From Deltaproteobacteria bacterium (GTDB taxonomy: Bacteria > Desulfobacterota > GWC2-55-46 > DRQE01): a stretch of 46,085 nucleotides of DNA. Numbering within the stretch: position 1 is the stretch's first letter; every line of letters starts with the position of its first letter. The stretch lies in NCBI GenBank assembly GCA_015492245.1, contig WGFM01000020.1, positions 1 through 46,085 of the forward strand. Reading direction: 5' to 3'. A model generated the notes under the pieces. The model was not told where the DNA came from and ran no database searches. It saw only the letters and a list, made by a program, of their open reading frames with translations. A program made the position numbers and the translations under genes. Shown here piece by piece: positions 1-46,085 of the stretch.

Positions 1-141
1 ACCACCATTCTTCTACCAGGCCCGTTGACTCTGGAGCATGCTATGACAGAGTGTATATTCAAAAGTGTATTCACCTTGGCACAACTTGATTCTTTTGGCA
101 AACTCTGACGGAAAAGGTCTGGAGAACCATGTAAGGCAGGT
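1..141. other. Left edge, no gene recognised
   Basis: I see no convincing coding region, RNA gene or strong terminator here. The stretch lies downstream of the leftward DUF2997 gene. It may be an intergenic spacer or the 3' side of a gene that continues outside the window. Confidence 0.4.
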
Positions 142-321
142 TCACCGCTCTTCTATCTTTATCTTCTCCTCTCCCTCAAGCTCTTCCTTTACGGTGAAGA
201 CCTCCACGGTGCCAATGAGACGCTTGAGGTGCTCGGCGATTTCACGGCAGTCCTCGAATATGGTGGCATCTATCTCCACCTTTCCATCGGGTCTTATGCG
301 TATCCTTATCTCTCTACTCAT
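142..321 (-). CDS. DUF2997 family small protein
   Basis: This is a 59-residue acidic protein that starts MSREIRIRIRPDG and has a central patch around residues 20-35 (DCREIAEHLKRLIG). The opening 'IxIxPdGkve.....' strand pattern and the size match DUF2997, a family of unknown function often found beside Ycf35-like proteins. I chose the ATG at 321 over the TTG at 327 because a GAGAGG-like ribosome site sits 6 bases before it. It is the last gene of the leftward set, 10 bases after the Ycf35-like gene, so it is probably co-transcribed with that gene and the AAA-M41 gene. No catalytic residues are visible. An adaptor or substrate-binding role is inference from context only. Confidence 0.7.
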   Translation of the reverse strand: MSREIRIRIRPDGKVEIDATIFEDCREIAEHLKRLIGTVEVFTVKEELEGEEKIKIEER

Positions 322-331
322 GGCCAACCTC

Positions 332-670
332 TCAGCCTTTAAGAAGGATTGATATGGAGCCTGCGCTCTCTTTCTCCTCGGCTATCTCAAAGTCCAGGGG
401 CAGGTGTTCCTTTATGCCCACATAGGCGTATATCTGCCTGAGTCTTTTTGAGAATTGAGAGACCACCCTTGCATCCCCCTGTATCTGGTAGCAGCCTGTC
501 TCATCGAGCACAAGGGTGAGTATGTCTCCATCACGGTCTACCCGTATCCTGTCCTTCACAGGCAGAAGTTCGTATTCTGTTATCTCCCCCCTCTCTTTGA
601 GCTCTTCAAGGGCTGCTACGATGAGTTCCTTGTTCTTGAGCTCTGTCCTTACCACTGTGAAGAAAGACAT
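332..670 (-). CDS. Ycf35-like (DUF1257) protein
   Basis: This 112-residue protein begins MSFFTVVRTELKNKELIVAA. That resembles the N-terminus of the Ycf35/DUF1257 family: a short 'MSxFs.i.T.ikd...L..aL' start followed by a beta-rich body and the D-G-D-I-L-T-L-V segment. The family is known from plastids and cyanobacteria and has no established biochemical role. The gene lies 20 bases after the AAA-M41 gene and 10 bases before the DUF2997 gene on the same strand, with an AGGAG site upstream of its ATG. The three genes therefore look like one transcript. There are no membrane segments or metal motifs. Its function is unknown; its neighbours suggest it works with the ATPase-peptidase. Confidence 0.72.
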   Translation of the reverse strand: MSFFTVVRTELKNKELIVAALEELKERGEITEYELLPVKDRIRVDRDGDILTLVLDETGCYQIQGDARVVSQFSKRLRQIYAYVGIKEHLPLDFEIAEEKESAGSISILLKG

Positions 671-690
671 CTCAAGCGGTGCTCCTTTTT

Positions 691-2826
691 TTAGTTTACC
701 TGGTTCTCCCTGAAGAATCCAAGGAGTCTGTCGCTATTTATGAGCACATTCTTTTCAAGCTCTCCAACGAGTCTTTCCAGCACCTCCCTGTTTCTTGCTA
801 TACAGTGTTCCGTCTCTTCCTGCACATTGTTTATGATGCGCTGTATATCGTCTATGACATCCTTGCCAGAGGTGAAGGCATAGTCCTGGAGTTCCACAAG
901 GGAGGTGTTCTTCATTATCTCACCGAACCCGTATTCCACCACCATCTTCTTCGCCTTCGATGTGGCGGTTACCAGGTCCTGCGAGGCACCAACCGTCTTC
1001 GATTCGTGTCCATATAGCTCGTCCTCTGCGGCCATGCCACCGAGGATAACCCCTATCTCCTTTTCGAGGTCTCGCCTGGTGAAGGTGCTTATCATGGAGC
1101 TGTCTGCAGGTATGAAGGCGTTGTAGTCTCTGTGGTTGTCTATGGATATGAACACGGGCACCTCTTTGAAGTGATACCACATCATTATGGTGTGTCCTGC
1201 CTCGTGCACGGCTATAAGGTGTTTTTCCTTCTTCGTCATGATCTCTGCCCTCTGTTTGAGTGGTGCCTGTGAGGCAGGCCGTGCCCTCTGTAGACTCCAC
1301 TGGCGGAGCCGCTCTATCTCCTCTTTCTTGAGCACCGAAATGGGGGTGATGTTCCTTGTACACTCAAGAATGGTCTGCTGCGAGACCTCGAGTGAGGAGA
1401 TGGCATCTATCATGGTCTCCACCTCTTTTGTCTCCCTGCCGTCGTGCATGCTGTTGAATGTGGCAACCACGGCGTCCTTTACCGCCTGCTCTATCTCGGC
1501 ACCTGTGAAGCCCTGGGTATTGTCAGACAGCTCTTTGAGGTCGAACCTGGAGGTATCCTGCCCCCTCTTTTCAAGGTGTATGCGGAATATCTCCTCTCTT
1601 TCCTCCTCACTCGGAAGGTCGACAAAGAAGACCTCGTCGTAACGGCCCTTTCGCCAGAGCTCGGGGGGGAGGTTTTCCGGCTCGTTTGCCGTGGCTATGA
1701 CGAAGACGGGTTTTTCCTTCTCCTGGAGCCATGTGATGAATGTGCCGAACACCCTTAGCTGGGTGCCGCTGTCTCCCTGAAAACCTGTAACACCTCCGAA
1801 GGCCTTGTCTATCTCGTCTATCCACATGATACAGGGGCTTACCGCCTCTGCAAGCTGTATACAGCGCCTTATGTTCTTTTCGGACTCACCAACGGTCGAG
1901 CCGAAGAGCTTTCCCACATCCATCCTCAACAGCGGCAGGTTCCATATACCTGCCAGTGCCTTACAGCAAAGGCTCTTTCCAGAGCCCGGCACACCTATGA
2001 GCAGAAGCCCCTTTGGAACCTCGAGCCCCAGGGCCTCTATCTTGTCCTTGCTCAGCCTGAAGATGTGCTCCCTCTCTATGAACCATCTCTTGAGGTCATC
2101 GAGGCCACCTATGTGGTCTATGGTCTCACGATGGGGGTAGTAGTCCAGTATCTTCTGTTTCTTTATTATCTGCTGTTTTTCGTCCTGTATGTACTTGATG
2201 CAATCCTCGTTGAGAACGCCGTTGTTGAGGCTTATGGCCTTTCTCACCACCCTCTTTATGTTGTCCATCGAAAGCCCCTGGAGGGACTTGTAGAGTATGG
2301 AGCGCGTGGAAGAGGGCCACCCTTTGGGTATGAGATGGCCATAGGTCTTCGAGACCATCTCCTCTATCTCGTTGTAGTCAGGCAGACTCAACTCTATGAC
2401 AACGATGTCCTCTTCGAGCTCCGGGGGTATCTCACCGAGGGTGGGTGAGAGGATACATACGGTGTTTATTGAGCGCTGCTCCTCTATTGCAGCAGGCAGA
2501 TCACGGAACCTTCTCAGGAACTCGTGGGAGTGGAAGTAGCCACCTATGTCTTTAAGGAGGAAGAGGTTGTTGGTGTCTTCACTCCTTACTATCCTCTCCT
2601 CTATGGCCTGCAGGACCTTCTCTCTGCCTATGTACTCCTTCTTTCTCTTCTCTCCACCCTGAAGCCCCTTGGAGACAGACCAGCACCAGTAGTTAGAGCC
2701 CATCTGGCCGGCTATCTCTTCCACTATCCTTTCGACCCTTCTCTCCTCGAAGGAGACAAGCCACACCACAGGATACCTTGCCTCGATGTGGATCTTGAGT
2801 TCCTTTGTGAAGTTCTCTGTATTCAT
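691..2826 (-). CDS. Ycf46-like AAA+ ATPase fused to FtsH-type M41 zinc peptidase
   Basis: This 711-residue protein has three parts. Residues 1-240 resemble the N-domain of Ycf46-type ATPases ([17 protein letters not shown] near residue 15). Residues 241-510 are an AAA+ module with Walker A GVPGSGKS (278-285), Walker [10 protein letters not shown] (332-340) and an arginine-finger-like WRKGRYDE (391-398). Residues 530-711 are an M41 peptidase domain with HEAGH (541-545), the helix GGMAAEDEL and a third zinc ligand Asp617 in SQDLVTAT. All zinc ligands seen in FtsH are kept. There are no transmembrane helices, so this is predicted to be a soluble ATP-dependent protease, unlike the membrane FtsH encoded 2.4 kb away. 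It heads a leftward set with Ycf35-like and DUF2997 genes. Substrates are unknown. Ordinary Ycf46 proteins lack the peptidase, so the fusion is notable. Confidence 0.85.
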
Positions 2827-2833
2827 AAAGATT

Positions 2834-2864
2834 ATTTTATCATATTACCAGAGGTGTGTGTCAA
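2834..2864 (-). promoter_or_regulatory. Putative sigma-70 promoter for the AAA-M41 gene
   Basis: On the minus strand TTGACA (2859-2864) is followed after 17 bases by GATAAA (2836-2841), or after 19 by TAAAAT (2834-2839). The ATG at 2826 begins only 7-9 bases beyond and has no Shine-Dalgarno, so the mRNA may be leaderless. Confidence 0.5.
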
Positions 2865-2880
2865 ATCATATATTGAGCTT

Positions 2881-2909
2881 TTGACTATCCATCCTGTGGA
2901 TGCTATCCT
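2881..2909 (+). promoter_or_regulatory. Putative promoter for era (leaderless)
   Basis: TTGACT (2881-2886), a 17-base spacer and TATCCT (2904-2909) lie just before era. The ATG at 2917 is 7 bases past the -10 box and no ribosome site precedes it, which places the likely transcription start at or next to the start codon. Confidence 0.5.
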
Positions 2910-2916
2910 GAACAGT

Positions 2917-3816
2917 ATGGATGGGGAGAAAGGATTTCGTTCAGGCTTTATAAGCATAGTTGGCAGACCCAATGTGGGTAAATCCACCCTTCTCAATGCC
3001 CTTCTGGGCGAGAAGCTCTCCATAGTCTCTCCCAGGCCACAGACCACAAGGAATGTGGTAAGGGGTATAAAGACAGGCAGGGACTATCAGGTTATCTTTC
3101 TCGATACCCCCGGTATGCACAGGCCAAAGGGTATGTTGAATGAGTTCATGGTGAATGAAGCCCTGAACTCCATAAAGGATACCGATGGAATACTCTACAT
3201 GGTGGAGGCCCACAGACCCATCATGGCAGATGACAGGTTCATAATGAGGCACCTCAAGGTGATAAACTGCCCTGTGGTGCTCGTAATGAACAAGATAGAC
3301 CTTGTAAAGAAACAGGAGCTTCTGCCCCTCATGGAAGATTACTCGAGGATGTTCCCCTTCAAAGAGATAGTGCCGGTATCTGCCCTTACAGGCGATGGAC
3401 TGGAAGAACTCCTCTGTGTGCTTAAGGGGATACTTCCCGAAGGACCAATGTATTTTCCAGAAGACCTCCTTACAGACCAGCCCGAGCGGTTCATTGTGTC
3501 AGAGATAATAAGGGAGAAGGTCTTTCTCTTCACCCACCAGGAGATACCCTACTCTGTGGCTGTCCAGGTGGAGGGTTTCAAAGAGGACAGGGAGCGCAAC
3601 CTCGTTGTGATCAACGCGGTCATAAGTGTGGAGCGCAAGAGCCAGAAGGCCATCATAATAGGCAGGGGTGGCAGTATGCTCAAAAAGATAGGCACCAGTG
3701 CAAGGGAGGATATGGAGAGGTTTCTGGGCTGCAGGGTATATCTTGAACTCTTCGTGCGTGTGGAAAAGGACTGGACAAAGAACAGAAGGCTGCTAAAGGA
3801 GTTTGGCTACAGGTGA
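2917..3816 (+). CDS. era: GTPase Era
   Basis: Era is a GTPase that binds the 3' end of 16S rRNA during 30S assembly. The predicted 299 residues match the usual length. The G domain shows GRPNVGKS (G1), DTPG (G3) and NKID (G4), and the C-terminal third contains the KH-like core GRGGSMLKKIG. The ATG at 2917 gives MDGEKGFRSGFISIVGRPN. A GTG at 2896 is an in-frame alternative, but it would overlap the predicted promoter. The gene diverges from the AAA-M41 gene, and its stop codon is 5 bases before the der ATG, so era and der are probably co-transcribed. The P-loop DNA is nearly identical to both P-loops of der. Confidence 0.95.
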   Translation: MDGEKGFRSGFISIVGRPNVGKSTLLNALLGEKLSIVSPRPQTTRNVVRGIKTGRDYQVIFLDTPGMHRPKGMLNEFMVNEALNSIKDTDGILYMVEAHRPIMADDRFIMRHLKVINCPVVLVMNKIDLVKKQELLPLMEDYSRMFPFKEIVPVSALTGDGLEELLCVLKGILPEGPMYFPEDLLTDQPERFIVSEIIREKVFLFTHQEIPYSVAVQVEGFKEDRERNLVVINAVISVERKSQKAIIIGRGGSMLKKIGTSAREDMERFLGCRVYLELFVRVEKDWTKNRRLLKEFGYR

Positions 3817-3821
3817 AACCC

Positions 3822-5114
3822 ATGGTTGCCATAGTCGGCAGACCCAATGTGGGTAAATCCACACTCTTTAACAGGATACTTGGAAGAAGAAAGGCCCTCA
3901 CACAGGACGAGCCAGGGGTTACAAGAGACCTCAACTACGCAGAGTGTGAGGAGGGGGGCAAGGGCTTCATCCTTGTGGACACCGGTGGGTTCGAGCCAGA
4001 TGAGGCAATGAGAGATGAGGTTGCAAGAAAGGTAAGAGAGCAGCTACACCTTGCCATGGAAGAGGCAGACCTTATAGTACACCTCATGGATGGCCGCAGA
4101 GGGCCCACCCCGCAGGACAAAGAAATCGTGGATGTCCTCAGGAGGGTGGACAAACCTGTCCTCCATGTGGCAAACAAGATTGACACAGCAGGGCTTCTAC
4201 CACATAAGGACGAGTTCTACTCACTTGGAGTGTCAGAGGTGTGGGCGGTCTCTGCAGAGCATGGGCTCGGGGTGGCAGAGCTTGTGGACAGGATTGTAAG
4301 CCTCCTTCCAGAGTCAACAGAGGAACCACCTGATGAACTCATAAGGGTTGCCATAGTCGGCAGACCCAATGTGGGCAAATCCTCCCTTCTCAACAGCATC
4401 CTCGGAAAGCCACGCACCATCGTAAGCCCTGTTGCAGGCACCACAAGGGATGCCATAGACACGCCTTTCGAAAAGTACCTCTTTGTGGACACGGCAGGGA
4501 TAAGGAAGAAACAGCGTATATCCAGAAGGATAGAGATATACAGCGTGCTCTCTGCCATAAAGAGTATCGAGCGGGCAGATGTGGTGCTCCTTGTCATCGA
4601 TGGAAGTAGAGGGGTAACCACACAGGATGAGAAGATTGCAGGCCTTGTAGAGGAACGGGGCAGGGCATGTTGTATAGTGGTAAACAAGTGGGACATTGTA
4701 GACAAGGACCACTCTGTGGCAGCCCGCTACAAGGAGGCTGTATACCAGAAGATGCCCTTTTTGAGCTATGCACCGGTGGTGTTTGTATCCGCACTAACAG
4801 GGAGGGGGGTAAAGAGGATACCTTCCACCATCGATAGGCTGTACGAAGAGGCAACAAGGAGGATAAGGACAGGCGAGTTGAACAGGCTCCTTAAAGAGGT
4901 GGTATCAGCCCATCGCCCCCCTGTCTGGCGTGGCAGGGAGGTCAAGTTCTACTACATAACCCAGACAGGGGTGCTTCCAGTAAGGTTCACAGCCTTTGTG
5001 AACTACCCACAGGGTGTGCCCCCTTCCTACAGGCGCTATCTTGTGGGAAGGTTCCGCCATGGGCTTGGGCTAAAGAGTGTGCCAATAAGGTTTTCTTTGA
5101 GGAGAAGACACTGA
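3822..5114 (+). CDS. der: Ribosome assembly GTPase Der (EngA)
   Basis: Der is a tandem GTPase required for 50S subunit maturation. The 430-residue product has two G domains, each opening with VAIVGRPNVGKS (near residues 2 and 175). Each has a DT(A/G)G switch and an NKxD motif (NKID, NKWD). A C-terminal KH-like domain of about 90 residues ends in a basic tail. I chose the ATG at 3822 because AGGTGA, which contains the era stop codon, lies 5 bases upstream and the protein then starts directly at the first beta strand. A GTG at 3813 would add three residues. Translation is probably coupled to era. Confidence 0.95.
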   Translation: MVAIVGRPNVGKSTLFNRILGRRKALTQDEPGVTRDLNYAECEEGGKGFILVDTGGFEPDEAMRDEVARKVREQLHLAMEEADLIVHLMDGRRGPTPQDKEIVDVLRRVDKPVLHVANKIDTAGLLPHKDEFYSLGVSEVWAVSAEHGLGVAELVDRIVSLLPESTEEPPDELIRVAIVGRPNVGKSSLLNSILGKPRTIVSPVAGTTRDAIDTPFEKYLFVDTAGIRKKQRISRRIEIYSVLSAIKSIERADVVLLVIDGSRGVTTQDEKIAGLVEERGRACCIVVNKWDIVDKDHSVAARYKEAVYQKMPFLSYAPVVFVSALTGRGVKRIPSTIDRLYEEATRRIRTGELNRLLKEVVSAHRPPVWRGREVKFYYITQTGVLPVRFTAFVNYPQGVPPSYRRYLVGRFRHGLGLKSVPIRFSLRRRH

Positions 5115-5142
5115 ACAGGGCTATTTTTTATTGTAAAACTTC

Positions 5143-5171
5143 TTGATATATGAGAAAATTGTTTTCATAAA
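5143..5171 (+). promoter_or_regulatory. Possible promoter for ftsH
   Basis: The 90-base gap between der and ftsH is AT-rich. It contains TTGATA (5143-5148), 17 bases, then CATAAA (5166-5171), about 33 bases before the ftsH start. The -10 box is weak. Confidence 0.3.
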
Positions 5172-5204
5172 TCTACAAAACCACCTTAGGGAGAACACAG
5201 GGAG

Positions 5205-7082
5205 ATGAAAAACCAGGTATATAAAAATATAGCCATGTGGATAATCATAATAGCAACGGTTATCCTCATGTTCAACCTTCTCAACTACAAGGAGACCACA
5301 CCCCGTGAGGAGATAGACTATACCACATTCCTCAAGTCCCTTGACGAGGACAGGGTTACCGAGGTTGTAATCCATGGTCCTGCAATAAAGGGCAAGTTCA
5401 AGGATGGCTCGCTCTTTGCCACCTATATGCCTGACGATCCCGAGCTTGTCTCGAAACTCAAGGAAAAACAGATAAGGATAATGGTTGAGCCCCAGACCGA
5501 AAGCCCTGGCTGGGGGACCATACTGGTCTCATGGCTGCCCATGATACTGTTCATAGCCCTGTGGATATTCTTCATGCGACAGATGCAGGGCGGCGGTGGC
5601 AAGGCCATGAGCTTCGGTAAGGCGAGGGCAAAGCTTCTTACCGAGAGCCAGCATACAGTAACCTTCAAAGATGTGGCAGGTGTTGACGAGGCGAAGGAAG
5701 AGGTAACTGAGATTATAGACTTTCTCAAGGACCCGAAAAAATTCACAAAACTCGGCGGCAGGATTCCCAAGGGTGTGTTGCTTGTGGGCCCACCCGGAAC
5801 AGGCAAGACCCTTCTTGCAAAGGCCATTGCAGGGGAGGCCGGGGTGCCGTTTTTCAGCATCTCAGGGAGCGATTTCGTGGAGATGTTCGTGGGTGTTGGT
5901 GCCTCAAGGGTGAGAGACCTCTTCATACAGGCAAAGAAGAATGCACCATGCATAGTCTTCATAGACGAGATAGACGCGGTGGGTAGACACAGGGGCGCAG
6001 GCCTGGGTGGTGGACACGATGAAAGGGAGCAGACATTGAACCAGCTCCTTGTTGAGATGGATGGGTTCGAGAGCAACGAGGGTGTTATAGTGATAGCCGC
6101 AACCAACCGCCCCGATGTGCTGGACCCTGCCCTCTTAAGGCCAGGCCGTTTCGATCGCACCGTGGTGGTGCCAAAGCCGGATATCAAGGGAAGGATAGAG
6201 ATACTCAGGGTGCACACCAGCAAGACCCCTGTTGCCGACGATGTGGACCTTGAGGTCATAGCCCGTGGAACCCCAGGATTTTCAGGGGCAGACCTTGCAA
6301 ACCTTGTGAACGAGGCAGCCCTTCTTGCTGCAAGAAGGGGCAAGGACAGGGTGGGAAAGCAGGAGCTCGACGAGGCGAAGGACAAACTCCTTATGGGCAA
6401 AGAGCGCAAGAGCATGATAATAAGCGAGGAGGAAAGACGCACCACCGCATACCACGAGGCAGGCCATACCCTTGTTGCACGGCTTATCCCAGGGACAGAC
6501 CCCATACACAAGGTCTCCATAATACCCAGGGGCATGAGCCTGGGGCTTACCCAGCAGCTGCCAGTGGACGAAAGACATACCTACAGCAAGCAGTACCTTA
6601 TGAACAATATAGCCGTCCTCATGGGTGGAAGGGCTGCAGAGGAACTGGTGCTCCATCAGCTCACAACAGGGGCAGGCAACGACATAGAGCGGGCGACAGA
6701 GATAGCCCGAAAGATGGTCTGCGAGTGGGGAATGAGCGAGAAACTCGGCCCCTTGAACTTCGGAAAGAGGGATGAGCACATCTTCCTTGGTAAAGAGATG
6801 GCACAACCCAGAGAGTTCAGTGAAGAGACAGCTCGTGAGATAGACCAGGAAGTAAAGAACGTAGTGAACGAGAACTACGAAAGGGCACGAAAGCTGTTAG
6901 GCGATAATATAGAGACCCTCCACAAACTTGCCAGCACCCTCCTTGAGAAAGAGGTGATTACAGGCGAAGAGATAGACAGGATAATATTCGGGGACCACAT
7001 TCCACCAGGTATAAAGACCACATCCAGCGAGAGGCTCAAAGAGGATGAGGAGGAAGGCACAAAATCTGACCTGGCAAACTGA
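5205..7082 (+). CDS. ftsH: ATP-dependent zinc metalloprotease FtsH
   Basis: FtsH is a membrane-anchored AAA+ protease for membrane quality control and regulator turnover. The 625 residues match the family. There is an N-terminal membrane helix (about 9-27), a periplasmic segment, a second helix (about 104-123), Walker A GPPGTGKT (195-202), Walker [11 protein letters not shown] (251-260), the SRH with RPGRFDR, and the M41 site HEAGH (417-421) with Asp493 as third zinc ligand. A GGGAG-rich leader precedes the ATG. It is followed by folP after 140 bases. The order ftsH-folP-cdaA-cdaR-glmM is a known gene order in other bacteria. Confidence 0.97.
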
Positions 7083-7121
7083 AAAGAATGGGTCCTGCTT
7101 TTTGCTCCAGTTTCTTGAGAC

Positions 7122-7163
7122 CATGCTCCTATAGCATGAGGCCCCATGTGGCGCAGCACATGG
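7122..7163 (+). other. Two adjacent hairpins between ftsH and folP
   Basis: CATGCT/AGCATG (7122-7127 and 7133-7138, 5-base loop) is followed by CCATGTG/CACATGG (7144-7150 and 7157-7163, 6-base loop). No T-tract follows. They could be a weak terminator, an mRNA-stabilising end for ftsH or a leader structure. Confidence 0.45.
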
Positions 7164-7222
7164 CCCGTGGAGGGTTCCTTTTCTCTGTAGAGTCTCCTTC
7201 CGGACAGTATATATCTTAAAAT

Positions 7223-8455
7223 ATGACATCTTCTGTAGCTGGGAGCTGGCTTTTGAGGGTAAGACTCATCAACATAGACTCCTTCGAAGATGCCTCGAAG
7301 AGGATGGAGCGCATCGGTGTGGACACCACAGGTATAAGGTTGATGATGCCCAAGCAGTTCCACTACAACCTCTATCTTGAGGAGCTTCTGCCAGCCCAGG
7401 CCAATATTGTAAAGCAGGAGATACTCAGCCTCGGTGGAGAGGCCTCGGTGGCAGCGGGCTCGGTCTCCTGCAGGGTGGATAGAACCGATTGCATCCTCTC
7501 TGGCACACTGAAGCAGCTCAATGGGCTTGTAGAGAAACTCCGCATCCAGCCCTATGGGCTCAAGGTGCTGGCAGAAGAGATAGACAGGGTGCTTCACAAT
7601 ATCACAGAACCCAATACCATCCTCAGGGGCCGCACAAGGGAGTGGAATGTGGCCAGAAAGACCCTCATTATGGGGGTGCTCAATGTAACGCCTGATTCAT
7701 TCTCAGACGGTGGCCTGTACCTCGAAAAGAGTGCAGCCATGGAGAGAGCCCTTGAGATGGCCGAGGCCGGGGCGGATATGATAGATGTGGGTGGTGAGTC
7801 CACAAGGCCAGGTGCCCTGCCCGTATCGGAACAGGAGGAGATAAGAAGGGTGGTGCCTGTTGTGGAAGGGCTTGCAAGAGAGGGTATGGCAGTCTCGGTG
7901 GATACCACAAAAGCGGCTGTTGCACAGAGGGCACTGGAGAGCGGTGCAGAGTTTGTAAACGACATCAGTGCGATGACGCAGGATGAGGGCATGATAGATG
8001 TGGTAAGAGGACATAACGCAGGGGCATTCATCATGCACATGAGGGGAACACCACAGACCATGCAGACAATGACCCGCTACGACGACATCATGGGCGAGAT
8101 TACAGGGTATCTGGCAGAAAGGATCAGGGCACTGGCAGAGGCTGGCATAGAACAGGAAAGGATAGCCATAGACCCTGGTATAGGGTTTGCAAAAGATGTG
8201 GCAGGAAACCTTGAGATACTCAGAAGACTTGGAGAACTGAAGACCCTTGGAAGACCCATCCTTGTGGGCACATCGAGAAAGTCCTTCATAGGCGGTGTCC
8301 TTGAAAGGGATGTGTCAGAGCGTCTTTACGGCACGATTGCCACCGTGTGTGCCGCCATAATCAATGGTGCGAGGATTATAAGGGTGCACGATGTGGACGA
8401 GCTTAAAGATGCGGTAAGGATGATAGACCACATATTGAGGGCACAGGAGACATGA
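7223..8455 (+). CDS. folP: Dihydropteroate synthase with N-terminal extension
   Basis: FolP condenses p-aminobenzoate with the pterin pyrophosphate in folate synthesis. The catalytic (beta/alpha)8 domain starts near residue 145 with LIMGVLNVTPDSFSDGG. It continues with DVGGESTRPGA and the end motif VGTSRKSFIGG. At 410 residues it is about 130 longer than E. coli FolP. The N-terminal extra domain (residues 1-140, mixed alpha/beta) resembles the one I recall in Geobacter-type FolP proteins; its role is unknown. The ATG at 7223 has no Shine-Dalgarno, and TATATC lies 7 bases before it. The gene overlaps cdaA by ATGA. Confidence 0.93.
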   Translation: MTSSVAGSWLLRVRLINIDSFEDASKRMERIGVDTTGIRLMMPKQFHYNLYLEELLPAQANIVKQEILSLGGEASVAAGSVSCRVDRTDCILSGTLKQLNGLVEKLRIQPYGLKVLAEEIDRVLHNITEPNTILRGRTREWNVARKTLIMGVLNVTPDSFSDGGLYLEKSAAMERALEMAEAGADMIDVGGESTRPGALPVSEQEEIRRVVPVVEGLAREGMAVSVDTTKAAVAQRALESGAEFVNDISAMTQDEGMIDVVRGHNAGAFIMHMRGTPQTMQTMTRYDDIMGEITGYLAERIRALAEAGIEQERIAIDPGIGFAKDVAGNLEILRRLGELKTLGRPILVGTSRKSFIGGVLERDVSERLYGTIATVCAAIINGARIIRVHDVDELKDAVRMIDHILRAQET

Positions 8456-9228
8456 GGCTACCCGGGGTTGCGGACATACTGGACATACTGATAGTAGCAG
8501 TGCTTCTATACTGGATAATGGTGCTTGTAAGGGGCACCAGGGCAGAAAGGATGCTCTGGGGCCTTGGGGTGATAGTTATCATCTACTTCATCTCGAAGAG
8601 AATGGAGCTTCTCACCCTCCACTGGATACTCAACAACTTTCTTGCCTCCATAGTGATAATAATAATAGTGGTCTTCCAGCAGGACATAAGAAGGGCACTG
8701 GTGCAGATGGGCAGGCCCTTTGCCAATAGAGACACCCTGCACCTTGAAGAACGCGTGCTCGATGAGATTGCAAGGGCCTCCATATCCATGTCCACAGCAA
8801 AGATGGGTGGAATAATAGTGATAGAGCGGGGTATTGACTTGAGAGACTTTCTCGATACAGGGGTGGATATAGATGGAGAGGTCTCAAGGGAGCTGCTTCT
8901 CACCATATTCAACCCTGGCTCGCCCCTCCATGACGGAGCCGTTGTCATAAGGGGTGGCAGGATAGCCAAGGCAGGCTGCATACTGCCCCTTACAGAGAAG
9001 GAGCTTACCAAACCCCTTGGAACGAGGCATCGTGCTGCCATAGGGCTGTCAGAAGAGACCGATGCATTGATACTGGTGGTATCAGAGAAGACAGGGGACA
9101 TATCCATAGTGGCGGATGGCACCATAGAGTTCGGGGTGGAGCCAACAAGGGTGTTTGCAAGGCTCAAGGAAATTGTTATAAAAGAAAAGGCCAGAAAGGG
9201 CTTCATGCCCTGGAGGGCAAGGCCGTGA
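8452..9228 (+). CDS. cdaA: Diadenylate cyclase CdaA
   Basis: CdaA makes the second messenger c-di-AMP from two ATP. The 258-residue protein has three N-terminal membrane helices (about 8-26, 33-48, 57-75) and a cytoplasmic DAC domain. The two signature motifs are present: DGA (161-163, in LHDGAVVIRGG) and RHR (192-194, in GTRHRAAIGLSE). Its start overlaps the folP stop (ATGA), and its stop overlaps the start of cdaR, its regulator, so translation is probably coupled. glmM follows, giving the conserved cdaA-cdaR-glmM module that links c-di-AMP to cell-wall precursor synthesis. Confidence 0.95.
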   Translation: MRLPGVADILDILIVAVLLYWIMVLVRGTRAERMLWGLGVIVIIYFISKRMELLTLHWILNNFLASIVIIIIVVFQQDIRRALVQMGRPFANRDTLHLEERVLDEIARASISMSTAKMGGIIVIERGIDLRDFLDTGVDIDGEVSRELLLTIFNPGSPLHDGAVVIRGGRIAKAGCILPLTEKELTKPLGTRHRAAIGLSEETDALILVVSEKTGDISIVADGTIEFGVEPTRVFARLKEIVIKEKARKGFMPWRARP

Positions 9229-9899
9229 ACCATGTGGGATGGCTCAGGGGTGTGCTGACAAGAAACCTGGGGCTTAAGTTTCTCGCCCTTGCCTTTTCCA
9301 CGGCGTTGTGGTTTCTTGTAGTAGGTGAGAAGGTCTCAGAGATGGGCCTGCTCGTGCCCCTGAGGTTCAAGGGCATACCACAGGACATGGTGGTGGTAAG
9401 GAGTTCTCCAGAGGATATAGAGGTGATAGTTGCAGGGCCAAAGATGTTTATAAACAACCTGTCCCCTTCAGAGATAAAGCTTGCAATGGATCTGAGTGGT
9501 GCAAAGGAGGGCATGAACAAATACAGGGTGTCTACGCAGGATATAAGGGTGTCAGGTGGGGTGGAGGTGGTGAGGGTAAGACCCCAGGCGGTCTACATAG
9601 AGCTCGAAAGGCTCGTTACGGTGGCACTGCCTGTTAAGGCAAGGCTTGAGGGCAGTCCCCCTCGGGGGGTGCACATGGAGGCTGTAACGGTGGAGCCAGA
9701 GGTGGTGCAGGTTAGGGGTCTGAAGAAGGATATGAAAAGGCTGAAAGAGGTCTACACAAGGGGGATCGATGTATCGAAAATAACGGTTGCAACATCGATA
9801 CCTGTTATGATAGAGCCGGCAGAGAGTGCCATAAGAGAGGTTAAGCCAGATATAGTTGTGGTTCACATAAAAGTAAGAAAGGATGAGGAGACAAGATGA
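9225..9899 (+). CDS. cdaR: CdaA regulator, YbbR-domain protein
   Basis: This 224-residue protein has one N-terminal membrane helix (about 16-34, [20 protein letters not shown]) followed by about two YbbR-type beta-rich domains facing outward. In Firmicutes CdaR binds CdaA and tunes c-di-AMP synthesis. Those proteins usually carry four YbbR repeats, so this is a short form. The start is a GTG (9225) overlapping the cdaA stop by four bases, and the stop overlaps the glmM ATG in the same way. The function follows from the domain and gene order. Confidence 0.88.
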
Positions 9900-11257
9900 A
9901 CAACACGAAGAGGCTCTTTGGAACCGACGGTATAAGGGGGGTGGCAAATGTTGAACCCATGACGGCCGATACCACCCTGAGGCTCGGCCGTGCGATAGCC
10001 CATATATTCAAGAAAGAGCCCAGGAGACACCGTATCCTCATAGGAAAGGACACCCGTCTCTCCGGCTATATATTCGAGTATGCCCTTACCGCCGGTATAT
10101 GCTCGATGGGTGTGGATGTGCTCCTTGCAGGGCCCATACCAACACCTGCCATAGCCTTTCTTACCTCCAGCATGAGGGCAGATGCAGGGGTGGTAATATC
10201 GGCCTCGCATAATCCCTACCAGGACAACGGGATAAAGCTGTTCTCAAGTGATGGGTTCAAACTGCCCGATGAACTTGAGTTCGAGATAGAGGGGTTCGTC
10301 CTCGATGAGGATGGAAAGCCGGAACTGAGGCCTTCTGCAGAGGAGGTGGGCAAGGCCTACAGGATAGACGATGCCGTTGGCAGGTATGTGGTCTTTGTGA
10401 AGAATGCCTTTCCAGGGGAGTTGAGCCTCGATGGTGTCAGGATAGTGGTAGATTGTGCCAATGGTGCCACCTACAGGGCGGCCCCTGAGGCCTTCTACGA
10501 GCTCGGTGCATCGGTGGTCTCCATCGGGGTAAGCCCCGATGGGGTTAATATAAACAGGGGCTGTGGCTCCCTCCATCCTGAAGGACTTGCAGAAGAGGTG
10601 CTCAAACAGAAGGCACACATAGGTATTGCCTTCGATGGCGATGGCGACAGGTGCATACTTGTGGACGAACAGGGTAATATGGTAGACGGAGACCACATAC
10701 TTGCAATATGTGCCACGACGATGCTGAAAGAGGGAACCCTCAAGAACAACACGGTGGTTGCCACGATAATGAGTAACACAGGGCTCGATGAGGCGGTGGA
10801 GCAGGCAGGCGGAAGGGTTGTAAGAACACAGGTTGGCGATAGATATGTGGTGGAAGAGATGCTCCGCGGCGGATACAACCTTGGTGGGGAACAGTCAGGC
10901 CACATAGTGTTCTTCGACCACACCACAACAGGGGATGGCATAATAACGGCGATGCAGGTGCTCTCAACCATGATAAAGGAAGGAAGGTCCCTTTCAGAGC
11001 TTGCAGCTATAATGAAAGACTATCCACAGGTATTGCTCAATGTGAGGGTAAGAGAGAAAAGGCCACTGGATAGACTGCCCCTGGTTATAGAGACTCTGGA
11101 GGATGTAAAGAAGAGTCTTGGCAGAAGGGGAAGGGTGTTCGTAAGATACTCTGGCACAGAGCCTGTTGCAAGGGTTACTGTTGAAGGAGAAGACGAGGAT
11201 GTTATAAAAGGACTTGCACAAAGGCTTGCAGATGTTATAAAAAAAGAGCTTGGTTGA
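9896..11257 (+). CDS. glmM: Phosphoglucosamine mutase
   Basis: GlmM converts glucosamine-6-phosphate to glucosamine-1-phosphate, a step towards UDP-GlcNAc for peptidoglycan and LPS. The 453 residues are full length. The phosphoserine loop is ISASHNP with Ser104. The metal loop is DGDGDR (247-252). The sugar loop GEQSGH and the phosphate-binding end RYSGTEP are present. The ATG overlaps the cdaR stop. A 27-base gap with a GAGAGGAGAG stretch separates it from pdxJ. Confidence 0.96.
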
Positions 11258-11284
11258 ACTAAGAACAAGGGGTGAGAGGAGAGT

Positions 11285-12007
11285 ATGGCAAGACTTACAG
11301 TAAATGTAGACCATGTTGCCACCCTGAGACAGGCAAGGCTTGCAAGAGAGCCTGACCCTGTGGAGGCAGCCCTTATTGCAGAACACGCAGGGGCCGATGG
11401 TATAACGGTGCACCTGAGGGAAGACCGCCGCCACATCCAGGACAGAGACCTTATACTCCTGCGGAAACTTGTCAAAACAAGGCTCAACCTTGAGATGGCA
11501 CCCACACAGGAGATGCTCTCTGTGGCACTGGATGTAAGGCCCCATATGGTAACCCTTGTGCCCGAAAAAAGGGAGGAGCTTACAACAGAGGGCGGGCTCG
11601 ATGTACGCACATACGGGGAGACACTGCGTGGCTATATTGCAACATTGAGGGATGCGGGCATACAGGTAAACCTCTTTATAGATGCCATGCCGGATATAGT
11701 AAAGATGTGCCACAGGATAGGGGCAGATGGTGTGGAGGTACACACCGGTCCCTATGCAGAGGCAACAGCAGATGGAGAAAGAAGGGCAGAGCTTAAGAAA
11801 CTCCATGACTGTGTAATACTTGCAAAGAGGCTGGGACTCAAGGTGCATGCAGGACACGGGCTGGACTACCACAACATAAAAGAGGTGGCAAGGATAAGGG
11901 AGATAGAGGAGTTTGCAATAGGGTTCAGTATAGTGGCAAGGAGTGTGTACGCCGGTATGGAACAGGCAGTAAGGGACATGATAAGGCTTATAAACACCAA
12001 AGAATGA
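11285..12007 (+). CDS. pdxJ: Pyridoxine 5'-phosphate synthase
   Basis: PdxJ closes the pyridoxine ring from 1-deoxyxylulose-5-phosphate and aminoacetone-3-phosphate in the DXP-dependent B6 route. The 240-residue protein begins LTVNVDHVATLRQAR and carries the GADGITVHLREDRRHI and HAGHGLDYHN motifs of the family. A strong AGAGGAGAG site precedes the ATG. The stop overlaps the acpS start. The pdxJ-acpS pairing is widespread in bacteria. Confidence 0.96.
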   Translation: MARLTVNVDHVATLRQARLAREPDPVEAALIAEHAGADGITVHLREDRRHIQDRDLILLRKLVKTRLNLEMAPTQEMLSVALDVRPHMVTLVPEKREELTTEGGLDVRTYGETLRGYIATLRDAGIQVNLFIDAMPDIVKMCHRIGADGVEVHTGPYAEATADGERRAELKKLHDCVILAKRLGLKVHAGHGLDYHNIKEVARIREIEEFAIGFSIVARSVYAGMEQAVRDMIRLINTKE

Positions 12008-12363
12008 TACATGGCGTTGGTATAGAGATAGTAAGTGTGGAGAAGTTCGAGAGGGCTGCCCGCAGATGGGGCAGAAGGCTCCTTGACAGGCTCTTCACCC
12101 CGGGCGAGCTTTCCTATTGCATGGACAGACGGGTGCCCGAAAGACACCTTGCAGCAAGGTTTGCAGCAAAGCTCAGCCTTTTCAAGGCACTGGGTAGACC
12201 CCTACCCTACAGGGATGTGGAGATAGATGTTACAGAGAAGGGTAGACCCATCGTGAGGCTCAAGAGAAAAGAGTCGGCTCTGTCCATACTGGTGAGTATC
12301 TCCCACGATGGAGGGTTTGCCCTGGCAGAGACCATTGTTATGGAAAGAAGGGAAGCCCGATGA
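12004..12363 (+). CDS. acpS: Holo-ACP synthase, with altered metal site
   Basis: AcpS moves 4'-phosphopantetheine from CoA to acyl carrier protein. The 119-residue protein has the family layout: GVGIEIV at the N-terminus, ARFAAKLSLFKALG in the middle and VSISHDGG near the end. Two Mg-binding positions differ from the family. The usual Asp8 is Glu8. The Glu after AAK (E57/58 in most members) is Leu57. The codons are unambiguous (AAG CTC AGC). The enzyme may bind metal differently or be impaired. Placement between pdxJ and nnrD, each with 4-base overlaps, supports the assignment. Confidence 0.88.
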   Translation: MIHGVGIEIVSVEKFERAARRWGRRLLDRLFTPGELSYCMDRRVPERHLAARFAAKLSLFKALGRPLPYRDVEIDVTEKGRPIVRLKRKESALSILVSISHDGGFALAETIVMERREAR

Positions 12364-13931
12364 AGCTCGTTAGTGCAGACCAGATGAAAAGACTCGACAG
12401 GATGACCATGAGAGAGTATGGCATAAAGGGGCTGATACTCATGGAGAATGCCGGTAGATCCCTGGCAGATGCTGTTAGAAGAGAACTCTCGTTGAGGCAG
12501 GCCGCAAGGATTGCCATAATCGCCGGTAAGGGCAACAACGGGGGAGATGGTTTTGTATGCGCAAGGCACCTTAAGAACCAGGGCTTCCATGTAACGGTGT
12601 TCAGCTTTGCAGAGCCAGAGGAGATAAAGGCAGATGCAGGTATAAACGCCAGAATATGGCAGAAGATGGGCGGAAGGATACGGAAGGTCTCAAGCGGGGC
12701 ACACATAGGGAAGGTGCTTGCAGAACTCAAGCACTCTGAAGTGGTGGTGGATGCCATCTTTGGCACAGGGCTCAGCAACCCTGTGAAGGGTATACACGCA
12801 GACATGATAGATACCATAAACCTGCTCTCAAGACCGGTTGTGGCCGTTGATGTGCCATCTGGTATAGACGCAACAACGGGAAGGGTGCTCGGAAGGGCTG
12901 TGAGGGCAAGGCTGACCGTTACCATGGGGCTGCCCAAGCTGGGGCTCTTTCTCTACCCTGGAAGAGAATATGCAGGAAGGGTTGAGGTGGCAGACATAGG
13001 CATGCCGGAAAATGTGCTGCGGGCAGACAACATAAAGACCTACCTTGTGGATGATGACATGGTAAGGGTGATGTTCAGGCCCAGACCTCCTGACAGCCAC
13101 AAGGGAACCTTCGGGCATGTGCTCGTTGTGGGAGGCTCGCCCGGAAAGACAGGGGCTGCCTGTATGGGCAGCATGGGCGCACTGCGCGCTGGTGCAGGCC
13201 TCGTAACAGTGGCCGTGCCACAGTCCCTCCACGGGATAATGGAGGCCAAGACAACTGAGGTTATGACACACCCACTGCCAGAGGATGCACCAGGGGTGGT
13301 GGGCAAAAAGGCCATAGATGAGATGGAAAGACTCTGCCAGGGAAAGAGTGTGATGCTTGTGGGACCAGGGCTCGGGACAGACGAAAGAACAGCCCTTTTT
13401 GTGGAGGCAGCGCTTAAGCTTGCAAGAGAAGGAAGGATGAAGATAGTTATAGATGCAGATGGACTGAATCTTCTGGCAAGTATCTTTGGAAAGACAAGAA
13501 GATGCAGGGAAGACGGGGCAGAGGCGGTGCTCACACCACATCCAGGTGAGATGGCAAGGCTCGTGGGGGTGGATACAGATACGATCCAGCAGGATCGCCC
13601 GGGGTGGGCAAGAAAACTTTCAGATAAGACGGGCTGTGTGGTGGTGCTCAAAGGGGCATCAACCATTATTGCAGGTGATGGAGGCTTCTTCATAAACCCC
13701 ACTGGCAACCCGGCCCTTGCAACGGCAGGCACGGGGGATGTGCTCTCAGGGATGATAGCAGGTCTCATCTCCCAGGGAATGAGACCCATTCAGGCAGCAG
13801 TGGCAGGAGTATACATACAGGGTATATGTGCAGACAGGTTCCTCGAACTCTATGGCGATAGAGCCCTGGTAGCAACAGACCTCCTCAAAGAGATGCCATG
13901 GGTTATAAACTCCTTCGTAGAGAGAGATTGA
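12360..13931 (+). CDS. nnrD: Bifunctional NAD(P)HX epimerase/dehydratase
   Basis: This enzyme repairs hydrated NADH and NADPH. The 523 residues hold two domains. The N-terminal YjeF epimerase domain (about 1-215) has GKGNNGGDGFVCARHL. The C-terminal ribokinase-like dehydratase (about 230-520) has GPGLGTD, the TPHPGEMARL motif and the catalytic-end motif NPALATAGTGDVLSG. The start overlaps the acpS stop. The 3' end overlaps tsaE, as in many bacteria where nnrD-tsaE are adjacent. Confidence 0.95.
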   Translation: MKLVSADQMKRLDRMTMREYGIKGLILMENAGRSLADAVRRELSLRQAARIAIIAGKGNNGGDGFVCARHLKNQGFHVTVFSFAEPEEIKADAGINARIWQKMGGRIRKVSSGAHIGKVLAELKHSEVVVDAIFGTGLSNPVKGIHADMIDTINLLSRPVVAVDVPSGIDATTGRVLGRAVRARLTVTMGLPKLGLFLYPGREYAGRVEVADIGMPENVLRADNIKTYLVDDDMVRVMFRPRPPDSHKGTFGHVLVVGGSPGKTGAACMGSMGALRAGAGLVTVAVPQSLHGIMEAKTTEVMTHPLPEDAPGVVGKKAIDEMERLCQGKSVMLVGPGLGTDERTALFVEAALKLAREGRMKIVIDADGLNLLASIFGKTRRCREDGAEAVLTPHPGEMARLVGVDTDTIQQDRPGWARKLSDKTGCVVVLKGASTIIAGDGGFFINPTGNPALATAGTGDVLSGMIAGLISQGMRPIQAAVAGVYIQGICADRFLELYGDRALVATDLLKEMPWVINSFVERD

Positions 13932-14365
13932 AAAGACCAGGGCATAAAACACTATACACAGAGTCCGAGCAGGAGACAGAACGGCTGGGTGAAAGACTTG
14001 CCAGAGGGTTGAAGAAGGGCTCTGTGGTGGCACTCTCGGGAGAGCTTGGTGCTGGCAAGACAACCCTTGTAAGAGGCATGGCAAGGGGGCTTGCCATAGA
14101 GGGGTATGTGAAGAGCCCAAGCTTCACCATAGTGCACATATACAGTGGTGGAAGGTTGCCCCTCTACCATATAGACCTCTATAGAATCGCCCCGGAAGAG
14201 TTGAATACCTTCGAGCTGGAAGAATATGTGTGGTCAGAGGGGGTCTGTGTGATAGAATGGGCAGAAAAGATAAGACATATACTGCCAGAAGATACCATAT
14301 ACATAAACATCACACATGAGGGAGAGAACAGAAGAAAGATAGAAATGGAGGGTTTTGAGAGATGA
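13898..14365 (+). CDS. tsaE: tRNA threonylcarbamoyladenosine synthesis ATPase TsaE
   Basis: TsaE is the ATPase of the TsaBDE complex that makes t6A37 in ANN-decoding tRNAs. The product has Walker A GELGAGKTTLVRG, then the SPSFTIVHIY and HIDLYR motifs and EWAEKI, all typical of TsaE. The ATG at 13898 gives 155 residues and overlaps nnrD by 34 bases. A TTG at 13928, overlapping the nnrD stop by TTGA, would give 145 residues and fits the 4-base overlaps of this operon, so the start is uncertain. The stop overlaps the lpd ATG. Confidence 0.92.
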   Translation: MGYKLLRRERLKRPGHKTLYTESEQETERLGERLARGLKKGSVVALSGELGAGKTTLVRGMARGLAIEGYVKSPSFTIVHIYSGGRLPLYHIDLYRIAPEELNTFELEEYVWSEGVCVIEWAEKIRHILPEDTIYINITHEGENRRKIEMEGFER

Positions 14366-15762
14366 AAGAGTTCGACCTTGTTGTTGTAGGTGGTGGACCG
14401 GGTGGCTACACCGCTGCCATAAGGGCTGCGCAGAAGGGGGCGAAAGTCGGGCTTGTGGAGAAAGACAGGGTTGGTGGAACATGTCTCAACAGGGGCTGTA
14501 TACCCACAAAGGCACTCTATTACTCGGCAAAGAACCTTCTTACGATAAAAAAGGCAGAAAGGTTCGGTATAACGATAACAGGGGTTGAATTCCATATATC
14601 AGAGGCGGTAAGGAGAAAGAACGATGTGGTTGCAAGGCTCGTCGGAGGTATAGAGCAGCTGCTCAAGGCAAACCGTATAGAGCTTATAAGGGGTGCCGGC
14701 TCGATAGAGGCCAAGGGAAAGGTAAAGGTGGAAAGCGCTGATGGCACAGTTGAGCTGGTAGGGGCAGGGTCTATCATAATAGCCACAGGCTCAGAGCCAG
14801 CTCTTATACCCATGTTCAACATGGATGGCATAAATGTTATAACCTCTACCGAGGCACTGGACCTTACGAGGGTGCCAGAGAGCCTGCTCATAATAGGCGG
14901 TGGGGTCATGGGTTGTGAATTCGCAAATATATTCTCTGCCTTCGGCAGCTCAGTTAAAATAGTGGAGATACTGCCCCGTATACTCTCAACAGAGGACCCG
15001 CAGGTGGTAAGGGTCGTGGAGAGGACATTCAAAAAGAGGGGTGTGGGGGTATTTACGGGCACAGGCGTTGAAGAGATAGATGTAGTGGAGGAGGGAAGGG
15101 TGGAAACCCGCCTTACAGACGGCAGCACCCTGACCACAGAGAAGGTGCTCGTTACCATAGGTAGAAGTTTCAACTCCTCTGGCATAGGACTTGAGGATGC
15201 GGGTGTGAGGACGGATGATAAGGGAAGGATAGAGGTCAACCCAGGGATGGAGACCAGTGCTCGGGGCATATACGCAATAGGTGATGTTACAGGTGGAATG
15301 CTCCTTGCCCATGTGGCAGCAAAGGAAGGAATTGTGGCAGTAGAGAACGCACTGGGTGGAACAGAAGAGATGGACTATTCTGTAATACCTGCGGGTATAT
15401 TCACAGAGCCAGAGATTGCAAGCGTGGGCATGAGGGAGAAGGAGGCAAAGGAGCAGGAGATGGAGGTAAAGGTTGGAAGATTCCCCTATGCAGCAAGTGG
15501 CAAGGCACTCACAATGGATGAGCCCGATGGGTTCGTCCAGATAGTGGCAGATGCCACATCCGACAGGGTGCTCGGGGCGACCATAGTGGGCACCCATGCA
15601 ACTGACCTCATAGGAGAGGTCGCGGTGGCCATGAGACAGGGTGCAAAGGCCACGGATATTGCAGATACGGTACACGCACATCCCACCCTGCCAGAGCTCG
15701 TTATGGAGGCAGCAGAGGATGTGCACGGGATGGCCATACACAAGGCAGGAAGGAGGAAGTAA
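14362..15762 (+). CDS. lpd: Dihydrolipoyl dehydrogenase
   Basis: This flavoprotein reoxidises dihydrolipoamide in 2-oxoacid dehydrogenase or glycine cleavage complexes. Its 466 residues show the FAD motif VVVGGGPGGYTAA, the redox disulfide GGTCLNRGCIPTK (Cys41, Cys46), the NAD motif IIGGGVMGCEFA and the C-terminal His-Glu dyad in HAHPTLPE. It overlaps tsaE by ATGA. No genes for a lipoyl-bearing complex occur in the window, so its partner complex cannot be told from context. Confidence 0.94.
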   Translation: MKEFDLVVVGGGPGGYTAAIRAAQKGAKVGLVEKDRVGGTCLNRGCIPTKALYYSAKNLLTIKKAERFGITITGVEFHISEAVRRKNDVVARLVGGIEQLLKANRIELIRGAGSIEAKGKVKVESADGTVELVGAGSIIIATGSEPALIPMFNMDGINVITSTEALDLTRVPESLLIIGGGVMGCEFANIFSAFGSSVKIVEILPRILSTEDPQVVRVVERTFKKRGVGVFTGTGVEEIDVVEEGRVETRLTDGSTLTTEKVLVTIGRSFNSSGIGLEDAGVRTDDKGRIEVNPGMETSARGIYAIGDVTGGMLLAHVAAKEGIVAVENALGGTEEMDYSVIPAGIFTEPEIASVGMREKEAKEQEMEVKVGRFPYAASGKALTMDEPDGFVQIVADATSDRVLGATIVGTHATDLIGEVAVAMRQGAKATDIADTVHAHPTLPELVMEAAEDVHGMAIHKAGRRK

Positions 15763-15771
15763 AAGAGGAAA

Positions 15772-17007
15772 GTGGCCCTCATAGTGCAGAAATATGGAGG
15801 AACCAGTGTGGGTTCCATAGAGCGCATAAAGAATGTGGCAAAAAGTGTCATAAAGGCACGCACCGGTGGAAAGGAGCTTGTCGTGGTGGTATCCGCGATG
15901 GCCGGTGAGACAGACCGCCTCATAGGACTTGTAAAGGAAATAACCTGTGAGCCTTCACCACGAGAATACGACATGGTGGTGGCAGCAGGAGAGCAGGTGA
16001 GCGCAGGACTTCTTGCAATAACACTCAGCAGTATGGGATGCAGGGCAAAGGCACTGCTTTCTTACCAGATACCCATAATTACAGATTCGAGACACACCGC
16101 TGCAAGGATAGAGAAGATAAACACAGAGAGGATAGGAAGGGAGATTGAAAAGGGCTATGTGGTGGTTGTGGCAGGCTTCCAGGGTGTGGACAGAGAGGGC
16201 AACATAACCACCCTGGGCAGAGGTGGCTCCGATACATCTGCTGTGGCACTGGCCTCAGCCCTTGGGGCAGAACTCTGTGAGATATATACCGATGTGGATG
16301 GCATATACACCACAGACCCATCTGTACACGAGAAGGCACGCAAACTCAAGAAGATAAGCTATGACGAGATGCTCGAGATGGCAAGCCTTGGGGCAAGGGT
16401 GTTGCAGACAAGGTCCGTGGAGTTTGCAAAGAAATACAATGTAAGGTTACTCGTAAGGTCATCGTTCAGGGATGTGGAAGGAACCCTTGTATGCAAGGAG
16501 GATGAAGAGATGGAAAAGGTGATGGTTTCGGGTATAACATACAATAAGGACGAGGCAAAAATATCGGTGGTAAGGGTGCCGGACAAACCAGGCATCGCAG
16601 CCCGAATATTCAGACCCCTCACAGAAGAGGGCATAAATGTGGACATGATAGTGCAGAACATAAGCCACGATGGGTTTACAGACCTTACATTCACAGTATC
16701 CGAGAAGGACTTCGAAAGGGCGTTCGAGCTCGTAAAAAGGGTGGCAGAAGAGATAGGGGCAAAGGATGTGGAGGGAGATACCTCCATAGCGAAGGTCTCC
16801 ATAGTTGGTGCAGGCATGAGAAGCCACGCAGGTGTTGCAAGCCGTATGTTCGAGACCCTGGCAAAGGAGGGTATAAACATACAGATGATTTCAACCTCGG
16901 AGATAAAAATATCCTGCGTGGTGGATGTTAAATACACAGAGCTTGCCGTAAGGGTGCTGCACGATGCCTTCGGGCTTGAAGAAGAAGAGGTGAAAGAAGA
17001 GAGATGA
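15772..17007 (+). CDS. lysC: Aspartate kinase
   Basis: LysC phosphorylates aspartate at the head of the lysine, threonine and methionine pathway. The 411-residue protein starts with a GTG (15772) 5 bases after an AGAGG site and opens [13 protein letters not shown]. The kinase domain has [13 protein letters not shown] and [11 protein letters not shown]. The C-terminal 150 residues hold two ACT domains ([30 protein letters not shown]), which implies feedback control by an amino acid. The stop overlaps cimA by ATGA. Confidence 0.96.
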
Positions 17008-18611
17008 AAAACAAGAAAGAAGGGATGACAGTGGAGGTATACGACACAACCCTCAGAGACGGCACACAGGCAGAGGATGTAAGCTTCTCTGTTGAGGACA
17101 AGATAAGGATAGTAAGGGTCCTCGATGAGCTGGGCATACATTACATCGAAGGGGGCTGGCCGGGGAGCAACCCAAAGGATGTGGAGTTCTTCAGGGCCGT
17201 AAGAAAGGAGAGGCTTGAGCGTTCCACCGTGGTTGCCTTTGGCTCCACAAGGAGGGCAGGTAAAAGACCCGGTGAGGATGCAAACCTTAAGAGCCTCCTC
17301 AAGGTCGGAACCCCATGTGTAACCATATTCGGTAAGACCTGGAAGTTCCATGTATCGAGGGCATTGAGGGTTAGCCTCGAGGAAAACCTGGATATGATAT
17401 ACGATTCCGTAAGGTATCTCAAAAGAAGGGTGGACAGGGTCTTCTACGATGCCGAACATTTTTTCGACGGCTACAGGGACGACCCCGAGTATGCCCTCAA
17501 GACCCTCATGGCAGCCCATTCTGGTGGAGCAGACTGCCTGGTGCTGTGTGATACCAACGGGGGCACCCTGCCTTTCCATATAGCACAGGTGGTAAGAGAG
17601 GTAAGAGAGGCGATAGATGCACCCCTGGGGATACATGCCCACAATGACTCGGATACAGCCGTGGCAAACTCACTTGTGGCGGTAAGAGAGGGTGTGCGTC
17701 ATGTGCAGGGCACCATAAACGGCTTTGGTGAAAGATGTGGCAATGCTGATCTCTGTAGCATCATCCCGGCACTCAGGTTCAAGATGGGGCTCGATTGCAT
17801 ACCAGAGGAGAATATAAAGAGACTGAGAGAGACCTCGCGTTTCCTCTACGAGCTTGCAAACCTTCCTCACCAGAAACACCAGCCCTATGTGGGAGACAGC
17901 GCCTTTGCGCACAAGGGAGGGGTGCATGTGAGTGCGGTGCTCAAAAGCCCTGAGACCTACGAGCACATAAGACCCGAGCTTGTGGGAAATACCCAGAGGG
18001 TGCTGGTATCGGACCTTTCGGGTAGATCCAACATCCTGTATAAGGCACAACAATACGGGCTCAACCTCAAGAGCGATTCCCCCGTGGTAAGAAAGATACT
18101 CAAGGAGCTTAAAGAACTCGAGCACGAGGGGTTCCAGTACGAAGGAGCAGAGGCAAGCTTCGAGCTTCTCATACAGGAGGCACTCAAGAAGAGGGAGAAA
18201 TACTTCAAGCTCCATGGATTCCGTGTGATAGACGAGAAGAGAGAGGAGGGCAAGACCCCTTACTCAGAGGCAACCATAAAACTCGAGGTGGGCAGCGTTG
18301 TGGAACATACCGCTGCAGAGGGAAACGGGCCTGTGAACGCCCTCGACAAGGCATTGAGAAAGGCCCTCGAAAGGTTCTATCCGTCGCTTAGAGAGGTAAA
18401 GCTTCTGGACTTCAAGGTAAGGGTCATAGGCGGAAGAAAGGGGACCGCTGCGAGGGTGAGGGTGCTCGTCGAGTCAGGTGATGGCATAGATAAGTGGGGA
18501 ACCGTGGGTGTGTCGGAGAATGTGATAGAGGCGAGCTGGCAGGCACTGGTAGAAAGCATCGAGTACAAGCTATACAAGGACAAGAAAAGAAGAGATGAAA
18601 AAAAGGGTTAG
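17004..18611 (+). CDS. cimA: (R)-citramalate synthase
   Basis: CimA condenses acetyl-CoA and pyruvate to citramalate, giving isoleucine without threonine deaminase. The 535-residue length and the HMGL-like domain with [28 protein letters not shown] and [11 protein letters not shown]-like segments ([15 protein letters not shown]) match CimA. The C-terminal ~120 residues form the LeuA-type dimer/regulatory domain. The family also includes 2-isopropylmalate synthase and homocitrate synthase, but the long spacing and the lysC neighbour favour CimA. The ATG overlaps the lysC stop; an internal ATG at 17025 is an alternative. Confidence 0.93.
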
Positions 18612-18786
18612 CTCTGCCACAGAAGAGATGGCCTTACTTGTTCTGGCACTCCTCTTGCTCATGGCCTTTCTGTGGCAGAACCATCATATCCTCTACGACA
18701 ACAATATCCAGGCAAACCTCAAGGTAGAGAGCCTGGAACAGACCACAGAAGATGTTGCCATGGGAGAGGCAGCTGCAAGAGACTGA
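18595..18786 (+). CDS. Small single-pass membrane protein, unknown
   Basis: The frame encodes 63 residues: a short basic N-terminus, one strongly hydrophobic helix (about residues 13-28, rich in Leu, Met and Ala) and a polar, acidic tail with heptad-like Leu/Val. It starts 17 bases inside the cimA 3' end behind an AAGAAGAG-type site and ends 24 bases before the first ATPase gene. I do not recognise a family. The position suggests co-transcription with the ATPase, so it could be an assembly or accessory peptide, but this is inference. It could also be a chance frame. Confidence 0.5.
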
Positions 18787-18810
18787 CAGGGAGTCATTGA
18801 GGACGGTGTC

Positions 18811-19134
18811 ATGGCAGAGGACATAATAGAGATACTCAAGAAGAAGGAAGAAGAGGTCGAGGCCCTTCTGGAGGAGGCCAGAGGAGAGGCCGAAAGGATA
18901 AAAAAAGAGGCCGTGGCGATGGCAGAAAGACTTAAAGAAGAGGAACTCAGGAGGGCAGAAGAGGAGATAGAACGGATGAAGAAAGGGCTCGAAGAAGCTG
19001 TAAAGAAAAGGACGGAAGACATGATGGCGGCTGCAAAAAAGGAGAAAGAAGAGCTTGTAGGATACGCAGAAAGAGGCAAGGAGGAAGCCATAGGGAAGGT
19101 AATAGAGATGCTTCTGCCGGAGAAGGACAGGTGA
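18811..19134 (+). CDS. V/A-type ATPase peripheral stalk subunit (G/H)
   Basis: The product is 107 residues and almost entirely charged coiled coil (Glu, Lys, Arg, Ala heptads over residues 5-100), the shape of the G/H subunit that pairs with subunit E in the peripheral stalk. It is the first ATPase gene, directly before subunit I, where the stalk gene usually lies in archaeal and bacterial V/A operons. Sequence similarity in such coiled coils is weak, so the call rests on composition, length and position. Its stop overlaps the GTG start of subunit I. Confidence 0.85.
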   Translation: MAEDIIEILKKKEEEVEALLEEARGEAERIKKEAVAMAERLKEEELRRAEEEIERMKKGLEEAVKKRTEDMMAAAKKEKEELVGYAERGKEEAIGKVIEMLLPEKDR

Positions 19135-20996
19135 TAAAGGAGATGGCAAGGCTCAGGGTTGTGGGCCCAAAGAGCCACAGGGACCACTGCATAGAGAGGC
19201 TACACGAACTCTCCATCATGCAGATAGAGACGGTGTTCGAAGAGAAGGAGGGATTCCTCAAGAGGGTGCCCATAGAGAGAGAAAAACTCGATGAGAAGAA
19301 GAGGCTTGAGGAGATGAGAGAGATGATTTCTCAAACACTCTCGGTTGTGCCCAGAACATACGGTGGGGAGCCAGAGAAGATAGACAAGCCCGCCATATAC
19401 GAGGAGTTTGAAGGGCTCACCCCTGTTATGGAGAGGGCAGCCCACCTTTACAGAAAGAGAGAAGAGCTCAAGGAAGAGCTCGAGAGGGTATCACGATACG
19501 AACACCTTCTGAGAAGCTTTGTGCCCATAATATCAGCCCTCGGGGGGCTGAAGAACATAGAGATAACAGGGCTTGTGGTGGATAGAACCATACCCGGTAT
19601 CCTCATGCTCATAGAAGAAGAGGTGAAAAGGCTTACCAAAGGGGCATATCAGTTCCATGCAAGGCCTGTTGATGAAGATACCGTTGCGGTGGTTATCACC
19701 TACCAGAGAAGATACTCTCCACAGATACGGCACATCATACTCGGTGAAGGGATAGACGAGATAAGGCTGCCAGAACAATACAGGGATATGCCGCTACTCG
19801 ATGCCCTCAAAGAGATGATAAGAAAGAAGGAGGTTCTGCCAGAAAGGATAGAGTCCTTGCGAAAGGAGCTTGAGACTATCGCCAGAAGCTGGGGGATGAG
19901 ACTCCATGGGCTTAAGAAGGCGGTAGAGGATGCCATAGAAGAGATAGAGGTGCTCCATTATTTTGGGGAGACAAGGTTCCTCTTCATAATAGAAGGGTGG
20001 GTGCCACGGGACAGGGTAGGGTACCTCCGCAGGGAGTTTGAAAAGGAGTTTGCAGAAGATGTTATAGTCGAGGAGCTTGAGCTTACGGCCGAGGAGCTCG
20101 ACAGGGCACCTGTCTGTATAGAGAACCCACCGTATATAAGACCCTTTGAGATATTCCTGAGGGCGCTTCCACCACCAAGGTATGGCTCTGTGGATCCCAC
20201 CCCTTATGTGGCGCTATTCTTCCCCACATTCTTCGGACTCATCGTTGGAGATGTGGGCTATGGGCTTGTGGTGCTGGCCACGGGGCTGCTTGTGAGGAGA
20301 AGATACAGGGAGAGGGGGTTCCTCAGGGATGCAGGGGTTGTGCTCTCTCTGAGCGGGGTGAGTGCCGTGGTCTTTGGCGTTCTGTTCGGTGAGTTCTTCG
20401 GCGGACTGCCTGAAAGATGGGGCTTCCATCCGCTATTCGAAAGGATGGAGGGACTGAAACTCTTCTTGCTCTTCACCCTGGGTATAGGTATTGTGCATAC
20501 GGCCATGGGGTTTGTCATAGGAGGCTTGAACCAGCTCAAAAGGGGTAGGCCCGGGAAGGCGGCAGAAAAGTTTACATCCCTCATACTCACTGTAGTTATT
20601 ATACTCATGGTGGCTGTGGTGTACAATTATCTTCCAGAGGGATTCTTGACACCACTGGTTGCGGTGTTTGTCGTCGGAGTGGCACTCCTTGTATGGCTTG
20701 AAGGGGTTGTTGGCCCCCTTGAGCTTGTAAGGAGTGTGGGAAGCATACTCTCCTATGTGCGTATCATGGCGGTGGGAACATCCTCTGTGGTGATGGCCGT
20801 TGTGGCAAACAAGATGGCAGGGATGAGCACAACTATACTTGGAGGCATACTTGTGGCCTTGCTGGTGCATCTACTGAATATATTCATGACATTCATAAGC
20901 CCCATCGTGCAGTCCATGAGGCTACAGTATGTGGAGTTTATGGGCAGGTTCTACGAAGGTGGTGGAAGGCTTTACAGACCTTTCAGCAAGAGATAA
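19131..20996 (+). CDS. atpI: V/A-type ATPase membrane subunit I (a)
   Basis: Subunit I is the membrane stator that forms the two ion half-channels beside the c-ring. The 621 residues have a cytoplasmic N-half (about 1-345) that binds the stalks and a C-half with 7-8 membrane helices. The conserved turn FFPTFFGLIVGDVGYGL and the LSYVRIMAVG helix, with the channel Arg, are visible. The GTG at 19131 overlaps the upstream stop and has GGAGAAGG 5 bases before it. An ATG at 19143 is an alternative with GGAG too close. Confidence 0.95.
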   Translation: MIKEMARLRVVGPKSHRDHCIERLHELSIMQIETVFEEKEGFLKRVPIEREKLDEKKRLEEMREMISQTLSVVPRTYGGEPEKIDKPAIYEEFEGLTPVMERAAHLYRKREELKEELERVSRYEHLLRSFVPIISALGGLKNIEITGLVVDRTIPGILMLIEEEVKRLTKGAYQFHARPVDEDTVAVVITYQRRYSPQIRHIILGEGIDEIRLPEQYRDMPLLDALKEMIRKKEVLPERIESLRKELETIARSWGMRLHGLKKAVEDAIEEIEVLHYFGETRFLFIIEGWVPRDRVGYLRREFEKEFAEDVIVEELELTAEELDRAPVCIENPPYIRPFEIFLRALPPPRYGSVDPTPYVALFFPTFFGLIVGDVGYGLVVLATGLLVRRRYRERGFLRDAGVVLSLSGVSAVVFGVLFGEFFGGLPERWGFHPLFERMEGLKLFLLFTLGIGIVHTAMGFVIGGLNQLKRGRPGKAAEKFTSLILTVVIILMVAVVYNYLPEGFLTPLVAVFVVGVALLVWLEGVVGPLELVRSVGSILSYVRIMAVGTSSVVMAVVANKMAGMSTTILGGILVALLVHLLNIFMTFISPIVQSMRLQYVEFMGRFYEGGGRLYRPFSKR

Positions 20997-21022
20997 GATA
21001 GCTGAATAAAAAGGAGGTGCCT

Positions 21023-21232
21023 ATGGAAGAGGGCCTTATAGCTATTGGTGCAGCCCTTGCAGTTGGCCTGTGTGCCCTGGCAACAGGGCTTGCACAGAGT
21101 AAGATCGGAGCAGCCGCCTGCGGGACCCTTGCGGAAAGACCAGAGCTCAGCGGCACCATGATAATCCTGCTTGCCATACCAGAGACCATGGTGCTCCTTG
21201 GGTTCGTTGTTGCATACCTGATACTGGGGTAG
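21023..21232 (+). CDS. atpK: V/A-type ATPase rotor subunit K (c)
   Basis: The 69-residue hydrophobic hairpin of two helices is the proteolipid of the c-ring. Helix 1 has the glycine/alanine-rich ALATGLAQSKIGAAA with Gln25. Helix 2 has the ion-carrying Glu54 in AIPETMVLLGFVVAY. This is the short, single-hairpin form, not the fused double hairpin of eukaryotes. Gln25 with Glu54-Thr55 would allow Na+ binding, but the same residues occur in H+ enzymes, so the ion cannot be decided. A strong AAGGAGGTG site lies 3 bases before the ATG. Confidence 0.94.
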   Translation: MEEGLIAIGAALAVGLCALATGLAQSKIGAAACGTLAERPELSGTMIILLAIPETMVLLGFVVAYLILG

Positions 21233-21239
21233 ACAGAGG

Positions 21240-21824
21240 ATGGGATATGCTGAGCTCATAAAGGCGGTTGAACAGGAGGGTAGAAGAGAGCAGGAACGCA
21301 TCCTCCAGGAGGCACGAAAGAGGGCAGAGGAGATACTCCAGAGGGCCCGAAAAGAGGCGCTCAAGACGAAAGAGGCCCTCCTCGAGAAGGCACGGGCAGA
21401 GCTTAGAGGTAGAGAATCTGAGGCAGTAAACCGGGCAAGGGCAGAGGCAAGAAAGATGGTGCTTACTGCCAGACAGGAAATACTCGACGAGGTGTTCAAA
21501 AAGGCGATAGGGCGAATAAGGGGTCTTCCACCAGATGACTATGGTGCGATAATAAAAGGCCTGTTCGACGAACTCCTTAAGGACTGGCAGACATCGGGTA
21601 TGGAAGAAGACCCTGTGGTGTATGTGGCAGAAGAGGATGCCAGGTTTCTCGAAGGTGTGGTGTACGATGTTGTGCCCACAAAGGAGGTGGCAGCAGGTGT
21701 GGTCTTCGAGTCCAGGGACAAGAAATACAGGGCAGAGAATACCCTCGGCTCGAGACTTACACGGCTCAGGCCAGACCTCATGGTGGCCCTTAAAGGTATA
21801 CTCTTCGAAGAATCCCTGCGGTAG
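21240..21824 (+). CDS. atpE: V/A-type ATPase peripheral stalk subunit E
   Basis: The 194-residue protein has a long N-terminal charged coiled coil (residues 1-95) and a compact alpha/beta C-terminal domain (VVYVAEEDARFLEG, then LRPDLMVALKGILF). This is the form of subunit E, which joins the membrane arm to the catalytic head. It lies between the K and C subunits as in archaeal-type operons, 7 bases after the K stop. Confidence 0.92.
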   Translation: MGYAELIKAVEQEGRREQERILQEARKRAEEILQRARKEALKTKEALLEKARAELRGRESEAVNRARAEARKMVLTARQEILDEVFKKAIGRIRGLPPDDYGAIIKGLFDELLKDWQTSGMEEDPVVYVAEEDARFLEGVVYDVVPTKEVAAGVVFESRDKKYRAENTLGSRLTRLRPDLMVALKGILFEESLR

Positions 21825-21837
21825 ACTGTAGATTCCC

Positions 21838-22890
21838 ATGGATATGGCATACACAAGTGCAAGAATAAGAGGGTTCAGGGCAAGGCTTCTGAGAAAGGAT
21901 GACTACCACTCACTTGTTGAAGCAAGAGGGGTGGAAGAATGTTTCGAGCTCTTGAGGGCCGGATACTATGGTGCGGATATGGACAGGGCATCGGTGCGAT
22001 TCAAAGATACATACCAGATGATAGACCATGCACTAACAGAAAACCTGAACAGCCAGATAGCCTCCATCTGGAAGATGGTGCCCGAAAAGCTGCATCCCCA
22101 CCTGAAGGCATTTCTCTATCCATGGGATGGTTACAATGTAAAGGCCACAATCAGGGTTGTTACAAAGGGTGGCAACAGGCAGAGGCTTGTAGACTCCCTA
22201 CTTCCCACAGGAAGGCTCACCACGGGTCAGCTCAAAGCTCTCGCTGCATCCCACAGCCTCGATGAGGTCGTAACCCATCTTTCGCTCTGGCGAGAACCCC
22301 TGGCAGGGGTGTTGAAAAGGGCGCTCAAGACATACAGGGTGCATAAAAGTATTCTACCCATTGAGGTGGCGATAGACAGGTATGTGCTTACAGGACCATT
22401 AAGGATGCTTACCCGTAGGGACAGGAATACCACGATAACCAGAAGGGTGCTCTCAGAAAGGATAGATGCCCTGAACATCCTGACCCTTGTCAAGATCCAC
22501 AGGGAGGGTTACAAAGAGGCAGAGTCCTTCTTCATAGAAGGGGGAAGGCTTATTAAGAGGAAAGGCTTCAGAAGGCTTGCCGGCATAGAGGACCGTGAAG
22601 AACTCTTCAGGGAGCTCTCTGATAGCATAGGGGAGAGTGGTCTAAAGGAACTCTTCAGCCCTCTTCATGTAGAGCAACCATGGATATTAGAGGAAAGACT
22701 CGAGGACCACATAACGAGGATTGTTGGTAGAGATGCGGTGGAAGAGCCCCTTACCATAGCCATACTCTTTGAGTATATCTACAAGAAGATAAGGGAGGTA
22801 AAGAACATAAGGCTCATTCTCAGGGGCAAGGTAACAGGTATGCCAGATAGCAGGATAAGGGAGGCCTTCATAGAACCATGGCGGGCTTGA
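21838..22890 (+). CDS. atpC: V/A-type ATPase subunit C (d)
   Basis: Subunit C couples the central stalk to the c-ring. The 350-residue, mainly helical protein starts YTSARIRGFRARLL and contains FLYPWDGYNVKATIR and the later repeat-like FEYIYKKIREVKNIRLILRG, the family's characteristic 'E-x-x-N-[IL]-[RK]-x-I-x-x-G' pattern. An ATG at 21844 is an alternative start two codons downstream. The 3' end overlaps subunit F by 13 bases. Confidence 0.93.
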   Translation: MDMAYTSARIRGFRARLLRKDDYHSLVEARGVEECFELLRAGYYGADMDRASVRFKDTYQMIDHALTENLNSQIASIWKMVPEKLHPHLKAFLYPWDGYNVKATIRVVTKGGNRQRLVDSLLPTGRLTTGQLKALAASHSLDEVVTHLSLWREPLAGVLKRALKTYRVHKSILPIEVAIDRYVLTGPLRMLTRRDRNTTITRRVLSERIDALNILTLVKIHREGYKEAESFFIEGGRLIKRKGFRRLAGIEDREELFRELSDSIGESGLKELFSPLHVEQPWILEERLEDHITRIVGRDAVEEPLTIAILFEYIYKKIREVKNIRLILRGKVTGMPDSRIREAFIEPWRA

Positions 22891-23207
22891 TCGTCATAGG
22901 CCCCGAGGATATGATAAGGGGATTCAGGCTTGCAGGGTTCGAGGTGATGGAGGTATCCGGGGAGGTCGATGCCACAGCCCTTACAGAAAGGCTCGAGGAA
23001 GAGAAGGAGTACACAATCATATTCATGGAAGAGGGGTTCTTCAACTCCATAGCCGATGAGGTCATGGGAAGGATAAGAAAGAAGGGGCTTCCTGTCATAG
23101 TGCCCCTGAGTGTGTCCGCAGGCTGGAAAGAGAGGGTTAAAGAAGAAAGCCCTGTGGCAAGGCTCATAAGAAGGGCCATAGGGTATCACATAAAGATTAA
23201 GAAGTAA
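22878..23207 (+). CDS. atpF: V/A-type ATPase central stalk subunit F
   Basis: The 109-residue Rossmann-like protein starts LIVIGPEDMIRGFRLAGF and continues with YTIIFMEEGFFNSI and LPVIVPLS, as in subunit F, the small rotor subunit that binds subunit D. The length is normal. It overlaps subunit C and is 6 bases from subunit A. Confidence 0.93.
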   Translation: MAGLIVIGPEDMIRGFRLAGFEVMEVSGEVDATALTERLEEEKEYTIIFMEEGFFNSIADEVMGRIRKKGLPVIVPLSVSAGWKERVKEESPVARLIRRAIGYHIKIKK

Positions 23208-23213
23208 GAAGGC

Positions 23214-24965
23214 ATGGCACAGGCTGTAGAGACAAGGGGAATTATATATGGTGTGTCTGGTCCCGCGGTGGTTGCAAAGGGGCTTAAGGGTGCAAGGATG
23301 CACACCATATGCTATGTGGGAGGTAGGGGGCTGCTTGGCGAGGTCATACGCATAGAGGACGAGTTCGCCACCATACAGGTATACGAGGATACCACAGGCC
23401 TCAGACTCGGCGAAGAGGTGGTCTCCTATTCGGAACCCCTTATGGTAACCCTTGGGCCAGGGCTTCTCTCCGGTGTGTTCGACGGCATCCAGCGCCCCCT
23501 TAAGAGGGTGAGAGAGCTGTCCGGCATATTCATAACCAAGGGGCTTAAGCTCGACTCACTTGAAAAGGAAAGGGTCTGGCAGTTCACACCCCTTAAAGAA
23601 AGGGGTGATACCGTAAGGGCAGGCGATGTGCTTGGCACTGTGCCAGAGGGACACATAACCCACAGGATAATGGTTCCACCATACATGGAAGAGGGTGTAA
23701 TAGGGGATATTGCCGGAGGTGAAGTGAGGGCGGATGAGCCTGTATGCACCCTTGAGGATGGCAGAACCATGGGGCTTTATCAGCGCTGGCCTGCAAGAAA
23801 GAGAAGGCCCTTCAGAGATGCCCTTCCCCCTTCAGAGCCATTCGTAACAGGCCAGAGAGTATTCGACACACTCTTTCCCGTGGCAGAGGGTGGTGTGGCA
23901 ATACTGCCAGGTGGGTTCGGCACAGGCAAGACCATAACAGAGCATACCATAGCGAGGTTCTCTGTCTCTGACATAGTGATATACATAGGGTGTGGCGAGA
24001 GGGGCAACGAGATTACCGAGGTCCTGAGAGACTTCCCCCAGCTCAAAGACCCTGTAACAGGCCATCCCCTGAGCGAAAGAACGGTCATAGTGGTAAATAC
24101 ATCCAACATGCCTGTGGCAGCAAGGGAGGCCTCGGTGTTTACAGGCGTAACCATTGCAGAGTATTTCAGGGACATGGGCTACAGGGTCTCCCTTATGGCC
24201 GATTCCATATCGCGCTGGGCCGAGGCATTGAGGGAAATCTCCTCACGGCTTGAGGAGATGCCAGGAGAGGAGGGCTACCCACCCTATCTTGCAACAAGGC
24301 TCGGCACATTCTTCGAGAGGGCTGGTAAGGTCCGCTGCCTCGGTGATGGCGAGAGAACAGGCTCTGTAACCACAATAGGGGCTGTGAGCCCCCCGGGGGG
24401 AGACTTCTCAGAGCCTGTAACACAGGCTGCCATGAGGTTTACAGGCGCACTCTGGGCACTCGATACGGAGCTTGCCTACAGAAGACACTTTCCCGCTGTG
24501 AACTGGCACAAGAGCTACAGCCTCTATTACTATCAACTTAGAAGATGGCTCGAAGAGGGTGTGGCACCAGACATGCCAGAGCTGAGGGAAGAGCTCATGA
24601 CGATACTGCAGAAAGAGGCAGAACTCGTAGAGGTGGTGCAGATAGTGGGCACAGAGGGGCTTCACGATGAAGACCGCCTCACCCTCGAGATTGCAGATGT
24701 CATAAAAGAGGCATTCCTGAGGCAGAATGTGTTCAACCCGAAGGATGTCTTTGCAACATACACCAAGCAGTACTGGATGCTGAAGGCCATATTTGCCTAC
24801 AAAAGGAGCGCAACAGAGTCTCTCAAGGCGGGTGGCTATCTGGAAAAGATATTGAGCCATCCTGTGCGAACAAAGTTGATGGATATGAGAAACATAGACA
24901 ACGAAGAGATAGAAAAAGAGGGCCGAAGCCTTGTTGAGGAGATAGAAGGAGCCTTCACGCAATGA
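23214..24965 (+). CDS. atpA: V/A-type ATPase catalytic subunit A
   Basis: The catalytic subunit of the head is 583 residues long, the normal size. It has the N-terminal beta barrel ([13 protein letters not shown]), the bulge domain specific to V/A-type A subunits (about 110-190) and Walker A GGFGTGKT. Further matches are [13 protein letters not shown] and the [20 protein letters not shown] motif. The Walker A is GGFG where many relatives have GPFG, which is tolerated. The stop overlaps the subunit B ATG. Confidence 0.97.
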
Positions 24966-26311
24966 TAGAGCCCATTACGAGATACTACCGCACTGTCAAG
25001 GATGTTACAGGCCCCCTTATATTCGTAACAGGATTGAGGAAGGCAAGCTTTGGTGAGATGTGCACCATAAGGCTTGCAGACCAGGAGGAGCGGCTGGGGC
25101 AGATACTCAAACTGGAAGGCGAGCTTGCCATAATAGAGGTGCTCGAGGGAACAAGCGGGATAGACTCCGAGACCACCACCGTGGTGCCAAAGGGGGATAT
25201 TGCAAGGGTGGGGGTGTCCCGTGAGATGCTGGGCAGGGTCTTCGATGGTGTGGGAAAGCCCAGGGATGGACTGCCACCTGTGATACCTGACAGATACATC
25301 GACATAAACGGCCTTCCCATGAACCCTGCCTCAAGGGAAAAACCCGACTACTTCATACAGACAGGCATATCTGCAATAGATGGGCTCAACACCCTTGTGA
25401 GGGGGCAGAAGCTTCCCATATTCTCATGCGCAGGGCTTCCTGCAAACGAGCTGGCACTGCAGGTGGTGAGGCAGGCCAGGATTTCAGAGAAGGAGGAACG
25501 CTTCTGCGTGATACTGGGGGCCATGGGGATAACCTCACGGGAGGCATTCTTCTTCATGGAAAGCCTTGCAGAGAGCGTGGCGCAGGAGAGGACCATAGCA
25601 TTTATAAACCTCGCAGGTGAGCCCACCACAGAAAGGCTCTTCACACCCCGTATAGCCCTTACCGTTGCAGAATACCTGGCATTCGAACATGACTACCAGG
25701 TCATGGTGCTCCTTACAGACATGACGGCCTACTGCGAGGCCCTGAGAGAGATAGCAGGGGCGAGGGACGAGATACCCGGCAGAAGAAGTTATCCAGGCTA
25801 CATGTATACAGACCTTGCAACCCTGTATGAACGAGCAGGTAGAGTCAGGGACAGGGCCGGCTCTGTAACCATAATGCCCATACTTACCATGCCGGAAGAT
25901 GATATAACACACCCTGTGCCAGACCTTACGGGTTACATAACAGAAGGGCAGATTGTGCTCTCAAGGACACTTCACAACAAGGGCATATATCCTCCCATAG
26001 ATGTGTTGCCGTCCCTTTCAAGACTCATGAACCTCGGCATAGGCAGGGGCAGGACCAGAGAGGACCACCGAAAGATCGCGGACCAGCTCTATGCATCCTA
26101 TGCAAGGGGATGTGAGGTAAGGCGCATAGTGTCCATAGTGGGCATGGAGGGTCTGACCGAGCTCGACAGAAAATACCTCTTCTTTGCCGACGAGTTCGAG
26201 CGGAGATTCGTAGGACAGGGCGAGAAGGAGAGGGCCATAGGGGAGACCCTCGAGCTCGGGCTGGCGCTTCTCAAGATACTGCCAGAGACAGAGCTTGTAA
26301 GGTTGAGGTAA
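24962..26311 (+). CDS. atpB: V/A-type ATPase regulatory subunit B
   Basis: The 449-residue non-catalytic head subunit is related to subunit A but lacks a Walker A motif. It shows [20 protein letters not shown], the [14 protein letters not shown] stretch and [21 protein letters not shown], as in archaeal-type B subunits. It overlaps subunit A by ATGA and is followed one base later by subunit D. Confidence 0.97.
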
Positions 26312-26312
26312 G

Positions 26313-26933
26313 ATGTATTATACCCCTACACGATATACCCTTTTGAGACTCAAAAGGCGCGGTGAGACCCTCACCAGGGGCATGGAGCTTATAAGGAGAA
26401 GACGAGAGGCCCTTACGAAGGAGTTCATGAGCCTTGTGGAAGAGTGCCTCAGAAAAAGGGATGCCCTTACGGACCATATACAGAGGGCACAGCGTAAACT
26501 GGAGTTCGCAATGGTGATGAACCCAGCAAGTGTTGAGTCCTTAAGCTGTGCGGCAAAGAGGGATATATCCATAGAGGTGAAGGTAAAGAACATCTGGGGC
26601 GTTAATGTGCCAGACATAGAGGAGATACCACTTTCGAGGGGGCTTAAGGCGATGGGGGTATCGGCCCTTCTGGAGAGTGCCCAGACAATCGAGGCAGCCC
26701 TCGAGTTCGAATCCATAATGGCAGAGCTTGTAAGGATAGCCTCAAGGGAGACAAGGCTTGTGCGTATTGGCGAGATGATAAGGAAGGATACCAGAAGGAT
26801 CAACGCCCTTGAAGAGGTGGTATTGCCACAGCTTGAAAGGAACATAAGGGCCATAGAGCGCATACTCGAAGAGAGGGAGAGGGAAGAGGTCTTCAGGCTC
26901 AAGCGCTACAAATCGAGGAAAAGGAGATACTGA
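26313..26933 (+). CDS. atpD: V/A-type ATPase central shaft subunit D
   Basis: The 206-residue protein is two long helices forming the rotating shaft. The N-terminus PTRYTLLRLKRR and the C-terminal RRINALEEVVLPQLERNIR match the D family. The C-terminal tail is highly basic. It is the last ATPase gene, so the order is G/H-I-K-E-C-F-A-B-D and all core subunits are present. A ZIP transporter begins 5 bases later. Confidence 0.95.
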   Translation: MYYTPTRYTLLRLKRRGETLTRGMELIRRRREALTKEFMSLVEECLRKRDALTDHIQRAQRKLEFAMVMNPASVESLSCAAKRDISIEVKVKNIWGVNVPDIEEIPLSRGLKAMGVSALLESAQTIEAALEFESIMAELVRIASRETRLVRIGEMIRKDTRRINALEEVVLPQLERNIRAIERILEEREREEVFRLKRYKSRKRRY

Positions 26934-26938
26934 ATAGC

Positions 26939-27673
26939 ATGGACCCACAACTTGCAAGCACCTTGCTGTACAGCACCATTGCAGGCATTGCCACCCTCGG
27001 GGGGGTATACCTCATATTCCTCAACGAGGAGTGGACCCGCAAGAACTCCATCTTCTTCTTGAGCTTTTCAGGTGGGGTGGTGCTCACAGTTGCGTTTACA
27101 CACCTTCTGCCAGAGGCATTCTCAATAAACCCCCATTCCTTCGGGGTGGTTCTTGCCACAATAATAGTCTACTACATAGTGGAACACTCGATAGCCATAC
27201 ATACATGCAAGGAGGACGAGTGTGAGGTGCATCCCATGGGGGTGCCGGCATTCATAGGCATAACAGCCCACTCACTCATAGACGGGCTTGTCATAGGTGT
27301 GAGCTTCGAGGCAGACTTCACAATGGGCTTTATCACAGCCATAGCGGTCATACTCCACAAGTTTCCGGTGGGTATAACCATAACTTCCATACTGGTGCAT
27401 TCTGGTTTCAGGAGAAACAAGATTGTTGCACTCGGATGGATGGTTGCCCTTGCAACTGTAGCAGGTGCGCTGGGGGCATATGTCTTTGTAAAGAGTGTGG
27501 AGCAGGACATTCTGGGACTTCTTCTGGCCTTTTCTGCCGGCTCCTTCATATACATAGGCGCATCGGACCTCCTGCCAGAGACCCACAAAAACATGAACAG
27601 GCTCAACATAATGCTTGTATTGGCAGGGGTTGTTCTGGTATATTTAATTGCTCATCTTACAGGAGGTCATTGA
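26939..27673 (+). CDS. ZIP family metal transporter
   Basis: The 244-residue membrane protein has about eight helices in the ZIP pattern. Helix 4 carries AHSLIDGLVIGVSF (the H-S-x-x-D-G metal site). Helix 5 carries HKFPVG where most ZIPs have HE/HK-x-P-E-G, so the second-site Glu is Val. TFTHLLPEAF-like text in helix 2 and DLLPETH near the end also fit. Metals are probably Zn2+ or Fe2+. It sits between the ATPase and purine genes, and its stop lies 4 bases before the purB GTG. Confidence 0.88.
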   Translation: MDPQLASTLLYSTIAGIATLGGVYLIFLNEEWTRKNSIFFLSFSGGVVLTVAFTHLLPEAFSINPHSFGVVLATIIVYYIVEHSIAIHTCKEDECEVHPMGVPAFIGITAHSLIDGLVIGVSFEADFTMGFITAIAVILHKFPVGITITSILVHSGFRRNKIVALGWMVALATVAGALGAYVFVKSVEQDILGLLLAFSAGSFIYIGASDLLPETHKNMNRLNIMLVLAGVVLVYLIAHLTGGH

Positions 27674-27677
27674 TAGA

Positions 27678-28970
27678 GTGATACCACGCTATACAACCGA
27701 AGAGATGGCCCGTATATGGAGTGATGAGAACAGGTTCGCCACATGGCTCAGGGTGGAGATTCTCGTGTGCGAGGCCCTGGCAAAAAGGGGCAGGATACCA
27801 GAGGCAGCACTCAGGAGGATAAAGAGAAGGGCAAGGTTCGATATGAAGCGTATAGAGGAGATAGAGAAAGAGGTCAAACACGATGTTGTAGCCTTTCTCA
27901 CATCTGTGGCAGAGAATGTTGGCAGAGACTCACGCTACATACACATGGGGCTCACCTCTTCCGATGTGATAGACACTGCGTTCGCAGTGCTCCTCAAGGA
28001 GGCGGCAGAGCTCATAATAGAGGACCTCAAAGAGCTTCTGGTGGTGCTCAAAAAGAGGGCACTCGAGCATAAAGATACGGTCATGATAGGAAGATCCCAC
28101 GGGGTGCATGCAGAGCCAACGACCCTGGGGCTTAAGTTCGCCGTATTCTACCAGGAGATGCGGAGAAACCTTGAACGGATGGAAAGGGCCAGGGATGTGG
28201 TCTCCTGCGGGAAGCTCTCAGGTGCGGTGGGAACATTCTCCAACATCGAGCCCTATGTGGAAAGATATGTGATGAGAAGGCTGGGGCTCACACCTGAGCC
28301 AGCTGCCACACAGGTGGTCCAGCGCGACAGACACGCCGAGTTCTTCCTCACCCTTTCTGTAATAGCCTCTTCCGTGGAGAAGATAGCCGTGGAGATAAGG
28401 CACCTGCAGAGAACCGAGGTGCTCGAGGCAGAAGAACCCTTTACCTCAGGCCAGAAAGGCTCATCCGCAATGCCACACAAGAGAAACCCCATACTGAGTG
28501 AGAACCTCACAGGCCTTTCGCGTCTTGTAAGGGGATACGCAGTTAGCTCGCTCGAGAACATAGCTCTATGGCACGAAAGAGATATAAGCCACTCGTCTGT
28601 GGAGAGGGTGATAGCACCAGATGCAACCATAGTGGTGGACTTTATGCTCAAAAGACTTACCGGTGTGCTTGAGGGACTGGTGGTATATCCCGAGAGGATG
28701 AAAAGAAATCTGGAACTCCTTAAGGGGCTTGTGTTCTCACAGAGGGTGCTTCTCAAACTGGTGGAAAAGGGCATGACAAGAGAGGATGCCTACAGGATTG
28801 TGCAAAGATGTGCCATGAAGGTGTGGAAAGAAGAGATGGATTTTAGAGAGGTTCTCAAGAAGGATGAAGATGCAATGGCTCTGCTCAAACCACAGGAGAT
28901 AGACAGTTGCTTCAAACTGAAACCCTATCTTGAACACATAGACTACATCTTCAAGAGGGTATTTGTATAA
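27678..28970 (+). CDS. purB: Adenylosuccinate lyase
   Basis: PurB acts twice in purine synthesis, splitting fumarate from SAICAR and from adenylosuccinate. The GTG at 27678 gives 430 residues starting IPRYTTEEMARIWSDENRF, exactly where the family starts, and AGGAGG lies 11 bases upstream. Farther upstream starts would overlap the transporter. Motifs are HMGLTSSDVIDTA, GRSHGVHAEPTT and the flexible catalytic loop GSSAMPHKRNPI. It heads the purine genes here. Confidence 0.96.
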   Translation: MIPRYTTEEMARIWSDENRFATWLRVEILVCEALAKRGRIPEAALRRIKRRARFDMKRIEEIEKEVKHDVVAFLTSVAENVGRDSRYIHMGLTSSDVIDTAFAVLLKEAAELIIEDLKELLVVLKKRALEHKDTVMIGRSHGVHAEPTTLGLKFAVFYQEMRRNLERMERARDVVSCGKLSGAVGTFSNIEPYVERYVMRRLGLTPEPAATQVVQRDRHAEFFLTLSVIASSVEKIAVEIRHLQRTEVLEAEEPFTSGQKGSSAMPHKRNPILSENLTGLSRLVRGYAVSSLENIALWHERDISHSSVERVIAPDATIVVDFMLKRLTGVLEGLVVYPERMKRNLELLKGLVFSQRVLLKLVEKGMTREDAYRIVQRCAMKVWKEEMDFREVLKKDEDAMALLKPQEIDSCFKLKPYLEHIDYIFKRVFV

Positions 28971-28992
28971 ACAGTAAGGGAGGAAAGATGCC

Positions 28993-29700
28993 ATGGTTAC
29001 AAAGGGTAAAAAGCTCTACGAGGGCAAGGCAAAGATACTCTACGAGACTGACAACCCTGACCTTCTGATACAGTACTTCAAGGACGAGGCAACCGCCTTC
29101 AATGCCCAGAAAAAAGGTGTCATAAGGGAAAAGGGTGTTATGAACAACACCATATCCACAAGGCTCTTTGGCCTGCTCGAAGAAGAGGGGATAAAGACCC
29201 ACTTCGTTGAAAAACTCGGCGATAGAGAGATGCTCGTCAAGAGGCTGGAGATAATACCAGTGGAAGTGGTGGTGAGAAACATGGTTGCAGGAAGTCTTGC
29301 CAGAAGGCTGGGGCTTGAAGAGGGAAGACCCCTTGAAGAGGTGGTGGTAGAGTTCTACTACAAAAGCGATGAACTGGGAGACCCCATGATAAATACCTAC
29401 CACATTCGTGCCTTCGGTTTTGCAGAAGATGAGGAGGTAGAAAGCATGGTGACCAGTGCCCTGAGGGTGAATGATATTCTGAAAAAGTTCTTGGATGAAA
29501 GGGGCATACTGCTTGTTGACTTCAAGCTCGAATATGGCCGACACCATGGAGAGATACTCCTGGGTGATGAGATAACACCGGATGGATGCAGGCTGTGGGA
29601 CAGGGAGACTCTCGAAAGACTCGACAAGGACAGGTTCAGAAGAGACCTTGGGAAGATAGAGGAGGCATACGAAGAGGTGCTCAGAAAGGTTATGAACTGA
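28993..29700 (+). CDS. purC: SAICAR synthetase
   Basis: PurC joins aspartate to CAIR using ATP. The 235 residues are full length, with KKLYEGKAKILYET at the N-terminus, the central EVVVRNMVAGSLARR and the end LGDEITPDGCRLWD. An AGGGAGGAAAG site precedes the ATG. A membrane protein of unknown function comes between it and purS. Confidence 0.96.
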   Translation: MVTKGKKLYEGKAKILYETDNPDLLIQYFKDEATAFNAQKKGVIREKGVMNNTISTRLFGLLEEEGIKTHFVEKLGDREMLVKRLEIIPVEVVVRNMVAGSLARRLGLEEGRPLEEVVVEFYYKSDELGDPMINTYHIRAFGFAEDEEVESMVTSALRVNDILKKFLDERGILLVDFKLEYGRHHGEILLGDEITPDGCRLWDRETLERLDKDRFRRDLGKIEEAYEEVLRKVMN

Positions 29701-29724
29701 CAGGGACACAGATAAGGGGCTTCG

Positions 29725-30183
29725 ATGTTCGCAGAGGAGAACAGCACAAGCACAGCAGGGCTTGAGAGGATGGGGGTTCTGAAGCTCTTTTTCCTGGTAT
29801 TCGTAACAGGAGGGATATACACAGGCATATGGTTTCTTAAAAGGCTCGAGACATTCAACTCCCTCAACTCGGAGGTCAAGCTCGGACCAGGCCCATTTAC
29901 CTTCATAATAGCTGGCTGCGTGGTGAACATAGGGATAACACTGTTCCTCATGTTTTCTGGCAAGGAGCTCGACAAGGGGCTTGTAGAGAGCCTTCTTATG
30001 ACAGGTGATCTGCTCAACATAGTGATTGCCGTGGTTCTCCTGGTGCAGGCATTCAAGCTGAGAAGGATCCTCACGGACCACTTTCATACAACTGTATCAT
30101 GGCTCGGCACATTCTTTCTTACCGTGTTTTATCTGCAGTACAGGATCAACAGACTCACAGAAGAGGTGGAGGATGAGGTTTAA
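29725..30183 (+). CDS. DUF4234-like membrane protein
   Basis: The 152-residue protein has about four membrane helices. The first segment (LKLFFLVFVTGGIYTGIWFL) matches the DUF4234 pattern 'FxxxGIYxxxWxxk'. The family has no known function. The gene sits inside the purine run, 24 bases after purC, and overlaps the purS start by 11 bases, so it is presumably translated from the same mRNA. No link to purine synthesis is known; a transport or membrane-stress role is only speculation. Confidence 0.7.
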   Translation: MFAEENSTSTAGLERMGVLKLFFLVFVTGGIYTGIWFLKRLETFNSLNSEVKLGPGPFTFIIAGCVVNIGITLFLMFSGKELDKGLVESLLMTGDLLNIVIAVVLLVQAFKLRRILTDHFHTTVSWLGTFFLTVFYLQYRINRLTEEVEDEV

Positions 30184-30418
30184 TGTGTATGTAACCCTTA
30201 AAAGGGGTGTGCTCGACCCACAGGGTAAAGCCGTGATGGATGCCCTCCACTCCCTGCACTTCGGAGAGGTAAGGGATGTAAGGGTTGGGAAGTTCATAGA
30301 GCTCAACCTCGATGGTCTGCCCGAACAGGAGGCAAGGGCAAGGGTCGAGAAGATGTGCCAGGAGCTTCTGGCAAACCCTGTAATAGAGGAATTCCGTATA
30401 GAAGAGGTGAGAGCGTAG
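30173..30418 (+). CDS. purS: FGAM synthase subunit PurS
   Basis: PurS is the small scaffold of the three-part FGAM synthase (PurL-PurQ-PurS). The 81 residues begin MRFNVYVTLKRGVLDPQG and continue VRDVRVGKFIELNLDG, matching the family. A GAGG site lies before the ATG. The stop codon abuts the purQ ATG. The large PurL subunit is not in the window. Confidence 0.95.
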   Translation: MRFNVYVTLKRGVLDPQGKAVMDALHSLHFGEVRDVRVGKFIELNLDGLPEQEARARVEKMCQELLANPVIEEFRIEEVRA

Positions 30419-31111
30419 ATGAAGTTCGGGGTTGTGGTATTCCCAGGCTCCAATTGCGACCACGATTGCCACCATGTGCTCAAAAATGTGCTCTCGAAAG
30501 ATGTTACATACATCTGGCACAAGACCACAGCCGTAGATGACGATGTGGACTGTCTGATACTGCCAGGTGGATTCTCCTATGGCGATTACCTGCGCACAGG
30601 GGCCATAGCGAGGTTCTCCCCTGTTATGGCAGAGGTTGAGCAATTCGCAAAGAAGGGAAAGTATGTGATGGGCATATGCAACGGCTTTCAGATACTCTGC
30701 GAGGCAGGCCTGCTGCCAGGGGTTCTGATGATGAACAACTCACTTAAGTTCATATGCAAGAATGTGCATATAAGGGTGGAGAACATCCATACCCCCTTTA
30801 CCTCCAAATGCAGAAAAGGTGAGGTGTTAAAGATGCCCATCGCCCACAAGGATGGAAACTACTTTGTAGATGAGTCCACCCTCAAAAGGCTCGAGGACAA
30901 TGGACAGGTCCTCTTTCGCTACTCCACACCAGATGGGGATGTATCAAGCAAGGCAAATCCAAACGGTTCCGTGGCCAACATCGCAGGGGTTGTAAATGCT
31001 GAGGGTAATGTCATGGGTATGATGCCACATCCTGAAAGGGTGTGCGAGCCCATACTGGGTGGAACCGATGGGCTCGGGATATTCACATCCATTGTAGAGT
31101 TCTTGGGCTGA
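30419..31111 (+). CDS. purQ: FGAM synthase glutaminase subunit PurQ
   Basis: PurQ releases ammonia from glutamine for FGAM formation. The 230-residue class I amidotransferase has [10 protein letters not shown] at the start, the oxyanion strand [12 protein letters not shown], the nucleophile Cys in GICNGFQIL and the His-Glu pair in MMPHPER. The absence of a fused synthetase and the presence of PurS show the split, Gram-positive/archaeal-type arrangement. Confidence 0.96.
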
Positions 31112-31124
31112 AAGGTTTGTTCAC

Positions 31125-31994
31125 ATGGCAGACAGCAGACTCAAAGATGCCCTCTCACGGGGAGACTTCGTCATAACCGCAGAGATATGTCCACCACGGG
31201 GGACCGATACCACAGGGTTTACAGAAAAGGCAAGGCTACTTAAGGACAGAATCGTTGCAGCCAATGTAACTGACAACCAGAGGGCTGTTATGAGGCTGTC
31301 CAGTCTCGCCTCATCGCTGTTGCTTTTGAAGGAAGGGGTGGAGCCGGTCTTTCAGATGACCTGTAGAGACAGAAACAGGCTTGCCATACAGTCTGATGTG
31401 ATGGGGGCCTGGGTTCTGGGGGTAAAGAACATACTGCTTCTTACAGGAGACCATGTATCCTTTGGAGACCACAGGGATGCAAGGGCAGTCTACGACCTGG
31501 ACTCTGTTCAGCTCGTTGAGACCGTCGAGGGACTCAACAGGGGAGTCAACCTCAAGAGGAGAGAGTTGAGGGGTGGCACAGACTTCTACATAGGCGCTGT
31601 GGTATCTCCAGAGGCAGAACCCTTCGAGCCAGAGTGGATAAAGTTTGAGAAGAAGACAAGGGCAGGAGCAAGGTTTTTCCAGACCCAGGCCATATTCGAC
31701 ATGGAAAGGTTCAAAAGGTTCTTCCATGATGCCCAGAAGCTCGATGTAAAGGTGCTTGCAGGCATACTGCTCCTTAAATCCGCGAAGATGGCCCACTATC
31801 TTAACTTAAATGTGCCTGGCATAAGGGTGCCGGCCACCATCATGGAGGAGCTCGAGGCATCCAGTGATGAGCTTCAGACAGGTATAGAAATCGCTGCAAG
31901 GCAGGTAAGAGAGCTCAGGGGGTTCTGCCACGGCGTGCATATAATGGCTATAGGAAAAGAGGAGAAGGTGGTGGATATTATAGAGCTCTCTTGA
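31125..31994 (+). CDS. metF: Methylenetetrahydrofolate reductase family protein
   Basis: MetF-type flavoproteins reduce methylene-THF to methyl-THF. The 289 residues form the family (beta/alpha)8 barrel, with FVITAEICPPRGTD, the NVTDN segment, VFQMTCRDRNRLAIQSD and NILLLTGDH. The sequence resembles the short MetF forms in acetogens and sulfate reducers, which often work with a MetV zinc protein; none is present here. It follows purQ by 13 bases and may share its transcript. Either methionine synthesis or one-carbon metabolism is possible. Confidence 0.85.
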   Translation: MADSRLKDALSRGDFVITAEICPPRGTDTTGFTEKARLLKDRIVAANVTDNQRAVMRLSSLASSLLLLKEGVEPVFQMTCRDRNRLAIQSDVMGAWVLGVKNILLLTGDHVSFGDHRDARAVYDLDSVQLVETVEGLNRGVNLKRRELRGGTDFYIGAVVSPEAEPFEPEWIKFEKKTRAGARFFQTQAIFDMERFKRFFHDAQKLDVKVLAGILLLKSAKMAHYLNLNVPGIRVPATIMEELEASSDELQTGIEIAARQVRELRGFCHGVHIMAIGKEEKVVDIIELS

Positions 31995-32013
31995 AGAAGG
32001 GAGATTTGAGGTT

Positions 32014-33033
32014 GTGCTCGGCAGAGTGTCTTTTAAGTGGGTTGTCCTTTCAATCCCCCTCGTATTACTTACCCTCCCGCAGGATTCTGTGGCTGAAGAC
32101 AGGCTCTACTTCACCATGGGGTTTGAAAGCCGCTATCTTTCAGGCTCCACCACATATCACATAAGCTTCGATGACACCTGGGACAGAGGTGGACATGGCG
32201 AAAGCGAGCTCGAGTTTCCTGTGGCAAACTATTTTGCAGGGTTCAACATGAGTATCTACAGCACCATGGACGGCTCGCCACTTCGTGTTGATAGGAGCTT
32301 TGGAATGAGCTACCTTGCAGCCATAAGTGGCTATGCAGGGGTCATGAAGGACTCTGACTGGATAGAGAACGACCTTGCCCTCTGTGGTTCAAAGTGTACG
32401 GAGAACACACCAGGAAGAGACCTCTATACAGAGTCAGAGGACAGGCTCTCATCAGGAAGGCTTCTGGATGTGAATGTGCTCAAGAACTTCTGGCTCAACC
32501 CCTCCTTTGCCCTTGGCCTGCTCCTGGGCTACCGTTATTACGAGGTGAACCACGATGTCAGAGGATGCAGCGGAACATACTGGGGTGTGCCTGTAAGCTG
32601 TGTAGATGCCAGTGTGCTTGACTACAGGGCAGAACACAGCATACCCTATGTGGGGCTGAATATGGAACTTCTCCATGGCAGGGGGGTTCACACAAACCTG
32701 AATCTTATCTACTCTGGATGGGTCTCGATAGATGACAGGGATGTACACCTCTATCCCGACTCTGATACCGCAACATACAACATAGATAAGGTGAGCACCT
32801 GTAACTGCTCTGGCACCGCCTATATGGTGAGGCTGAAGACACGCTGGACTATAGGCGATGGGGTGGGCATATTCGTTGAAGGAGACTACATGGATGTTGA
32901 GGCAGAGGGCTATCAGACCCAGAGGACCTATGTAAATGGATACCTTGTGGGTACAAACAGTATACCCATAAAGGACAACATATCCACCACAGTGTGGTCT
33001 GCAGGTATAGGGCTGTATTATGCTACCCTATAG
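32014..33033 (+). CDS. Omptin-like outer-membrane aspartic protease
   Basis: This 339-residue protein has an N-terminal signal peptide (hydrophobic core about 9-21, likely cut after SVA near residue 27) and an aromatic-rich, beta-barrel-like body. It aligns by eye with OmpT at the active site. Asp113-Ser-Asp115 in KDSDWIEND matches OmpT Asp83/Asp85. Asp243-Val-His245 in YSGWVSIDDRDVHLY matches Asp210/His212. IPYVGL matches the barrel strand before it. At least six cysteines are present, unlike OmpT. A GTG at 32014 follows AAGGGAG. It is probably a surface protease; LPS dependence is known for the family but cannot be seen here. Confidence 0.85.
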   Translation: MLGRVSFKWVVLSIPLVLLTLPQDSVAEDRLYFTMGFESRYLSGSTTYHISFDDTWDRGGHGESELEFPVANYFAGFNMSIYSTMDGSPLRVDRSFGMSYLAAISGYAGVMKDSDWIENDLALCGSKCTENTPGRDLYTESEDRLSSGRLLDVNVLKNFWLNPSFALGLLLGYRYYEVNHDVRGCSGTYWGVPVSCVDASVLDYRAEHSIPYVGLNMELLHGRGVHTNLNLIYSGWVSIDDRDVHLYPDSDTATYNIDKVSTCNCSGTAYMVRLKTRWTIGDGVGIFVEGDYMDVEAEGYQTQRTYVNGYLVGTNSIPIKDNISTTVWSAGIGLYYATL

Positions 33034-33036
33034 CCC

Positions 33037-33237
33037 CTATGCCATGGACTCCATCGAGTCCTTGAAGTGCTCTATGAAGGGGTCTCCAGAAAGGGGCTTT
33101 ATTACTATAAGTCTTCTTTCTCTATCCAGAATTACCTCCACCTCGGAGCCAGGTATTAGCTCGAGCTCACGCAGGAACTCTTCAGGGATTATGACCGCCT
33201 CTTTGCCCTTCTCTATCTGTATTATCTTGTTTTTCAT
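33037..33237 (-). CDS. AbrB/MazE-like DNA-binding protein
   Basis: The 66-residue protein has the swapped-hairpin AbrB pattern: IIQIEKGKEAVIIPEEFLRELELIPGSEVEV. These are either transition-state-like regulators or antitoxins of type II toxin-antitoxin pairs. No toxin gene is adjacent: the nuclease 6 bases upstream is a secreted or anchored type, not a PIN or MazF toxin. It is therefore an orphan AbrB-type regulator by context. It ends 3 bases from the omptin stop, tail to tail. Confidence 0.8.
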   Translation of the reverse strand: MKNKIIQIEKGKEAVIIPEEFLRELELIPGSEVEVILDRERRLIVIKPLSGDPFIEHFKDSMESMA

Positions 33238-33243
33238 GTTACC

Positions 33244-33741
33244 TCACCCCCTCTGTTCTTTCCATATGCCAAGTCTTTTCTTTCTGGCCATGTTCTCATA
33301 CTCTCTGTATTCTTTGAGCCTCTTTGTTCCACAAGGTGGCCCTCTGAAGACCCTTGCAAGTCCTTCTTTGAGGAGCACGGCACTCACATCCACACCATCC
33401 ACATATACCCAGGCAAGTAGCCTGCCGTATTTATCGTAGGGTTTTTCCTTGCATACAATAATGGTTATGCTTCTACCCTTTACAAGGGATATGTTCCTCC
33501 TGGTTGCCATGCGGTAGAAAGGTTCTCCTCTCTCGGGGCTATCTATGCCTGCATACCTTACCTTTCTGCCATCCTCCAGTATTATGGTGTCTCCATCTAT
33601 GACCCATTTTACACGGCTTTCTGTGGTATCATCAACATCCGGGGTGAAGACCCTGTGGACAGATACTCTGTAGACAAGGAAGGACAGGACGACAAGGAGC
33701 AGCAGGGTGGCGAACCTTCTGTAGGCCCTCTTTGTTACCAT
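33244..33741 (-). CDS. Membrane-anchored thermonuclease (SNase) homologue
   Basis: From the ATG at 33741 the protein has 165 residues: a basic start, one hydrophobic helix (about 10-25) serving as signal or anchor, and an SNase domain. The catalytic set is visible: VIDGDTIIL (Asp51), VRYAGIDSPE (Arg62, Asp67, Glu70) and DKYGRLLAW (Arg107). It is likely a Ca2+-dependent nuclease outside the cytoplasm. I chose this ATG over an upstream TTG because AGGGAAAG precedes it and the anchor helix then sits at the N-terminus. The start overlaps the HAMP gene stop by 7 bases. Confidence 0.88.
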   Translation of the reverse strand: MVTKRAYRRFATLLLLVVLSFLVYRVSVHRVFTPDVDDTTESRVKWVIDGDTIILEDGRKVRYAGIDSPERGEPFYRMATRRNISLVKGRSITIIVCKEKPYDKYGRLLAWVYVDGVDVSAVLLKEGLARVFRGPPCGTKRLKEYREYENMARKKRLGIWKEQRG

Positions 33742-34286
33742 CTTTCCCTGTGTTTGTGGATTTCCTTCTGGAGTGCTTCGAGCCTTTCTATGAGCTCTTC
33801 CTTGTTGCACTCTTTTCTGGATAGTTCCTCTATTATCTCAGAGAGTGTGGTGGACACAAAACTGTTGAGCTTGCTGTATGCCTTGCTCATCTCTTCGAAC
33901 TCTGATATGAGGTCATTTACATGCTGAACGAAGTTTCGCACATGCAGGTCATCCTTGCTCCTTATGTAGAGACGCTGGCTCAGCTCACCGTCCTTTATGA
34001 GTTTCATCTCGTACTCAAGTCTTTTGAATGGCCCCACAAGCCTGTGGGTGAAGACTATGGAGAGGATGGTTACTATTATGATGTAACCTATGGCAAGGAA
34101 TATGCCGACTGTCGGGGTCTTTAGTTTCAGGTAACCTGAAAGTGCCACAGACACAGACTGCAGGAATATTCCACCAAGAAGGGCTATTATGACGAGCAGG
34201 GCTATGGAAATCTGCAACTCTCGGGCAACGAAGTATTTCTGTCTAACCTTTTTTCCTGACGAGAGGGTTTCTTTCTTTTTGTCCAT
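33735..34286 (-). CDS. HAMP-domain membrane protein
   Basis: The 183-residue protein has two membrane helices (about 26-48 and 59-80), a HAMP domain (about 81-130, HRLVGPFKRLEYEMKLIKDGEL) and a charged helical tail. There is no kinase, cyclase or chemotaxis output domain, so it is a stand-alone HAMP protein. It is the first gene of the minus-strand set with the nuclease and AbrB gene. Its role could be sensing or scaffolding. A good promoter lies 30 bases upstream and AAGGA directly precedes the ATG. Confidence 0.8.
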   Translation of the reverse strand: MDKKKETLSSGKKVRQKYFVARELQISIALLVIIALLGGIFLQSVSVALSGYLKLKTPTVGIFLAIGYIIIVTILSIVFTHRLVGPFKRLEYEMKLIKDGELSQRLYIRSKDDLHVRNFVQHVNDLISEFEEMSKAYSKLNSFVSTTLSEIIEELSRKECNKEELIERLEALQKEIHKHRERW

Positions 34287-34316
34287 TCCTTATGCCCCTG
34301 TGGTAACAACAAAACC

Positions 34317-34345
34317 ATTTAATATCCTTTTAGGTAGTTTGTCAA
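34317..34345 (-). promoter_or_regulatory. Sigma-70 promoter for the HAMP-nuclease-AbrB set
   Basis: On the minus strand TTGACA (34340-34345), 17 bases, TTAAAT (34317-34322). The start codon at 34286 follows with a normal leader. Confidence 0.6.
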
Positions 34346-34407
34346 GGTGCTTCAGGATATTGCATGATTTTTTACGCTCACTGGTAGATAAAAATGGGTT
34401 GCTCATC

Positions 34408-34436
34408 TTGACAAACTTCTGTCTGTTTCATAAAAT
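34408..34436 (+). promoter_or_regulatory. Sigma-70 promoter for the CAT-anticodon tRNA
   Basis: TTGACA (34408-34413), 17 bases, TAAAAT (34431-34436); transcription would start about 20 bases before the tRNA. The box and following bases (TTGACAAACT) match the divergent promoter at 34340. Confidence 0.7.
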
Positions 34437-34462
34437 AGATTTATTCGATGTTTTACGGCACA

Positions 34463-34538
34463 GGGCCCATAGCTCAGTTGGAAGAGCCACCGGCTCATAA
34501 CCGGTTGGTCCCTGGTTCGAGTCCAGGTGGGCCCACCA
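34463..34538 (+). tRNA. tRNA with CAT anticodon (Met, possibly Ile2)
   Basis: A full cloverleaf with encoded CCA is visible. The acceptor GGGCCCA pairs with TGGGCCC. The D stem is GCTC/GAGC with an 8-base loop. The anticodon stem ACCGG/CCGGT holds loop CTCATAA, and the T arm is CCTGG/CCAGG with TTCGAGT. It is not an initiator, because position 1-72 is paired. The acceptor has C4-G69, C5-G68 and C6-G67, the pairs known to favour the lysidine synthase TilS. It may therefore be the AUA-reading tRNA-Ile2 rather than elongator Met. Confidence 0.93.
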
Positions 34539-34558
34539 CAGTGTATTCTCAAGGCCAG

Positions 34559-34580
34559 AGGGATGGATATTCAGATCCCT
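34559..34580 (+). terminator. Weak terminator-like hairpin after the tRNA
   Basis: AGGGAT (34559-34564) and ATCCCT (34575-34580) form a 6-bp stem with a 10-base loop, followed by TTA. The T-tract is poor, so read-through into the next gene is possible. Confidence 0.35.
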
Positions 34581-34604
34581 TTAATTGATTTCAGGAGGTG
34601 ATAG

Positions 34605-35336
34605 TTGGCTTCTGGGGTATTGAAAATTCTAAAAGAGATCCAGCAGCTTGATACAGAGATACTGAGCATCGAGAAAGAGGAAGAGGAATTACGAAGAAAG
34701 ATAGACGAGGCAACAAGAGAGATCAAAAGATATGCAACCTTTGTCGAGAAGCTTGAAGAGGACATGGAAGGGCTCAGGGCAGAAAGAAGGGAGAGGGAAG
34801 AGCGCCTGCAGGAGAACAGGGACCGCATAGACAGGGATCAGCAGAGGCTCAACGAGGTAAAGAACGACAGGCAATACAAGGCACTCCTTAAGGAGATAGA
34901 AAACGCAGAGAAGGCCGTAAGGCTGCTTGATATGGAGATGGCCTCTCTTTCTGACAAAATAACAAGGAAGCAAGAGGAACTGACAAGGAAGAAAGAGTCA
35001 GTGGATGAGAAGACCCGGGGGGTAGAAAGCCTGAAAGAAGAGCTTGCGCAGAAGGAAGCCAGATGGCGTGAAGAGATAGAGGCAATAAAGACAAAAAGGC
35101 AGGCCCTTGTGGAAGGCCTCAACCCGGTGGTTGTAAGGAGATACGAGCTGATACGCCAAAGGCGTGGTGGTGTAGGGATAACAGGTGTGAAGAACGAGAC
35201 ATGCCTTGGCTGTTTCATCCAGATACCTCCCCAGGTCTACAATCAGTTGAGGAAAGGCTCCGAGGAGCTTATAACATGCCCCCACTGCCATAGAATACTG
35301 TACTTCGATGGCAACAACGAACCATCTGCCACATAG
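34605..35336 (+). CDS. Coiled-coil protein with C4 zinc ribbon (DUF164-type)
   Basis: The 243-residue protein is a long alpha-helical coiled coil (about 5-175) followed by a zinc ribbon, CLGCFIQIPP ... ITCPHCHRIL (Cys-x2-Cys, about 22 residues, Cys-x2-Cys). This is the DUF164/zf-RING_7 family, whose members are linked to secretion or to nucleic acid binding; the exact role is not settled. The start is a TTG (34605) 6 bases after a perfect AGGAGG. The stop directly abuts the RNase H ATG, a pairing common in many bacteria. Confidence 0.88.
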   Translation: MASGVLKILKEIQQLDTEILSIEKEEEELRRKIDEATREIKRYATFVEKLEEDMEGLRAERREREERLQENRDRIDRDQQRLNEVKNDRQYKALLKEIENAEKAVRLLDMEMASLSDKITRKQEELTRKKESVDEKTRGVESLKEELAQKEARWREEIEAIKTKRQALVEGLNPVVVRRYELIRQRRGGVGITGVKNETCLGCFIQIPPQVYNQLRKGSEELITCPHCHRILYFDGNNEPSAT

Positions 35337-35894
35337 ATGACACGCTCTGATACCAGGACATCTGTTGTAAAGACCTTTCTCGAAGAACTTCTCAACACCC
35401 TTGACCTTGAGGAAACCAGACAGAGACTGGGCATAAGCCTGCATGATACAAGAAGGATTATAGAGTATCTGCTCGGGGGGTTGCCTCGAGAGGAGGAGAG
35501 GGTCTACATATATGTGGATGGTGCCGCAAGGGGCAATCCAGGGCCTGCAGGGGTTGGTATAGTGATAAAAGACGGTGAGGGAAGGCTGCTCAAGAAGGCA
35601 AAAAAAAAGATAGGCACTGCAACCAACAATGTTGCTGAATATACAGCCCTCGTAGAGGCCTTGAGGCTTGCCCACGCCATGGGGAAGACCAGTGTGGAGG
35701 TCTTCTCCGACTCGGAACTGCTGGTAAAACAGATAAACGGCGAGTATGCCGTGAGATCTCCTGCCCTTAAGCCCCTTTATGCAAAGGTTATGGAATATAT
35801 AGATGGATTCAACTCCTTCCATATAACCCACATAGGTAGAGCCCGGAACACCCTTGCCGATAGCCTTGCAAACGAAGCCATAGATGGAATATAA
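35337..35894 (+). CDS. Ribonuclease HI-like protein
   Basis: Residues 55-185 form an RNase H fold with all four catalytic acids: Asp61 (YIYVDGAARGNPGPAG), Glu101 (NNVAEYTAL), Asp125 (FSDSELLV) and Asp175 (NTLADSLAN). The type is the compact, archaeal-like RNase HI found in many bacteria rather than E. coli RnhA. The N-terminal 50 residues are helical and of unknown role. Its last codons contain the rnpB promoter. Confidence 0.9.
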   Translation: MTRSDTRTSVVKTFLEELLNTLDLEETRQRLGISLHDTRRIIEYLLGGLPREEERVYIYVDGAARGNPGPAGVGIVIKDGEGRLLKKAKKKIGTATNNVAEYTALVEALRLAHAMGKTSVEVFSDSELLVKQINGEYAVRSPALKPLYAKVMEYIDGFNSFHITHIGRARNTLADSLANEAIDGI

Positions 35895-35895
35895 T
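35866..35895 (+). promoter_or_regulatory. Promoter for rnpB inside the RNase H 3' end
   Basis: TTGCAA (35866-35871), 18 bases, TATAAT (35890-35895). The -10 box overlaps the TAA stop of the RNase H gene. Initiation would fall near 35902-35903. Confidence 0.65.
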
Positions 35896-35907
35896 GGATA
35901 TTAGATG

Positions 35908-36304
<397 letters not shown>

Positions 36305-36355
36305 AGTATTTTGAAACAGAAAAAGAATATTTTGAAAACATATTGTGAAATCTGG

Positions 36356-36384
36356 TTGACAGGTGATAGGTAAGGTTCTATAAT
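36356..36384 (+). promoter_or_regulatory. Perfect consensus sigma-70 promoter
   Basis: TTGACA (36356-36361), exactly 17 bases, TATAAT (36379-36384). This is the best promoter in the window, yet no gene starts within 200 bases. It points to a small RNA or long leader beginning near 36391. Confidence 0.8.
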
Positions 36385-36390
36385 TCAGGA

Positions 36391-36518
36391 AAAAGAGGTT
36401 GAAAGCCCTCTTTCTGGAACCAATTCAACATCTACTGTATTCTTTGTTGTAGAATACATTCTCTGTTCGATACAGTAGCGAGCAGCATGGCCTCTATCAA
36501 GTCTGAGGCTGTTTTTGT
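36391..36518 (+). ncRNA. Candidate small RNA or structured leader
   Basis: Between the consensus promoter and a terminator-like hairpin lie about 128 non-coding bases rich in structure. Stem A is AAAGAGG/CCTCTTT (36392-36398, 36407-36413). Stem B is TGTATTCT/AGAATACA (36436-36443, 36451-36458). Stem C is CTACTGTAT/ATACAGTAG (36432-36440, 36470-36478). B and C share the bases 36436-36440, so they exclude each other. I do not recognise a known RNA family. It could instead be the 5' leader of the repressor at 36595. Confidence 0.5.
36488..36518 (+). terminator. Rho-independent terminator of the candidate RNA
   Basis: TGGCCTC pairs with GAGGCTG (7 bp including two G-T pairs, 10-base loop), followed by TTTTTGT. 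Moderate strength. Confidence 0.5.
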
Positions 36519-36594
36519 ATCTGTTGAAATTTACACCTTCGATAGACTATGTGTGTATATTTATTATTTGTTATGAAAACAGGCAGGTTTGAAT

Positions 36595-37038
36595 ATGGAC
36601 ACCTCATACTCACAGATAGTCAGGCGGATGCTGGAGTCTACGGGGCTTAAGAACGAGTCTGCTGTGGCAAAGGTGCTGGGTGTAACACCACAGGCACTCT
36701 CCAACTACAAGAAGAGGGGTAAGATGCCTCCCAACCTTGTGCTCAAGTTTGCTTTCATGTACGGGCTTTCTGTAGATTGGCTTCTTACAGGCAAGGGCTC
36801 CATGCGTATCGAGGAGAAGGCTGGCAATACCAGCACGGCAAGGGAGGAACCTGCTCCATACTCTACCGGGCCCAAGGGGACAGATATATCACAGATGACA
36901 CCCGATGAGCTCATCTATGTGGGAAAACTCCTTAAGGTTTTGCAGAAGGGCTCCCCTTCCATAGTGGGGGCGGTAAAGTTCAGTATAGATGCCTTCCTTA
37001 AGGCGGTGGAGACAAAAGAGAAGTCCAGAAACACCTGA
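36595..37038 (+). CDS. CI-like helix-turn-helix repressor, no protease domain
   Basis: The 147-residue protein opens with a phage-CI-type HTH (residues about 8-65: QIVRRMLESTGLKNESAVAK, TPQALSNYKKRGKMPP) ending in the typical VDWLLTGKGSM. A linker rich in Thr, Ser and Pro follows. The last 50 residues form a helical tail rather than the S24 peptidase of full CI repressors, so SOS self-cleavage is not expected. The ATG at 36595 lies 8 bases after an AGGCAGG site. It is probably a chromosomal regulator; the target is unknown. The layout resembles the XRE protein at 41902-42327. Confidence 0.8.
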   Translation: MDTSYSQIVRRMLESTGLKNESAVAKVLGVTPQALSNYKKRGKMPPNLVLKFAFMYGLSVDWLLTGKGSMRIEEKAGNTSTAREEPAPYSTGPKGTDISQMTPDELIYVGKLLKVLQKGSPSIVGAVKFSIDAFLKAVETKEKSRNT

Positions 37039-37042
37039 AAAA

Positions 37043-37068
37043 CCCTGTTGTCCACATCGGACACAGGG
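37043..37068 (+). terminator. Strong hairpin after the CI-like gene
   Basis: CCCTGTTGTCC (37043-37053) pairs with GGACACAGGG (37059-37068), with one bulged T and a 5-base loop, 4 bases after the stop codon. The following T-run is short and delayed, so termination may be imperfect. Confidence 0.5.
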
Positions 37069-37439
37069 GCGTCAGATTTTCAGGATGGGTCGGTGATCCT
37101 GTATCACAGACCGTAAAGATAGAAGTTTCTTGTCCATCTCTCTATGGTGCTCCACCATGACCTTCCTGGCAACATGGCCTCCCTTGTATAACTGTTCTTT
37201 TTAAGACAGTTGTTTCCTCTTATCTCGAGAATGGGGAAGGGGGACAGAGACCTGTTCAGCAGGTGAACAGTTTTCGACAGAAAAAACAGCCTGCAACATG
37301 ATAACAAGGTGGCACCGTGATGTTGCCGGTATCACTCAAGCCCCTGATTATGCTTGATTTCAGGGTAGTCAATGATATAAGCAAGATTGATTTTCAAAAT
37401 CCATAACATGGGTGTAATCTATAAAGAGCTGGTCAGACT
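37069..37439. other. Gene-free, hairpin-rich stretch
   Basis: No convincing gene is present. Several inverted repeats occur: GGTC-GTGAT/ATCAC-GACC (37088-37112), AACTGT/ACAGTT (about 37186-37211), CTGTTC/GAACAG followed by TTTT (37252-37274), a second GTGAT/ATCAC pair (about 37317-37335) and CCCTGA/TCAGGG (about 37341-37365). A weak promoter (TTGATT 37354, 16 bases, TATAAG 37376) could serve the pseudogene downstream. The stretch may be degraded sequence or may encode small RNAs. Confidence 0.45.
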
Positions 37440-38230
37440 GTGGTTATCTTTATAATCATTCCGGGCATGGCGGTCATATTCGATCTTTTTCTCGTCATTC
37501 TTCTCAGAAGGTTCTTTCACACAAGGGTCTTTATAAGGACCGACAGGGCAAAGGAGAAATACGCAAAGCTTGTGAAGGACATCGTAGAGGGCAGGAAGGT
37601 GGATATAAAGGCATTTGAGACAAAGCCCTGTACCATGGAGGGCTATGCCATTGAAGAACTCTTAATAGATGCCATACGGCACAGTCCATCTGCACATAAC
37701 ACCATACATGAGTATCTTGAGAGGCTCGGTTGCACATATATATGCTCTATGATGGGCGGCCTTATGAGAAGGCATTCCGTGCAGAGAGGCTGGGCATTGT
37801 AAGGTGCATGAGGGTGGTGGAGCATCTTATAAATGCCCTCGGAGACGAGAGCAAGGCTGGACGCAACATGGTTCTGTACTCACTTGGACGCATGGGTGAT
37901 GCTGCAGGTGTAGCCTGTTGGTGAGTGCCCTTAAGGAGGCCTCGGTGGATGATGAGGATATATCCATGAGGGTGGTAAAGCTCGCCATCCTCGGGTTTCC
38001 GGACAGAAAAACCATGAGGGGATGTGCTGGCAAGGGAGCTTGATGACGAAAGATGGGTGGTATGGCGTGAGCCTCCATGCCGGTTACATATGGAGCAGAG
38101 CCGCACTGGAGAGTGCAACAGGCTTCAGATACGAACAATACACCCTGAGGCCACAATACATCTTCTGGCAAGTAGGCTGTGGGCACAAACTTGAGGATAT
38201 GGCCAGCACATGGTTTCCCTGGCCGAACAT
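37440..38230 (+). pseudogene. Frameshifted membrane-anchored HEAT-repeat protein
   Basis: Homology-like text runs through three reading frames. Frame one (37440-~37740) encodes a membrane helix and a basic region, then EELLIDAIRHSPSAHNTIHE. A shift moves to AERLGIVRCMRVVEHLINAL and GRNMVLYSLGRMGD (to ~37912). A second shift gives LVSALKEASVDDEDISMRVV (37918-~38020). A third gives ARELDDERWVVWRE (from ~38027). These are recognisable HEAT-repeat helices in one order, each ending early in its own frame. Beyond about 38090 the similarity fades. The intact gene would have encoded an inner-membrane protein of unknown function. Sequencing error is possible, but neighbouring genes are clean. Confidence 0.75.
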
Positions 38231-38248
38231 GTTCATCACACTCTATCG

Positions 38249-38277
38249 TTGACCAGAAAGATATTGTGTGATATTTC
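38249..38277 (+). promoter_or_regulatory. Putative promoter for the ubi genes (leaderless)
   Basis: TTGACC (38249-38254), 17 bases, TATTTC (38272-38277), then 7 bases to the ubiC ATG at 38285. No ribosome site precedes the ATG. Confidence 0.5.
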
Positions 38278-38284
38278 CATTTAG

Positions 38285-38863
38285 ATGAGGCGTATATCAC
38301 GGTTCTGGATGGAAGCCGAAAGATGGCTGCACACAGGCCATGCCATGAGGCTCTCTCCTGCCATAAGGTCCCTGATACTGTCTACAAGGTCCCTTACATG
38401 CGAGCTCGAGGCCCTTTATGGTGTGGGCGTGGAGGTGGAGCTTAAAAGGGTGGGCTCGCGTGTCATGGAGCCTGAACTTTCACTCTACATGGGCATTCCT
38501 TCTGGCTCAAGAGGGTTTGAAAGGGAGGTCTGGCTTACCATCGATGGAAGAAGGCTCGTCTATGCGGTGAGTATCTTCTCCATGGAGCATACAGAGGAAA
38601 GGCTCATATCCATACTCAAAGAGGCCCGTAAGCCCATGGGCAGGGTCTTCGTGGAAGAGAACATAGCATTCACCAAAGAGGCGCTTGAAATAGCCACTGA
38701 AATAACAGATAATAGAAAATTCGGGTTTCCAGTGGAAGGTGGTTCGCCTGCTGCAAGGCGTTACCGTTTCTCCCGTAAGGACGGGGCAGGCAGGTGGTTG
38801 GTAAAAGGGGCGGTGGCAGAGGTCTTCAGCCCCGAGCTTATTGAGTTCGAGGAACACAGATGA
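38285..38863 (+). CDS. ubiC: Chorismate pyruvate-lyase-like protein
   Basis: UbiC converts chorismate to 4-hydroxybenzoate and pyruvate. The 192-residue protein has the weak but recognisable family pattern. RSLTCELEALYGVGVEVEL comes early, then FEREVWLTIDGRRLVYAVS (the REV strand), KPMGRVFVEEN (the conserved P-x-G-R) and AEVFSPE near the C-terminus, where UbiC has its catalytic Glu. It overlaps ubiA, which uses 4-hydroxybenzoate, by ATGA, and ubiD and ubiG follow. That context is the main support. Confidence 0.75.
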   Translation: MRRISRFWMEAERWLHTGHAMRLSPAIRSLILSTRSLTCELEALYGVGVEVELKRVGSRVMEPELSLYMGIPSGSRGFEREVWLTIDGRRLVYAVSIFSMEHTEERLISILKEARKPMGRVFVEENIAFTKEALEIATEITDNRKFGFPVEGGSPAARRYRFSRKDGAGRWLVKGAVAEVFSPELIEFEEHR

Positions 38864-39750
38864 ACGGATTGAATCACCATACCATTACGGGTTCCAAGCT
38901 TGCGGCCATTGCAGACCTTATAAGGCTGCAGAAACAATACGGCACCGCGTTGCTCCTTCTACCCACACTATGGTCTCTCTTCATAGTGTCAGGAGGAAGG
39001 CCGGAACCGCAGCACCTTGTTATATTCATCCTTGGCTCCTTTCTTATGAGAAGCGCAGGCTGCGTTGTAAACGACATAGCCGACAGAAGGTTCGACAGCC
39101 AGGTGGCCCGAACCAGAACTCGCCCCCTTGCAGACGGAAGGCTTACCGTGGGAGAGGCGGTGGTGGTCTTCACTGTGCTGTCCCTTCTCGCATTCGGGCT
39201 TGTGCTGATGCTCAATGCCTTCACCATAGCACTCTCTGTTGTAGCCCTGCTCCTTGCGAGCGTATATCCGCTGGTAAAGAGGGTGAGCTTTTTCCCCCAG
39301 GTGTTTCTGGGTATGGCCTTTGGCTGGGGGGCTGTAATGGCATGGGCATCTGTTGAGGGCACCGTGGATGTGGCGCCACTCCTTATATTCATGGCAAACA
39401 TAATGTGGTCTGTGGCATACGACACCATGTACGCACTCATGGATGTTGAAGACGATAGGAGGGTGGGTGTAAAATCAACGGCCATATTCTTCGGAAGGTC
39501 TGTCCATCTGGCAGTGGCAGTGGCCTATCTGGTGATGTTCGGCTTTCTGTATGCCCTGGGGTATACGGCAGGGCTTGGCATAATCTATCATGCAGGCACC
39601 ACAGTTGCCCTCCTCTTCTCCCTCTTTATAGTGTGGAGGGTAAGGAAGAAGGGGGGTTCACCAGAGGCAGCCTTCAGGGGTTTTCTGGACAATCTATGGG
39701 TGGGAGCCCTCATACTCCTTTCCATAGTGGCTGACCTCAATCTGTTGTAA
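38860..39750 (+). CDS. ubiA: 4-hydroxybenzoate polyprenyltransferase (UbiA family)
   Basis: UbiA attaches a polyprenyl chain to an aromatic acid at the membrane. The 296-residue protein has about eight helices. The first prenyl-diphosphate motif is NDIADRRFD (71-79), followed by ARTRTRPLADG. The second is YDTMYALMDVEDD (187-199). The R-T-x-x-R-P-L motif is typical of UbiA proper and of the futalosine-pathway MqnP. With ubiC directly upstream, 4-hydroxybenzoate is the likelier acceptor. Confidence 0.92.
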   Translation: MNGLNHHTITGSKLAAIADLIRLQKQYGTALLLLPTLWSLFIVSGGRPEPQHLVIFILGSFLMRSAGCVVNDIADRRFDSQVARTRTRPLADGRLTVGEAVVVFTVLSLLAFGLVLMLNAFTIALSVVALLLASVYPLVKRVSFFPQVFLGMAFGWGAVMAWASVEGTVDVAPLLIFMANIMWSVAYDTMYALMDVEDDRRVGVKSTAIFFGRSVHLAVAVAYLVMFGFLYALGYTAGLGIIYHAGTTVALLFSLFIVWRVRKKGGSPEAAFRGFLDNLWVGALILLSIVADLNLL

Positions 39751-39765
39751 CAGGGAGAAGGTATC

Positions 39766-41220
39766 GTGGCATACAAGGACATGAGGGAATTTATGAGGAC
39801 CCTTGAGGGCAGGGGACTCATCAGAAGGGTGAAGGTGGAGGTAGACCCGGAACTGGAGATGGCCGAGATTATGGACAGGCTCGTAAGAGGGGGTGGCCCT
39901 GCAGTCATATTTGAGAAGGTGAGGGGTTACGATATACCTGTTGTGGCAAACCTCTATGGCACACGAGAGAGGGTTGCCCTGGGCCTCGGGGTCAAGGAAG
40001 AAGAGCTTTCGAAGATAGGTGAGCTCCTTGCCTTCCTGCAGCGTCCCCGTCCACCAGAGGGCCTGCTGGATGCCATAAAGAAGGTGCCGGTTGTGGGCAC
40101 ACTGCTTTTTTCCACACCACAGCTCGTCTGGTCTGCCCCCTGCCAGCAGGTGGTAAAAGAAGGTGATGAGGTTGACCTTTCTCTTCTGCCCATAATAAAG
40201 TGCTGGCCAGGGGATGTGAGCCCTCTTATAACATGGCCTCTGGTCATAACCAGGTCTCCAGAGGACAGATACAATGTTGGTGTCTACAGGATGCAGCCCA
40301 CTGGAAGAAACACCGCTATCGTGAGATGGCTCCCCCAGAGGGGCGGGGCATCCCACTGGAGACAGTGGATGGCCCTTCAGAAACCCATGCCAGTGGCAGT
40401 TGCCATAGGGTGTGAGCCCGCACTGACCATAGCAGCCGTAACCCCGCTTCCGGATGATGTGGACGAGTTCCTCTTTGCAGGCATCCTTCGAAAGAAGGCA
40501 ACAGAGCTTGCCGAGTGCAAGACCATACCCCTCAAGGTGCCTGCCACAGCAGAAGTGGTGCTGGAAGGCGAGATATGTCCTGAAGAGACAGCCCCGGAAG
40601 GCCCGTTCGCAGATCACACGGGCTACTACAATGCGGTGGAAGAGTTCCCGGTACTGCGCATAAAGGCAATAACCCATAGAAGAAAACCCCTCTATCTTAC
40701 CACCATGACTGGTAGACCCCCGAAGGAGGATGCCATAATAGGCACTGTGCTCAACACCATGTATCTGCCTACACTGAAGCTGAGTTTCCCCGAGGTGGTA
40801 GACCTCTCCCTTCCCATGGAGGCACTATCCTACAGGATAGCCGTTGTGTCCATAAGGAAGGAATACCCCGGACATGCAAAGAGGGTTATGATGGGGCTGT
40901 GGGGTGTGCTAAAACAGTTCCTCTATGTGAAGTATATTATAGTCGTTGACGAGGATATAGATGTGCACAACTGGTCTGATGTGGTGTGGGCCATATCCAC
41001 AAGGGTGGACCCCCACAGGGACATGGTGGTTATAAGGGACACACCCATAGATTATCTCGACTTCGCCTCTCCAGAAGAAGGGCTTGGAAGCAAACTCGGT
41101 ATAGATGCAACATGCAAGATGCCACCTGAGACAAAGAGGGAATGGGGAGAAACCGTAACCATGAGCCCCGAGGTGGTGGAACTGGTGTCGAAGAGATGGA
41201 AGGAGTACGGGATTGACTGA
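39766..41220 (+). CDS. ubiD: UbiD-type prenylated-FMN decarboxylase
   Basis: UbiD removes the carboxyl group from the prenylated aromatic ring using prenylated FMN. The 484-residue protein starts at a GTG (39766) after AGGGAGAAGG. It shows the cofactor site NVGVYRMQPTGRNT and the acid motif EGEICPEETAPEGPF. Maturation needs a UbiX flavin prenyltransferase, which is not in this window. MqnL, the futalosine-pathway relative, is the main alternative identity. Confidence 0.92.
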   Translation: MAYKDMREFMRTLEGRGLIRRVKVEVDPELEMAEIMDRLVRGGGPAVIFEKVRGYDIPVVANLYGTRERVALGLGVKEEELSKIGELLAFLQRPRPPEGLLDAIKKVPVVGTLLFSTPQLVWSAPCQQVVKEGDEVDLSLLPIIKCWPGDVSPLITWPLVITRSPEDRYNVGVYRMQPTGRNTAIVRWLPQRGGASHWRQWMALQKPMPVAVAIGCEPALTIAAVTPLPDDVDEFLFAGILRKKATELAECKTIPLKVPATAEVVLEGEICPEETAPEGPFADHTGYYNAVEEFPVLRIKAITHRRKPLYLTTMTGRPPKEDAIIGTVLNTMYLPTLKLSFPEVVDLSLPMEALSYRIAVVSIRKEYPGHAKRVMMGLWGVLKQFLYVKYIIVVDEDIDVHNWSDVVWAISTRVDPHRDMVVIRDTPIDYLDFASPEEGLGSKLGIDATCKMPPETKREWGETVTMSPEVVELVSKRWKEYGID

Positions 41221-41911
41221 CAGGACCTTCGATGAACTGAAAGAAGAGTGGTGGAACCCGGCAGGAAGGCTCAGGGGGCTACATATGTTCAACCCTGTGA
41301 GGGTCGAATACTTCACGGCCGTTGTGGAAAAGGTGGGTGGTGGGCTTGATGGCAAGAGGGTGCTCGATGTGGGCTGTGGAGGAGGGCTGCTCTCCGAAGA
41401 GTTTGCCAGAAGGGATGCCCTGGTTACCGGTACAGACCTCTCATCTGCCGCCATAGAGGTGGCGAGAGAGCATGCAGCCAGAGAGGCACTCAACATAGAC
41501 TACAGGGTTGCAACGGTGGCAGACCTCAAGGACGAGTTCCCAGAGGCCTTCGACTGTATAGTCTGTTCCGAGGTGTTGGAGCACATAGAGAAACCAGAAG
41601 AGTTCCTCAAGGATTGTTCGGCAATGCTGAAAAAGGGGGGACTCTTTCTTTTCAGCACCATAAACAGGACCCCGAAGGCCTTTGTGCTCGCCATAGTGGT
41701 TGCAGAGGGCGTGCTTGGGCTTATTCCAAGGGGGGCACATCGTTACAGGGATTTTCTCAGGCCCTCGGAACTCTGGCAGATGCTTAAAGGATGCGGTATA
41801 GAGATAGAGGAGTTAAAGGGTGTAAGCTTCAGCCTCCTCAAGGGTGGGTTTACCATATCCAGTGATTCATCGGTAAATTACATTGGCTATGGTGTAAAAC
41901 ATCAGGTGTAG
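41213..41911 (+). CDS. ubiG: Ubiquinone-type O-methyltransferase UbiG
   Basis: UbiG methylates ring hydroxyls in ubiquinone synthesis with S-adenosylmethionine. The 232-residue protein has EWWNPAGRLRGLHMFNPVR, the SAM motif VLDVGCGGGLLSE (50-62) and CSEVLEHIEKP. The STINRTPKA ... GLIPRGAHRYRDFLRPSEL region is highly specific to UbiG rather than general class I methyltransferases. The start is a TTG (41213) 7 bases after AGGAG, overlapping ubiD by 8 bases. The stop overlaps the 3' end of the opposing XRE gene by 10 bases. Confidence 0.92.
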   Translation: MTDRTFDELKEEWWNPAGRLRGLHMFNPVRVEYFTAVVEKVGGGLDGKRVLDVGCGGGLLSEEFARRDALVTGTDLSSAAIEVAREHAAREALNIDYRVATVADLKDEFPEAFDCIVCSEVLEHIEKPEEFLKDCSAMLKKGGLFLFSTINRTPKAFVLAIVVAEGVLGLIPRGAHRYRDFLRPSELWQMLKGCGIEIEELKGVSFSLLKGGFTISSDSSVNYIGYGVKHQV

Positions 41912-42327
41912 GGCCCGTTCTTTTCCACTATGAGGAATACCCTCAATATGTTCATAAGCTTCTTCTTCCCTTCCTGCGAGAGTGCCCTGAACCCTTTGAA
42001 GAGTTCCACAATATCGGCCTCGGTGTCCTCACCTGTTGACAACACATCTCTTTCCATTATCATCTCGCCCTTTCCTGAAAGTATCCATTCCCTGGAGGTG
42101 TTGAACACATACTCCATTGCAAGAAGCAGTGGTCCGGAGGGCATCCTCTTTCCGTTCTCGATTTCCGACAGCTGATACCTGGATACAAGAAGCTTCCCTG
42201 CCATCTCTGTCTGGGTGAGCATGTATTTTTCCCTGAGCGCACGCACCCTCTTGCCTATCTTCTTAAGATCAGGCGCGATCTTCTTGCTGGTTTCTTTTCG
42301 TCCTACCTCTTTCACCGCAGATGGCAT
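41902..42327 (-). CDS. XRE-family regulator
   Basis: The 141-residue protein has a Lys-rich start and a classic HTH_3 (residues about 25-80: KRVRALREKYMLTQTEMAGK, SRYQLSEIENGKRMPS). SREWILSGKGEM follows, then a helical tail (VELFKGFRALSQEGKKKLMN). The overall plan is close to that of the CI-like protein at 36595, so the two may be distant paralogues. There is no Shine-Dalgarno before the ATG. TATATA, inside a perfect palindrome, lies 8 bases upstream, which suggests self-repression. The target is unknown. Confidence 0.85.
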   Translation of the reverse strand: MPSAVKEVGRKETSKKIAPDLKKIGKRVRALREKYMLTQTEMAGKLLVSRYQLSEIENGKRMPSGPLLLAMEYVFNTSREWILSGKGEMIMERDVLSTGEDTEADIVELFKGFRALSQEGKKKLMNILRVFLIVEKNGPYT

Positions 42328-42332
42328 GTTTA

Positions 42333-42344
42333 GGGTATATACCC
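42333..42344 (-). promoter_or_regulatory. Palindrome overlapping the XRE gene -10 box
   Basis: GGGTATATACCC is a perfect 12-bp palindrome whose centre TATATA can act as the -10 box of the XRE gene, 8 bases before its ATG. A tandem GTGTTA repeat lies about 30 bases upstream. It is a candidate operator. Confidence 0.45.
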
Positions 42345-42453
42345 GGGTTGATTTAAAATAATGTTAACACGATATAACACAAGATTGAAGCAAATGCAAG
42401 TATTTTTCGCTACATTCACATGTTATTAATATGGTTAAGTCATTGGTGTAGTT

Positions 42454-43224
42454 TTAGTGAATTTTGTGGGTTATCCTGTAGTCTTCGGCTTTTTGTATTT
42501 CCTCTGCGATGAGTGAGGCTGTTTCCTGAGGGTCTTCTGCGTCCCTTATAGGTCTGCCTACCACTATGTAGTCGGCACCGTTTACAACAGCATCGAAAGG
42601 GGTTACGATGCGTATCTGGTCATCCTGTGGGATGGTGCTGTCAAGGAGTCTTATCCCCGGGGTTATGGCAAGAAACTCTTCGCCCAGTTTTTCCTTGACC
42701 CTTGCCACCTCAAGTCCTGAGCATACTATGCCATCGAGGCCAGCCCTCTTTGCGAGCTCTGCCCTTTTGAGCACAAGCTTTTCTGGCTCCGAAATCTCTA
42801 TGTCTATGCCCACCTCTTTGAGGTCATCTTTTGATGTGCTTGTAAGCACAGTAACTCCGAGTATCTTCATGCCTCCCTTCTCTTCTACAAGGGGCTCAAG
42901 GGCTCTCGTGCCCTCACTGCAGTGGACTGTAACGAAGTCCACACCAAGGGTTGAGCAGACCCGCAGTGCCCGTTTCATGGTTTCCGGTATATCGTGGAAC
43001 TTTATATCCAGAAATATCTTCTGACGGGGTGCCTCATCCTGGATCCTCTTTATTATCTGGGGCCCACAGGCCACAAAGAGCTCGAGACCCACCTTGAAGA
43101 CCCCCACCCTGTCCTTTAGAAGCCCTACATACCTTATGGCCTCATCATGGTCTGGCATGTCCAGGGGGAAGATTATGCGCTCGAAGGGTCTGTGCCCTCT
43201 TTGTTTCAGTCTCTCTTCTGCCAT
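42454..43224 (-). CDS. pyrF: Orotidine 5'-phosphate decarboxylase
   Basis: PyrF makes UMP in the last step of de novo pyrimidine synthesis. The 256-residue protein has the catalytic LDIKFHDIPET, the strand VTVHCSEG, the TPGIRL motif and the phosphate-binding ADYIVVGRPI. It begins MAEERLKQRGHRPFE, giving a slightly longer N-terminus than usual. The gene overlaps the pyrE 3' end by 19 bases and is probably translated from the same mRNA. Confidence 0.96.
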   Translation of the reverse strand: MAEERLKQRGHRPFERIIFPLDMPDHDEAIRYVGLLKDRVGVFKVGLELFVACGPQIIKRIQDEAPRQKIFLDIKFHDIPETMKRALRVCSTLGVDFVTVHCSEGTRALEPLVEEKGGMKILGVTVLTSTSKDDLKEVGIDIEISEPEKLVLKRAELAKRAGLDGIVCSGLEVARVKEKLGEEFLAITPGIRLLDSTIPQDDQIRIVTPFDAVVNGADYIVVGRPIRDAEDPQETASLIAEEIQKAEDYRITHKIH

Positions 43225-43763
43225 AGGCTCAGGAAGTCCTTTCTGGTGAATATAGCATCGAAGGGGCAGTGTCTCTCTATATTTTCTCTTCCACCTTCTT
43301 CTCTGTCAACCAGCGCCAGGGCCCATACAACCTGGAGACCTGCCTGCCCTGCCACTTCTATGGCCCTTATGGTGGATGCCCCGGTGGTTACCACATCGTC
43401 GACCACCACCACAGGGGCACCTTCTGGAAGGGCGCTCTCCACACCTCTCTTTGTGCCATGTCCTTTGGGTTCCTTCCTTACTATGAAGACCCCCAGGGGA
43501 CTACCCTCCATGGCGCTCACCAGAGATGTTGCATAGGCTATGGGGTCTGCCCCCATGGTGAGCCCACCGATGCCGTCGATCCCCTTGTCTTTGAGGCGTT
43601 CGAAGAAGACCCTTCCGGTAAGAAGCAGTCCACGGGGGGTGAGAAGGGTCTTCTTGGCGTCTATGTATATGTCGCTCTTCTTTCCGGAAGACAGGACAAA
43701 TCCGCATTCGGGGTCATAACGGAAGGAGTTTTCAAAAAGTATCGATAGAAGTTCCTCCAGCAT
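43206..43763 (-). CDS. pyrE: Orotate phosphoribosyltransferase
   Basis: PyrE joins orotate to PRPP. The 185-residue protein has GFVLSSGKKSDIYIDAK at the start, the substrate loop RKEPKGHGTKRGVE and the PRPP motif VVVVDDVVTTGAST. It is followed by pyrF. The ATG has no ribosome site, and a -10 box lies 8 bases before it, so it may be translated from a leaderless message even though kamA is just upstream on the same strand. Confidence 0.96.
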   Translation of the reverse strand: MLEELLSILFENSFRYDPECGFVLSSGKKSDIYIDAKKTLLTPRGLLLTGRVFFERLKDKGIDGIGGLTMGADPIAYATSLVSAMEGSPLGVFIVRKEPKGHGTKRGVESALPEGAPVVVVDDVVTTGASTIRAIEVAGQAGLQVVWALALVDREEGGRENIERHCPFDAIFTRKDFLSLWQKRD

Positions 43764-43771
43764 GGTAAAGA

Positions 43772-43800
43772 AGGATAACAGTTGATGGAGGGTTAGTCAA
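43772..43800 (-). promoter_or_regulatory. Promoter for pyrE-pyrF (leaderless)
   Basis: On the minus strand TTGACT (43795-43800), 17 bases, TATCCT (43772-43777), then 8 bases to the ATG at 43763. Both boxes are identical to those before era. The -35 box includes the kamA stop codon. Confidence 0.55.
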
Positions 43801-44960
43801 GATGTTTCCTTTGGAGGGGAAGGCTCTATGTATTCGAAGAGCCTTCCCTCGTAGTTTTTGAGCACCAGGGAGCCCTCTCTTCTTTCCACCACATACCCTG
43901 GGCCTATGGGTATCTTTCCCCCACCACCAGGGGCATCTATTACGAATGTGGGCACCGCATAGCCTGTTGTATGCCCACGAAGCCCCTCTATTATCTCTAT
44001 GCCCCGGGATATGGAGGTTCTGAAATGGGAGGTGCCGAGGGCAGGATCACACTGGTAGAGGTAATAGGGGCGCACCCTTATCTTGAGGAGCTCGTGGAAG
44101 AGGGTCTTCATGGTATGAAGGTTGTCGTTTATGCCTCTCAGGAGCACTGTCTGGCTTCCCAGGGGGATGCCTGCATCTGCGAGCATATTGCATGCCCTCC
44201 TTACAGACTCTGTTATCTCCCTGGGGTGGGAAAAGTGTATGCTCATGAAGAGGGGATGGTATTTTTTGAGCATCCTCACAAGCTCCTCCTCTATCCTCAT
44301 TGGAAGGGTTACAGGCACGCGGGTGCCTATACGGAGGATTTCCACATGTGGTATGGAGCGGATACGCCTTATGTAGTGCTCAAGCCTGCGCGTGGTTACC
44401 ATGAGGGGGTCTCCACCGGAGATGAGCACATCCCTTATCTCCTTGTTCGAGCCTATGTAGGCACAGACCTTCTCGAACTGTTCGGTGCTCATGGGGGGCC
44501 CCTCTTCGCCAACCATACGGTTACGGGTGCAGTATCTACAGTACATGGCACAGGAGTCTGTAACCATAAGGAGCACCCTGTCGGGATAGCGGTGCACAAG
44601 CCCCTTGAGTGGCGAATGCGAGTCCTCTCCACAGGGGTCTATTCGTTCTTCGGGGGAGACTGTGAGTTCATCTATGCGGGGGATTGCCTGTTTCCTTATG
44701 GGACAGTCGGGGTCCTCTCTGTCTATAAGAGAGAAGAAATAGGGGGTTATGGCCATGGCGAGACGGCCCTTTGCCTTCTTGAAGCCTTCTTTTTCTTCAG
44801 GCGTCAGCTCGATGAGCCTTTCCAGCACATGGAAGGAGGTAATCCTGTGCCTTATCTGCCACCGCCAGTCGGAACTTCGAGGATGGGAAGAGGGGTCTTC
44901 GTACAGGGCTATGAGCCTGTCTCTATGGGAAAATACTCTTTTATGTAAGGGAGCACCCAT
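43797..44960 (-). CDS. kamA: L-lysine 2,3-aminomutase
   Basis: KamA is a radical-SAM, PLP-dependent enzyme that converts L-lysine to beta-lysine. The 387-residue protein has the iron-sulfur motif CAMYCRYC (Cys137, 141, 144) and the PLP lysine in DAPGGGGKIP (Lys349). The two substrate-binding aspartates of lysine mutases are kept (Asp305 in YQCDPALG, Asp342 in FVIDAPGG), which argues against glutamate 2,3-aminomutase. No AblB acetyltransferase or lysine-fermentation genes are adjacent, so the use of beta-lysine is unclear. A MerR-like gene is immediately upstream. Confidence 0.92.
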   Translation of the reverse strand: MGAPLHKRVFSHRDRLIALYEDPSSHPRSSDWRWQIRHRITSFHVLERLIELTPEEKEGFKKAKGRLAMAITPYFFSLIDREDPDCPIRKQAIPRIDELTVSPEERIDPCGEDSHSPLKGLVHRYPDRVLLMVTDSCAMYCRYCTRNRMVGEEGPPMSTEQFEKVCAYIGSNKEIRDVLISGGDPLMVTTRRLEHYIRRIRSIPHVEILRIGTRVPVTLPMRIEEELVRMLKKYHPLFMSIHFSHPREITESVRRACNMLADAGIPLGSQTVLLRGINDNLHTMKTLFHELLKIRVRPYYLYQCDPALGTSHFRTSISRGIEIIEGLRGHTTGYAVPTFVIDAPGGGGKIPIGPGYVVERREGSLVLKNYEGRLFEYIEPSPPKETS

Positions 44961-44986
44961 CTGTGTTCACATCTTTTGCCAGATTG

Positions 44987-45241
44987 CTATTTGTCCCTCA
45001 AAAGCTCCATCTGGGGGTTTGATAATTCCTCCATCGCCTTCTCATAGGCTATCTTGTACTTGAAGCCCTTCTTGAGATACTTCCATATGCACTCTATCTT
45101 TCTCACATCCTCTTCGCTGTATTCACGAAAGGTCTTCTCGCCCACCACGGTCTTCTTTGGCGATATGTAGCCCTTCTGTTCGAGGTAATACAGCTTGTGC
45201 CGTGGTATGTCTATCCTGGCAAGAACCTCTGGGGTCTTCAT
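44987..45241 (-). CDS. MerR-like DNA-binding protein
   Basis: The 84-residue protein is essentially a MerR winged HTH: RIDIPRHKLYYLEQKGYISP, then FREYSEEDVRKIECIWKYLKKG. It lacks an effector or metal-binding domain. It lies 26 bases upstream of kamA on the same strand, so it may control that operon and itself. An AT-rich palindrome upstream is a candidate binding site. A GGAG lies 12 bases before the ATG, which is far. Confidence 0.82.
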   Translation of the reverse strand: MKTPEVLARIDIPRHKLYYLEQKGYISPKKTVVGEKTFREYSEEDVRKIECIWKYLKKGFKYKIAYEKAMEELSNPQMELLRDK

Positions 45242-45256
45242 GCTTGGGTTATCTCC

Positions 45257-45286
45257 AAGTTCAAATATAATTTTAAGTTTAAACTT
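45257..45286. promoter_or_regulatory. Repeat and palindrome upstream of the MerR-like gene
   Basis: AAGTTCAAA (45257-45265) and AAGTTTAAA (45275-45283) repeat at 18-base spacing. The second copy is part of the perfect palindrome AAGTTTAAACTT (45275-45286). A TATAAT on the plus strand (45286-45291) adjoins it. This looks like an operator between the divergent MerR-like and hemerythrin genes. Confidence 0.45.
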
Positions 45287-45407
45287 ATAATAGCATCGAG
45301 TTCATCCTGTGTCAACCCCGGGGGTTGCGATTATTTTCTTAAGGTATCTGTCCTTCTGTCCGATAGAAATGTAGCAATACTTCATTGAAAGGAGGATGTT
45401 CGGTATT

Positions 45408-45815
45408 ATGGCGATAATAAAATGGAACGACAGTCTGAGTGTCAGGGTGGGGATGTTCGACAACCAGCACAAAAGACTGATAGAGCTCATAAACACCCTC
45501 AACGATGCCATGCGCGATGGAAAGGGGAAGGATGTGCTCGGCTCCATCTTAAAGGAGCTCTCAAGTTATGCCATCATGCACTTCAGCACCGAGGAGAGCT
45601 ATTTCAAGAAATACGGCTACGCAGATGCCCCACAGCATATGGCAGAGCACAGGGCATTCGTGGATGAGGTGGAAGGATTCAGAAAGGACTTCGAGGCCGG
45701 CAGCATAGGGCTGTCGGTAAGGGTCATGACATTCCTCAGCGACTGGCTCAAAGACCACATAATGGGAACCGATAAGAAATACAGTGAGTTCTTCAACCAG
45801 CAGGGTGTCTCATAG
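45408..45815 (+). CDS. Bacteriohemerythrin
   Basis: This is a di-iron, O2-binding four-helix protein of 135 residues. All seven iron ligands are present: His21 (DNQHKRL), His58 and Glu62 (HFSTEE), His77 and His81 (HMAEH), His117 and Asp122 (HIMGTD). The family usually starts MAIIKW, which favours the ATG at 45408. The ATG at 45396 directly abuts AAGGAGG and is less likely. It may store or sense oxygen, or protect a microaerobic or anaerobic cell. It is a single gene. Confidence 0.93.
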   Translation: MAIIKWNDSLSVRVGMFDNQHKRLIELINTLNDAMRDGKGKDVLGSILKELSSYAIMHFSTEESYFKKYGYADAPQHMAEHRAFVDEVEGFRKDFEAGSIGLSVRVMTFLSDWLKDHIMGTDKKYSEFFNQQGVS

Positions 45816-45884
45816 CCCAGTTTGTTGTAAGGATACCACATAACCTCCCTTTACACAACAGGCTCATAGTACTGGGTGGGGCTA
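45814..45884 (+). other. Inverted repeat after the hemerythrin gene
   Basis: CCCAGT (45816-45821) pairs with ACTGGG (45871-45876), and an imperfect inner stem (TGTTGTAAGG with CCTTTACACAACA) lies between. There is no clear T-tract. It is a possible mRNA end structure. Confidence 0.3.
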
Positions 45885-45924
45885 TTTCAAGGTGTGATTG
45901 TGGATGGACTCTTAGCAGAGGATA

Positions 45925-46000
45925 TGGTGGAGCTGGAGGGGATCGAACCCTCGACCTCAAGACTGCCAGCCTTGCGCTCTCCCAACTGAGCTACAGCCCC
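45925..46000 (-). tRNA. tRNA-Ala (GGC anticodon)
   Basis: On the minus strand the cloverleaf is acceptor GGGGCTG/CAGCTCC (one G-T pair), D stem GCTC/GAGC, anticodon stem CAAGG/TCTTG (one G-T pair) with loop CTGGCAG, and T arm GAGGG/CCCTC with TTCGATC. The discriminator is A and the CCA is encoded. Anticodon GGC reads GCC/GCT alanine codons. Confidence 0.95.
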
Positions 46001-46014
46001 ACTCGGATATACAT

Positions 46015-46043
46015 TAATAACACCACTTAAGCCCCTCTGTCAA
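46015..46043 (-). promoter_or_regulatory. Promoter for tRNA-Ala
   Basis: On the minus strand TTGACA (46038-46043), 17 bases, TTATTA (46015-46020), about 15 bases before the tRNA 5' end. Confidence 0.6.
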
Positions 46044-46085
46044 TCCCAAATCTTACAGGCTTTGACAAAATCCACTTTATCTGGT

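Follow-up and report, generated by a model that had tools for sequence, protein, structure and literature searches.

A predicted soluble AAA+/M41 protease fusion is encoded in a conserved five-gene operon with Ycf35-like, DUF2997-like, radical-SAM and Hsp70-like genes

The window, by which we mean the whole stretch of 46,085 nucleotides analysed, starts at a contig edge (G000:C20:1), and the genes described here lie next to this edge on the reverse strand. The gene of a 711-residue fusion protein is followed after 20 bases by a Ycf35-like gene and, after another 10 bases, by a DUF2997-like gene with its ATG at 321, which is the spacing given by an initial annotation of this DNA. The start of a fourth gene, truncated by the contig edge, had been missed. 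The features are:

691..2826, reverse strand: fusion protease gene, 711 aa, ATG start; predicted degenerate AAA+ module (D1), active AAA+ module (D2) and M41 zinc protease
2152..2826, reverse strand: residues 1-225, predicted degenerate AAA+ module without Walker A/B, p97-D1-like fold (AlphaFold2 model, VIA-align)
1270..2151, reverse strand: residues 226-519, predicted active D2-like AAA+ module (Pfam AAA and lid, conserved motifs)
1972..1995, reverse strand: Walker A GVPGSGKS (278-285), in 45/45 fusion ORFs
1879..1905, reverse strand: pore-loop segment FGSTVGESE (308-316), T-V-G in 45/45 and FVG in the local FtsH
1813..1833, reverse strand: Walker B C[IV][LM]WIDE (332-338), from aligned orthologues and fusion ORFs
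1642..1653, reverse strand: arginine finger RKGR (392-395), in 45/45 fusion ORFs
736..1242, reverse strand: M41 peptidase domain (residues 529-697), Pfam PF01434, E 3.9e-21
1192..1206, reverse strand: zinc site HEAGH (541-545), in 45/45 fusion ORFs
976..978, reverse strand: Asp617, presumed third zinc ligand (GASxDL), invariant in 18 orthologues
332..670, reverse strand: Ycf35/DUF1257-like protein, 112 aa, by family-level homology (AlphaFold2 pLDDT 92)
142..321, reverse strand: DUF2997-like protein, 59 aa, with invariant Gly13 and Cys25, by profile matches of relatives
1..74, reverse strand: 5' end of an NrdG-like radical-SAM gene (NTLLNIHSVIACSRVNGPGRRMV), likely GTG start at 74-72, cut by the contig edge

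The initial annotation had described a soluble AAA+/M41 fusion with an intact HEAGH motif and Asp617, and the analysis bears this out. Residues 274-403 matched Pfam AAA (E 1e-30), together with AAA_lid_3. The domain search set beforehand as the test of residues 520-711 returned Peptidase_M41 at 529-697, with 76.2 bits against a cut-off of 29.9. H541, E542, H545 and D617 are unchanged across 18 aligned fusion orthologues (69-77% identity to the window protein). Besides the motifs listed above, the DE of Walker B is present in all 45 long fusion ORFs and T[VL]GASxD in 44 of them. No membrane helix was found in the fusion, whose highest 19-residue Kyte-Doolittle value is 1.27 versus 2.48 for the local FtsH, and the Pfam search gave no FtsH_ext match. 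The protein scores 189 bits, below the FtsH equivalog cut-off of 600, and its M41 region has diverged from that of the local FtsH (26-28%).

This canonical membrane FtsH is encoded separately at 5205-7082 (forward strand), 2.4 kb from the fusion gene and on the opposite strand, so that the fusion is no replacement for FtsH. Housekeeping genes lie beside the operon, namely ftsH and those of era- and der-like GTPases. An assembly artefact was ruled out by the recovery of 50 fusion loci, with 45 long fusion ORFs. Taken together, the conserved motifs argue for a real and conserved soluble protein-unfolding protease, which is probably active. If so, the fusion is a natural soluble M41 protease; proteases of this family are otherwise known as membrane-anchored (PMC9020784).

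The AlphaFold2 model of the fusion has a mean pLDDT of 80, with parts of M41 at 51-56. Strands and helices alternate in modelled residues 1-225 as they do in an AAA+ core, and a helical lid is also present. VIA-align placed model residues 2-515 onto D1-D2 of p97/Cdc48 with Z 26-27 and rmsd 4.6-8.7, about 470-486 residues being aligned in most tandem rows. Because the model superposes on D1-D2 and the Walker motifs are absent, we read the N-terminal part as a degenerate AAA+ module, and the chain is predicted to run from a dead D1 through a live D2 to the M41 protease. Compared by sequence only (hhalign), D1 and D2 gave a weak and suggestive signal (P 20%, E 0.001), and it is thus the structure model that settles the identity of D1. 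What the initial annotation called a "Ycf46-like N-domain" is thus read as a degenerate AAA+ module and not as an unassigned domain. The tandem modules are shared with p97/Cdc48/VAT, from which the fusion differs by the loss of Walker motifs in D1, the lack of a p97 N-domain and the appended M41.

The top Foldseek match of the fusion model was FtsH. Like the FtsH, i-AAA and m-AAA proteases, the fusion carries M41 behind an AAA+ module and has both HEAGH and the distal Asp; it differs from them in having no transmembrane helices, a degenerate AAA+ module in front and a T-V-G pore loop. Ycf2-FtsHi motor chains were also among the Foldseek matches. Together with the divergence of M41 and the non-aromatic pore loop, they raise the question of whether the M41 part is structural, the fusion being a remodelling ATPase with an inactive protease ring like FtsHi of plastid motors. 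We hold this to be improbable: inactive FtsHi proteins have lost the HEAGH-type motif, which is kept here in all 45 ORFs, and Asp617 is invariant in the 18 orthologues.

A scan of public genome contigs yielded 50 fusion loci and 28 FtsH loci. The former come from MAGs labelled Deltaproteobacteria, Proteobacteria, Desulfuromonadales and Nitrospirae/Nitrospiria. In all 50 fusion loci the gene order, wherever the contig is long enough to show it, is fusion, Ycf35-like, DUF2997-like, radical-SAM and Hsp70-like; the four partners are present in 47, 45, 44 and 43 loci, respectively, and at none of the 28 FtsH loci. The operon thus comprises five genes, and the idea of a self-contained proteolytic machine, formed from the three genes first seen, does not stand, as radical-SAM and Hsp70 genes belong to the same unit. 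Within the order, the fusion occurs in 39 of 48 genomes, and in 29 of the 33 that are at least 90% complete. The co-occurrence of the linked genes that the initial annotation had put forward for a genome survey was found: within the order, 37/39 genomes with the fusion and 0/9 without it have the Ycf35-like gene (Fisher p 3e-8, a guide only because related genomes are not independent). A widespread distribution of the fusion was not seen. Past the 50 loci identity falls from 53-95% to 24-35% and the remainder are ordinary FtsH-type M41 proteins, in a scan that could miss divergent fusions with other motifs.

The names given to the two small proteins hold at the family level, less so for the window proteins themselves. 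The Ycf35-like protein of the window gave no match to PF06868 (DUF1257) in a Pfam search, but 13 of its 18 aligned relatives did, and an hhalign profile comparison of the family with DUF1257 resulted in P 96.9% and E 1.7e-10. These comparisons of sequence identify the first small gene, at the family level only, as a divergent DUF1257/Ycf35 relative. Similarly, the window DUF2997-like protein reached 23.3 bits against PF11211, just below the cut-off of 24.1, while all 15 aligned relatives matched. Foldseek of the Ycf35-like model found no PDB match at E <= 0.001 (best 0.012, TM 0.46), so no function could be drawn from its fold. Short I.I..DG.V-type segments are shared by DUF2997, the C-termini of the radical-SAM proteins and the small protein encoded upstream of the AAA genes that lack M41 (L076 6325-6510, reverse strand, and L074 5062-5274, forward strand); they possibly represent one hairpin common to all.

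Gene 4 is complete in a genome of the same genus (G004; L262 816-1442), where a single contig carries the Ycf35-like gene and, downstream of it, genes 4 and 5 side by side. For G000, the genome from which the window comes, the remainder of gene 4 and gene 5 were located on contig C13. Gene 4 encodes a protein of ~190 aa with FFQGCX3CX2CFN in 18/18 loci listed. Its L091 representative matches Fer4_12 and Radical_SAM, and has NrdG as top NCBIfam match (119.7 bits, below the cut-off of 126.1). The CX3CX2C motif is shared with NrdG and glycyl-radical-enzyme activases; a C-terminal extension sets gene 4 apart from NrdG. NrdD and Gly_radical were each found in just one of the 10 fusion genomes tested, and neither in G000. 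An assignment of gene 4 as NrdG or glycyl-radical activase was rejected, the usual partners being mostly absent. Since the normal activase clients are mostly missing, the radical-SAM protein may be an activase relative that modifies or senses something in the pathway of the fusion.

Gene 5 encodes about 890-930 aa, with helical repeats and an HSP70 domain (PF00012; ATPase-domain match at E 7e-23 in L090 and 2e-27 in L091). Its top NCBIfam match is the Fe-S chaperone HscA, with 106.6 bits, above DnaK with 84.9; the HscA cut-off is 708. Such matches, with those of gene 4, bear on another explanation, in which the system is a processing or assembly enzyme serving the maturation or repair of Fe-S or radical proteins. 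The client, either the radical-SAM protein or its modified product, would be held by an HscA-like Hsp70 and removed or trimmed by M41 and the AAA+ ring. We consider this unlikely, although it is the alternative to which we give most weight. Known M41 peptidases have a broad client range, the HscA score is far under its cut-off, and neither a scaffold gene nor a client gene was identified. In its favour are the rank of HscA, the likeness of gene 4 to glycyl-radical activases whose usual clients are missing from most fusion genomes tested, the invariant Cys25 of DUF2997 proteins, and the situation in cyanobacteria, where, unlike in the fusion operon, the DUF2997-ycf35 pair sits with the ferredoxin gene fed7 (PMC4284462).

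Other observations were made around genes 4 and 5. In G000 (C13:14769-19424; L263, L264), the two genes are separated by an insertion made up of a DNA methyltransferase gene and a further ORF, which may encode a restriction enzyme. No stop codon separates the radical-SAM frame from that of the methyltransferase, and the open frame runs over 445 codons. The insertion is absent from L262 of the same genus. After the Hsp70-like gene (L262 4220-5764; L264 42-1445, reverse strand) comes the gene of a protein with a CxxC zinc ribbon (IQCENCGTKYQLDDSKI) followed by a long Glu-rich region.

Most homologues of the fusion in the phylum sample are proteins of ~500 aa that end where M41 would start. DUF1257-like, DUF2997-like and Hsp70-like ORFs were found near 12 of the 17 M41-less phylum loci fetched, and no separate M41 gene was detected near the modules of L074-L089 and L093. 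Partners from the set (DUF1257, DUF2997, radical-SAM/4Fe-4S, Hsp70) recur near M41-less relatives in the phylum, cyanobacteria, Bacillus, Actinobacteria and viral contigs. On plasmids, the M41-less AAA gene lies with DUF1257 and DUF2997 in Geminocystis, with DUF1257, DUF2997 and 4Fe-4S in Bacillus licheniformis, with DUF2997 and 4Fe-4S in Paenarthrobacter, and in the arrangement GrpE-Hsp70-DUF1257-DUF2997-AAA in Pseudanabaena. Among 80 viral contigs, the fetched flanks showed DUF2997-like ORFs in 24 contigs, DUF1257-like ORFs in 21 and radical-SAM ORFs in 5. A quick tree of 74 rows placed the fusions together on one side of a single long branch with a support of 100. This single clade fits a model in which M41 was gained once, as a later add-on to an older AAA+ protein. 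Because most homologues lack M41, the ancestral function would not be proteolysis, and the older AAA+/DUF1257/DUF2997/radical-SAM/Hsp70 set is best read as a widespread remodelling module.

The occurrence of M41-less modules on plasmids and in viral contigs, and the match of PADLOC IetA models to the AAA domain of the fusion, could suggest an anti-phage or mobile-element system, an IetA-like AAA+ protein with a protease that cleaves something upon infection. This appears very improbable: the IetA matches are confined to the shared AAA domain, the window copy sits beside housekeeping genes, and the operon is found in most genomes of the order (29/33 at the completeness given above).

Our preferred reading, to which we assign a probability of roughly 0.62, is that the fusion acts as a soluble, probably hexameric, ATP-dependent zinc protease in one pathway with the Hsp70-like protein, the two small proteins and the radical-SAM protein, M41 having been attached once to an older remodelling module. 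It takes as its starting points the observed sequence, motifs, fold model, operon, linkage and single clade. D1, the inactive AAA+ module, would stand in for the membrane anchor of FtsH as an assembly and docking platform. A parallel is provided by YME1L, which is inactive without its transmembrane span unless a soluble hexameriser substitutes for it (hexYME1L), M41 enzymes needing an oligomerising element (PMC5095350). The active D2 ring would hydrolyse ATP and pull the substrate, which the C-terminal M41 ring would cut. Caution is required as to processive unfolding because pore loop 1 reads T-V-G in all 45 ORFs and lacks the FtsH-type phenylalanine, the residue of FVG that grips the substrate in FtsH (PMC9020784). 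The Hsp70-like protein with its helical repeats probably holds or delivers clients, the Ycf35-like and DUF2997-like proteins are probably adaptors or regulators, and the NrdG-like radical-SAM/4Fe-4S protein would act in the same pathway.

Ycf46 and Ycf35 are conserved in both cyanobacteria and algal plastids, DUF2997 in cyanobacteria, and we know of no agreed biochemistry for any of the three; DUF2997 is seldom named in the literature searched. The likeness of the fusion to Ycf46 (slr0374)-type AAA proteins was assessed with AAA genes of cyanobacterial plasmids that lie beside DUF1257/DUF2997; to these the fusion is about 40% identical in its N-terminal and AAA regions. The operon differs from these sets by the fused M41 and by a gene 5 that joins helical repeats to Hsp70. 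Loss of Ycf46 lowers the activity of the carbonic anhydrase EcaB, and the ycf46 operon is stress-induced (PMC7496141); fed7 and ycf35 are SigD-dependent (PMC8875361). The initial annotation had extended the function guessed from the fusion to the whole Ycf46/Ycf35/DUF2997 set. The part concerning ATP-driven remodelling is strengthened, because an Hsp70-like gene is present in every long-enough operon and GrpE/Hsp70 lie beside the module in Pseudanabaena; only remodelling, not proteolysis, carries over, because most relatives are without M41.

No description of the fusion architecture or of the five-gene system was found in the literature searched, which left most subscription journals outside, and nothing joining DUF1257, M41, Hsp70-like and radical-SAM proteins. 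Taken singly, the enzymatic components are of known kinds. These data suggest that the fusion and its four travelling partners constitute a previously undescribed protein quality-control machine. By tying an AAA+ protease, a radical-SAM protein and an Hsp70 to the Ycf46/Ycf35/DUF2997 set, the strictly conserved operon yields a concrete prediction that is testable in Synechocystis and in vitro. More tentatively, and with less certainty than for the soluble protease, the AAA+(Ycf46-like)/DUF1257/DUF2997/radical-SAM/Hsp70 set might form one widespread undescribed remodelling machine of bacteria, cyanobacteria and viral contigs, turned in one clade into an Hsp70-fed three-tier soluble protease whose clients the radical-SAM protein would mark or control. 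If this one-machine proposal is true, the fusion is a Rosetta stone for the whole gene set.

The M41-less relatives also occur in unusual settings. In several viral contigs (L178, L179, L181, L182, L232, L247, L253 and others) the AAA gene lies with DUF1257- and DUF2997-like genes, and the module thus travels in viruses. On the Treponema succinifaciens plasmid pTRESU01 (L172), an M41-less AAA gene and a 4Fe-4S gene sit amid contractile-injection genes (VgrG/Pvc8-family, baseplate protein V). Another unusual fusion is a 1611-aa ORF (L089 5285-10120, reverse strand) that carries an AAA relative near its C-terminal part.
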